Positions 1 through 64,000 of a DNA stretch of 64,000 nt are shown here, in pieces. Made by a program: the position numbers and the translations under genes. Positions within the stretch are counted from its first letter, which is position 1, and every line of letters starts with the position of its first letter. Origin of the DNA: Nymphaea colorata (lineage: Eukaryota; Streptophyta; Magnoliopsida; Nymphaeales; Nymphaeaceae). The stretch spans positions 19,154,848 through 19,218,847 of the forward strand of contig NC_045141.1 of NCBI RefSeq assembly GCF_008831285.2. Reading direction: 5' to 3'. The notes below the pieces were generated by a model that was not told where the DNA came from, did not search any database, and worked only from the letters and a program-made list of their open reading frames with translations.

Positions 1-748
1 TGGTGTCAAAATTGGTTTTGGAAATGAATCAACCACGTTACCGATTCTGTGAATTGGCTGATTCAGTGATTCAAGTGGACCAGTTATGAATTGGTAAAAA
101 ATAATTTAAAAAACATTTTTTCGAAAAAAAAGGACAAAGTGTAAAAATTACTAAATAAGACTTTTTTAAAAATATTAAACAATGACAGGTGAAGCTCTTG
201 AATTGGCCACTGAATGCAATTTATTCTCATCGATTCAATTTGAATTGGTTAATTCAGGCCTATTCTGCTAACACTGTTTGGTGAAGGCCCATGGTCAGTT
301 TCTTGCAGAACATATGTCAGATTGAAGAGTTGGACATTGGATAAAGCAACTATAGTTTAATTCTTTAGAGAACCTAGGTTGTGAAAAGTTGTCTTAAACA
401 CTTCTCTTGACTACATTTGCTTTAACTTGCAGTTTCTGTTCTATGTATTTGCTTGTGTTATTTTTTTAGTCCTCGAAGAAGTACGTCATTTGAGTGTCAT
501 TACTAGTTGAACATTTGGTTCTCAGATGTTAGTTTGATGTGTTTCATCATTATAGTTTCATTGGACGATTTCAGTTTTTTTAGCTTTCTGTAAATTCTAA
601 GAAGATTTTCTGCCTTCCAATATATATCATCTTATTGTCCTATTTAGATATATTTAGACCAAGCTAGCATATGCATTTTATGTCCTTGACTAGCTACGAC
701 ATTTTACATGTCTAAGGACAGAATTCTGAAAGTATTTCTATATTTCAG
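1..748 (+). other. Intronic sequence of the receptor kinase gene
   Basis: AT-rich DNA with no recognised exon. It ends in a pyrimidine-rich acceptor (AG at 747-748) before the first visible kinase-gene exon, so it is most simply an intron between the LRR-coding part outside the window and the membrane-span exon. Confidence 0.6.
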
Positions 749-3348
749 TTGAAGAAATGCAATTAAGCCATTCTCATATTTATGTGGACTCTTATGCTTA
801 TGTAGGTGCCAGTAAGTACCAGAAAGGCCATCCGACTGTCAAACCAGATAAGGAAAGGGAATCCACACAGAAAGCCTCAACTAAATGCATGTGGCTGCTA
901 GCTGTCAAAATTGCAACTGGGGTCATTGCAGGCTCTCTTTTTCTGTATATTGTTGGTATAGTTTTTGTGAAGTGTAAAGACAAAAAGAAAGTTAAGATAT
1001 CTTGGAAAAAAATATCATCTGCACGGGAACCAAAAGAACTAGCAGGTTTATTGTCCAACCTTTTTGATGTTCTATCCTATGTTACTCCAATTCAGAAGCT
1101 TAATTTAGTATTTGTTTCTGACCTGGCATTACAGTTAAAAGTTAACAGTACTTAAGGTTAATACCTTTTGCACGCAGGCCATGAAGTATTAAAGGGTGTC
1201 TTGAAGATAAGCCGACAGGAGCTCGAAGTAGCATGTGAAGAGTTCAGCAACATAATTGGCTCTTCTCCAGATAGTGTGGTATACAAGGGAACTATGAAAG
1301 GTGGACCTGAGATTGCAGTGATATCTCTTTGCATCTCAGAAGACAGTTGGACAAGTTTTCGAGATCTTTACTTCCAAAGACAGGTAACGTGATTATGTTT
1401 CCTTGTCTGCTTACCCTTGAATTTTTGGATGTTCTTAGCCCCTAGTTTTGATCCAGTTATGATCCGATGACTAGTGAATCCGATGACTAGTGAAAGGGAT
1501 GCAATCTCTGAAAGATCAAGTAAAAGGCTTGAGCTTTGCCTCTACTCATTCTGCTTTCTTAGTTCCCTATGCCCTAAATGCTGATTCGACAAGTAACTCC
1601 CAAAATGAATTTGAAGCTAACAATTTTCTTTAAGAATGTAATTTAGATTTAAATCCAGAATCTCTTCCATGCTTGTTCTCTTTGAAACTGCAATCCATCT
1701 TCAAGACTGTTCTTTATATTCTATGAGAACAAACATTAAGTCTCTGTTGAAGGGAAGTTGCTGGCGGTTTACTCTGGATGTCAATAAAACATCAACGCTT
1801 GCAAAAAAATGAAGTTCTACAAGACTACAATCTTTTTGTTCTCGAATGATGGAATCCCCACCTAAGCCCCAAGACGAGAGTTCTTTATAGTGGTTCTCCT
1901 CTTTTGTCATGGAATAATTTTATCCTGAGCTTGTATTAGGTGGCAGTCCACGCAAGTATATCACTTTTTCTCTAGTTCTCTAGCAGTAACTTTTGGTATC
2001 TGTTCTCAGGGACTAAGGGTGTTTTTAAAGTCTGATTTATTGACATATTATGAAGTATTTGAAAATTGAAATTGCTATTCGAGCATATATAAGTTTCTAA
2101 GTTTCTAGTTGTCAGTGTAGGTGGCTGGCTTGGCAAGGTTGAACCATGAGAACACAGCCAAGTTGATAGGCTACTGCAGCGAGAATTATCCATTTTCAAG
2201 GATGCTCATATTTGAGTATGCGTCCAACGGGACGTTGTACGAACACCTTCACTGTATGTTGTCTTGCCATGAGTTGCTTTTAGAATCCAGTAATACGGTG
2301 AATATTCAGTAACTCAAAGATTTGCTTGGTTTAACGTCAGATGGTGAAGGATGTCAACTATCATGGACCAGGCGCATGAAAATTATTGTGGGAGTAGCTT
2401 GTGGCCTCAGATACATGCATTATGAGCTTCAGCCTGCTTTTACTTTATTAGAACTGAATTCCAGTGCCGTTTATCTCACAGAGGACTTTTCACCCAAGGT
2501 ATTGCAAGAATGACAATCATAAGTTTATTCTCACTTTCATTTGCACTGTGACCTTTGCTCCTTCTCTGGCGGAATGGCCTGAACCATACCTTCCTACCTT
2601 AACTAGGCAATGTCCTCAAGCATGCGTTCCTACTTTAATTAGACAGACCAGTCTAGTTGGTCATGTATGTGCATGCGCCAGTTTCTTCTACTCTATTAAC
2701 ATACGTGGCAGCTCCTTTTAGTTCTTATTATTACTCATAAGCATTTTTTTTGGTTCAGTTGGTTGATTTTGAGAGTTGGAAAGCAATACTTTCTAGATCT
2801 GGAAGTTCTTGTTTGGTCAACAGCAATGGAAATTCCACAGAATTAGTCGGAAGAATCTGTTCGGACATGAAAGGGATCATTTTTTCATTTGGAGTACTTC
2901 TACTGGAGATTATCAGTGGTAGGCCTCCTTACTGCAAGGACAAAGGGTTCCTGGTTGATTGGGTGAGTAGTTCGTTCTTCTAATTAATTTTTCGATGTCT
3001 GTTTTCATGGTTTCCTATTTGAGAAATGAATTCTTCAGTGGTTTTTGCAATATCTAAACTAATGTTGGTTAAAAAAACATCTACAATGAATACGTCTTGT
3101 AGGCAAGGGAGTACCTAGAGATGCCTGAAGTGATTTCTTGTTTGGTGGATCCACAACTGAAATATTTCCGGCATGAAGATATCAAAGTCGTATGTGAAGT
3201 GGTGACTTTGTGCATTCGACCGGAACCAACGGAGCGGCCGTCGATAAACATATTATGCTCCATGCTGGAAAATGGTATTGATGTGTCGCCTGCTGCTAAT
3301 CTAAAAGAGTCTTCTTTGGCTTGGGCAGAATTGGCCATATCATCTTAG
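749..3348 (+). CDS. LRR receptor-like pseudokinase, 3' part (MRH1 / At1g63430-At5g41180 type), 5'-partial
   Basis: Six exons join in frame: 749-1045, 1178-1383, 2121-2253, 2341-2498, 2759-2962 and 3103-3348 (TAG), all with GT-AG borders, giving 413 visible residues. The extracellular LRR exons must lie left of the window. A transmembrane helix (WLLAVKIATGVIAGSLFLYI, about residues 49-70 of the visible part) is followed by a basic stop-transfer stretch. The cytoplasmic kinase-like domain carries family signatures: ISRQELEVACEEFSNIIGSS, ARLNHENTAKLIGYC, YASNGTLYEHLHYGEGCQLS, LNSSAVYLTEDFSPKLVDFE and SGRPPYCKDKG, ending in SSLAWAELAISS. Catalytic residues are missing: the VAIK lysine position reads AVIS, no HRD is visible, and DFG is DFE. 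It is therefore probably a plasma-membrane pseudokinase that signals through partners. The family includes root-hair and pollen-tube receptors (MRH1, MDIS). Its ligand is unknown from sequence. Confidence 0.9.
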
Positions 3349-4289
3349 CAGTTGCTGAAAGGACCTAAGGACGGGGAAGATCACAGTTCATGTGCTGATT
3401 GTGAAGAAGTTTCTTTGATTTTTTATAACTGTAAATAATGTTTGTTCATTTTACCAGGATATGATCTAGATGAAGGGCACCCACTAATGAAAATTGCTTA
3501 CTCAATGCGAAGAACCTTTTCTTGCTACCAAATTCAGTGATAAGCTGGTTTTCATTAAAAATTTTTGGTATGTTGCAGCCATGGAGTCCGGCAGCAACAA
3601 TTGGTAGACCCACCAAAACAATGGATGAACTTTTGTTTACATGTAAAGCACAATGGATAACCTCAAATGATCATCTTTAATTTGGACTCCTTAAATATTA
3701 GTATTAGTTCACCAGAATGGATTTACTAAAACTTTGGCATCGTAAAGTGTCACTAAATTATCATATGCTTGCGATACTTCAAGGGGCATCGAGTCTGCAA
3801 AACATGGCTTAGTCCTTAGAAAGATGTGGCTCTCCAACGGGGGTTTCTAACAAAACGTTCCAACAACATGGACGGTCATTTTTCTTCTTAGAAAGAAGTT
3901 CCTTGGTAGGTTATATGTTGTCTGCAATATCAATATTTTAAGGCGGAGGAGTAACTAATTAGACTAAACATAAACGAGCAACTTCACAGTATTAATGGTA
4001 ACTTTATAATCTTTGATAGATTAATTTGATCTTACCTCATGAACATAAATATGCAGGAGAGAAGGTACGGTAGCCAAGTCAACTTTGTTCACCTGTGTAT
4101 ATGTATGCTTGAAAGGAGGTAACAAAATGCTGCAGTGAGGCCGCGGCATGTTTATACGAGTTTCTTGATCGACCCAACGAGCAAAATCTCTTACAAGGAT
4201 GTGAAGTACTCCATAGATCGGATTCAGATTGCATATCCGACCAAACTGCCTAAAAAGTTCAGATATGAAAAGAAAAATTAGCAGGACTG

Positions 4290-4640
4290 AGGAATTAGTT
4301 CAGATACGGATTTAAGAGATGACATCCCGACAGATTTGGATTTGGATTCAGTTTTAAATAAATATGTAATTAGATTGAGATTCAAATCTAGATTATTTCC
4401 AAATAATAATTCAATATCCAATACCCATACATCTTGATGGTAAGTCCTTAACATGTTATATTGCAGTTTGAATTCGGCTTTGTATCTAAAAGTTATATTT
4501 GGATTTTAATGTAAACATAAATTAAAGTTGGATTCGGACGTAAAAGTAAAAGATTAATTTAGGTTGTAAATTTGAAAATCAGATTCATATTCAAGTCCGA
4601 ATATGTGAACATTTGACAAATCAGGAAAATGACGTTCAAT
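4290..4640. repeat. Dispersed AT-rich repeat, copy A
   Basis: The stretch aligns by eye, in the same order, with 28880-29140. Shared landmarks are GATGACATCC, then GGNTTCAGTT, then CAGTTTGAAT followed by CGG and TGTATCT, and finally CGAATATG followed by GAACAT and GGTAAAT/GACAAAT. It is rich in GATTCG-like words. No coding capacity or terminal structure was recognised, so the class is unknown. Confidence 0.5.
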
Positions 4641-4762
4641 TGGAATCAGATATCCCTATTCGCCATGCTACCCATAACATGATTATGGAAAAGATCTAAG
4701 TTCTTTTTTATATATTGATTAATCCAACAACGTAATTTTATGATATAAACAACCACCAGATG

Positions 4763-4765
<3 letters not shown>

Positions 4766-4808
<43 letters not shown>

Positions 4809-4822
4809 GAGAGAGAGAGAGA
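4766..4822. repeat. (GA)n microsatellite, interrupted
   Basis: About 57 bp of GA dinucleotides with a few GG interruptions. It produces Ser/Leu-rich false open frames on the minus strand. Confidence 0.95.
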
Positions 4823-6601
4823 TCCGATATCCAATTCCTACCCTTAACACAGTAGGAGGCATTCTTTTTGAAATGAACAATGAATGAGTACCATCTCACT
4901 AGGGGACCCAACAGAGAAAGCCCGCCAAAATGCACACAAGATTCTTGCCTGTCTCTATTGGGCCTTTAAGAAAGGAAGCTACACAAGCAAAATCTCCATT
5001 CAATGCTTTTGATCCTCGGTATCTTGTACTGCTCACTGTTTATCCTCTTCACGACCACCCGCCCCTGTTCGTCTTCTTCCTCTTCCTTGAATGTCAAGCA
5101 ACCAAACTCATAAATGTAAAGCCCCTCTTCAACTGCTTATCAATGAAACGTGAGGAGGATATACAGGCATTCACTACACCATGCAGCGCGCATTGGCTGA
5201 TCTCCCAACCAGCAAGCACTGCTAAGTGCAGTGCATAAGAACAAAGCATTAAAAATGCCCCCGTAATAATTGACGCCCACACCCTTCAATAGTTATATCC
5301 TACTAAATTCATATTCGTGACCACCTAACCAGCTTCTTATTTACTTTTTTGTTCGCGTTGTCGCCCTCACTTGCTTATATGTGCTTTTTCCTTTTCATAT
5401 CTATGAACTCCTTGGGTTGCCGATCATGCTTCCTTACTTTCTTTACGGTCCTTTTCAAGAACCTGTTCTCTCTTTCGGAAAAACTTTTAATTTTCTTTCT
5501 GGTTCCAACATCAAGAGCATCTCCATCAAACTCTAAAATGCATAGCTTTGTATGCTTCAAATCCAAATTACACGTTCATGCAGGAATTCATGGAGATAAT
5601 GAGTCAACTGCCCTTAGTATCTGTTTTCTTAATCCGAAACTAATAAGCGTGTCTTCACCCTTAAATTTAGTTAGATACTAGATCTCACAATTGCTTAGTA
5701 TATAAGCATAACAATTGCTTAGTTTTTTACTTGCTAGTGAACAAACGAAGTGTGAATCAACAGTGCTGGCTCTTAATATACTTTCACAATATTGAATTTG
5801 AAAACGTCCCAATTAGCAAAACCTTTTCAGTTATTGTATACTTGACGCCAAGATACTATAGTTGAATGCTTTTACTATGATTACTCTTGATTCCCATACG
5901 TTAAAACTATTAAGGAAGACTTGTTCTTGCAACTTAAGAATAACAATTTAAGCGCCGAGAAATATATAACCATTCAGTTCTAAATCCTTATAAACAAGAA
6001 CTAGACCCCGAGAAAAATATGGATGTTTTCAAACTTGGAGATTGCTTTCTTACGGTTACTTCTGTGAAAAATTCATCCACAGCTTAAACCAATTAGAGTA
6101 CTGTGCATAGGTATGTATGTATATATCACAGAGAGAGGTTTGTTCATAGAGGCTTTATTTTTGTTATATTCACTGAAAATGGAAGACCAAATCTGTCAAG
6201 GCACTATTAAACCAAGAGAATAGCGTAAACATCTCATCAAAACCTGCCACACAAGATCTAAAGAAGGTACCAAATGCCATAAATTGAAGAAGCAAGTTGT
6301 CGAACATCGTGATCTTGTGCTGTTACTCCTCTATGGCAATAGATGTCTGAATTAAAAACCTTCTCAGCCAATCTTAAAAAAGGATTGACAGTTTTCCACC
6401 TCCTTGAGTGCACACAGGCCCATAATTCACAACCATCAATATGGAAATTTTGGTGACCGCTGGTGTTTCCCTTTTCTTCCATAATTCAGACGGCTCTGAC
6501 GTCACTTTCAGGACACTGATTTGTGTAATATCTCTAAAGATCAAATTAACGCTTTATATATTCGGAAGCCTTCTTCTTGATGGTGCAACTCCATCGGAGG
6601 G

Positions 6602-7978
6602 ATGAAGACCAGGACTCCTCCTACCCTGAACGTTCCATGTGCTGGCTGCAAAAGGTTACGGCGAAAATGCACGGCCGACTGCATCTTCGTGCCGTATTTT
6701 CCGGCAACCGAACCGGAGAAATTCGCTGAAGTGCATCGAGTTTTTGGCGCCAGCAACGTGACCAAGATGCTTCGAGTAAGAATCACTTGACTCGATCGAT
6801 CGTATTTTAACTTATTTCCTTTCTTTTCCTTCTCGTGTTTTCCTCTCTAACCGCCAACATGTTGTTGCCGAAACTTCACCAGCGAAAGTTTTGCTGCTTG
6901 TCGAGTGCTTTAGTCGACAAGATATTTCTTTCATACAAGAATGGTGCTTCGAGACAAAGTGGCATTCGATCGATATCTCTGATCTTTGCACATCTTCTTT
7001 CCTTTTATGCATACTTTTCTTTGATCATAATTTTTAAAACGTTCTGCCAAGTTGAGCTACATGGGCGTTTAACGACTTGTATCTATAAGATTTTATGCTT
7101 ACTTTTCTTTGACCGTCTAACAAACCGTCTGCTAATTGGAGCCATCTGCCTACAATGAACCTTAAAGAGTTTGGGCTCCAACAATTGTGACATACGCAGG
7201 ATTGTCCAAAAATTGCTACTTGGTTCGACGTAGATCATTACTCTTGCAATAGTCAAAGAGAAGAATAAATACGAGCAGCAATAAATTGCAGGTCTTCGAA
7301 TAGAGTTAAATGGCGCTCAACATTAACCAAGTTGCATAATATATTTCTATTTTACTAACAAAATAATTACTTCTTTGTTTAAGTGCTAGTTTTCCTTCGT
7401 GTTTGACTGTATTCAAATTCGCCTATAGTTTTTTCAATGATATCCGACCTATTACAAGTTTACATACTACAATGTCTTCATGGTGGTTTTCATTATCTCA
7501 AAACCGTACTTGACCCTCGTTCGAGAATGTTAATTAAGCCTAAACAACGAGTTCAGAGAAGAGATTTTCTTCAAATGGAGATGGCTCTTATGGATGGTAG
7601 ATATCTTACTCAGTCGTCATCTTCTCTTGTTAAAACTTCCCCTTTGATCTTCAGGATATTCCCGTGAGCCAGAGAGGGGACGCAGTCAGCAGCTTGGTGT
7701 TTGAGGCCCGTACCAGGCTCAAGGACCCCGTCTACGGCTGCGTGTCAACCATGGCCGCGCTCCAGCATCAGGTTAACCAGCTCCAGGCCGAGCTGTTGGC
7801 AGCCAGGGCGGAGAACGCCTCCCTGGGAGCCCAGCTGTCAGAGGTGATGCTGCTGCTGTCCACCGTCACGCCGAGGGCGAGCACGAGCGCCCAGTCGCTG
7901 GAAGCCGGCAACTCCGTCGATGTGGCCATAACTAGTGCCTTTGACAGGTGTTATTCTCCGGGACCCATCGTGTCTTAA
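6602..7978 (+). CDS. LBD: LOB-domain (LBD) transcription factor, class I-like
   Basis: Two exons, 6602-6775 and 7655-7978 (TAA), are separated by an 879-bp GT-AG intron at the position typical of LBD genes, just after the GAS block. They encode 165 residues. The zinc-finger-like CX2CX6CX3C motif is CAGCKRLRRKCTADC (residues 13-27). The GAS block follows (FAEVHRVFGASNVTKML), then a DPVYGC motif and a coiled-coil region (LQHQVNQLQAELLAARAEN). LBD proteins are plant-specific nuclear DNA-binding regulators of organ boundaries, vascular and lateral-root development; the target of this one is unknown. In the LX6LX3LX6L zipper the first three Leu are present and the fourth position is Asn. An out-of-frame ATG at 6580 overlaps the start and could act as an upstream ORF. 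The ATG at 6602 is chosen because it opens the frame directly into the C motif. Confidence 0.9.
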
Positions 7979-8281
7979 CTTGCCGACGTTCGGCCCGAGG
8001 AAGATAGAAAGTGCAGAAGGAAGCTGGAAGTAATGGGCTGCAAATATGGTTGCAGGGTTAAGACACCTAGCACTCTATGTCAGATATAATAATCTCAAGG
8101 TTTTAACATTTTTAGTTAGTTAATATGGAGCGGAATTCGACTTTTTCTCTCATTGTAACTAGTTTTTTCCTTTTTAATTTTATTTGGGAAAATCAGCTTG
8201 GGTGGGTGACTTTCGTCCCTCACAGTATGACACGAGACAGAAGGTGATTTAAAATCACTGGGGATCTCATATCCGAGAGAA

Positions 8282-8315
8282 CTTGAGGTCGGACTTTCTG
8301 CCATCTGACCTCAAG
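8282..8315. repeat. Short inverted repeat (hairpin)
   Basis: CTTGAGGTC at 8282-8290 pairs perfectly with GACCTCAAG at 8307-8315 around a 16-nt loop. It lies about 300 bp past the LBD stop. It could be part of a degraded inverted-repeat element; nothing ties it to transcription. Confidence 0.5.
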
Positions 8316-8966
8316 CCTGAGGTTTTTGCAATACACTGAGGAATTCAAATCCTCCTTTTTACGTAGTGGTGAAACCTCTGTATGTTTACTACATGGTTCC
8401 ATATAAAAGGCTTATTAGATTGACCTCAAATTTCATATTGGGGACTATGAAACACACCTTGAGAGCTCGTTTGATTACTTCAAATTAGTCTGATGTATAT
8501 ATGATGCAACATGCTTTTACTGATGTGGTGGAAGATCTACAGTAAAGTAAGATTAATGGTTCATCAAACGAAGGATCTTATATATGTCCCACCTAAGATC
8601 CATTTAAAATCATTATTTTGTGTTATTGCATTGAGAAATGGTCAGATACTGTTCTCAAATCCTGAAGATTTTAGACAAGGTCAATCAAATGCCTCCAAAA
8701 GCTCTCCAGGTCATTCTCTTGCTCTCATGGTCTAGAGACATGTGTCACTTGCATAAGAGATGGGATCATGAGCGCCATTGAGATTTAAAAGAGTGACTGG
8801 CTGCCTTCCAACCAGTAGCTCAACCAGGCGCGCCTAACCCTCAGATATTTATATTTAGGTAAGATTACATAGAAATCTTGTTGAAACAACACTGGGTTTC
8901 TATGAAATGGGTTTTGCATTAAAAGAGAACAAGCAACGGCATACACAAAGATCTTATACTATAAAT

Positions 8967-9110
8967 AGTCACGGAGGATGGTGCTTCCCGGAGGCATAAG
9001 CAATAAAAAATGATGCATCCCACATCTAAAAACGAAATAAGACCGGAAGATTGAAGTCGGCATTCAGAGTCTGGTCGTAACATTAGTCACGGAGGATGGT
9101 GCTTCCCGGA
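8967..9110. repeat. 27-bp exact direct repeat, 117 bp apart
   Basis: The same 27 bases (core CACGGAGGATGGTGCTTCCC) occur at 8967-8993 and 9084-9110, upstream of the ADF gene. The first copy directly follows a TATAAATA string at 8961. Confidence 0.9.
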
Positions 9111-9663
9111 CAGAAATAGATCGTCCGGAGTCTCCGGCCACATGTTGAGTTGGTTGGGAGGTGGACGGTTGTGGGCACAAGGAAGGACGCGGATATGCCC
9201 ACGGGAAGGGCCGGAGAGAACCCTGGAAACTGTTTCGAGCCACTGATCAGCAACCGTTTTCGGCGACGCTCCCGGCGGGTACGCCCGCTCAACGGCGAGG
9301 GGCTTCCCTAAAAAAATGATTCTCCAAAATACCCTTCTTTGGCTTGGGCTAATTGGAACTAGGCCAGCCAGGGAAAGGATACTTGTTCGATTGGTGAAGG
9401 CTAGTGTGGGAAATTAAAATGGACGGGTGAGCGGCGACAAGCGCGGGCGGCGGGTTGGAAATCACAAGAACGCGTCTTCGCATCGCGGTCTCCCACCCGC
9501 CAACAAAGAACCTACGGCTTCCCCACCCTTTTCTCTGTCTCTCTTTCCCCTCCTTCCCTCTCAATTGAAAAAGCATCTACGGCCTTCATAACTTCCTTCC
9601 TTCTTGATACCTCTTCAGCGCTTCCTCTTTCGATCATCATCTGCAGCACCAAAGATTGACATA

Positions 9664-11230
9664 ATGGTAAACGTTTCCATTGCATGCTTCATGCGCTGTT
9701 ATCGAAATTAATTTCTCCCATGACCTTTCTGTCATTAGATTTGTGTTTTATCGTCGAATGGATCACGCTATCTGCCTTTTCTTCTTTGTTGCAAGATGGG
9801 TTCTTAGTTTTTCAGCTTTTACGTGAAAATTTCAAAAGATTTTTTATATTGGCAGACCTGTTATTGGGTACCTGTTGCAGGAGATTAAGGCCGTCCCAAT
9901 GGTTGCTAAACAAAACTGTGTTCCCAAACATAGCTTATTGCTGTACTTGTTGCTCTTGCTTGTTAATGGTACATTATCTTGATCACCTCATATATCACAT
10001 CCTTCTTTCAAGGCAAACATGGTCAGATTGACACCTCTGCCTTCCAACGGGCCTGTTACCTAATTGCACGCCATCGATCTGAAATTTCACTCTTCTCTCC
10101 AATTGAACATTTTCATTTTTCTCTTCATTGGTGGTTGCCTTTGCTTCCTAGAGTAATTGAATCTTAGCTAAAGAATGTGGCGTGGAGAATCAAGTTTGGA
10201 GTTAAATATTGGGCCTAACACGTTGGTAACAAAACTTGTTCAGGCAAACTCGGCGTCGGGGATGGCGGTCAACGACGAGTGCAAGCTCAAGTTCCTGGAG
10301 CTGAAGGCGAAGAGGATACACAGGTTCATCGTGTTCAAGATCGACGAAAAGTTGCAGCAGGTGACGGTAGACAAGATCGGGGGTCCGTCCGAGAGCTACG
10401 ACGACTTCACCGCCTGCATGCCCGCCAATGAGTGCCGCTACGCCGTCTTCGACTTCGACTTCATCACCTCCGAGAACTGCCAGAAGAGCAAGATCTTCTT
10501 CATCGCCTGGTACGCTTCGTCTACGTTGTTTCACCTTTCTTCTAATTTTGTAAAGATGGAGATATGTACCAAAACCCCTTCATCACTCTCTTTAATGTCC
10601 TTTCTCAAGTAATACTCTGGGCCACAGCTATTGGAACCAAGTTTGACGGAAAAGCAGAAGAATAAATAAAGGATCAGAACATTCCCTAAGCTTTTCAAAG
10701 ATTGCTGATGGCTTTTACTTTCTATATCATCAAAACCATTAGGTCCCTCTTTAAATGCATCCCAAATGCTGTGAAGGATCAACTCACATGCTGGTTTTGG
10801 CAGAAGATCAACCCTGACCCATAAAACTTAATAGATGGCAGAGCTCATCCTGTACCGCGAAAATATGGTAGGAAAAGAAAATCTGATCCTACAAACATTC
10901 ACTGCCTTTTTCTGGCTCTGGCCCTCTGTACTGTTCTTGCTTGATGGCAGCCATTAATGCCTACCTGGCTATCTGTGCTAAATGACTGCGAGTTGGCAAA
11001 GCGGAAAACATGTTGAACTTTGAAAAAGTGCCACCAAAAGTTCAAAACCATTGAATAACCAATCTGTTATCTTGTGAAGGTCGCCTGACACTTCCAGAGT
11101 GAGGAGCAAGATGCTGTACGCGAGCTCCAAGGACAGATTCAAGAGAGAGCTGGACGGCATCCAGGTGGAGTTGCAGGCCACAGATCCCAGCGAAATGGGG
11201 ATCGACATCATACGCGCCCGCGCCTTATAG
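9664..11230 (+). CDS. ADF: Actin-depolymerizing factor (ADF/cofilin)
   Basis: Three coding exons: 9664-9666 (the ATG alone, followed by GTAAAC), 10244-10509 and 11080-11230 (TAG). They encode 139 residues, the normal plant ADF length. A first exon holding only the initiator codon is the known plant ADF gene structure and decides the start here. The protein begins [20 protein letters not shown], with the conserved regulatory Ser6, and carries the ADF-homology domain throughout: [29 protein letters not shown] and the long actin-binding helix [20 protein letters not shown]. ADFs bind G- and F-actin in the cytoplasm, sever filaments and increase subunit turnover; phosphorylation at Ser6 switches them off. 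The exons are GC-rich and the introns AT-rich. Confidence 0.95.
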
Positions 11231-12156
11231 AGCAACACTCGACCACCATTAATCACCTCCCTTTCTTCTTTGGCTCGTATTCGCTGCTCACAGTGCGACC
11301 CTTCAAATCGAGATGCTAGCTACCGACTCTTGTGCCATTAATATTCTATTCAATTTTTATTTACATGCTGAAGACTGTTTTAAAATCTCTAATGTCATTA
11401 CTGGATGTGAAGATTCTTGATGAACTCTGCCATTGAGTTCTCCTTCTTTTGGTTCCATTGGCTGTGTGTATCTAAGATTTCTTATGGTTGTTGGTATATC
11501 TTCTAGAAGTATAATCTTGGCCAATGGCATTTAATAAAGGAGTATGCTTTAGATCTTCTTGTTCAGTAAATTGGAATCAATCAGCTTCTGGTAAGCAATC
11601 TCAGCATTAGTGGACTGCTCAATTTGCTTTTTGGTCGCCAGGAACTTGCTTGTGTTCTCTGTTATTTGAGATGGCGTCACAGGAACTTGGTGGAGGTTCT
11701 TTCTCGATGCTCCTGCATGTCTCTCAGACATGAACAAGGAAAAGGCAAATATGACGTTTTCACAAACAGAAATCAAATGAAATCTAAATGAAAGTACTAA
11801 ATGATAGAAAAGCAGAGCACTTGCAGGCGTAGTAGCAAGACTGTGTTGATCAAAGATGAGCATCATTGGGGATGTAAATACACCCCAAATGGGTTGGCAT
11901 GTTACTGCAATTATAACTGCTGATTAATCAAATGTTGAACAATGAATCTCGATTTAGTTATCTCTCTCTTGTCGAAAAGCATTTGAGATTTCTCAAGTCA
12001 TCACCACAAGAACGCGGAAGGCCCTAAGCCACCACAAAAATAATTTCTCATAAGGAAGCTCGTTGATCTGCAATGAGCATGCAACCACCCTTCAGTTTTT
12101 ACCTGAATGAGACGAAACAAAAGAGAACGAAAGACGAACAGTAGAGAAGAAGCACA

Positions 12157-12220
<64 letters not shown>

Positions 12221-13585
12221 AGAAAATGAATTCTATTAAACGAGACAGCATGAGTAGACTCCTGAGTGAATTGTCGAAACAATAGAAGAACGGCTGTAAA
12301 CACCATCCTAAACAAGATGTCATTCCTGACAATCCAAATAGACCACGGTCCACCAGAAAACTAGAAGCCATATTCTCCAAACGAATCTCCATTTTTTAGA
12401 TCGTCGACCAAATAATAAACCTCAGGCGAAAGATTGAATGGATAAAGTGGGGGGAGAGAGAGCGAGAAAGTTTCACTTTATAGGTTTATCTTGGATTGGC
12501 AGCTCTCTACCATGCACTTATTTTTGCAAGATATTTAAAAATGAACAGATATCCAAATGTAACTAGTAGGTAGACGTACGTGTGCGGTAATTGATAGGCC
12601 TCAAACAATTTTGAGTTAAAGATGCATTCAAACACCGAAAAGGATATACTTTGACAAGATCTTGACTTATCTTCTCAATTTATTATATAGGTAAAACTAT
12701 ACTTAGAGCGAGATCTTGACTTACTAAGTTGTTTAGGCGTTTAAAATCAAAGCCTTGTGGCTAGCACCCCAATTGTAAGCGCCTTTGCATTGTTGGATTG
12801 TGCATAGAGCTGAGGTTGTTTCTCTAATAGATAAGGTTTGATTCTGCCATGCTTTGAGAGGATACCGTTTTCATTTAATTAGATAAATAGAAAAAGATCA
12901 TCATTACCAGTCCTACTTTGGTTTCAATGAAGCTTGTACAAGAAAAAGATCTTGGATCGTCAAATTATCAGCATGCACGCACGATATCAGCTATTCATAT
13001 TTTGCTTGCTTAAAAGTACATATAATAGTGGAAATAATTAATTTAACTTGTTTCCTTCAAAATCATTTGGAAATCATATCTACATGTATAAATTATTCAC
13101 AAATTCTCGCAAAGTTGCAATCAAACAAACCAAAAAATCAAAATGGTATCAAGAGACAATGTGGGATGTACCAAATAATGCTGTTACACGCATTAATTCT
13201 CTTTTATCTCGCATATTCCATTTAGTATTTATTGCCTTTTGTTGGCCACTTCTAGGAAAGGGAGTGGAATTAAACCTGATCATTCGGAACATGTGTTAGG
13301 TTAACGATAAAGATAAGCTCTTTATTGTTATGCACAATATCAGCTCTATGTAAAAAACTTTTTAAATATGAAGCCTTTGCCTAACATTATGACCAAACAT
13401 TAGGGACTGAATAAAAATATTGCTTATAATTTTCTGCCCTCGAGCCCTAACCGTTGCAAACCCTCCCTCCCTCTCTCGCTTCTCTGCTCCAGCGGCTCAT
13501 CTCGTTCAGCCGACCCGCCGGGAACCTCTCCTACCCTCTCTCTCTCTCGTGCCCCCTCATTGGTGTTGCCTTCTCGAAGCCAGTA
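11231..13585. other. Intergenic region, ADF to NOB1
   Basis: No supported gene. It holds ADF 3' flank, a compound CA/GA microsatellite (12153-12219) and AT-rich DNA. The CT-rich stretch at about 13455-13585 is probably the NOB1 leader; it is open in the NOB1 frame but has no in-frame ATG before 13586. Confidence 0.55.
12153..12219. repeat. Compound microsatellite (CA)n(GA)n
   Basis: About 21 bp of CA repeats pass directly into about 46 bp of GA repeats. It is probably length-variable between individuals. Confidence 0.95.
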
Positions 13586-16500
13586 ATGGCTGCTCAGGTG
13601 TCTGCCGGTGGGTGGAGCGATGTGCTTCGGAAGCCGCCGCCTCCGAAGCAGCAAGAAGGAATTTCGAGTGGAGTGGTCGAGTCATTAAAGTCGAGCGAGG
13701 GAATCAGTATAGCTGTTGTCGACGCCAATGCGATAATCCAGGGAGGGGAGAAGCTGAACGATGGAAAGAAGAGGATTGTTTCTGTTGAGGAGGTATTGCA
13801 GGAAATTAGGGACCCTGCTTCTCGTCATAGACTTGCGTCGCTTCCGTTCCCCATTGAGGTCATGGAACCCTCGCCTGAGGCAATTAAGAAAGGTAACTCT
13901 TGTTCAACTTTACCTCGAAAACATGTTGGGTTCTTGTTTGACAAAAAATAGACTTTGTTATGCTGTGTTCTTTTGCTTTCTTATTCACAGGCCATGGTTA
14001 ACTCATACCATGTACTCCGTATATATCTCTCCTGTGATTAACGAGGTTGCGCAAATGCTTTTTGTTTTTATATGAGTGTTGTTGTAGTTGGCGATATTGC
14101 TTTTCCATTTGGGGTTGGTTCTTATCATCTGTATTAGGTGCTTGTTCTGTTACTTCTAAGTCATGGTAAGTTTCGGTTAGGCGTGGCAAGGACGCACGTG
14201 AATGGAACATATTAATTAGATGTTCGATAAAACTTGCCATCTAAGTTTTTCTAAATTTCAACATGCTACTATGGTAATTTAGTAAGGTGTGTTCTCTGTT
14301 GGTCCTTTTCGCACGCGTGCACAATGGAAAATCTAAGCTATTGACATATTTTCTCTGGATTTTGTTTTGTGCTAAAAGATTAACCAAAAGTTAGTCTAAT
14401 AATAACTTCACTGTCAACAACTTTAATTCTTCATACGCAAAAAGATCCTTTACAAATTTTTTGATTTCTTATTTCTGTATTTTTCACGGCTTACTTTGTA
14501 TTTAATTAGGTGGGCTGAGGAGAGCAGTGAAAGCCTTGGGCGTTTTATATGGATTTGTTGGCAGCATGTGCCACGACCTGCACTGTCCTTTCTTCTTTTC
14601 ATCTTGTGTGGGAATGTAGAACCCATTTTGTTCTCTGTCATGATTGGTAGCTAAAACTTTCTTCGTGGGCTTATCCATATTCACCACGGCTTTTAATTGT
14701 AGTAAGTCTAATCCTCTAGAGTAGAACGAGTGTTTTGGTTGCTGATTATCACGGCCAATTTGATGTTGAAGTTCTTAGGCTTTCTGCTTCATAACAAAGA
14801 AGTGAATTACAATTTGGAGAGGGTGTGACTATAAACCTGTTGATTTAAAAGGTGCACGTGTTTGCAGATCCCTTTTGTAAAATGTGCAGCTTTCGGACAA
14901 GGAATCTGAAGTCCTTGTTCCGTTGCAAAGTTATATCTCAGGATCAGAAATCACCTTCATGTCTAGACAAATGTCTTCAGTCTACATTTATCTCATGTCT
15001 ACTTCTCTTTTTTCCTTTATTTCTGGGGCCATTTGGACAGTTTCACTGAAATTGTGAAGCAAAAGTGTATTATCTTGCAAAACAGTATGAATCATGCTTA
15101 TCCTAGCACTTTTTTTGTGTCTTTGTGGTAAAGCAAGTGCAGTGATTCTTAACTGAAACTCCATATCAAATACTGCAAGTTAGGTTTCCTTTTTTTTTTT
15201 TTTTTTTTGCCTCCTGCAGTTGTTAACTTTGCGAGAGAGACCGGCGATCTGCAGATTCTTTCAGATGTTGATATAAAGTTGATGGCTTTAACCTATACTT
15301 TGGAAGCTCAGATCCATGGCACAAACAATCTGAGAGAAAGGCCCCCTCCACTTCATCTGGTAAGAGTGAAAAGGTTACCTGAAAATATGATGCCTGGATG
15401 GGGATCAAATGTTCCCAACTTGGAAGAGTGGGAAGCTCTTGAGCATGCTGTGGAGGCAGCACCAAATCCTGATTCAAGAATTTTGCCTCTTAAAGATTTA
15501 TCACTCAATATAACACCTGAAAATGGAGATATGTGCAATAAAGTTGATTTAATGGTAGATTCTGGTGAAATTGAAACTTCTTCACAAGAAATGGGAGGTT
15601 TTCCTTCGAGGAGAGCTAATAGATTTCCTCACGTGAAGCGTGAGATAAACATTGAGGACAAAAAGATGGTAGCAGATGGAATTGATGCTTCTAAAGGGGA
15701 AGTTGATGGAAATCCTGCGGATTGGAGGCCTGCTGTTAGTCGAAGCACACATCGCAGATATTTGAAGAGACAAGCAAGGCGTGCACTATCCAGTGCATCA
15801 GTACAATCTGAGCATCCTGAGGCAGAAGAGAGTGTTGAAAGCACACAACTAGATGGTACTTCTCTGGAAGATGAAAGTTCAAATGTGAACCAAGAGAAAG
15901 ATCATTACCTCAATAAAGAGATGCACTATGAAATTTTAGCCTCTGAGACTGGGGATTTGCATTCTTCTCAATTAATGGAGAATATGAATGAATCATGCAT
16001 GCCTTCTGATGATGTGCAGCATTCAGATGCTCTGGTGAGTGAACCAGGATTATGTGTAGAAGATGATATCCTGGATGAGATTGGTCACTTGAAGTTGGAG
16101 GGTGATGAAACTGAAATTGAACTTAATAAATTTAACCATCTAGAGATCTCTAGTCTTAGTGATCAAAATATAGATGGTAGTGAGGTGGATGACAATAACA
16201 GTGAGCAAAGTTGGACTCTTCGTTCCTTGTCTGAATCCAGTGTAGCTTGTGTGACAAGTGACTTTGCCATGCAAAATGTTATTCTCCAGATGGGTCTACG
16301 CCTTCTAACTCCCAGTGGTATGCAAATTCGCCAGTTGCATAGGTATGAATGGCTGCTTCAATGGCTTTTCCTTCTAGGCATTTTTTTTCTCCCTTTTTTC
16401 CCTTTAGTATGAGATCTTAGTATGACCTACCCAACTTGTTTATTGCTGCAGGTGGGTGTTGAAATGTCATGCTTGTAATAGAGTGACTGCAGAAATTGGA

Positions 16501-17735
16501 AGAATGTTTTGCCCCAAATGTGGCAATGGTGGTACTCTACGGAGAGTCTCTGTTACAGTTGATGGAAATGGGATTGTTCAAACAGCCAGCAGACCACGCA
16601 TTTCTGTTCGTGGCACTAGGGTAAGAATGGATATCCTTCACGTATGTTTGGATGTGGATGGCTGTCAATATATTTAACGTTGTCTCCTTTCCGTTTGGTA
16701 TCCACTTAGGTTAATTTCATTTTTCCATTTACTGTCTGTAAAAACTTTCTTAGGTGCTTCAACTTTTTGACCTGTTTATGCCATTTTGTAGTTAGTTTAT
16801 AGCGTTCAAAGTATTGGAACGAGTTGAAATTAGTCTCCTATTTAAGATTTTAAAGAAATATTTATGACCATATATGTGTACCTGAGCCACTTATGGTCTT
16901 ATGTTCTGATCTGTAGCTTTTTGAGTATTGATCTGAAGTTGATTATGGGGTTTGTTAGGGATGACCAGATATGACATTTGAAATCTCTTTTGGACTAGGT
17001 TGTTACACTTGGTGTTAGCGCCATGTTCAACTTTTAGACCTAGGGCCCATCATGCAGAGATCTGTGTCTGATGCTTTTTTTTATTATTTGTCATCGTCTC
17101 ATTTTTTTCTTCAGTGTTTCGTCTTAGCTGAACGTGCCCAGCATGCTATGCACTTGCTCTTTATCTATGTCAAATAACTGTAGGTATGGTTGTGAAGGGT
17201 GTGACATGGCCAGCCTTTGTCATGCCATCTTAAATAAGTAGGGAGACTTCTCCCTTGCTAGATATAGAGCTTTCAAGAACATTTTAAGTTCCAGCATACT
17301 GCTTGAGGCTTATTTGCTTTATTAAATCATGAATGTGCTGATTAAGTTCTACTTTTCTACTTCGTAGTTTTCCCTTCCCCTGCCTCAAGGTGGAAGAGAT
17401 GCCATTACCAAGAACCCCATTTTACGTGAAGATCAGCTTCCTCACAAGCTTCTGTATCCTAAGTCAAAGAAGAAGGGTAACCAGGTTAGTTTTTTTGAAT
17501 TCCAGCACAAATTATTCTGGTTATTTCAATTTCAAATTTTCATTTTTTGTTTGCATGTCACGATCTGACTCTTCTTTGGGAAAATCAGGGACTAGATATC
17601 CCAAGTGCAGACGAGATCACGTTTCACAGTTCGGAGAGAAGAGCACCACTAAAACCTCCTGTTAGAAAAGCGTTGGCAGTCTTCTCTGGGAAGCGGAACC
17701 CTAATGACAACCATTTCTCACGAAATAAACATTAA
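13586..17735 (+). CDS. NOB1: NOB1, 20S pre-rRNA D-site endonuclease
   Basis: Five exons: 13586-13892, 15220-16342, 16452-16620, 17368-17484 and 17589-17735 (TAA), all GT-AG, 620 residues. NOB1 cuts 20S pre-rRNA at site D to give the mature 18S 3' end in late cytoplasmic 40S maturation. The N-terminal PIN domain shows the acidic metal-binding set: Asp46 in AVVDANAII, Glu73/Asp76 in EVLQEIRD, and Asp118/Asp120 in LSDVDIKLMALTYTLE. An acidic Ser/Glu-rich middle (about residues 150-450) follows. The zinc ribbon then has Cys482, Cys485, Cys497 and Cys500 (CHACN...CPKCG). The C-terminal part holds GGRDAITKNPILREDQLPHK and ends in a basic tail (SGKRNPNDNHFSRNKH). Length is close to Arabidopsis NOB1. 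The start at 13586 is the first in-frame ATG. Confidence 0.95.
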
Positions 17736-20700
17736 ATTCGTTTTTTTCTTCATTTTGAGATGGTTTTTATTATTTGGATATGTAGATCACTTGCTGTTTG
17801 CCCATGCATTCCTGTTATTGGCCGAAGCATAACTAGTGAATCTAAATATCAGAATGTAAGTTATATCTTGACAGTTTTGTGTTGAAAGATGAAAAGAAGG
17901 AAAATGGCATGATTTCTCCCCTTTGCTTCTCAATATACCGCATTATGTGGGAAACCTTAAGGCGATTCATTCTAGCCTGTCGCGGTAGGACCGCAGGAGC
18001 ACGCAAGTGACCGACACTTTTTGTTTTGTTTCTTTAGTCCATCTTTGCTTTGACGCCGCCATTCTTGTCGCATGACGAAACGGGAGAAGAATATGATGTG
18101 CCTCCAGACGAGGTGTCGTCTCACCTGCCTCACAAGGAGCAGTAATAAAAGTCAAAGTGCCTTTTTTTTTCAAATTATTTTGAATTTGAACCTTGTCTAT
18201 CATAACAAACCAGGCGTGCAGTTGCATTCTTGGAAGTGGACCGGGTGCAAGAGATGTCAGTCTCATCATAGAACAAACTTCAATAAATTAGACGATCGAC
18301 TAGATTGGAGACTGCAGAAATTTTTTCCCCTCATGTTACTAGTTTTAACCGTGCCTGCAAATCTTCCAATGTAAAGTGTTTTCTTTTCACGTTAATAAAC
18401 TGGAAATTTTGGACGCACCACATCCTCACATGACAACTCCTTGCAATTTAAACTATCACACGATAACAAGTGAAAGGATGCTCCAAGTTGACAAATGCCA
18501 GTGCCACCATCGTCAGTCACGGGAGAACAATAGTGCTTTTACTCGCGTTAGCAAAGGATAGTGCCACAGAATGTGGATAAGAAATGTTTTTTTCTGAATG
18601 TCACTCTGTTCAACCCACCAATTCTCTTGGGATTGATAAATAATGCTCATCGTCAGTCACATGAGAACAAATCGTTCATGTGGCATCGACCTGTGGTTCA
18701 TTCTTTGCAGAAGCAACATCTACCGACACTTTTTAGGGTAACAGAACAGAAGCAAGGCGATCTCGTTACACAATTCAAACCGTTCATTCCTTTCTGTGTC
18801 ATTGCTGCTGCTGATATGGTTGCTTCTGCTGCAACCGCAGAAAAGAAAGATCAGATTCATGCGTGAAAAAATCTGGCCGTATTGTCTTTTGCAGTTCTGT
18901 AAGTGGTCTGGTTTCTGCGTAAAGGCCGTTTCAACGTGGGGAGGTCATTATGCATAATTATTTGTTCTGCGCGTACACGGGGCCGGAATTTTATGCCTGA
19001 AATCTTTGAGGCCCAAGAGAAGGGAATGGATTTCCACTAATAGGCTAGCAATATTATCCGCCAGTTTTATATCGTGTTGCCCAAAACTGTAAACTTGGCT
19101 TCCAAAAGGAAATTCATCACGTATGCAGCAGTTCGGTGAAACCAATCTTTGAGATACAGGTCCAATCTAAAGTTCTAGCATAGCTGGTCGAGTTGGTGGG
19201 TATGTGAGAGCCTGAAAGTGGAAGGGAGGAACCATAAGTACATATGGTCTCGACGCAGCTCTAGATCTGGTGGGGTATGGGAAAGGAGTGGGGGCTTTGG
19301 CCCCTCTTCCGAGCAGTGGGTCCCTTCCCTCTCACCTGAAATGCAGGTCCTATTGTTTCCATGCAAGTAGGCATTGGAAATCTTCAAAAGTGATTTGTGT
19401 GGTGAGAGTCTGAGACCAGTAAAATACATGAACTGGTGGTTCTTTGGGCGTGTCGTCGCTAGCAATTGAAAAAATCAAATGCATTCCTCCGGCTGCTTTC
19501 ATGCCTTATGGTGAGAAACTCTGAGGTTCAAATCGCCTGCCTGTCGCTATGATGTATGTCTGGCGTCTGTGCATCACAGGATCTTTAAGGGCTGATATGG
19601 TCACATGAAAGATGAGGCATAGATAAAAGTCGGTCTTCTTTTTCACTATCATGTTCAGTTCTTACTGAAGCAGAGACCAACTTTTGGCATTTACATCACT
19701 AGTTTTCTATAATTTAATCATGCCGACAGCTTAGTGAGATGCTTTAATTTCTTGAAGAGCAAAAGTTCTTCAAAATATGGTCAGGAACTTGACCGTCTTG
19801 CGTGGGGTCCTTGTTTTCCCTGCAAATATCTCTGTGTTCGGCTTCATCTGCTTCCACTTGCCGCGCTGATTGACCAATAAAACTGTCGGTTCAGATCTCC
19901 ATGAGCATGTGAACCGTTCAATCTCGTTTTCGGCTTGAATGGTTGCAAAAGACCAATTAAAACAAAGTGTTAAATGGGTAAAATTCAGCCTTAATTGGCT
20001 GATTCGATTTAACTTCTGACCACACATGGTACTCCTCTGATTCTAAGTTCATATACTCCAAGAATGCTCTCTTTCTCTCCCAGCCTCTAGTGGAGACGAG
20101 GACGAGGAGGTGCCAACAGGAGCTCCACCCACTTGGCTAAGCGGATGAATATAAGAAGTCGAAGAAGGCCCAGGGCTAAATACAAAATGCATGCCTCTCG
20201 TTGCCTGACCTGGTATACTGTTGTCTCTACTTGAACACAGTGCAATGGAAAGGAAGATGACAGAACAATACCTTTTTCTTGTCTGGGCGACAACGGCAGG
20301 GGATTAGTTCTTCATAAAACAAAATTTTTGAATAAGGAACTGTGGTTTGAGATCAAATTCTAGCTTATCAAGAACAAGTGACAGAGCACGTGTGCTGAAA
20401 GTTTTTTGACATGGCACGTCGACAATTCTGTAGGCCATACCATTCTTTTGGCATATATGCCGTGCAGCTTTTACCTGGTTACCGGCATCCACCCCACCAA
20501 GATCACAGGTTCATGATGCTTTCCTTTTGGAAAGTAATTGATGTTCTAATGGAGAATTATTCCAATGAATCACTTGCAATTTGGCTGCAGGGAGCATACA
20601 TTCTGTTTCGAGTTACAAGAGACCCTCATTAAGAACCGAGTCAGTTGATCATTATGGAGCATGGCTAGGTTCCATTTGCATGGTTTACAGCATCGTATAA

Positions 20701-22674
20701 AATTATTTTTTGATTTTTAAAGCTCGATTAGTGCAGTATCTTATGCTAGCTCTTGTGCAAAATTCTTGCACGGAATGGAATTGGATAAAGGAAAAAAGAA
20801 AAAGAAAAATTGGATGATGACCTGTTTGTGTTTTTGTTTTTCATTAACAGAAGTCTACTTTTACATGAATCAGATGCTTTTGTTTTCATCCAAAACCTAT
20901 GGATATGATTTATATGCAATTTTCAGTACAAAGCTACCGTTTGATCATGTACCTTAAATCTGAGTACTGTTTTAGTATATCGAAAAACGGCCCACAGTAT
21001 GTCAATTTTTAACACTTTTCATGGTATTATATCCAAATGGCATGATTTATGTATGTTGAGCATACGAGTGTAATTACTCCAGAAGCACTTTTATATCGTT
21101 GGCCAAAAGGCATCCTTTCGCGCTCTCAATTAGCGATTGCCTCATTGGCTTGTAGTAGGCGCTTGGAACTTTCCGGGCTTCTACATGATTTAACTAGGCT
21201 GATTTTGTTGCGGACACACTATGTGTGGCCCGGCCAAGTTAGTAAAAGGAGATGCTGTTTGGTCAGTTTAGGCATTGTTCGGGAAGCATGTGGAATCCAA
21301 TCAAACGCTAAGTTAAGCAAAAAGCAATGCACATGAATATTCAGCGACGAAGTGTATAAGTGCATCATGGTTGTCAGTTCCTTTAAAACTGCAAGTCCGT
21401 CGATGGGGAATCAAAACGGTTCCTCTATGTAGCGTTTGGATGCATACGAGGGTGCGCATAGGTTAAGGACAATTCCCTCAGTGGACACATATGCTGCGTC
21501 CACAACCATATAAAGTCATGCGGGGGCGAGTAAGTGAATGCTCGTCGTCGAGAATGGTGATGGTCCGTCGCCTTGCTTAATGACATATAGTCGTCAACTG
21601 ACTTCAGCTGAATACTTTCTTTCAAGGGAAGTCTACCCACACCCAAATTTCGTATAGAAGTAGATAGACGCTTGGAGGAATAACGATGTTCTCACAAGGC
21701 CTCATGTCAAACCTGGGTGATGGTGTGCCGAGTACATAGCACACCTCGTCTAGTTCACAGTCCCAAAAAAAAAATTAATGAAAACTTCTGCTACATTGAG
21801 AATGAGTCAGGCTGACCGAAAACTTGAGAAACCTTCCACACCGTGTGAGCTAAATAAGCTTGAAAAAATCTGCCAGTGACAAATTTAAGGCTTCAAATAA
21901 ATTAATTGGTCATTTACTAAACATGCGTCAATTTCACAAGTGTCGAAGGAAGCCAACAAGCACTTCGTCTACCCGCTCGATATTTCTATGTAAAAAAAGG
22001 CCAAACAAATAGCTCCTCCACTTAGACAAGTTCTTTATGTCATTGTGGTGCATCTCAACTTGCGTTGGCTAACGCAATCTGGCTTGTCTACCTGCATCGA
22101 AAAGTGCCATTAACAAATGCCAACTAAATATAAAATTATGAATGGCAAATGAGTCACGAAAGAGGCCGGGAAGACGTGAAATGGACTTGAGTCGTTTGCC
22201 AATGAAAACGTAGTGTAAGATGTGCATTATGCAAAATGTCTGAAACTCTTCTTTGAGAAGACGTGGACAGCAACGATATGATTTGCTCTCTTTTTAGATG
22301 AAGCTATTTCATATAACTTGTCTACTACTATAAATGAAAATCGATAATACGCAGGTACGAACAAAGCACCTCCCCTGGCATAAAGCAGAGAGAGTCATAA
22401 ATATGAAATCGAATTTAATAAACGAATGCCAACAGACAGATTTATATAAATGATAATGCTGGAACTCCCCTCAAATGCTTCTCCTCGCACCCCTTTTTTT
22501 CTTGCAAGGAGGAAAGAGGAGAGAGGAGCCACAAGCAAAGGAGGAAAAGGACTTTGACACGGAATTCAAGCCCGCAAAACCTACACTTGCTACAGTAATC
22601 CGCTACTGCTATTCTTTCCTAACACTTGCCTCGCACTTAATTTCTCCCTCCTGGGAGCACAACTACCCCACTTT
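17736..22674. other. Gene-poor intergenic region, NOB1 to AAE3 3' end
   Basis: About 4.9 kb between the 3' ends of convergent genes. Open frames up to about 100 codons (for example 21049-21336, 18072-18374) show no recognisable domain and no splice partners. A short direct repeat (CATCGTCAGTCAC...GAGAACAA) occurs at 18508-18530 and 18648-18670. Nothing else is supported. Confidence 0.5.
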
Positions 22675-25600
22675 CTAGGCTCCGAACTTGGGCACCTTCG
22701 CAGCAGAAACCTTGGCCAGGAAGTGCTCCGCCACCAGCCTTCGCTGAATCTTGCCGGTCGCCGTCTTCGGCAAGCTGTCGGCAACGAACACCCTCTTGGG
22801 CACCTTGAAGCTCGCCAAGTTTTTCTTGCAGAAGCGCAAGAACTCCGCCTCGTCTATCGACGCTCCGTCCCTCGGCACCACCGCGCAGTTGATCTGCAAG
22901 AACAAGTCCAGATTCCATGTTAGTCAAAAGGGCCGGACCCTCCACCAAGACTAACCCACTTCCTACTCGTCAAACGGACCAGAGGTTTGAAATCTGTCGG
23001 CTGCCAACGATGGAGTAGACACCAAAGAAAAGATCTCGGATGCGACCCCGCCCTAGCACTCTATACAAGACTAAAAGGATTTTTTTTTTTTTTTTTTTTC
23101 CTGCAACGAGAAGGCCAGTCCCACCACGCTAGAGCCTAGATACCCTTTGCTGCGCGGGCACAGAATCCCAGCAAGACGCGTCGCTGCGGCCCATGCTGGG
23201 ACTCCGCAAGGGGAGCCAAAAATAACGCCCGAAAAGGAACAGGGGTGAAAAAATGACACAGTAAAAAGGGTCGGACCTCTTCGCCGTATTTGTCGTCGGG
23301 AACGCCAAAGGCAACCGCCAGAGCAACATCTGGGTGCGATTGCATAACCGAGTCCACCTCAATGGGCGATATCTTCTCTCCTGCACAAGTCAAATGAAAC
23401 CCCATATATCAGGAAAAGATTTTATCCCGATGAGGATTCCCCGGCCAGAAGGCAGCGACAGAGGCTTAACAGATAAGAGAAAGGGCAAAACTCAAATCTG
23501 AGAATTTAACCCACCTCCACGGTTGATGAGTTCCTTGATTCGGCCAACGAGGTGAAGATAGCCATCTGAGTCCATGTATCCAAGGTCACCCGTGTGGAAC
23601 CAACCGAACCCGAAGGCCGCCTTGTTGGCTTCGGGGTTGTTCTTGTACCCCTTGGTTACGTTGGGCCCTCGTATGCACACCTCGCCGTTCGCGTTCGCCC
23701 TCTGGATCACACCATTCTCGTCCAGGATCGCCATCTCCTGACCCACCGGCCGGCCAACTGAGCCCGGCTTGTGTGGGCCGCGGTGGGGCAAAGGATTGGA
23801 TGCCATCAAGTGGGAGGCTTCCGTCATGGCGTAGGCCTCTAGCACGGGCGCGCCGAAGGCCTTCTCCAACCGATCCAGCACGGCAGGGGCGAGCGAGGCG
23901 CTGCAGCTACGGATAAACCTCAGCTTCGGGTAGTCGGTTTCGGGCTTGGAAGCGTGGCGGTCGAGGAGGATCTGGTGGATGGTGGGCACCGCGGTATAGA
24001 ACGTGGCCCCGTACGCCCGCATGTCCGCCCAGAACGTCGAGGCAGAGAAGCGGCCTGCTGCTGGGAGGACGGCCGATGCTCCGGCCGTGAGCGGGGAGAG
24101 AAGGCCCGCAAGCAGACCGTGGACATGGAAGAGGGGGAGGACGATGACGGTGGCGTCGGTGGAGGAGAGCTCATAGACCCCGACGATGTTCTGGGTGGAG
24201 GCACCGAGGTTTTGCTGGGTCAGGGGAACGCCCTTGGGCCGGCTGGTAGTGCCGGAAGTGTGGAGAAAGAGCGCCACGTCGTCGGCATCGTTGATAACCG
24301 AGGAGAGAGAGGAGTCCGACTGGTGCTCATCCACGAGGAGATTTCCAGCGATGGAAACAGAGAGGGTCGAGGGATCGATGCAGACGGCGACCCGGGGGAT
24401 ACCGAGCTTCGCCGCGGCGATGACGGAGGCGGAGTTGCTGGCGGCTTCGGCAGGGGTCAGGAGGAGCCTCGATTCGGAGTCGGAGAGATAGAACTCGAAC
24501 TCGTCGGCGGTGTAGGCCGAGTTGAGTGGTGCGGCCGTGGCCCGGGCTCGGATCACCGCCAGGAAAGCCACCACGAACTGCAATTAGCAAGGAATTGAAA
24601 CTAGTTTAGAGATTAACAAATCAAGTTTAAATTTGTAAACTCAGATTTTGGTCACAGAAGATGACGATGGAAAACCGTCCAAACGGCCCATGAGGTGTCC
24701 CACTATCGACACCCTCAAAATTTTTCAGAAAAATATATAGAAATAAGGAACCACGAAATTTTGGTTAAAGCTCACGACATCTTCGTGTAAGCACAGGAAC
24801 GCGTGGTAGGCGCGAGGACGAAAGAGTGGCAGGAAGCAACCGAAAATGAAAGGGTAATGGACAAGGAATCCCCTACTAATGGAAACGAAGCAAACCAAAA
24901 ATCAAGAAGTAAATAAATATTCATAATAGTAAAGAAACATTTCAACGACCCACCATATCTTCTAATTCGAATCATCTTCTTCTACATCCTTCTTCCTAAA
25001 AATTCATTTGTGAACTCTTCGGTGTAAATGACAAGAAAAAGAATGAAAGCACCAGGCCTGGCACACGAGCTTCGTGTTTTAGAAAATCTCTAGCCCTGAC
25101 CTGAGAGTACGGAATTATCAATAAAACGTATGTCCTACTATGCACATAGCCCCACAGAGAAAGAAAACCCTCGTGGAAATCGCGTGCCATGAGAGCAGCA
25201 GACGAGAACAAAACGATGCCAAACTCAGAAATCAAGAAACCGTAACAGAGAGTCACGCCACACTGCAGAATGATTTGTTAATTATTATTTTTAATAGAGA
25301 GGCACAGAAGGGGGCCCAAAAAAAAAAAAGGTCGAAGCTCCTTCATCGAAGTCACGAGATCGTCAAATCGAAGAAGCCTAAAAGGGAAAACAAAAGAAAG
25401 AGGAGGAAAAATCTTGATATAAACGGAAAGAAGATATTGGAAAAAGCAAAGAAGGAAAAATCCGAGGGAGTTTCCCATGAAGAAGACAACGAATCGTTCA
25501 CGAAAGCAATGAGCAGGAATCAAGAGACAGAGAGGAAGCAGAGAACTAGGGCGACTCACCTCGATGGTATTGGGGAAGGTAAGTGCAACGACATCGCCGC

Positions 25601-25781
25601 GTCGGACGCCGAGGCGGAGAAGACGGTCGGCGGCCTGGTCGACGAGCTCGTCGAGCCGGCCGTGCGTAAGCTCATACTTGCCAGAGAGAGCAAGCGCTCG
25701 CCGGTCGGGGAACTCGGCGGCGGCCTTCTTCAGCAGGCCGGTGAGGGTTCGGTGGCCCGAAACTCTAGCGTTCTCGGCCAT
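22675..25781 (-). CDS. AAE3: Acyl-activating enzyme 3-type oxalyl-CoA synthetase
   Basis: Four exons on the minus strand: 25781-25560, 24577-23515, 23380-23277 and 22893-22675 (TAG), 535 residues. This ANL-superfamily ligase adenylates its acid substrate and transfers it to CoA. AAE3 orthologues use oxalate (oxalate + ATP + CoA to oxalyl-CoA), the first step of oxalate breakdown. Visible motifs are the P-loop HTSGTTSRPKG (about 180-190), YAMTEAS (323-329), GWFHTGDLG with the AMP-ribose Asp (about 399-407), the hinge GRIKELINRGGEKISPIEVD, and the catalytic Lys511 in LPKTATGKIQRR. No N-terminal targeting peptide and no C-terminal SKL are seen (end KVPKFGA), which fits a cytosolic enzyme. It is about 20 residues longer than Arabidopsis AAE3, mostly at the ends. 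The coding exons are very GC-rich and give long antisense open frames that are not genes. Confidence 0.95.
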
Positions 25782-26018
25782 CCTTCCCTTCTATCCAACC
25801 AAATCAATGAGCAGAGAAAACAGCGAACACCCCCGAAAAACAGAGTGGCCCGATCGAGATAAGTGCAAACCGATAACGAAAATGGAGGAAACAGGACCCC
25901 TGAAGAACTTTGCTGAAGAAAATGAAGACACTTTTCCTGTTCTTCTACTTTCCTTTTCTGTCTATAGGAGAAAGAAGGAAGATCACAGCGGCGGAGAAGG
26001 CGGGGGTGGACGACACAG

Positions 26019-26026
26019 TTATATAA
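26019..26026 (-). promoter_or_regulatory. Probable TATA box of the AAE3 gene
   Basis: TTATATAA (palindromic) lies about 240 bp upstream of the AAE3 ATG (25781), preceded on the minus strand by GC-rich DNA. A start about 30 bp downstream would give a leader of roughly 210 nt. Confidence 0.5.
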
Positions 26027-26100
26027 GGGCGGGAGGTGTTGGCGCGGAACGGTTGGCCTCCCTCGGTGAAGGCTAGACCAGGGGAAGGTGGGGACGATCT

Positions 26101-26110
26101 GCCACGTGGC
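26101..26110 (-). promoter_or_regulatory. G-box (perfect GCCACGTGGC) upstream of AAE3
   Basis: A 10-bp palindrome with the CACGTG core at 26103-26108 lies about 75-90 bp upstream of the proposed TATA box. G-boxes bind bZIP and bHLH factors (light, ABA, stress). The placement suggests a regulated AAE3 promoter. Confidence 0.5.
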
Positions 26111-26965
26111 GTGTAATGAATAAGGGGCAGAATCGTCTTTTGAAGCTCGGCCAGGCAGAGGCGCTTCCTGGATCCCTCCCCGTCCCGGCGCTGCCCTGCC
26201 GCCGGGGTGTCCCCGGCCACCGCCCTTTTTTATTAAATCATATCATAATTGGATCCAAATCGAGTTTCAAATAACATAACATAACTTGGGGTTTGAGGAC
26301 CCAGCAGGAGAAGTGCTTAATCCTATCACCCAAAACCAAAAAAACGAATGAAGTTTTGATTTAACTTTATCGACTGAATAACCGGTACCTGGAGTGGAGT
26401 ATCTTAGTCATGTTTTATAACTTATTAAAACAAGTAGAGCGAAAAAGTTTTAAAAAAAAATAAAAAATCAGAATCAAATTTGTCGTTTCAGGGCAAAAAT
26501 TGGCATCCGAATCAATTTTTTTAAATTCTTTTTATTAGTGGTGGGGCTTGAGGAAAAGCCACAAGATTACGCCGTTAAGAGGTAAAGAAGTCAAGGCCCC
26601 GAAAAGAAATAAATGAAAGAAAAGTTGCGTGTGGAAACGCAAGGAACGCGAGAAAAATTTTAGTTAATTTTCATATCGATGGTTTCCAATAATTCATTTA
26701 AATATTTTGTTTTGCGCCTCTTAATCAGCCTTCTTGGCAAAAAAGAATTGCTGCCCCCGTTTGCAAACTTGTGGGCTTTGAGAAACCACCTAAATGACGT
26801 TCACGTCCCCTAATTTGTTGAATGGTCAGGTGAGCCGCCCGTGATATATAGGTCTGGGCCCACAGTCGAGTCCAGCTTCGGTTTCTTCTCCGTGTACATC
26901 TTCTTCGCTCCTTCTCCGTCTACATCTTCTTGCCTTCTCACTGCATTCAGGGCGTATGCAGTGAA

Positions 26966-26969
<4 letters not shown>

Positions 26970-27007
<38 letters not shown>

Positions 27008-27026
27008 CCGACCCGACCCGACCCGA
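26970..27026. repeat. (CT)n tract followed by CCCGA pentamers
   Basis: About 35 bp of CT dinucleotides (26970-27004) are followed by four near-perfect CCCGA/ACCCG pentamers (about 27006-27026). Confidence 0.9.
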
Positions 27027-28879
27027 GGGTGGAGAACAGTCCTACAACTATTAATTAAAATTCTAGGAAAATTTTGACAAAGCCATCTCCTAATTTTTCA
27101 AACCTAGACTAAGAAAATGTCATGTATTAATTTATAATTAATATTTACTTAAAAAAAAAAAAAAGGCAGGAAGACGATGGCGCTGACGTCTGGCATTCCA
27201 CGCGGGGTCGTCTCTTTTTCTCTCAAGTCGAAGGGCAAAGGGCGATGGTTGCCACGTAGGCAGCTTCCTGTCTGTTGCGTGGCGTCAGCGCTTGCGTTCG
27301 CGGAACCACCACGGCGCCTACCTCAGAAAACGGGTCGGGTCCACATTCATCGATCTCAAATTCATGGTTCCGGACCCACAAAAAGCACCGGCTCCCCTTG
27401 AATAAATCACGGGTCGGGAACTGGGTCCGGTTCCAGAAGTAGATCTGCATCATCGTTCTCTGTGGGAAAGACGAAGACGAAGACGGTTTGCATGGAAGAT
27501 TTCTGGATTCCAACTCCAATGGCGAGGGGAACGGAATTCAGGGGATCGGGCGACCTGACCACCGTTGGAAAACCATTTTTTTCTGCCGAAAGAAAGAATG
27601 AAGGTGCTGTTCGCTTTTTAACTTTTCTTAGTGAGGATGACGAATGGTACTTACTAAACAATCAATCTAGAAACATGCCTTAAACGTTTCAGGAAAAGGA
27701 AAACGTTTTAGTCTTCCCTTAACTTTTCTTCCCAGCAATTAGTGAACATGTTTTCATACGATTTCTTTTTCCGGAACATGTTGTCGCAGATGCTGCCCTT
27801 TGTTTCTCAAAATATTGACACAATTCTTTGTTGCACATGATGTTCATTGCCCGCATTTATAAAGAATAACAAGTTTTTATTTTTCATTTTTTCTTAAAAG
27901 CTGTTTTCTTCGCAGGGTGGAGAAAGGTTGAATTTCATAGCCCTCAGCCCAGTCATTTTCTTCAAGCAGACTTCCCTCTCTTTATAGCTTAGCACCCTCT
28001 TGTTGACCACAGAATTGGGCTCCCCCCCCCCCCCAATTGGAGGAAGGAGTTTCTCTTTTTCACTATCTTCAGAGTGATCTAGAGCTGCTTGGAAGAAGCT
28101 TCGATAGGAAGTGGTACATCTATTAATTAGGGTGTTGCGCATCTACGGCTACAAGAATCAAACTGACGACTAGACTTCACCGGTCCAACAGCCCAACCAG
28201 CCAATAGACATTTATAATTGAAAGAGGATCATCAATAGATTCTGCGGCTAAGCGGCAGCCATATGTAAATCCATATAAATTGGAAGACACGTGTCCTGCT
28301 TTGGCAGCACTTTTGGCTCCGCCACTGCTAGAGGCGGCCGCGCATCCATGTGTAAGGCCCAAAAGGGTTCCAGCTCAGGAAGGGGATATCTGTTTCTCTT
28401 ACGTGAATACATGGCTGCATGCTTTGTTCTTCTCCAACCGTTTTTTGATATGAAATCGTAATCATATTAGATTTGAACTGATAGTTCAAGACTTTATTTC
28501 TCAACTGGATCAGATATTTATATGATTGCAATATTCGGGCATCATATTCAGATTTAGATCCGTTCATAGAAATGCATATTCATTCTGAATTCAGTTATTA
28601 AAAACTGACGCAAAAAGAAAACCGAACAAATAAGAGTGCTGCAGAAAGAAATCATATATAATCCATCGTGTTTGCTTTGCTTCTTAAAGAAGAGTTACAA
28701 CTAAAGCTAATATTGGGTCAACCCAGTCTCAAAGCTGAGTTTCAGATCTACTAAACCCAATTAAAGGAGTACTGCATTGCGGACCCGAAACAACGAATAG
28801 ACATGTCACTATTGCATGGGGTTCAGAATAGATATCCAACCAAAAAAAAAAAACCTAACATAAAATTTGATTGAATTTT

Positions 28880-29140
28880 GATTTGAGAAATGACATCCTG
28901 TTTGGTTCAGATTTGGGTTCAGTTAGAAGTAAATATCTGATCAGATTCTTTCTTTGAAATAAATAACTTACATCCAAAATTCCTTTCTTTGGAAGCCGAT
29001 TCATAACATATCAGTTTGAATCGGTTGTATCTGCAAAGGTAAGATTCAGATTGTGAATTTAAAAATTGGATTTGGATATGATATAAACTCTATTTTTTTC
29101 TCTTATCCTAATTCGAATATGGGAACATCTGGTAAATTTG
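28880..29140. repeat. Dispersed AT-rich repeat, copy B
   Basis: Collinear by eye with the repeat at 4290-4640 (shared GATGACATCC-like start, GGTTCAG, CAGTTTGAAT, TGTATCTGCAAAGG and CGAATATGGGAACATCTGG landmarks). Class unknown. Confidence 0.5.
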
Positions 29141-31798
29141 AATATGGTGAAGAGAAACACCCTACTAGAATCCAATCCGATGACGCAACTAGCGATGAGG
29201 ATAAGCTAAGATCCGACACCAAATCAATGGATATCCAAGTTCCTTTGTGGTTCATGAGGATGGCAGCATTCACAATCCTTTTCTTAGACAAGTAGCTACC
29301 ATTAAGGCCATCCTTATCTCGTTGTAGAGGAGTTAGTTGGGGAGAAAGAGTCAGCATAATAAATATCTGTCCATGGTGGGTGTTATCCGGAAAAACAGAG
29401 AGCAGAAATATAATTCCGTGGTTGATAAGCATTGGAATGTTCCAGTTATGTGAGACCTATGGACCTTTTTTCTTTGTTTATGTTATTTTTGAGGGAGCTA
29501 ATCCTATCTATGCCACATCTTAGTGATGCAACAGCTTGCAACTTGGAAGGCTGTCCATTTGTTGCTTGCTTAACCTTTTCTTTGGGGCTTCTGTCTACCT
29601 GCCAAAACTGGTCCTTCCGCGTATGTAATATGAAAGTTGCATACATAGGCAATGGTGGTCGTCTCGCAAGAGTGATCACAACTTCTGTTTTACCTTCTAT
29701 TTAGTGATCGTCGCAGAGTCAGTGGATTCAAACAAGTCTGTATTTAGGTGTTCGTCGTTAACTGGGTCCGTTTCTGCATAACAAGTTTGCCGTAATAGCT
29801 TTCAAGTTCTCGAATTAGTTTTGCCAATAAATAGAATCAGTAGTACCACCAACGAGAAGGGATGATGGAAACTATGAGCCACGTTCAATATCTTCCTGTA
29901 GGATTTGGTCGTATTCACTGTTCGTTGCGACTAAAAATCAAAATCTCAAAACCATATCCTAGCCGTTCTTGAGTTCTGGCTCGTACATTGAGGGTGAAGT
30001 TGATCGACGTACGTTTTCTTAAATGAACTTATAATAACAATGTATGGAAGAGTTAAAGAAACCAAAAAAAAAATGAAAATATGTTCAATCTTAAGCTTCA
30101 TCAAGGAACCGGATTTTTATGAAAGAATGCTTCTTAAGGAGACATTTGGCACGATGAACACTATGTGGGTGTTCCATGAATATATATATTCGGTTATTAC
30201 AAGCTACAAAAAATGCTCATAAAGCCTCTTATGTTTCCTTCATTGATTCAAATATAGTTTCTTCAATTTTTGCTACATCTTTACTCTCCGTGCGGCCCCA
30301 AATGGACCAACGATTAATGGGAGCAGATTCGCCAAATCATTATATCTCTCTGTTTCTTTCTTTCTTTCTTTCTTTTCATGCAAACAGCAAAAGGTGAGGC
30401 CCTCAAGTGGATTCAACAATATGGTAAGATATTAAGAAATATGATCTGCAAATATAGACCATCTGCCCAATTCTTCGTACCATGACATTTGGCTTGCTTG
30501 ACAGCATTAGATTTTTGCTGGTTAAACCTATTGAGTTAAATAACAAGTTCGATATGTTTGGCATAAAGAAAAAGGAGATGAAATTTAAAAAGCTACTTCC
30601 TTCGAGGGCTACCTCGTTTCATGATAGGCTTAAACTATCTTGATGAAGACAACTAATTCAGTGTATGTGCTGAGAAACTTAGATCCTCAGACTTTAGACA
30701 TCTCAAATATATATTTCTACAGATCATGGAGGTCGAAGTAGGCTACTGCAAGAGACGACCAACCCCAATTTGTCTTGTTCCAATCTATTCCAACCCAAAG
30801 AAGAACATCGACAACTGCCATGGCCCAACCGAGTCGTCAAAAGTAATTGGTAGTTGATCGATTTAGAAGTAAACTAGAGGTGTCGAGAATGCACATGTAC
30901 AACAATGGAAGGACGCCAGATTCTACATCTGAAACAAAGAAATCGATATTTCTGATTTGATCTCAGCGTTCAAATATACTGAAGAGGCTGAAGGCTTCTT
31001 GAACAGCCTTGAGACCTGCAACTCCTGCATACGACATTCTCATGGATGCATGCGACACCAAACGCGAAATCCTCGACGACTCTGCTGAAGATTCAAGACT
31101 GGTGCACAAGTACGAAATATTTCTTAGATGGTTCACTTGTTTCAAGTGCATATGGAAGGAAAAAGAAAACGATCAGCAATCTTACCGCAGATTCTGATCA
31201 AGAATCTCAAATGCTGGGATTTTACTCCAAATTCTTATCAGCCTCATTTCATAATACTATTTAGTGTATAATAAGGGCATTAAAAATTCAAGGTCACGCC
31301 TACAAACAAAGCATCACTGGCAGATTGAACACGCCCAAGTTACGCATCCAACCTACACGGATACCAATTCAATTTTGCTCATTAAGATATCTTACCCAGG
31401 AAAAGAGGGAATTAGTTCACGCTTTTTGTCAACATGGTGGCTTTCTTGTAATGAATTTATGCATTAACAGTTTTAATGCCGTCGAGAGAGTTTTACTTGC
31501 CTTGTGTCATGATCTAATAAATTGGATGGACGATCCAGTTTCCAGATTGTATTGTATCTCCGATAATAATAATCTGACATGTTATTGAAATCGTATTTCA
31601 GATTTTGGTATCTAATAATAATAATAAAAAAAAACTAGGACTCAAATTCCATGAAAGTGTTGCTGCTTCAAAAATTGGTTTAGAGATAATGCATTCTCAA
31701 CTTTCGTGCCGAAAAATTGATGATGATAAGGTACCAACAAGAGTCAATGAGGTAGTTTTCCTTTCGCCATTAATATTACACAGTGTGTGAAACCATAA

Positions 31799-32012
31799 GG
31801 AATCATTTGGCAACAGGGACACTAGTGTCTCATGAATCTGCCCCTAAGATTATGATAAATTCGTGAAACACTAGTCACAAGATTAGGGCCGATTCATAAA
31901 ATACTTGTTTTAGTGTTGCATGATGTTATAGTGTTCTAAATCTATCTTAATCTTAGCAGCCGATCTATGGGACACCTACTATGCATCCTTACTTGCCAAA
32001 CAAATGACGCCT
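31799..32012. mobile_element. MITE-like element, copy 1
   Basis: The ends are imperfect inverted repeats. The left end carries TCATTTGGCAA; the right end, read in reverse, carries GGCGTCATTTG then TTTGGCAAG. The interior has ATGAATCTGCCCC and ATTCGTGAAACACTAGT, shared with the two related copies listed below. About 214 bp with no coding capacity. A clear target-site duplication was not found. Confidence 0.4.
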
Positions 32013-32329
32013 AAGGGGTATTACCATGGCAAAGTGCCATCTCTACCAAGCACCATCCTATGTGTGTATGTTTTGTGTGCTTGCACTCACCTACCTGTTA
32101 CATCAATTTCGAAAAAAGATTATAGGCCTAGAGTGAATCATTTTATATGTGAACTTGCACGGACACTAGCACAGCTTCATATTACCAAACATCCCCTCAA
32201 GACCAGTTGGCAACAATAACAGGATCTTATTGTTTTATGTATATGCTCCAAAATTTGGAGCAAATTCATGGTACACTTTTTTAACGTGTTTTTTGAACCT
32301 ATCCTAATTCTTGGAACAGATACATAAAC

Positions 32330-32475
32330 CTATAACATCAAGTTACTAGCCAATTTGGCAAAAGAATTGTTTGTTTCTGTTTTAATGAATCTGCCTCGAG
32401 AAAATTAGTGTACATTCGTGAAACACTTGATAGAGTATATTCATAAAATGGTAACAATTTATTATTAAAAACGAC
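32330..32475. mobile_element. MITE-like element, copy 2 (partial)
   Basis: Shares GAATCTGCC, ATTCGTGAAACACT, ATTCATAAAAT and a final ACGACACCTTAG with copy 1 at 31799-32012. The ends are poorly defined, and a possible start further left at about 32193 (GTTGGCAAC) cannot be excluded. Confidence 0.35.
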
Positions 32476-33339
32476 ACCTTAGTTTCCCAGTAATTTTAGG
32501 ACACAAGCCGGTTGAATGTTCTTGACTACCCCACTGGCTTTTGTGGTTCTTTGCCTCCTCCTTGCTCGTTCTTCTCCTTCTCCCATCAGGACAGACTCAG
32601 GTTTGTAAAAGCGGACTTCATTAGCTGTTAATCCTCCACCAGCCATTAGTCCAATTAGTATCGGAATCAACCCCTTCGGATATTCTTACTTCACAATCTT
32701 AGAACTAAGATAGGACAAAACCATGACGTTCGTGTTTGTCATCCCTCTCTCATTCTTCGCCCAGTTGATCATACTGTGAAGGTCCACAGGCACGAGGGTG
32801 GATCCAACGGGCCCCCAATTAAGAAAACAGAGCATTATTTTTTTTTTTTAAAAATATGGTTTTGGCTTCTGTTAAAACTTTGAAACTATAGTTTGAACTT
32901 ATCAATGAAAATATTTATAGCTCCGGCCCTTGTGAACGGGGTTAAATCACAAATGAATTGAATTGGATCTATGGGGCTGTTCATGGCGGACTTTGATTCT
33001 GATTTTCTTGGTTGGAACCGTCAAAGCCGATCCCTCAGGTTCAGTCCACGGTCAGTTTTGGGGTGAGTCGTGTTCTTCCCCTCTTGGGACATAAGAATTC
33101 CCCATATTTGCCTTGATGTGTTGACCTCTAGTCCCTCAGCATTGAATGAATAAGAAGTCTGACTGAGAAGGGATGACATCGATGTCCATAAATTGCTCTT
33201 CTATTTGGACCAGAATGTCAATTAAAATTTTCCAGTTATAACATTCAGATTGCAGCAAGAGAAGAGATGAATTAATAATCTGACGGCTAATTTATAAGAA
33301 AACGTTCAATTCAAGGCTAAAATTTTATAATGCACCAAA

Positions 33340-33560
33340 TGTTTAGTCACGTATCAAAGATTGTGAGGAATCTTGAAGGGTTTATAAATGGAGTCAAGAT
33401 TGTGAAAAATCTTCAAGGATTTATAAAGGGAGTCATTGATGAGAAGATTTTCTTGGTTCCTAGCCTTTGTGAGGCTGGACTATTGCTAAGGAGCGGGTTG
33501 GGATCCGCCGAACCAGGAGCTTGAGCTCAGGAGTAAATCGAGTTGTTATAAATTTGATTT
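33340..33560 (+). mobile_element. Possible old LTR-retroelement remnant (non-coding part)
   Basis: The first part resembles 60655-60710 (GTTTAGTCACGTATC versus GTTTAATTACGTATC, each followed by a similar GTGA...CTTGA stretch). No gag, pol or complete LTR pair is seen, so this is at most a broken, old fragment and the family is unknown. It contains a 39-bp tandem duplication (33357-33395 and 33396-33434). Confidence 0.3.
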
Positions 33561-34130
33561 TACTATTTATCATTTTCTTCTAAGTTTCAAAAAAAAAAAA
33601 ACCAGAAATCAAAAACACCAGATTTGCAATGTCAAGGGAAGTAAGGTCTGCCACCATCTTAGCTCAAGGATCGGAACTCACAACATGTTGATAAGGTTGC
33701 TGAAGCCAGACTGCAAAACTTTACGATTTCGAGTCATGGAGGTGAGGCTTCGTACTGAGTTGGGCCAGAGAAACTTTTTTCCGATCTACTAACATAACCA
33801 GCTACATTATACCGCTCGAAAAAACTTACCGGAAAAACTTACTGGTTATAGCTGTTGGATCATGCTTTGACCGCCGCTCCCATCGCCGTCACTAGGCATC
33901 TTCTTAAATTGTTGGCAACACATCCTCTAGCTAGGTGCGGGATTGGGTCATGTTTGGCCAACCTGAAAGTGATCGGTCGATTGCACGGCGTTGGACGTGA
34001 TGGCATAGGGTCAGCGGAGCCGGTGGTGCTGCCCCGACTGGTGAGATTAGGTTCAATGTCAAATAATTTATCACAGGATGCAGTTACTTCTCAAACCTAA
34101 CTTTTCCCCATTCACTATTCAACCAACCAA

Positions 34131-34161
34131 TTCTCTCTCTCTCTATATATATATATATATA
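34131..34161. repeat. (CT)n(AT)n microsatellite
   Basis: A run of TC dinucleotides passes into TA dinucleotides. A second short (AT)n tract lies at about 34417-34437. Confidence 0.9.
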
Positions 34162-37100
34162 ACTCGAGTTTTCTTAAATTGATTTCATCCATAGCGTGTA
34201 GGAAATAGACTTGTGAAGATCAGTAGAAAACATAAGAGGCTTTGTTTTCACCTCTAACTGTGCTTTGGGCTGGAAAATATGTTCCGGCAAGGGGCAAATT
34301 TTATTCAGTTATGTTCCTGCTGTTCAGGGATGGAACGCCTGAAGCGCCTAAAAATGTGTTTGCTTTTGAGAAATATTTTCAGAAACTAACATGTTATGTT
34401 CATGTTTTAAGAAATATTATATATATATATATATATAATGCTTTATGTTTTAACGTAAAGTTCTTGAAATATATACTTAGTAAACTAAAAATCCGTCAGA
34501 ATTGCATGTGGACGACGTACTTCTGGATCTCTGATTCTTTCTCACGTTACTTTGAATGCCAGAACAGTGGTTCCGTAGCATTAAACCAGCGGTTGGGAGT
34601 TCTGTTAGCGCAGCAAAATAATCTTTTAAGCTTAAAATCTTTATAACTTAAATGATTGACTATGCGAGCTTTAAATAACCGGCCATGTGCGATCATTGGG
34701 TGATTTAGGAGCTCAGTTCTCTCTTAACTTGGGATTTACGCTCGTAGCTGGTATTGTTTATGGGGGGAAAGAAAAGAGATAGGGAGATCGTGTTTGGCTT
34801 TTGGCTTTTTACTCTTTCAAAACAGGTTAAAGAGTCTTCGGGTTTTCACAGTCGCAAACGAATAAGCTGATAGACAAGAATTTTTACAGGGAAAGTTTAG
34901 GATTGTACAGTAACATTTATCATGCAATCTACCAATCGATTTGTTCTTTTCACTGCATTCATTACCCTGGGATCCAATGTTCCCAACGTGGGAAGGAATC
35001 TAATCAGTATGTCTTGGTTAAAATCGATCAAATAACATATATTTCTTGGTGCAACTTATCTACAGAAATAGAGTGATGGTAGATTTCATCTTTAGTAAAG
35101 TGACGTTCTTAGCACTTAAGCATATCAATGACAGACCTTCTTCTTCCTTACTGCCAAAGGATCGATTACGAAGTTATTTGGTGAAGCGTTGGAGCATCTC
35201 TAGTGAGCAAAGCAAATGCTTTAGTAGTTAATATACACCAGCTATTAGCCAAATCATGAACTCTATTTTAGTACAGTCAGTCACATAAATATCATTATTT
35301 TGACGGCCAAGAAATCAAGTAGTATTCCTTCTTTATCTTCTAGATAAACCGACAAGTTGCTAACATATGCCCACCGACAAGCATATACATCGATTTCATT
35401 TGTAAATTAAGAAAAAACACTACTTTTTCATATTTTTTCACTTAAAATAACATATGAAGTTGACTCCCTAGGCAGGACATAAACGATGCAAGGTGATTTC
35501 ATTACTATAATCAAACTGAATCCATTCGCTTGGATTTGGTAAGGGAAGTCGTGCATTTTTTTGCCCGTTTCACACTAGTAGATATAAAGCCCTCTTCATT
35601 CGCTTTGTCCGTTTTGGTTTAGAGTTGCATCAAGTAGCGAGATCTCCACATATATTAAGTTATAAACATATATCTACGTGTTTTAGGAAGCAGTGATTAT
35701 GGGCAGGTAAAGAAGGCAAGCAGGACATCTAGTTTATTAGTTGGTCCAGAATCAAATAATATTAAAACAAGTCTTGGTTGGGGTGTCAGCTATTTCTCAC
35801 TGATTCCAAATTGGATTTGGTTTGAAGTCCAATAAATCCGAACAGAGTTCAACTCCGATTGGGTGTCGGCGACAATACCTGCTTAACCAAAAATGGATTA
35901 ATAAGATACATCAAATATCTTAAATCTTATTGGGCCACAGCTCTTAACTGCTGCCCAAGCCCCAGACCCTCTTAACCCTGAGCTCGGGTTCGATTTGATT
36001 AAAATAAATAAATAATTATATATGTATATATATTTAAATATAAAATAATATTTAAATATAATTAATCGTAATAAAATATAGATCATAATATTATTTTAAA
36101 AATAAAAAATAATATTAAAAAAACATATTAAACGGAAAAAGAACCCCATGAGGCCAACCCAAGCCAAATCGATACACTTTTCGAAACCTTCAGGCGACCG
36201 AGCGGGTACCGAGCCCGAGTTCAAGTGGGTGTAGTAAGCCTCAAAAAATCGAGCTTCCCGAAATAGACATGCCAACCAACTCGTGGACGAAAATAGACTC
36301 CGTACATTCATGGACTTTCGGTCCCAAGGTCGTGGAAGGAGGAGGTTTCGCAGAAATCCTCGGTAGTGCGTGCCGCCTCGGTTTCGGTCGTCCCCCCTAA
36401 GTCAAAGACTTGACCGGGGTATTTAAGTAAATTTTCAAATACAATAATGGTTGTTAAGTTCTCCAATTGGCTTGTTTTCTAAACTTGACGGAAAATTAAA
36501 ATTTTTTTTGCCGGTTATGTGAGAATATTGGCGTTTAAAATCTATCAAAATTACTCACTGCCCATTCTCCCCTCGCGTGCCCCAACCTGGGCCCGGCGGC
36601 CTTCGAGGTGAGTCAAGCGGTCAAAGGGGACGTGTGCGCGTATAGTACATACGGGCCCGCCTTGCTATGTTTCACACCTTGTTTCAAACCCGGACGTGTT
36701 GAACTATGTGCCTCTGGCCACCCATTTCTTGCATCCACTTTTCCAACCAAATCTCTCAACCGCCCCATCTATTCTACTGCATCGCGTTACTTAATTATTT
36801 TATTTTAGCGTTGCTTTACCTGTTGCCGCTGCCAATTTGGACGTCATCTTTTTCTATGGAAGTTTCTTTTGCTCTTTTCCACTTTAGAATGAATGCTTCA
36901 AAAACACGCCCCTAACAATTCTACTCCACTTTTCCCACTTTCTTTCTTTCTTAATCTTTACACATACATTAATCATGGTTGCACCATGCCAAGTTCTTGT
37001 TTTTTGAGGAGATGGGAAAACCAGACTGGTCTACTTACCTAACACTCACACCTCTCAATCCAAAGCAACATCTCCTCATCCCATTAGAACATAGCAGCCC

Positions 37101-38109
37101 TTAAGAATCGAATAAGTGACATGCACACAACACGCCAACTTGTCCATCCAGTTATGCTACACATCATTTTGGGAGAGAAAGAGATGAAGTATTCTTGTTT
37201 GTGCATTTCAACATGTCCAAGACGTCCTTGACGTAGCTTGTTTCTTAAGATCAAAGATATGGACTACCAAGATAAATCGATCGAAATCCAAACACTAAGC
37301 CAAAAGGTTCAACCAAACTTAATCTTTTCTCCTATCAATCAACCGACAGTCGTGGAATTTTAGAATCAAAATGCTTATTTTTTGAAGTATTAAACATTTG
37401 TTTTCGAAATTAGTCAACTAAAACTATGGTTCCATTTTGGTGGTTTGAGAAGGAATTATGATTCTGAAATTTTTATTTTAGAATTAAAAATTCAAATCAT
37501 GAACGCCACCTCAATATTTTTCTAAGAAACAAACCATTGCTACCAAAAGTTCCATCCAACCACTGAGTAGAACTGAAGATTTAAAAAATTTCCCATGTGA
37601 AAAGCAGTCAACTCTTTTCTGATGTTTAATTTTGTTGTATAGAAAGCTTTTTCTTCACTTTTTCTCTTACTGTTTCTTTTTGTATTTTTATTGGAGATTT
37701 CCCCGATTAGATCCTTGCGTTCATGTGGCCGGACACTTACTTTTATTTAATCAGCTTTGCCCTCGATGGCATTTTGGCCATTTTGTGAAAGTGGCGAGGA
37801 CATTTTCGGTGCGATGGCCAATCCCATTTTCATAGAATGTGCCTCCCCTTGTTTGGCCTTTGGCATGCAGTGGTGATGTCGTAATATGTTTGGCTCATAA
37901 GGGTAAAATAGAAGTTTCGTGATTTTAAATTTTTTTCCCTTGCTTGTATCCTTCGTCCCCTACGGCATCTAAAAGGACAGAGCACGACTCTTTGCTCTCT
38001 CTCTCTCATATCTATCTGAAGGTGCAGGGAAGGATTCATGGCGTCCCTTCTTTCTAAGAGACCCGGAAATCTCCCGGACCATCGCTTTCATCTGTGTCGA
38101 ACCGCTTGA

Positions 38110-38867
<758 letters not shown>

Positions 38868-41800
38868 GTAAGTTTTTTTTTTCCCTAGATTTTTATTCAG
38901 ATTGCTGCTATGCTTTTTCAGTTCCCCTCCATCACAAAATTGAGGAGCTCCCAAAAGTTTATCTCACCTACCGTTTCTCTTCCCTTTTTGGGATAAGCAC
39001 GTGTATGAGCTCGTCTAGTGCCCTTCCCGCTTGTTTGGTTATTATCAGATGGAACTACTGGAACATTATCGGAGTCCCTGGGGAGAGGGAAAGAGGATTT
39101 TTTTTTTTCTTGTCAGATCTTCCGGTTTTCTGTTTGTTCATAGAGAAACAGTGTCCCCAGAGGAGCTTCATTTAATGGCCCTTGTTCTCTTTCCTTCTTA
39201 TCCGAGTCTGAAGATAGAGAACTGCAAAAGATGGATCACCACTTGGGAGAAATCTTTTTTATCGTCGCACTAGGTTAAAATTTCCCTCCCCTGGCTTCTT
39301 TGTTTAACCCTTTGAGTTGATCACCAACTTTGCGTAGATTTTTATTCCCCTGCTTTTTCACGATTTTTGCTCGTAACTTGAGCATTTATTTTTTTCCAGC
39401 TGTTTGTGATAGAAGTAGAACCATATTTCTATATAATCTACTCCTCCATTTTTAGTTATGTTTTCCATTTTCATTTTCATCTACACGGTCCTGAAGACAA
39501 TAATTTCGTTTATTTGTTACGTTTGTCATTTTCATTTTCCATTTACCGCTTGTCTAAAGTCTATATTGTTTTATCCAAAGTTACGTTTAGGTTTTGGACT
39601 TTCTTTGTTCGCTTCTGGTCGTTTATCTTTTACCTTGTTTGGGGATCCCCGTAAAAGAAATTTCTCTTTGCTTTTCGAATCCGGCGAGTTTTATTCCTTT
39701 TTCCATTACTTCCTACTGCTTGAGATCCCAAAAGGCGCTGGCTTTTTTTGAAGTGCTTCAAAAATCTGAGGATTCGGATCTGAGGGGAAACCTGAAGCCT
39801 CGTATCTCTTTTTAGCTTTTCCCAAATGATATACTATTTTGCCCTCAACATCTGTGTAGTTTTAGCATTGTTTTCCCTCAGAAAGGCGTGATGATAGGGG
39901 GCAAGTTTGCATTGCGGTTATAATACCAACTACTCTGCTTTTTAAACCAGTTGGTGCACCTAAACTGCGCGTAATACTATATTCGCATCTTTTGGTTGTC
40001 GTTGAAAAGGGGTTTCAACCATGCCGACCTAACGCTCATAGTTTATGTCACAAAGCATAGCCACATTTTGGACCTCATGTGTCATAAAATTCCAAAGGAC
40101 AAATCCTATTTTTTGGAACGTGCTGTTTTCATTTTCTAGGCCTTTACTTTCTTGTTACCAATTTCTAAGATTTAACATGTTTGCATATTTGTATTTTCAC
40201 ATATACGATTATATTTTCTCCCAACAAGACGCTTCTGGACGAGATCTAGTTCTTAGAACTTTCCGCGAAACATCTTCAGAGTCTTTGGCCTAATGGATTT
40301 GCTCACTCTCCATCTTCTGTTTCCACATAAGGTTTACTGTCATAAAAGAGTAAACGGAAATTCCCTTCTTTAATGAATCATGAATATTAATGTGAATACT
40401 TTGGAAATCACACAAGCCGCAGCAAATTTATGGATCTAAGGTCACATGCAATCAGATGCCCTCTTAATTTCTCCTGTTGAGACAAAAAAAAAAAAATCTT
40501 CAACGAAAATTATCACGTCAACCAAGCAAGAGTTTTCCTTGATAGGCCAGCATTTACACCAACAGAAATGTGTGCTTCAGGCCAGATTCAATATTTTCAT
40601 TTAGAAACCGCCTAGCCAGGCCCATAGAGTCCCTGTTGTTCATAAACACGCTTTACGATGAGTATTATTGCAATAATGGCATCTCGGGTCACCTAGAGAA
40701 CAAGACGGATAAGCACCAGATGATCGTGGAGCCAATCTCGGCTCCTCGCGCAATGTGCGGCAGCATATAATTGTGGTCTTTTATTGGAAGTTGATGTGTC
40801 ATAGTCACCATTATCCCCTGTGTCTTCCAGTAGACATCGACCTGGTGACCGTCTTTGAAAATATCCAAGACCATAAGTTGATGCTCCATGTCTCTTTTGC
40901 TACGTGTGGAACAGTAGCGCTCTTCCTTCCGCAGTCTCCTTGCGCCTCATCATTGAATTTCTGAAACATGATCGACCGGACCCTGTCCTAACGGAAGCAT
41001 AATAGATTAGTAGTTAGTCGGCATCCGTCAAAACAGTAGTTAATGAACGTGCACGGTTGACCGCGAAATTTTTGGTCCGATCTTTAGTTGAACGGAATAG
41101 TTGGCCTGGGGTTTGGTTGAACGGACGGTAATGTTAAACAAATACTATGAGCTACTGCCCTTTTATTGCTTCTACCCAGCTTCATGATTTACTTTGATTT
41201 TACCTCTCTCTTTTTTTTTTTCCCCTTGAAGAAAGAAAACCACTACTCTGTTAGTTGCCGCACATTGGCGGACCTTTACTAAGTAAAACCATAGAGGTTC
41301 CCCATGCCCAGTAGGGACTATAGGCTTTCACTTTGTGAATCAATTTTGTAGTGCCTCCAGCTCGGACTCTTAGTTGGTTGTCTCCATGAAATGAGAAGAG
41401 GTCTTACGTGCCTCAGCTTCAAGGTTTTATGCAGATAATTGGTCCACGAAAATGTTTCTTAGTGGAATTTTTCTCCTCCTTTCTGGAAAAATGGGGATTG
41501 TTTTTATACTCTTTACCTTACCCAGATTTTCCTATCACTTTCCTCTAAACGTGAGGGCCACGTACCAGGCCTTTTCAGTGGAACCGTTTACACCATAGGT
41601 TTCTTTAGTTTAGAGGACGAAAATGGCCTTCCCTTAAGACGCTCTTTTGTTGATGCTGGTGATGGTAGGCACTTTCCAAGGAAAATGACAAAAGTGATTT
41701 TTGGCCTGCCTGTGTTCGTTTCTTATTTGTTTGTGGGATATACAATTCGAAAACGACCTGGCTTTCACAGAGGGAGGTCCCCAAAGACGATTGTGGGATT

Positions 41801-42807
41801 CTGAGGTGTCGGTGAATCAACAGCGTGAGCGTGAGTGGCACTTCCAACCTCATCTATCTCGTAGGTGTCCAATTGTGATAGGCAACGAATATTTCCTAGC
41901 ATCCAAATCTCCAATTCTATGATGCCTTTTTTTTTTCTCCCTAGTCTTCAACCGCATTACGAGAGGGTCAACAATTACAGATTCATGCTGAACAAGAATC
42001 GATTCGCAACTGCCACTAGGCACAAACTTTGAAGACTGCTCTGTAGATGTTAGTTTGCAATTCCTAGCTAGGTTGGCTTCAACTTCCCGTTGGCGATGAG
42101 CTCCCCTTTGGGAGCTGATACCTGCCTTAGGGAAGCAAGTCCCCAATGCATGCTCCTTCGGCATGTGGCGGTGTGCCACTTCAACGCAGTATACCAGGGA
42201 ATTGGAACCACGAGTTGATTAATTTTTCTTCAAGGCTCGTTTGGTTAAAATTCTCACTTAGTTTTGCGGGTGTCGCTGCACTCCTATCTGAAGGCAAACC
42301 CTGGTTCATTCTCGCAATAAGGTTCAGGTCTGCAAACATGCCCGAAGCGCCGGACCCGCACGTCGTTTCCTTGGAACTTGAAAGGGCGGAGTTATAATAG
42401 TTTCCCGTTTCATTCCTTGTGTTCTTTTCCATCCGACAACAGGTGGGGCCTCGATGTTACTCTTTTCTTCTTTCCTCTATTATTATGTCGTCTTTATGAG
42501 ATTCAAGTGATACCAATTACTAGTTATTTAGCAGTAGTCCACACAAAATTAGGCGATTAAGTGGAAATCGTGGCAATATTTCGATGGGATTCATAAAAAT
42601 AATTCAAGACGCCCATTCCAAACAATAACTTATATCTTTTGACTTTTTTCTTTTGCTTTTTCATTGATTTTCAATTTACACCCTGTATTTTGCTTTCTTC
42701 TCGTTTGATCTTTAACGAAGGATTAGTTACTCATGCCGCTTTGTCAACACCATACCATTCAAAATTGAACTTGCCGTCCAACGACGTCCCCTCTGGCTGC
42801 TCTGCAG
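38868..42807 (+). other. Proposed long leader intron (or promoter region) of the MCTP gene
   Basis: About 3.9 kb without a supported gene, running from a consensus donor (AAAG|GTAAGT) at 38867/38868 to a CTCTGCAG acceptor ending at 42807. T-rich on the plus strand in its first third. Small open frames (for example 40570-40770) have no recognised domain. Confidence 0.35.
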
Positions 42808-42861
42808 GATCGCCCTTAGCCATCAGCACAACAATCGCCGCCAAGAGAGGCAGCAGCTGCC

Positions 42862-45800
42862 ATGATTGGCAACGTGAAGCTGGGGGTGGAGGTGCTCAGC
42901 GCCACAAACCTGATCGCCAAGGATGGGGAGGGTACGTCGAGCGCCTTCGTCGAGCTCCACTTTGATGGCCAGCGGCACCGCACCACCATCAAGGAGAAGG
43001 ACCTCAACCCACAGTGGAACGAGAGGTTCTCCTTCACCGTCTCCGACCCCGCCAACCTCCCCAACCTCACCCTCGACGCGTATGTCTACCACGATATCAA
43101 GCCCTCCCACTCCCGCTCCCTCCTCGGCAGGGTCCGCCTCCACTCTCATGCCTTTGTTGCCCAGCAGGATGCCGTCACCCTCAGCTACCCGCTCGAGAAG
43201 CGGAACATCATATCCCGCGCCAAAGGAGAACTCTCCCTCCGGGTTTACCTCCTTGACGACCACCTCTTCCACAACGTCCAGCCTTCCATACCCTTCGTAA
43301 CGGAGCCGGTTGTGCCGACGCCGGCCCCGGTACCGGTGGCTGAACCTGCGCCCGAAGCACCCCGGAAGGGCCATAACCACCGAGATACCCACCAATTCTA
43401 TAGTCTCCCCAATCAGCACTCTGCCCAGGAGCCTCCACCCAGGGTGGTGATCAACCACGACGAGGCCAAACCTGTCCCACCACCGGTGATGCGCGTATAC
43501 AACAACGGCGTTGGTGTTGGCGCCGGCGGCATTCCTTTCGTTCAGACAATGCCCTCCTCTTCCGGCGAGTTCTCGCTCAAGGAGACCAGCCCTCTTCTGG
43601 GAGGCGGCCAGGTGGTCGGCGGCCGGGTCATCCGTGGGACCGAGAAGCCGATGAGCACCTACGACCTGGTCGAGGAGATGCGCTACCTATTCGTCAGGGT
43701 AGTGAAGGCGCGGGATCTGCCCGCCATGGACGTCACGGGGAGCTGCGATCCGTTTGTGGAGGTGAAGCTCGGCAACTACAAGGCCACGACGCGCCACTTT
43801 GAGAAGAACTCCAAGCCCGAGTGGAACGAGGTGTTTGCTTTCTCTCGGGAGCGGCTGCAGTCATCGGTAGTGGAGGTAGTGGTGAAGGACAAGGACATGA
43901 TCAAGGACGACTTCATCGGGCGGCTGCGACTAGACATCAATGAGATCCCCGTCCGGGTGCCCCCCGATAGCCCTCTCGCTCCCGAGTGGTACCGGCTGGA
44001 GAAAAAGGACGGGGAGAAGCTGGACAAGGGAGAGCTGATGCTCGCCGTCTGGATCGGCACGCAAGCAGACGAGTCGTTCCCAGAGGCATGGCACTCGGAC
44101 GCCATCCCCAAAAAGGACGGGTTCCACGTCTCCAACATACGTTCTAAGGTGTACCACTCGCCCAGGCTGTGGTACCTGCGTCTGCAAATCATCGAAGCCC
44201 AGGATCTGTACGTGAAGGACAAGACCCGCTACCCGGAGGTCTACGTCAAGGCCCAGCTCGGGAACCAGACCATCAAGACCCGATTCATGCAGAGCCGCAA
44301 CTTCAGCCCCGTCTGGAACGAGGAACACATGTTCGTCGCGGCCGAGCCGTTCGAGGACCACCTCGTTCTCACCATCGAGGACCGGGTCGGACCCAACAAG
44401 GACGAGACGATCGGCAAGTGTTCCATCCCGCTCGCCACCATCGAGAAGCGGGCGGACGACCGCCTCTTCAATGCCAAGTGGTACAACCTCGAGCGGCCAG
44501 GCATTATCGACCCCGAGGTGCTCAAGAAGGACAAGTTCGCGACCAGGCTGCACATCCGGGTCTGCTTCGACGGTGGGTACCACGTGCTCGACGAATCAAC
44601 GCACTATAGCAGCGATCTCAGGCCGACGGCCAAGCAGCTGTGGAAGCAGTCCATCGGGGTGCTGGAGCTCGGCATCCTGAACGCCCAGACCTTGCACCCG
44701 GTGAAGACCCGAGAAGGGAAGGGCGTGTCCGACACGTTCTGCGTGGCTAAGTATGGGCAGAAATGGGTACGGACGCGGACCATAATCGACGACCCCTGCC
44801 CCAAGTGGAACGAGCAGTATACATGGGAGGTGTACGACGCCTGCACCGTGCTGACGGTGGGAGTGTTCGACAATGGCCACATCGGCGGCGAGGACAAGTC
44901 CAATGGGCACAAGGACCTCAAGGTGGGTAAGGTAAGGATACGGCTGTCGACGCTGGAGGCGGGGCGGGTGTACACACACTCGTACCCGCTGCTGGTTCTC
45001 CACTCTTCGGGCGTGAAGAAGATGGGAGAGATACACCTCGCCATACGCTTCTCGTGCACCTCCACGCTCAACATGATGTGCACGTACGCGAGGCCGCTGC
45101 TCCCCAAGATGCACTACGTGCGGCCGCTGAGCATACACCAGGTGGACACGCTGCGGCATCACGCCGTAAGCATCGTCGGGGCTAGGCTGGGGAGGGCCGA
45201 GCCGCCGCTGAGGAAGGAGGTGGTCGAGTACATGTCCGATGTCGACTCCCACATGTGGAGCATGCGGCGGAGCAAGGCAAACTTTTTCCGACTCATGGGC
45301 GTCTTCTCGGGCCTCATGGCCGTGGCCAAGTGGTTCGGCGAGGTGTGCGCCTGGACCAACCCGGTGACCACCGTTCTGGTGCACCTCCTGTTTGTGATTC
45401 TGGTGTGCTTCCCGGAGCTGATATTCCCGACGGCCTTCCTCTACATGTTCTTGATCGGGCTCTGGAATTACCGGTACCGAGCGAGGCACCCGCCGCACAT
45501 GGACACGAGGTTGTCCCACGCAGAGGCAGTGCACCCAGACGAGCTGGACGAGGAGTTCGACACGTTTCCCACGAGCCGCAGCGCGGAGCTGGTGAGGATG
45601 AGGTACGATCGTCTGAGGAGTGTAGCGGGGAGGATACAGACGGTGGTGGGAGACGTGGCCACGCAAGGGGAGCGGCTGCATTCGCTGCTCAGCTGGAGAG
45701 ACCCGCGGGCGACCACCATCTTCCTAGCCTTCTGCTTCTGCGCGGCCATGGTGCTGTACGTGACGCCATTCCAAGTGGTTCTGGTGGCTCTGGGATTCTA

Positions 45801-45894
45801 CCTGATGAGGCACCCCAGGTTCAGGTACCGCCTTCCCTCCACTCCCCTCAACTTCTTCCGGCGCCTCCCGGCTAAGACCGACAGCCTGCTCTGA
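42862..45894 (+). CDS. MCTP: MCTP, multiple C2-domain and transmembrane region protein
   Basis: A single-exon CDS of 1010 residues. Four C2 domains lie at about 5-125 (KLGVEVLSATNLIAKDGEGT), 272-390 (LFVRVVKARDLPAMDVTGSC), 433-555 (WYLRLQIIEAQDLYVKDKTR) and 597-725 (GVLELGILNAQTLHPVKTRE), with a Pro-rich linker at 150-215. A C-terminal PRT_C domain (about 797-1010) has membrane segments near 834-870 and 950-985. MCTPs sit at ER-plasma-membrane contacts and plasmodesmata, where C2 domains bind anionic lipids and the C-terminus anchors in the ER; relatives include QUIRKY and FTIP1. The N-terminal C2 places it nearest MCTP2/6/7-type proteins by memory. Ca2+-ligand Asp residues look complete only in the second C2. 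An intron-less CDS is usual for this family. The gene is far more GC-rich than its flanks. Confidence 0.96.
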   Translation: MIGNVKLGVEVLSATNLIAKDGEGTSSAFVELHFDGQRHRTTIKEKDLNPQWNERFSFTVSDPANLPNLTLDAYVYHDIKPSHSRSLLGRVRLHSHAFVAQQDAVTLSYPLEKRNIISRAKGELSLRVYLLDDHLFHNVQPSIPFVTEPVVPTPAPVPVAEPAPEAPRKGHNHRDTHQFYSLPNQHSAQEPPPRVVINHDEAKPVPPPVMRVYNNGVGVGAGGIPFVQTMPSSSGEFSLKETSPLLGGGQVVGGRVIRGTEKPMSTYDLVEEMRYLFVRVVKARDLPAMDVTGSCDPFVEVKLGNYKATTRHFEKNSKPEWNEVFAFSRERLQSSVVEVVVKDKDMIKDDFIGRLRLDINEIPVRVPPDSPLAPEWYRLEKKDGEKLDKGELMLAVWIGTQADESFPEAWHSDAIPKKDGFHVSNIRSKVYHSPRLWYLRLQIIEAQDLYVKDKTRYPEVYVKAQLGNQTIKTRFMQSRNFSPVWNEEHMFVAAEPFEDHLVLTIEDRVGPNKDETIGKCSIPLATIEKRADDRLFNAKWYNLERPGIIDPEVLKKDKFATRLHIRVCFDGGYHVLDESTHYSSDLRPTAKQLWKQSIGVLELGILNAQTLHPVKTREGKGVSDTFCVAKYGQKWVRTRTIIDDPCPKWNEQYTWEVYDACTVLTVGVFDNGHIGGEDKSNGHKDLKVGKVRIRLSTLEAGRVYTHSYPLLVLHSSGVKKMGEIHLAIRFSCTSTLNMMCTYARPLLPKMHYVRPLSIHQVDTLRHHAVSIVGARLGRAEPPLRKEVVEYMSDVDSHMWSMRRSKANFFRLMGVFSGLMAVAKWFGEVCAWTNPVTTVLVHLLFVILVCFPELIFPTAFLYMFLIGLWNYRYRARHPPHMDTRLSHAEAVHPDELDEEFDTFPTSRSAELVRMRYDRLRSVAGRIQTVVGDVATQGERLHSLLSWRDPRATTIFLAFCFCAAMVLYVTPFQVVLVALGFYLMRHPRFRYRLPSTPLNFFRRLPAKTDSLL

Positions 45895-47574
45895 ACCCGC
45901 GCAAGAGAGCCTACTTGTTTTAAGAGAAGCGGCCGCGGGCGGATCTGAAACCATTAGTGGTCCTGTTACTGGACATTTGACCCTTTTTTTCCTCTATTAG
46001 GCAGCGGCATGTATTCATACCACCATAAATGCAGGAGTCCATCTGTTTGTCACGTAGCTGTGTTTGAGAATAATAATGTGGATTTGTTAATCGTTGTATT
46101 TATGAAAATGCTATAATTTGTTGTTCAAAATCAATAGCCCTCACTTGCGTAGATTGAAGGTTTTAACTGGCGAGTCCAGTCGCCATTTTTTTTTTTTTTT
46201 ATTGTGGGTGGGTCTCTTTAATGAAGTCCATCGAATCCTTCGAGTTCATAAACATAAACGGTTGGTGAGCATTTGGTAGCCACAAAAGCTGATGGCCGAA
46301 TCTCTTTCGTTCATTTTCTTGCTTTTAGTGGGTGGTTACTGTTGCCCCATGTCCAAAACGTCAAGGGGCTTTTTTTTACCTTAGGAAAAGTTTGAAGCTC
46401 ACCAAAAAAATCTGGTGTGCAACCAAACGGCCCTTTAAAACTTTGGGTGATTGGAGATGGTTGGGCCGAAAGATTCAACAGCAAATTCGCATTCAACAGC
46501 TGAACCCCTTAAAACATCAAATCAGCAGGTAATCGCCTATTAAACAATGACAACCAAGAAAAGAAATGGCAGCTGGACTCCTATCGAGGACTCAAAATCC
46601 ACCAAAAAATGAAGCAAAGCTTAGATAGAAGTGCAAGATAACAAGAGGTCACCTCACCAGTAGGGGTATGCTATACGGTTATGCAGCAGCAGTACAACTT
46701 CAATGCTCAGGACAGCGACCATCTAACTAAACAAGAACAGCAGAAATAGCAGGTCTACCTCTTAAGAAAATTATTTGACATGTCACATGATCACCTTACC
46801 AGCTTCCCTGCCACCATGACCAAAAAGACTCTGGTTCTCAAATATAATATAAGCATTAAAATCATACTCCACAAGACCCAACAACCCATGTTGCAGGGTG
46901 ACGCTGAAGCCAAGGCAAAAGTCTCCTCGTCATAATCATTACGTGGTTTAATTTTCTCAAAGCAAGCTACAGCTAGGCGAATACTTACAGCGTATTGAGC
47001 TAATCCACGCAGGACGGCCATCTTTCAAACACTCATTCAGGCCATTTTCTCCAATATTGCCAAGAGAATATCACGACCATTGTGCCGACGCCATATGCCA
47101 TCTTTCCTTCTCTTTATTTAAGCTTTCTTCAGCGACTCAAAACTTACGTGACATGAAAAAAGGAGATTTTTTGAAAGCATCTTTACACATCCTACGACCA
47201 CAGCATACAAAGACCACTGATTAAGACTGAACGAATACTTCCAAGTTTCCTTTTTGCTACATGAAGGGATAGTCATTTGAAGCTAGCAAGTGGACCAAGA
47301 TGAAGCCCTCAAGATACAGTTAAACAATAAAGGGCAACAATAAACTAGTTTACCAAGAAGAAGGCATGCATTGCATGCATGCACTTTACATGGAAGATCC
47401 TGCATTAGAGGCAGCGACAAAACAATTCAAGTTTATATATCCAATCGACCTGTGTTAACATAACGACTAAGCACCTACCAAACACACATCAGCTTTCACA
47501 AACACTGCCTAGTATTCATCTACATGCTGAACCACCATCAGCCAGACCAAAAATCTGGCCCAGTAGAAATGAGG
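45895..47574. other. Intergenic region between convergent MCTP and AHL genes
   Basis: MCTP 3' flank (to about 46140), then AT-rich DNA with a MITE-like segment at 46266-46435. No gene. A CATGCATG-rich stretch occurs at about 47363-47382. Confidence 0.5.
46266..46435. mobile_element. MITE-like segment with imperfect terminal inverted repeats
   Basis: The left end GAGCATTTGGTAGCCACA resembles the reverse of the right end (GGGCCGTTTGGTTGCACAC when read on the minus strand). About 170 bp, no coding capacity, no certain target duplication. Confidence 0.35.
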
Positions 47575-50500
47575 TCAACCACATGTTAAGTCGATGTCTC
47601 TGTGTGAGCTTCTGATGTCCCCAGAGCGAGATCCAGACCACTCAGCTTGAGACACAATGCCAGGTCCTTCACTGTGTAGGATGCCAGCGGATCCAGCTTT
47701 CTCAAATGTGCTAACATCAGAATCCATGAGAGACTCTGGAGGGACTGGACCACTGCTCCCTTGCTTTTGTTGTGATTTTTGTGCCCCATAATTGAAGCTT
47801 CCAACTATTACCTACAAAAGATTATAGCAGTTGAATACCACGCATCAGAAGGCAATGGCAGGTCAACCCAATTCAACTATGTTCCTGCTTGCAGACAAGC
47901 TGAGCTGACTGTCATTCGAGAACCATATAGATTTCCAATGTGCTATCTTTTATATGACAACCCATACAATTTGACAGGTATAGCATTTACCTGAACAGGA
48001 CTGGCAGCAATAAGGAGACCAGCAACACCACCACCGATAACTCTACCATCAGGACTAGCAAGAGAGACACTCAGGCCACCAACACGGCTGTGTGTGCCAC
48101 CATTTTCGGATGATAGATAAGATCCTGACAGGCACAGTATCTCAAAGCGACCCTACAAGCACAAAGCATATAGACCACAAGGTCCACGGAGTAAAAAGTA
48201 AGATGAACTGGCAATCAGATGTACACTTTCTCCATGAATGAACCCCACATGTAACCAATTACAGAAAGAATGAACCTTTTTTCTAGCAATGAGAAATCAA
48301 CCTAGACCACCGAGTACGTATAGCATGAAAGCCTTTCCAGTGTTCAAAAGCAATCAGAGGTTTATTACTGGCACAGACTAGAAGAACTAGGCTTCCAAAA
48401 AAGGATGAGATTAGGGTGCATGTAATTAGCCATAGCCCAATATGGATCTAAGTCTATTATGGCCATTAAAGTCCAAGAGAAACCAAAATATCTATAAAAA
48501 GATGACCACCCGCAAATGGCCATACGATAGAAGTCATTATCCCCTATCCTAGAAATAGAAAGGCAACATGTGCCCTTCAATGGTTCTATCATAAGAAATA
48601 TGCAACAAAACAACGAAGGGAAGGAAGTAGGAACCCAATCGTGCACCCCAGCATTTTGTTCAATGTGCTTCTTAAATGTTGTGATCTGATTTTGAAATAG
48701 ATATATTTTAATAACATATTTTTAAAATGAGTACAAAGAATAAGTTAATGGATGTAAGAGTTGCTAATTCATGTTTTCTCCAAATTTCTAGAAGAACTAA
48801 ATCCCATGGTTCTTTTGCATCTTCTTCCTCCTCACAACATGGCGGGTAAAAGGAACATGTACCACCATTCAAATTTCTGAATATCGCAAGAGTGATAGAA
48901 GTTCATAATTCTGAAAACCACCAAGACAGCATATCATGTAGGTTCTACAGAAAAGTTGTAAACCATAGCATTTTGAACCACAAATCAAAAAGATACTGTT
49001 ACATAAACAAGCATGAAAGCATGCCTCTAAGTGCATGAGAGGAGTAAATATGATCATAATTTTTCCCACCAGCAGGTGGAAGCCATATTTCGGCCATTTT
49101 TAAGTGGATCTGGTGAGACAGATGGAACTAATAAGGTTAAAATTGAAGCAAAAAAAAAAAAATCAATTATTAACAAATGACCAAAATGAAGAATCCAGAT
49201 TGCCCAAAATGCAGCTGCCAAAAAGATGTTCACATTAAAGAAGAGCAAACAACTTATGCATAGTGTCAGATCCATCAACAGTACAAACTACGCTTGAAAT
49301 TGCAAACGAAGTTTTAAATACAATATTTACATAGCCATGGTAGAGAAAATGCTCTCAAGCATACACATGCACAAACTCAAACAGTTTTCCATTTAGCCAG
49401 TGCTTCCTGTAGCAACTTGATGGGAACAAAATTTCTACTGAGATCCATATTACCACAGCCCTGAGTCTTGTTCAACGTTGTTGAAAGGGCTAAATCATAA
49501 AGCTAACATGTTTACATAGATCAGAGCCATCGCTTCAAGTGCTTAATCACCCAGCCCAGTTCAAGTACAAAAAGATTTGAATCATCAATTAGCTTTGTTC
49601 CACTGAAATTTGCTCACAAAGGCCTTCAGCCATGAGTTAGGATTTAAGAACATTAACTTAGTTGTTCAACCAAAACATGAAAAAGGAACGTGAAAATGAT
49701 GAAGTGAACAATTGAGGTTCCTCCAGGTCTCCATCGACACTGTTATTTAGGTAATCTACTTAATATACGAACAGAAATATAGAAAGCTGATACCTCATAT
49801 GTAACAGTACCACCAGATGTTGATGGCTGGCGAAGTGTCACTGTAGAGACAGCACCACTAGCAGACAAGATACAGACAGCCTTAGGCCCCTGTTGAGAAA
49901 AGGACATCATCTTTGCGGAAACATCCTGCAAAAGCAGAGAGGAAAATGAGAGACAGCAAGAGAAAAAGCTCTGGCAAGAGAAGAAGAGAGACATAGAGGG
50001 AGGCACAGAGAAACCCCACAAGATGAGCAGGCCACGGGCCATTCTCATGATGCTTCAGAAGCAAGAAGCATCCAACTTTCAAAGCAAACTGTTGGGGAGC
50101 GCGGTTCTCCTCTTCTACTAGATCTTTCAGTATCTCTTATTTAAATATCATGTGCTGTTGGTTACGACAAAAAACCTTGTACTCCCCAAGTAGTTGAGTT
50201 CAGAAAAATAAACAGCCCAATACTTTCCATAAATAGCATCACACATACCTCTCCTGTAGAGATTGTTATGACATGTGGAGTAAAGCCCATTCCAGCCGAT
50301 CCTGCAAGCCATTCCCCTGTACATCAACCATTCATTAGTCAACCAAAGATGATGATGATTACCAATTCGTTCAGGCTAATGGAAAGATACAGCATAAAAC
50401 AAGGAAATACACAAAATGAAAACAAGGAAACCCCAAATAGAAGCACCAGAATCCCCGAAAAAGAAAGGGCTACCATTATTTCAAGGAATTCACAACCCAA

Positions 50501-53500
50501 TGTAAAGACCATCTGGCTATTCAAGTAGACAACTAAGACAAGGAACAAACACACTTAATTACAGAAGAAAACATATGGTTGCAATTTTGCATGTCAGGCA
50601 AAGAAACTTCTAAAATGAAGGGCTACACTGTAGTACAACCTCAGGATCGCAACAAAAGGGAAAGGAATATGAATAGACTATAGGAAATGGATTCTTATCA
50701 TGACTGAACAGGTGGTGGATATTCAGCAAGACAGTAACGCCAGGCTACTTCAAATCTTTCTTGCTGTACAAACACAAGAAACATTTGCTCTCGGATCATG
50801 AGACGAAGAATTGAAGAAATATTTTCCTTGTACGAAGCATTTTCTGAGCCTCTCAGGGCTACAACTTTCTCATGCTTGCAGTCACAAGGCTAAATTATTC
50901 TCATAGGAATCATTCTCAAAAGTCTGAGGGAATGTCTCAAAATGTGGTTGCTAGTATAATTCAACTATTGAAAACATTCAAACATGCCTTGAGAAAGTAA
51001 AATCATTCATCTCAAGCTTCTCTTAAGCATTTCATCATCAGCACAGCGCAAAATCATCACAATTTCCCTAACTTTACTTATATATGAAGAATGAATATTC
51101 TTCTTTATGTGCCCCCAGAATTCCAGGACCATGCACTTCAAGAACCTGAAAACCACAAACGGGGCATTTGGATGACACACCAAAACCAGGTTTTGGAGGC
51201 AAAACCAGCCAAGCTTTTGGTATGTTTGGGTGCCATCAAAACAAGGTTGAAGGAAAGCCCGGTTTTGCAAAAGGGAGGGAAAAACCTGACCCCCTCAAAT
51301 TATTCATAAAAATCCAGGTTTTGGGTGTGCCACCCAAACAAATAATGTTTTCACAAAACTGGGATAGATGAGGGTGTCATCTAAATGCCCCCAAAGAGTT
51401 TGACCAAGTTTTCTTATAGACGTAAAGATAACTGATTTGTTAGACATCATGAGCTTAATGTAATGACCTACCAGTTAAAAGTGGCACTCATGGTATCTAC
51501 TAACCCAGTGGCAAGCAATAAGATAGCAAAGGTGAAATGATGTATCCAACTATTAAAACATATGAATCTTCCAATACTATTTGACAAACTTGCCAACTAT
51601 CAACTTTACATTACTAAAAACTCAAGGAAGATTTGCTTGGCCTCTGTTTGTATACATGTGCATCCACATACTAATACAAACAGATTTTCAAATCAACTAA
51701 AATCATCCTCATGTGCTGAGAGTTGTAAATAGAAGTTACATGTTAAACCCAATGTACACATATAGGGCCAAAGGATGATGGCTCAGTTTCTTCTCCACCA
51801 AGTGATCAAGACAAGCAATGGAAGAAGATTATCCTAAAAAGACAAACAAGGACCGACATATTATCAAAAAACAGACTCTGCAATTCATAGAAAAACTTGC
51901 CAAAACATCCTAAAATGCTTAAACTTGTGAAGCTTTATTAAGTCGTTGAAAACCAAAAGAACTACATCCTAACGACAAGTGGATCCAAAGATTTTTTTTT
52001 GCAATCAAATATTCAAATAAGTAGATCCAGAGGTTCTATTTAAAATAATAGCGACAATAATACAACAGAGAACAATAATACAACAGAGGAGAAACAAAAG
52101 TATAAACTATAAAGTACAGACAGGGACAGAAGATATACATAATGTACAAAGTACATAATACTTTACAGTCAGTTTTGGAGACTTCGTTGCATAAATAATA
52201 TCTCAGGATAACATTCGAAACATGAATTTTCCTCAAGAGAGTCATGACAAACCATTGATACTTTTTGAAACATGTTTTTTCTCAATGAAATCTTGGAAAA
52301 ATATTGGTAAGCCAAAAACAAATAAGCAAACAGATATAGTGTAAAGACAACGACAAAGACAAAGGGTGCATTGATTATAAAACGTTTTTCTTCTGGAAAG
52401 AGAAAGCTGCATAAAATTTCTGGATGGGCAAGGATCAAGCACAACTATATCGAACAGGTCCATTGGGATCCATGGATCTATAAATAGTATCCCACAGAAA
52501 TTAATGTTAGGACATAGGATCCTTTCAGCAAAAGTGGGCTCCCATCCAGGAAGCCAAGCTGGCCTAAAAATGGGTGATTTTCTTAATGTTTACAGATAAG
52601 ATACAACATAAATTTTGTTAATGTGCAGGTCTGTTGGTTTGCCCAAATGTAGCTTTATATTTTAATTCGCCATTGAAATCTTCCTGATTGCCCCTCCTCA
52701 TTTCTCCTCCTTTCCTTTTTTCTTTTTTCCCTTCTTTTCTGAAATTAATACGAGGACACAAAATTCTTTCAGTCGAAATTAGGCTTGCATCCAAGAAGCC
52801 AGATGGGCTAAACAAAAGGTGGTTTTTCTTAACATTTACCAAGTAGATACAACAAAATTTTCATTATTTCATCAATGTGCAGATCTGTTGGTTGGTCTAA
52901 AATGTAGCTCTAATTGGTTTTTGAAATCCTTCCTATTCTCCCTCCTCATTTCTCCATTTTATTCCTTTTTCTCCTTCCACATAACTCAGACCAGGTAGCC
53001 TAAACACCATATAACTCCAAATAGGCCTCTTTGGGGGATCTAACCACCAAGATACTGCATGATGATTTTGGTAATAACAAGATTGATAGACCTTTTGGCA
53101 TTTCTTTGCATCAAAAACAAAATTTGTTCATTCTTTACAGCAATTTAGCGTTTAATAATGTCATCCAACTTAGACGTTTTGAACAAATTATCAATATTTG
53201 TGCACAAAAAATGCTTACAAGTTGTAGCAGCGCTACCTAGACACGCTTGCAGAATACAAGTATTCCAAGGGTAAAACAATGATGTCAAGAAAGAGACTTC
53301 TGTAGACAAATTATCGGAACCATGTATGAAAACCATTACAAGTTTAGCACCTCTGCTGAAAACAATTGCAAACTGCATATATTCTAAGCAAAATTATCCT
53401 TAATATGACAACAGCATATTTGTGTCATTCAACCCACTTTTGCAGCTTATATGATCCCACATTAATCTGTCTTGTGCTATGTTGCAAAAGAAACAGGTAC

Positions 53501-54130
53501 ATGGATGAGATAAACAATTTTAACCAAAACGGACAAGTTAAAACAAAAAGAAAACACTACCACGAGGATCAATGTTTCATCTCAGCAACCAAAGGAAAAA
53601 TAGAGAAAAACGCAACCAAGCTACACATAATGTGTGGTTCCAAGTTTCCAACTCCAATAAAGAAGAGAAAAAAGCAGGATGCAGAAAAGCCATATTTTAT
53701 TACCAAATGCTGCTAGTTGCTGCTTCCTCCCAGATCCTGGTGGCCGCCCTCTACCCCGCTTCTGCAGTGGCGTTGCTGATGGTGGTGTGGCTGAAGAAAG
53801 AGGTTTTAATGCTAATGCCATTGTCCCATCTGGGCCATATTTTCTTGGCCTACCTCTCTTTCGTTTCACTGGCTCTGATGACACCACCCCTCCCGACATG
53901 CCCGTGCTAACACCATGAGGCGAAACTGTTGTTGCTGGCGATTCAACAGGATACGTAGCGACAGAACTGCTGGCATTGGACTGAACAGTATAACCAGAAC
54001 TAGGTAGAGGGCGTAGCCCGTCCTGACCATGCAAGCCAATCTGAATTCCAGTACCCGAGCTGCAAATACCTTTTTGCTGCATATAATATGAGGATGACCC
54101 TGATAACGCCATTCCTTCCCTCCCATCCAT
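47575..54130 (-). CDS. AHL: AT-hook motif nuclear-localized protein (AHL9-like, two AT-hooks)
   Basis: Five exons on the minus strand: 54130-53704, 50301-50249, 49925-49794, 48152-47991 and 47811-47575 (TGA), 336 residues, all GT-AG. Two AT-hooks bind the minor groove of AT-rich DNA: KRKRGRPRKYGPDG (89-102) and KRGRGRPPGSGRK (124-136). The PPC/DUF296 domain (143 to about 265) starts GSAGMGFTPHVITISTGED and includes GRFEILCLSGSY and SPDGRVIGGGVAGLLIAASP; it drives AHL oligomerisation and contact with other nuclear factors. The N-terminus (MDGREGMALSGSSSYYMQQK) and the C-terminal SGDIRSSHRDIDL resemble Arabidopsis AHL9. AHLs act in chromatin and growth control. The start is the ATG at 54130; the frame has no upstream ATG before a stop. 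Intron 1 is 3.4 kb and holds a duplicated block, a MITE and a tandem repeat. Confidence 0.95.
51161..51391. mobile_element. MITE with 18-bp terminal inverted repeats
   Basis: GGGGCATTTGGATGACAC at 51161-51178 is matched by its reverse complement, with one mismatch, at 51374-51391. The interior (231 bp total) has palindromic CCAAAACCAGGTTTTGG-type sequence near the left end and no coding capacity. The related sequence at 61.5 kb lacks it. No unambiguous target-site duplication, so the superfamily is not assigned. Confidence 0.75.
52505..52970. repeat. Diverged tandem duplication of about 240 bp in AHL intron 1
   Basis: Unit 1 (about 52505-52730) and unit 2 (about 52745-52970) share CTTTCAG, CATCCA(G/A)GAAGCCA, GATACAACA, AATGTGCAG(G/A)TCTGTTGGTT and CCTCCTCATTTCTCC in the same order at about 75-80% identity by eye. 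Confidence 0.75.
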
Positions 54131-57100
54131 GCATTTATTTAACAAGCAACGATATCAGACACCCAGAATGCAAGAGAAAAAGCAAACGAAGAAGATATCC
54201 ACAACTATACAAGGCCAAAAGTCCACGACCCCTCTTCCTTTCGTTCGGTTATTCAACATACCCGTTGGAGGTTAGCTTTTGCGAACGCACTCAAGTACGT
54301 GACCATAGCTCAATTGTTCACCATGCTAGTTCACAACCTTCAAAAGCACACATAGGCAACCCCTAGCATAAACTTGGTACCATCTCAAAGATGAACGGCT
54401 CTACCATGTTATCTAACAGAGTTTTCAAGGAGAAAAGGAAACCAGAATCTGATGCACAATGCATGAATAGAACCAGGCAAACAAGAAGAACGTCTCAAAA
54501 TTTAACTGATTGAAACTCAACAAAAATGGTATATAGGTAGGAGGTAAACGATCCAACACTAGAGAGAGAGAGAGAGAGAGTAAAAAACCACAGAGAACCA
54601 CTACCACGAGGGAGAAGCAAAAAAACGAGCTTTCCCACCAAACGTTTCCACCATTAAAAGTAGAGAACAAGGGAGACGGAGGTTGAGCACCGAAATTGCA
54701 TGATCTTAAACCCATTATATTTTAGGGTTGAAAATCCCCAAGAAACAAAATCCACCAAATTATGGCCACTAGAACACCCCATCGTTTCCCAATCTTGATC
54801 AAAGCGTCGGAAAAAATCCACAAATGGTGTCCAAAATGATGCAGGATAGGTAACTTCCAACTTCCGCATTTTGATTACGCAAAAGAAACCATATAAAGAC
54901 AATGATGGAATAACCAACAGGGACGGGAGATGGCACTTTTTTTTTTTTTCCAAAAAGTTGGTATTGAAGGATAATCGACAGAAGCCTGAGTAAGAAAGAA
55001 ACTAGACAAATGCTAAATTCCACTCAGATGCTTGATTTTGTGAAAGTAAATCTCCTCGTAGACCCGGAAATGAACACAGAAACTCACAGCCCAAGTGCCG
55101 CGAACTCCCCATTTCACACCTTAAAAGCAAGCAGATAACCTGAAAAAACCTACATAATATGACGATTTCATGGAAGCTGCTGTGACAAGAGAACTTGAAA
55201 GGAAAAAATAAAACGATTGAACCCAAAAGAGCGTAAATCCCTTCCAAGAACGACAAGAAGAAAAGAAGGTCCGACTTCCGAAACTTCAGCACGGTTTAGA
55301 ATCCCGGGGTCTTTTGGGCCAACAAAAACAGCCTTCTGCAGAGACCTTTGGACGAAAGAAGAGAAATGGCGAAAAAGTCTCCTTTGCAGCTACCATATTG
55401 TCTTCCTTTCGGGAAGAGAGAGAGAGAGAGAGAGAGAGAGGTAGAAGCAACCACGGCTGCTGCTGCTGCTCTCACCTATGGTGGTGGTATGCCGATGGCT
55501 TTTGCCGGTTCTGGTGGAGCAACAGCAAGATTAGGAAAAAGGAAACGAGTGAAAGAAGGAGAAGAGAGCAAGGAGGGCGCGCAGAGGAGGGAGAACTTTC
55601 CCCATTGGAGAGCACTGTCCTCACTTCTACGGAGAAGGAGGGGGAAGAGGAGAAGACAGTACAACTACACCTACTACTACAACTACGACGTCTATTACGG
55701 CTACTGCTACCACTACGACTAATACAAGAACGGCTGCCCCCGATGCTAACGCCGCTGCCCTTGTGTCCCCTCCCCATCAAACGTTCGGCTCGTACATAGA
55801 ACTCCTCTCTCTCTCTCTACAGAGATTAGAGGTGCAGGTTATTATGCTATCAAAGCAGAAAATGGCTCCCTGTTCTGCGTTGCTCCCTGGTTCTCAACTC
55901 AAGCCTTGCTTCGATTAGTCTTTGTTCTATTACATTTACAAGAGAAACAGAGACACGTATGGAAAGAAAGAGGATGATGAAGGTGATCATGGCCATGATA
56001 CTGGTGACGATAGAGAGGAAGAGACACGTCTGCAGCTGGTCAGGGCAGGATTCTCATTCTCTAATTCAACTTATGCTGTTTGAACTTCTGACAAATCACC
56101 AAAATTCTCATCAGGAAATTTCCATTCTCAAACCTCCTCTTAGCCTTAATCTTGTAAATAGTATACTCAAAAAAAAAATTTGCTTTTTTAAACTGGAAAA
56201 AAAACTAAAAAAGCGTGACCATTATTTTTTAAATCTGATGGATACCTTTCGATCAAAACTCACAGAAACTACTCACGGGAAAGTCGTTGATGAAACTGAT
56301 GCCGTGTTATAAGATATCCTCCTTGAAAGTAATTTAACAAAAGGCTTACCATGGACGGAGATTTTGTCTTCGCAGGGCTGTGTTAGTAAAATGCACGAAT
56401 GTTAACGCGGCTGCTGAAATCTTCGCGACTAGCAAAATGACCGAAACGCCCTCTCGTTGTCCTTCTTCAAGCTTTCGTCGGGAAGCGCGCCAACAATCCG
56501 TTTTGGGTTTTCGCGCGGAAGGCGGTGCAGCGGGAAGGCGGGGGTTTTCCTTTTTTCTTTCGCCTTGATTACGTTATTGCCCTTTAGTCTTTCAGTTATT
56601 TACGGACGGCGGGGCGGCAGCCGTATGCGGTATGCCTTGTTATACGGATCCCATTTGATTTCGGACATCCAAATGGAACCGAAATTCGGACCCGGACCAG
56701 ATTTATGAGAGAGCCATGGCGTCCAAATGATGTGGTGTTTTGGTTTGGATAAAAGTTGGACCGAACTTAAGATATCGATCCAAAATTTATTCACATCCCC
56801 GGCAGAATTTATTTGAATCATCCGGGCCTCTTCCTCTGACCCGCGATTGTCCCACTGTTCCACAGCATGTGCCGATCAGAGGCCCACGACGAAGAGGGTG
56901 TTTGTTTACTTGTCATTGGCATGCACGGAACAGGACTGGTGGAACGTCTGTTTCTCAGCATTCCAAAGGCCAAAACAACGAAGTCTGTACCCCCACGTCC
57001 TGTTCTTGTTTTGCATGGAGTTCCTGCTTCAACAGTCACCAATGCTCCCCTCCTTTCATTTGCCTTCAAAAATTTATGATTGTATTAGTGCCTAGGAAAG

Positions 57101-57141
57101 AACCATGTACCTTCATATCGATATAACGCTCTACCTCTATA

Positions 57142-57453
57142 GATTTGTTTAGTAATGGGAACAGTAACGAACTGTTGTCTAAATTTATCCTCAAAATTAA
57201 GACAGGTGCATGGAATATTTAGCATACCGTTCCAAGCATAAAACGATTTATTATTATTTTTATTGTCAAACGGCCCTTATAAGTTACAATGGAATAATGT
57301 TCATAGGAATGTGCCACAAGTCCAACTAGCTATGTCATGTTCATTGAATCTATTTTAAAAATTGTGACAAATTTATGAAATACTGTAACATAGTGTTTCA
57401 AGCATGGAACAATTTGTTACTGTTCTTACTGTCAAATGGCCCCTTATAAGTTG
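57142..57453. mobile_element. MITE-like element, copy 3, with internal tandem repeat
   Basis: The left end (ATTTGTTTAGTAATGGGAAC, then AGTAACGAA) resembles the reverse of the right end (ATTTGACAGTAAGAACAGTA, then ACAAA). The interior holds TGAATCTATTTTAAAAATTG then TATGAAATACTG, like the elements at 31799-32012 and 32330-32475. The segment at 57229-57290 is repeated at 57391-57460 (AAGCAT, GTCAAA, GGCCC, TTATAAGTT). Confidence 0.45.
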
Positions 57454-57914
57454 CAATAAAGTCATGTTCATAAACTGAAATGAGACGGCTCATAGCAATC
57501 TATTCTCTTTGTTTTTTTCTTTTTCCGTTTTTATGTAAAGAAACAGCATCGTCCTGAGGCACTTTGTCTGTCGTTTGATAGCATAAAAGCACAAGGCTAG
57601 CACCAGTACCATTGTCCCCATGTCCTATGTCTGCTTGTGTTCGTGTAAGAGGTCGAAAGTTGAGATAACAAAAAAGGCAGAGTTGGGATTTGCTTTAGGG
57701 TGTTCAACTTTGACTCTCCACACTTCCTTTGAGTACTAAAAAAAATAAAAGTAAACAATTTTATATAACAATAAAAAAGCGTTCATCATGTTCGAACGAA
57801 TTTCACGTTTAAACCAGAAATTATAATTATTCAATATAGTTTGACTGTACGAGTTCGTATGATCACTACTAAAATTTTGCTTATAAAAAAACAAATTGCT
57901 ATTTTATAAACAGA

Positions 57915-58225
57915 AATGTTCATGGCGCAGTCTTCCACAGACGATCAATTTGTTAACTTCTTTATCATTGTTAACAAGAATCATTACGGCCTAATTCGGT
58001 GACATTCTCAACAACAGAGTTAACACTTGTTAAAAAGAATTATTTATTGTCTCTCTCACACAACACTTAAATGCAAAACAAGATTTCTGGCACAAGGGTC
58101 TCCAAATCCCACCAAGTTCACAAATTAAACAAAAATAAACACACACGCAAGAATTTCCAGGGCTTCACGTCGGCGCCAAATCAAACACAAGCAGTGCTTC
58201 ATTTGGCCGTGTTTGCTGCAGGCGG
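57915..58225. repeat. PAR1 3' flank, duplicated at 62491-62907
   Basis: Shares GCGCAGTCTTCCACA, GATCAATTTGTTAAC, CACTTGTTAAAAAGAAT and TTTCTGGCACAA with the second location in the same order and orientation, next to the second PAR1-like gene. Confidence 0.85.
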
Positions 58226-59525
58226 TCATGCCTCTTTGTTCTCTGGTTTCTTTTTGTGGTGGTCCTTATTCTGATGCTTCTTCTTATCGTGCTTCTTCTT
58301 CTTATGATCATCCTTCTTTGTCTTCTTCTTGTGTTGTTTCTTCTTCTTCTTCTCATCCTCTTTCTTCTTCTCGTTCTTCTTCTTCTTATCCTTCTTCTTC
58401 TTTTTGTCTGTTCCTGTCGCAGCATGTGAACGGGGCGTTGATCCTACTGTTGGCTGAGACACTGGAGCTGGCACCTGCTCGGATCCTGGAGCTGGCTCCG
58501 AGGCAGCTGCTGGTTCGGAACCCGGCGCCGGTGTTGGCTCCGACGGAGGTGGCAATGACCCTGGTGCTGGAGCCACAAAGCCGGAGCTGAGCGTCTCAAA
58601 CATCCCACGCCTGGGGTTATCGTTCAATGATTCACATAGTTTGGGGAGGAAGATGCCTGCACCATCGTTGGCAGCAATAACATCATTTTCGATACCATTC
58701 ATCATATGCAAAAGTAAACCGTAGAGAAAGAGAGAGAGAGAAAGTCATGGCGTTGATGTGGGTGCACTACAGGGTGACAAAAATGGCGGAGGGAATAACT
58801 TGCCTTCAGCTGCAGCAAGGTTGAAGTAAAGGTCGACGATGTTGGGGCAGCCTCCATAGCAAGGAGCGGAGCAAAGTCTCTCCAGGAATTGGCGCTCCAT
58901 GAGCGAGTCGGAGGAAATGCCGACCGAGCTTCTGTCCACACCACATGCCTCCACGCACCTGTCGCTCTCGACCCACCCGGCGATGTCGGCCACCTTCACC
59001 TGAGACGTCCTGCATTGCAGCCTCACCTCTTCCCCGTAATTGTACTTCTCGAGCACGCACCGCATTCCGGCCGACGACACCGAGAACGCGCACATCTCCG
59101 TCGGTAGGTTCTCGCAAACTATTTCCCCTGTTCATGATTCGACCACAACCACCACAATATTTGGTATTCATGACCAGTTACAGAGCAAAAGCAGAGGACC
59201 TCGATCGGACACCAAAAGAGCAAAATGATCGCAAAATCGAAATAATGTAGCAAGTAATGCGGGAAACATGGTCTGATCGTTTTGTTAATTAAATTACGCT
59301 CGATTCATTTGTCTACAAGAACTTCAACTGTTGGAGTTTTAGCCAAAAGAACATGCTCGATTCGAACTGACATGAACGACAACAAAATGATGAGTTACTT
59401 ATTATTGAATATTGAAGCATTGAATTGCTACGTATATATATATATTTACCGTAAACACACTGAATTGCCAACATGGAAGCGATGGCCATCGTAACCATTG
59501 CCGCAAGGCCTCGAGAACCCGCCAT
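58226..59525 (-). CDS. PAR1: PAR1-family secreted protein with Pro-rich and Lys/His-rich C-terminal extension
   Basis: Three exons on the minus strand: 59525-59450, 59127-58804 and 58656-58226 (TGA), 276 residues; known PAR1 proteins are about 170-190. A hydrophobic signal peptide (MVTMAIASMLAIQCVYG, to about residue 26) suggests secretion. The Cys-rich PAR1 domain (about 27-155) begins EIVCENLPTEMCAFSVSSAG and contains ECR-like LQCRTS, ACGVDRSSVGISSDSL, CSAPCYGGCPNIVDLYFNLA and LPKLCESLNDNPRRGM. PAR1 (photoassimilate-responsive) has no known biochemical function. Residues about 160-205 are a Pro/Ala/Ser linker (PAPGSEPAAASEPAPGSEQV). Residues 217-276 are 34 Lys and 6 His among about 59 residues (KKKKKDKKKKNEKKKEDEKK and onward). 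The second intron (58657-58803) starts with GC (AG|GCAAGT), required to keep the conserved family frame AAAEGIFLP. TATAA at 59617-59621 fits a promoter. Confidence 0.92.
58798..58804 (-). other. Non-canonical GC splice donor of PAR1 intron 2
   Basis: On the minus strand the junction reads GAAG|GCAAGT, the standard consensus of GC-AG introns; the acceptor is GTGCAG at 58657. No GT donor nearby preserves the family reading frame. Confidence 0.75.
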
Positions 59526-59616
59526 GGCGGACACCTCCCAGATGGAGGAAGATCAAGAAGACGCTCAGGAATCGCTTGCAAATTGCGATGCCCGTCTTTG
59601 GGAGCTAGGGTGGCAC

Positions 59617-59621
59617 TTATA
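59617..59621 (-). promoter_or_regulatory. Probable TATA box of the PAR1 gene
   Basis: CTATAAG on the minus strand, about 92 bp upstream of the ATG at 59525; initiation about 30 bp downstream would give a leader of about 60 nt. Confidence 0.5.
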
Positions 59622-61280
59622 GAGCCAAACTTGGTCTTCGATAGGGAAGCTTTAGCAGTCGACGTGCTTGCAAGTTACAAGTACTAAAATGAAAGGTGCG
59701 AACGTGATAACCAATTCAAGTAGAGTTGCCATAGATTGGACCAACCAGAATGATGAGGCAGCAGGGAACTAGCTAGATTTAATGGCATGCACGTACCCAA
59801 GTTTTATAGAAAGAGAGAGAGAGAGAGATGCGATCATTCAAAGATCTGTCGCCATTAGGTTTATTCAAACATTAGTAAGTTGTATTTGGCAAACGCAATC
59901 ATATAAGTCTACCTAAAATTTAAAAGAGAAAAAAAAAAAAACCTTTTTGGGTCTACTTTCTTGTCCTTAATTTTAGAAAACGAGGCCAATTTTTTGCTAT
60001 TTCTCTAACAAGGATCGACTTTAAGGAACTGTGGTTGAAGGTTGCTGTAGGAAAAGAATGAGAGAATAAAAGGTCCAAAGTTTTGGGTCATTTATATCAG
60101 AAAAGGTTATTTATGATGTCCTTTCACCGTTGTCCAACCATTGTAAGACATGTGGCACATTATGCTGCGTGTAAAATGCATAAGATACAACTAAAGTTCG
60201 TTTATCTATATTTTAGTGATAAAAAAGCAAAATTGCGACCATTTTCTCAAACAAGAGAAAATTTTCATTTCACAAATCATGTTACATAATACTTGAAAGT
60301 AAGGTCGCACCTCATGGTTAAATTCTAAAAAGATCGTGCAAGGTAAGTTCACTATAAACTTAGATAGCCAACTTGAAACACCTTGTTGGAATGTTTTGTC
60401 TCATACCTAGAGGAATCTAAAGAGACTTGTATGGATATTGAGTAAGTGACTAAATGTCATGGTTGCTAGTCTTTTGAAGACAGCAATTGTTAGGGGCACG
60501 TTGAAATCCATCAAACTAGGAATTTGTGCTTTGCGTGAGCATGTTCTTGGTTATTATGGTTGTATCAGAATTGGTTCAACACTCAAATCTAAAGTACCAT
60601 AAGCATAGATGCATGCGCGTTAAGGGAGTATAATTAGAATACTTTATTGGAAAGTTTAATTACGTATCTAAAACTGTGAAAAAACTTGAGAGACTTACAA
60701 AGAGCTGGGTAAATGAATTATTGTCATAGTTTCTAACATTTTTATGGTTTGAACTGAAACTATTAGAAGACGAGTTCTGATATGGCAGACTAAAAGCTTA
60801 TTCTCTGTACCGGAATGGTCGAGGATACTTCAAGATCAAATAGGGGAGATGAAATTGTAAATATATAAGTCAAGTTGTTTCTCAAAAGTCTGAAATACTT
60901 TTCAAAGGACGGGAGAAGAGAAACAAATGAAGTTTCTTGAATTATTTTTTAATCTCATTTGATGAGTATTTTGGACTCTTGAAAGTCAATATTGGATGTT
61001 GGTATCCAAAGGAACTTCACTATTTCAGAGTTTGAAGTCGAACAAAATTGCTGGTCCTTTACACAAGCATATTTGCAATTTGTCTATATGTCATTGGCAA
61101 CATGACCATGGACAAATTAATTTATATTTTATACACCTACACACCCTCTCATTTTGTCAATGTACTGAAATAACTCTTTAATATTGAACATAATGTTTCA
61201 AAGAAAATTTTTGTCGAAAAATACGTGCTTGTATTAGTTAAAAATTTCTAGTGCGTGCCGTATTTTTGTGCATTTTTTCA
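59622..61280. other. Upstream region of PAR1; no gene
   Basis: AT-rich, with a short GA tract (59814-59829). The stretch at about 60370-60960 may be an old, broken LTR-retroelement remnant: 60655-60710 resembles 33341-33400. No coding domain is recognised. Confidence 0.4.
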
Positions 61281-62350
61281 ACCTCTCAGGGCTGCAACCT
61301 TCCCATGCTTGCAGTCACAAGGCTAAATTATTCTCACATGAATCATTCTTAAAAGCCCAAGGGAATGTTTCAAAAAGTGGCTGCAAGTGTGCTTCAACTA
61401 TTGAAAATATTTAAAACATGTCTTGACCAAGTAAATCATTCATCTCAAGCATTTAATGAATGAATACATTTGTATGAAGTCTAACTAGAACTAAGCTTCT
61501 CTTAAGCTATTCATCATCAACACAATGCAAAATCATCACAATTTCCCTCAAGTTATTCAGAAAAAAAAAATCAAGTTTGCGGAAGGTAACACCCCAAAGA
61601 GTTTGACCAAGTTTGCTTATAGGCGTAAACATGACTGATATGTTAGACATCAGAAGCTGGCATGTAATGACCTACTAGTTAAAAGTGGCAATGCACTTAT
61701 GATATCTACTAACCCAGTGGCATTCAATAAGATTACAAAGATGAAATGATGTATTCAAACATATGGATCTTCCAATACTATTTGACAAACTTGCCAACTA
61801 TAATCAACTTTACATCACTCGAAACTCGAGGAAGATTTTCTTGGCATCTGTTTGTATACGATGTGCATATCCCCATACAAATACAAATAGGTTTTGCAAT
61901 CAACTAGAATCATCTTCATGTGCTGAGGCCTGAAAGTTGTAAATAGGAGTTATATAATGTTAAAGCCAGTACACATATATGGGGCCAAACGATGAGTAGG
62001 GTTCAGTTTTTTCTCCACCAAGTGCTCACGACAAGCAACCGAAGAAGGTTATCCTAAAAAGACAAACAAGGACCGACATATTCTAAAAAAAAAGTCTCTA
62101 CAATTCATAGAAAAACATGCCAAAACAACATTCTAAAATGCTTAAACTTGTGAAGTTTACTTAATTTTACAGATATATGAAGTCGTTGAAAACCCAAAGA
62201 ACTACATCCTAATGACAAGTGGATCCAGCGATTTTTTTGCAAGCTTGAAAATATTCAACTAAGTAGATTCACAACATAAAATTGGGTTTCAAGTTTAATT
62301 GTGTGTGATTTTGCTAATAACAAGATTGATAGACCTTTTGGCATTCCTTA
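61281..62350. repeat. Segmental duplication, copy 2 (orphan AHL intron sequence)
   Basis: Collinear with blocks of AHL intron 1 at 50848-53103 (see that entry), in the same orientation. It is not flanked by AHL exons here. Confidence 0.85.
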
Positions 62351-62490
62351 TGTCATAAGTGAAATATACAAACTGTGGTTTCAGCATTGACCCTCCAACG
62401 TGGATATCAAATCCATACTACACTGTAAAAAAAAGTGTAGATTTGAGGTTAAGTACAAGGATACTAAACCTTAACACCAATCCATTTAAG

Positions 62491-62907
62491 AAGTGTTCGT
62501 AGCGCAGTCTTCCACAAATGATCAATTTGTTAACTACTTTATCGCTAGAAGAATCATTCGCCGACTTTCATTCTACCGTTCAATTGTGCGATATAGTTAA
62601 CAAGAAGGTTAACACTTGTTAAAAAGAATAATTTACCGTCTCTATCACACAACACTTTATTAATGAAAAACAACATTTCTGGCACAAAGGATCTCCAAAT
62701 CACACTACAAGTTCACCAATTAAATCCAAAACACACAAGAATTTCCAAAAACTTCAGGTAGGCACAAAATCAAACACAAGTAATGCTTCATTCGGCCGTG
62801 CAAGGCTTCAGTCTGAAGCCGGCGCCGGCGCAGATGATTCATCCTAGTTCTTTGGCTTCTTTTTGTGGTGGTCCTCATGATGATGCTACTTCCTGTCGTG
62901 CTTCTTC
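62491..62907. repeat. Second copy of PAR1 3' flank
   Basis: Matches 57915-58225 in order and orientation and ends at the stop of the second PAR1-like gene. Confidence 0.85.
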
Positions 62908-64000
62908 TTATAGGTGCTCCTTCTTCTTATCGTGATCCTTCTTATGGTGTTTCTTCTTCGTTTTCTTACCCTCCTTCATCCTCTTATTCTTCTTATCCTT
63001 CTTCTTCTTTTTGTCTCTCCTTGTCACAGGCTTTCGACCAGGCCTTGATTTTCTTGCGGGCTGAGACGTTGGGGCGGGCATTGGCTTGGAACCTGGAGCT
63101 GGCTGTGAAGGTGAAGCTGGCCTTGATCCCGGTGCTGGTTGAGACGCTGGGGCGGGCATTGGCTTAGAACCTGGAGCTGGCTTGGAGCCAGGTGCTGGCT
63201 GCCAAGGTGACGTTGGCCTTGATCCCGTTGCTGGTTGAGACACTGGGGCTAGCACTGGGTCGGAACCTGGAGCTGGCTTGGAGGAAGGTGCTCTCTGGGA
63301 AGGTGACGCTAGCCTTGATCCTGGGGCTGGCATTGGCTCAGAACCAGGAACTGGCTTGGAGGCCGGTGCTGGCAGCGTAGGTGATGCTGGCCTTGATCCT
63401 GGGGCCGGCTTGGAACCTGGAGCTTGCTTGGAGCCAGGTGCTGGCAGCGAAGGTGATGCTGGCCTTGATCTTGGTGCCGGCTTGGAACCTGGGGCTGGCA
63501 CTGGCACAGGCTTGGAACCTGGAGCTGGCTTGGAGCCAGGTGCTAGCTGCGAAGGTGACGCTGGCTTTGAGCATGGGGCTAGCACTGGCCTAGAACGTGG
63601 GGCCAGCTCGAAGGCAGGTGCTGCTTACGAAGGTGATGTTGGCCTTGATCCTGGTGCAGGTTGAGATGCTGGGGCCGACATCGGCTCAGAACCTGGAGCT
63701 GGTTCGAAGGCAGGTGTTGGCTGCGAAGGTGACGCCGGCATTGATCCAGGTGCTGGCCGAGACACTGGGGCCGGCACCGGCTCAGAACCTGGAGTGGGCT
63801 TGGAGGCAGGTGCTGGCTGCGAAGGTGACGCTGGCCCTGATCTTGGTGCTGGCTGAGACGCTGGGGCCAGCACCGGCTCAGAACCTAGAGCTGGCTCGGA
63901 GACAGGTGATGGCTGCGAAGGTGACGCTGGCCCTGATCCTGGTACTGGCCGAGACGCTGGACCTGGCTGGGAGGCAGGTGCTGGCTGCGAAGGTGATGCT
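62908..64000 (-). CDS. Second PAR1-like gene, last exon only (5'-partial), expanded Pro-rich repeats and Lys-rich tail; possibly broken
   Basis: The minus-strand frame runs from the right window edge to a TAA at 62908-62910, with one in-frame TAA at 63625-63627. At the C-terminal side it has a Lys-rich stretch (RRDKKKKKDKKNKRMKEGKK, then KKHHKKDHDKKKEHL) like the tail of the gene at 58226-59525. Before it lie at least 310 residues of Pro/Ser/Ala/Gly repeats (units such as PASPSQPAPGSKPMPAPTSQ). The shared 3' flank and tail show this is the terminal exon of a tandem paralogue; the PAR1 domain would be right of the window. The internal stop sits where other units read TCG CAG CCA and here read TCG TAA GCA, so either the protein ends without the Lys tail, or the site (also a GTAAGC donor match) is spliced out, or the copy is a pseudogene. 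The tail is shorter than in copy 1, with a changed frame at its end. Confidence 0.7.
63050..64000. repeat. Coding minisatellite, about 96-bp (32-codon) units
   Basis: Around nine or more imperfect units of 24-34 codons are read on the minus strand, each built from SPSQPAPGSK-, PMPAPASQ- and PAPGSRPA-type blocks. It continues past the window edge. The plus-strand open frames across it are shadows of the repeat. Confidence 0.9.

Follow-up and report, generated by a model that had tools for sequence, protein, structure and literature searches.

A PAR1-domain gene of Nymphaea colorata that continues into a proline-rich linker and a lysine-rich tail, with a damaged neighbouring copy

Results

The window, by which we mean the whole 64,000-nucleotide stretch of Nymphaea colorata DNA that was analysed, holds a minus-strand gene of the PAR1 family at 58226-59525, exactly the span from stop codon to ATG. 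Predicted splicing joins three exons (59525-59450, 59127-58804 and 58656-58226) into a frame encoding a 276-residue protein, the stop codon, TGA, being part of exon 3. A second, damaged copy of the linker and tail lies at the end of the window. The features of the two loci are as follows.

59616..59621, minus strand: TATAAG, a TATA-like motif about 91-96 nt upstream of the ATG (weak evidence, found by eye)
59450..59525, minus strand: exon 1, with the start codon and a hydrophobic, signal-peptide-like N-terminus (from the spliced frame and hydropathy)
59128..59449, minus strand: intron 1, GT-AG, 322 nt
58804..59127, minus strand: exon 2, encoding the bulk of the Cys-rich domain (by itself this frame matches PF06521, PAR1, at E 4.2e-51)
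58657..58803, minus strand: intron 2, GC-AG, 147 nt
58226..58656, minus strand: exon 3, with the end of the PAR1 domain, the Pro-rich linker, the Lys/His tail and the stop
58406..58576, minus strand: Pro/Ala/Ser/Thr linker, residues 161-217 (by composition)
58229..58405, minus strand: Lys-rich tail, residues 218-276 (34 Lys, 6 His, net charge +23 without His)
58043..58048, minus strand: AATAAA, a poly(A)-signal-like hexamer 177 nt 3' of the stop
62908..64000, minus strand: second linker and Lys tail, continuing past the window end; the frame is interrupted by a TAA at 63625-63627 and closes with a stop at 62908-62910
62600..62907, minus strand: the copy's damaged tail end and homologous 3' UTR (by DNA alignment)

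Elsewhere in the window, an open frame of 1024 residues on the plus strand (42820-45894) has four C2 matches and PRT_C, and its product is presumably an MCTP/FTIP-like protein. Matches to an AMP-binding enzyme at 23492-25790 (minus strand; profile parts 58-383 and 2-58) are split over two separate frames, so this is probably one intron-bearing gene. The plus strand also carries pieces of a LOB-domain gene (7634-7978), an ADF/cofilin gene (10172-10612) and a PIN_6 ribonuclease gene (13451-16412). ARAGORN, and Rfam at gathering scores, found nothing in the 64 kb.

The Pfam PAR1 profile (PF06521) matches residues 28-175 of the spliced product with 209.6 bits (E 2.5e-62; curated cut-off 25), covering profile positions 1-148 of 156 and running unbroken from exon 2 into exon 3. 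By itself the exon 2 frame scores 173.1 bits, and this gain on splicing supports the join between the two. A sequence-only reading of the locus had described a complete PAR1 domain, followed in the terminal exon and in one reading frame by a linker and a tail; the spliced frame confirms both statements, and the unbroken match supports the attachment of the third exon to the PAR1 exons. The donor of intron 2 is GC rather than GT (AAG/GCAAGT ... CAG/GCA), and AAG/GCAAGT is a good context for a GC donor. The stricter pattern TATA[AT]A has no match within 200 nt upstream of the ATG.

Residues 6-26 are hydrophobic (mean Kyte-Doolittle 1.67), and with a signal peptide judged by hydropathy only, the protein is probably secreted. 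Ten of the 11 cysteines lie downstream of this signal-peptide-like start, and residues 27-160 have a net charge of -7. Searches for relatives of the domain gave 180 pattern matches in a bacterial and archaeal collection and one in a viral collection, none of them confirmed by tblastn, as expected for a plant family. Four weak matches to complement factor H among solved structures (best E 0.05) were taken as chance. AlphaFold, given 107 residues from exon 2 and no relatives, produced a best model with a mean pLDDT of 58.7 and four others at 28.7-38.0. None of the 263 Foldseek matches to this model at E up to 10 reached E 0.001 or better, and we therefore claim no fold for the domain.

Beyond residue 175, where the Pfam match stops, the protein has another 101 residues, of which the final 59 form the Lys-rich tail. 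The 57-residue linker contains 15 Pro, 10 Ala, 8 Ser, 5 Thr and 5 Gly (67% Pro, Ala, Ser and Thr) and has a net charge of -4. It resembles arabinogalactan proteins (AGPs) in this richness and in prolines that are mostly non-contiguous, eight of the 15 being preceded by Ala, Thr or Val (AP 5, TP 2, VP 1); EP occurs three times, QP once and PPP once. The earlier label "AGP-like" is right in part; Ser-Pro is absent.

As first described, more than half of the tail is lysine, with six histidines. Lysine makes up 34 of its 59 residues (58%), joined by 6 Asp, 5 Glu, 3 Asn, 2 Gln and one each of Thr, Pro and Ala; Arg and Met do not occur in it. The histidines form four singles and one pair, with no run longer than two, and the +23 net charge leaves them uncounted. 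The C-terminus is charged (mean hydropathy of the last 20 residues -3.25). When all six frames of the window were scanned for stop-free stretches of 59 codons with at least 20 Lys, overlapping matches within 300 bases being merged, two places only emerged: this tail, with 34, and the neighbouring copy, with 22. TRF reports a period-3 CTT array at 58277-58402 (69% matches). The tail also gave a sub-threshold match to DDHD (E 0.65; 10.5 bits against a cut-off of 28.3), which was taken as composition. We found no description of a Lys-rich or AGP-like PAR1 protein in the open-access literature that was searched.

The spacer and tail at 62908-64000 went unmentioned in the sequence-only reading. When the linker is searched against the window by tblastn it gives, apart from its own match and four weak ones elsewhere (none better than E 0.07), repeated matches at 63040-63984, which share a single minus-strand frame and reach E 3.2e-07 at best. 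The tail as a tblastn query of the window returned itself and one chance match (E 5.4) and missed the copy's tail, so the kinship of the two tails rests on DNA alignment: the two loci align from linker through tail into 3' UTR, with 71.8% identity over 705 columns (blastn). In the copy's frame, 320 codons of Pro-rich repeat (63999 to 63040, interrupted by one TAA) precede a Lys-rich stretch. Past its stop, homology to the end of the gene's tail runs on in another frame that also contains stops, and for this reason we regard the copy as damaged.

Tandem repeats, whose periods include 96 and 18 bp, make up the copy's linker. It contains 11 KP, 9 RP and 6 EP pairs; the linker of the PAR1 gene lacks KP and RP and has 3 EP. 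The GSKP and GSRP units that recur in the copy resemble the regularly spaced lysines of AGP31, as these are described in the available portion of PMC10707938. For the copy's stop-to-stop frame (62908-63624), the Pfam scan lists nothing at E up to 0.01. As the copy runs on beyond 64000, any PAR1 part of it would fall outside the window.

The codons of the tail bear on its history. Fifteen lie one step from AAG: six AAA, five GAG, two AAC, one AAT and one CAG. None is TAG, AGG, ATG or ACG, and the sole Thr codon is ACA. We simulated neutral drift from an assumed pure AAG ancestor with the same number of changed codons, using three transition settings and 5000 runs per setting. Stop, Arg, Met and Ile were jointly absent in 0/5000 runs at every setting; taken singly, stops were absent in 5, 8 and 16% of runs and Arg in 0.02-3%. 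The tail's 12 Asp and His residues were likewise reached in 0/5000 runs per setting.

Differences between the gene and the copy, gap columns excluded, were also counted by codon position. At positions 1, 2 and 3 they number 3/28, 5/27 and 5/27 in the first half of the tail, 9/30, 8/31 and 11/31 in its second half, and 9/21, 7/22 and 6/22 at the end of the linker; the 3' UTR has 39/214. Third codon positions show no excess of differences between the gene and the copy, a comparison of two copies, one damaged and with no outgroup, which for those reasons cannot say which of them changed. On selection for the tail, the drift simulation (for) and the codon-position comparison (against) pull apart.

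Discussion

As the likeliest reading we propose, tentatively and just short of an even call, that this gene encodes a secreted PAR1 wall protein whose polycationic tail would hold it on pectin. The signal peptide would route the protein to the apoplast, where the Cys-rich domain, with its ten cysteines, would fold. The linker may act as a flexible spacer, probably hydroxylated and glycosylated in part, and the tail, with its charge of +23 and six further histidines, would bind de-esterified pectin by charge, as its chemistry and published analogues suggest, thereby retaining the acidic domain within the wall. Pectin is the main polyanion that secreted plant proteins meet. Counted in favour are the open spliced frame, the continuous PAR1 match, the hydrophobic start, the charged C-terminus, the charge split between residues 27-160, linker and tail (-7, -4 and +23) and a second copy in which spacer, tail and 3' UTR follow one another as in the gene. 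Counted against are the similar differences across codon positions and the copy's in-frame stop and broken tail. The interpretation of the architecture as a wall protein, already suggested by the sequence-only reading, is partly supported, and binding of a polycationic tail to pectin is plausible by analogy with AGP31, extensin and polylysine.

The analogues come from work on rhamnogalacturonan-II (RG-II). Native AGP31 and cationic AGP peptides (AGP17, 18, 19 and 31) promote its borate bridging in vitro, according to the available parts of PMC9555800 and PMC10707938. In the accessible text of PMC4973674, a His/Lys-rich extensin preparation promotes RG-II dimerisation, and polylysine and RG-II form a lasting complex, firm enough to leave the gel. 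The permanence of that complex makes a Lys-dominated tail a likelier anchor than catalyst; a catalytic role would call for weaker binding, brought about by the acidic and His residues of the tail. We think it improbable that the protein serves as an aid to pectin cross-linking, with the Lys/His tail gathering RG-II for borate bridging; polylysine bound RG-II permanently in vitro, so such an aid would need the acidic and His residues for reversibility. Were it true, the PAR1 domain would gain a place and a task in the borate bridging of the wall, and RG-II bridging would have a new, independently evolved layout.

PAR1 proteins are photoassimilate-responsive proteins, with AT3G54040 and AT5G52390 named as Arabidopsis members in the portion of PMC10998327 available, and their function is described as unknown or difficult to predict in excerpts of PMC10998327, PMC11554710 and PMC6631628. 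The first of these reports PAR1-family genes in Striga secretomes, where function is again called difficult to predict, and the last reports them in abscission zones. That setting is wall-related, as are two others that likewise favour our proposal: an EST table of pine developing xylem gives PAR with 38 (0.64%; PMC2636829, in part), and AT3G54040 is tabulated alongside AGP21 and FLA13 among putative SND2 targets (PMC3289092, in part). In the visible part of PMC11524239, a gene annotated as "PAR1 protein" is given the functions of, and a reference for, the bHLH protein PAR1; two unrelated PAR1s may be mixed up there.

A serious rival to the wall-protein reading is neutral extension: the last exon would have captured a translated, drifting (AAG)n-type repeat with no specific function, and the linker would have grown by slippage. 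We consider this possible, if on the doubtful side. The period-3 CTT array across the tail and the tandem repeats of the copy's linker speak for it, as do the missing codon-position signal between the copies and the damage to the second copy, which together make an essential role of the tail less convincing. Speaking against it, the 59 codons lack stops, Arg and Met, the commonest change from AAG is the synonymous AAA, and Asp and His are more frequent than any simulated drift made them; that frequency would also follow if GAT and CAC codons were already present in the ancestor.

The tail could instead bind metal or other polyanions such as phospholipid or nucleic acid, or be an antimicrobial polycation, with a defence-related PAR1 part. 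Six His and eleven acidic residues interspersed among the lysines fit such roles, and PAR-1 transcripts rose 634-2642-fold in mycorrhizal potato according to the available part of PMC11554710, yet the histidines do not form a run and the sequence singles out neither metal, lipid nor nucleic acid over pectin; we judge these roles unlikely. It is still less probable that the gene model is wrong and that PAR1 transcripts normally end or splice upstream of the tail. The rarer GC donor of intron 2 would favour that view, but its context is a good one, the PAR1 match gains 36.5 bits by extending into exon 3, and linker and tail follow PAR1 in one open frame with AATAAA 177 nt past the stop.

Returning to the proposed wall protein, its layout is not a one-off, since a similar spacer and tail recur at 62908-64000. 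We regard the common ancestry of linker, tail and 3' UTR with that copy as shown by the DNA alignment. The simplest origin would be local duplication of a gene already bearing all three, after which the copy would have decayed; alternatively, the copy may be an independent gene rich in Pro and Lys, and the PAR1 gene may have received a duplicate of its 3' part. The copy suggests that spacers can lengthen by repeat expansion and that tails can disappear, and the locus could show how wall-binding tails originate. Further, the strongly cationic tail offers a testable handle on the PAR1 family. If it holds the protein on pectin, PAR1 domains would act at the pectin network.

Compared with the Pfam profile of its own family, the protein is a PAR1 member in its match to positions 1-148 of 156, probably also in its hydrophobic, signal-peptide-like start, and departs from it in the 101 residues past the match, the last 59 of them Lys-rich. 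With AGP31 and other PAC-domain proteins, as far as the available texts describe them, it shares the combination of a Cys domain with a Pro-rich and a cationic part. PAC-domain proteins join another Cys domain to His-rich or Pro-rich parts (PMC7177597, in part), whereas the Cys domain here is PAR1. A PAC domain, with its six conserved cysteines, was not found, as judged by the Pfam scan rather than by a score of cysteine spacing: at E up to 1 the scan listed PAR1 and the sub-threshold DDHD only, and not the PAC/Ole family. AGP31, in the text available, carries a His-rich stretch towards the N-terminus, and lysines recur at intervals of 4 or 8 residues along much of that protein; the basic part here is one C-terminal Lys tract, whose 6 His in 59 residues, at most two in a row, do not form an AGP31-type His-rich stretch.

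The Lys-rich AGPs (AGP17, 18 and 19), as partly documented, resemble our protein in a basic stretch adjoining Pro-rich sequence. The classical members carry a C-terminal GPI-anchor signal, which by hydropathy is not seen here because the C-terminus is charged. What sets the present protein apart from them is a much longer Lys tract, joined to a PAR1 domain.
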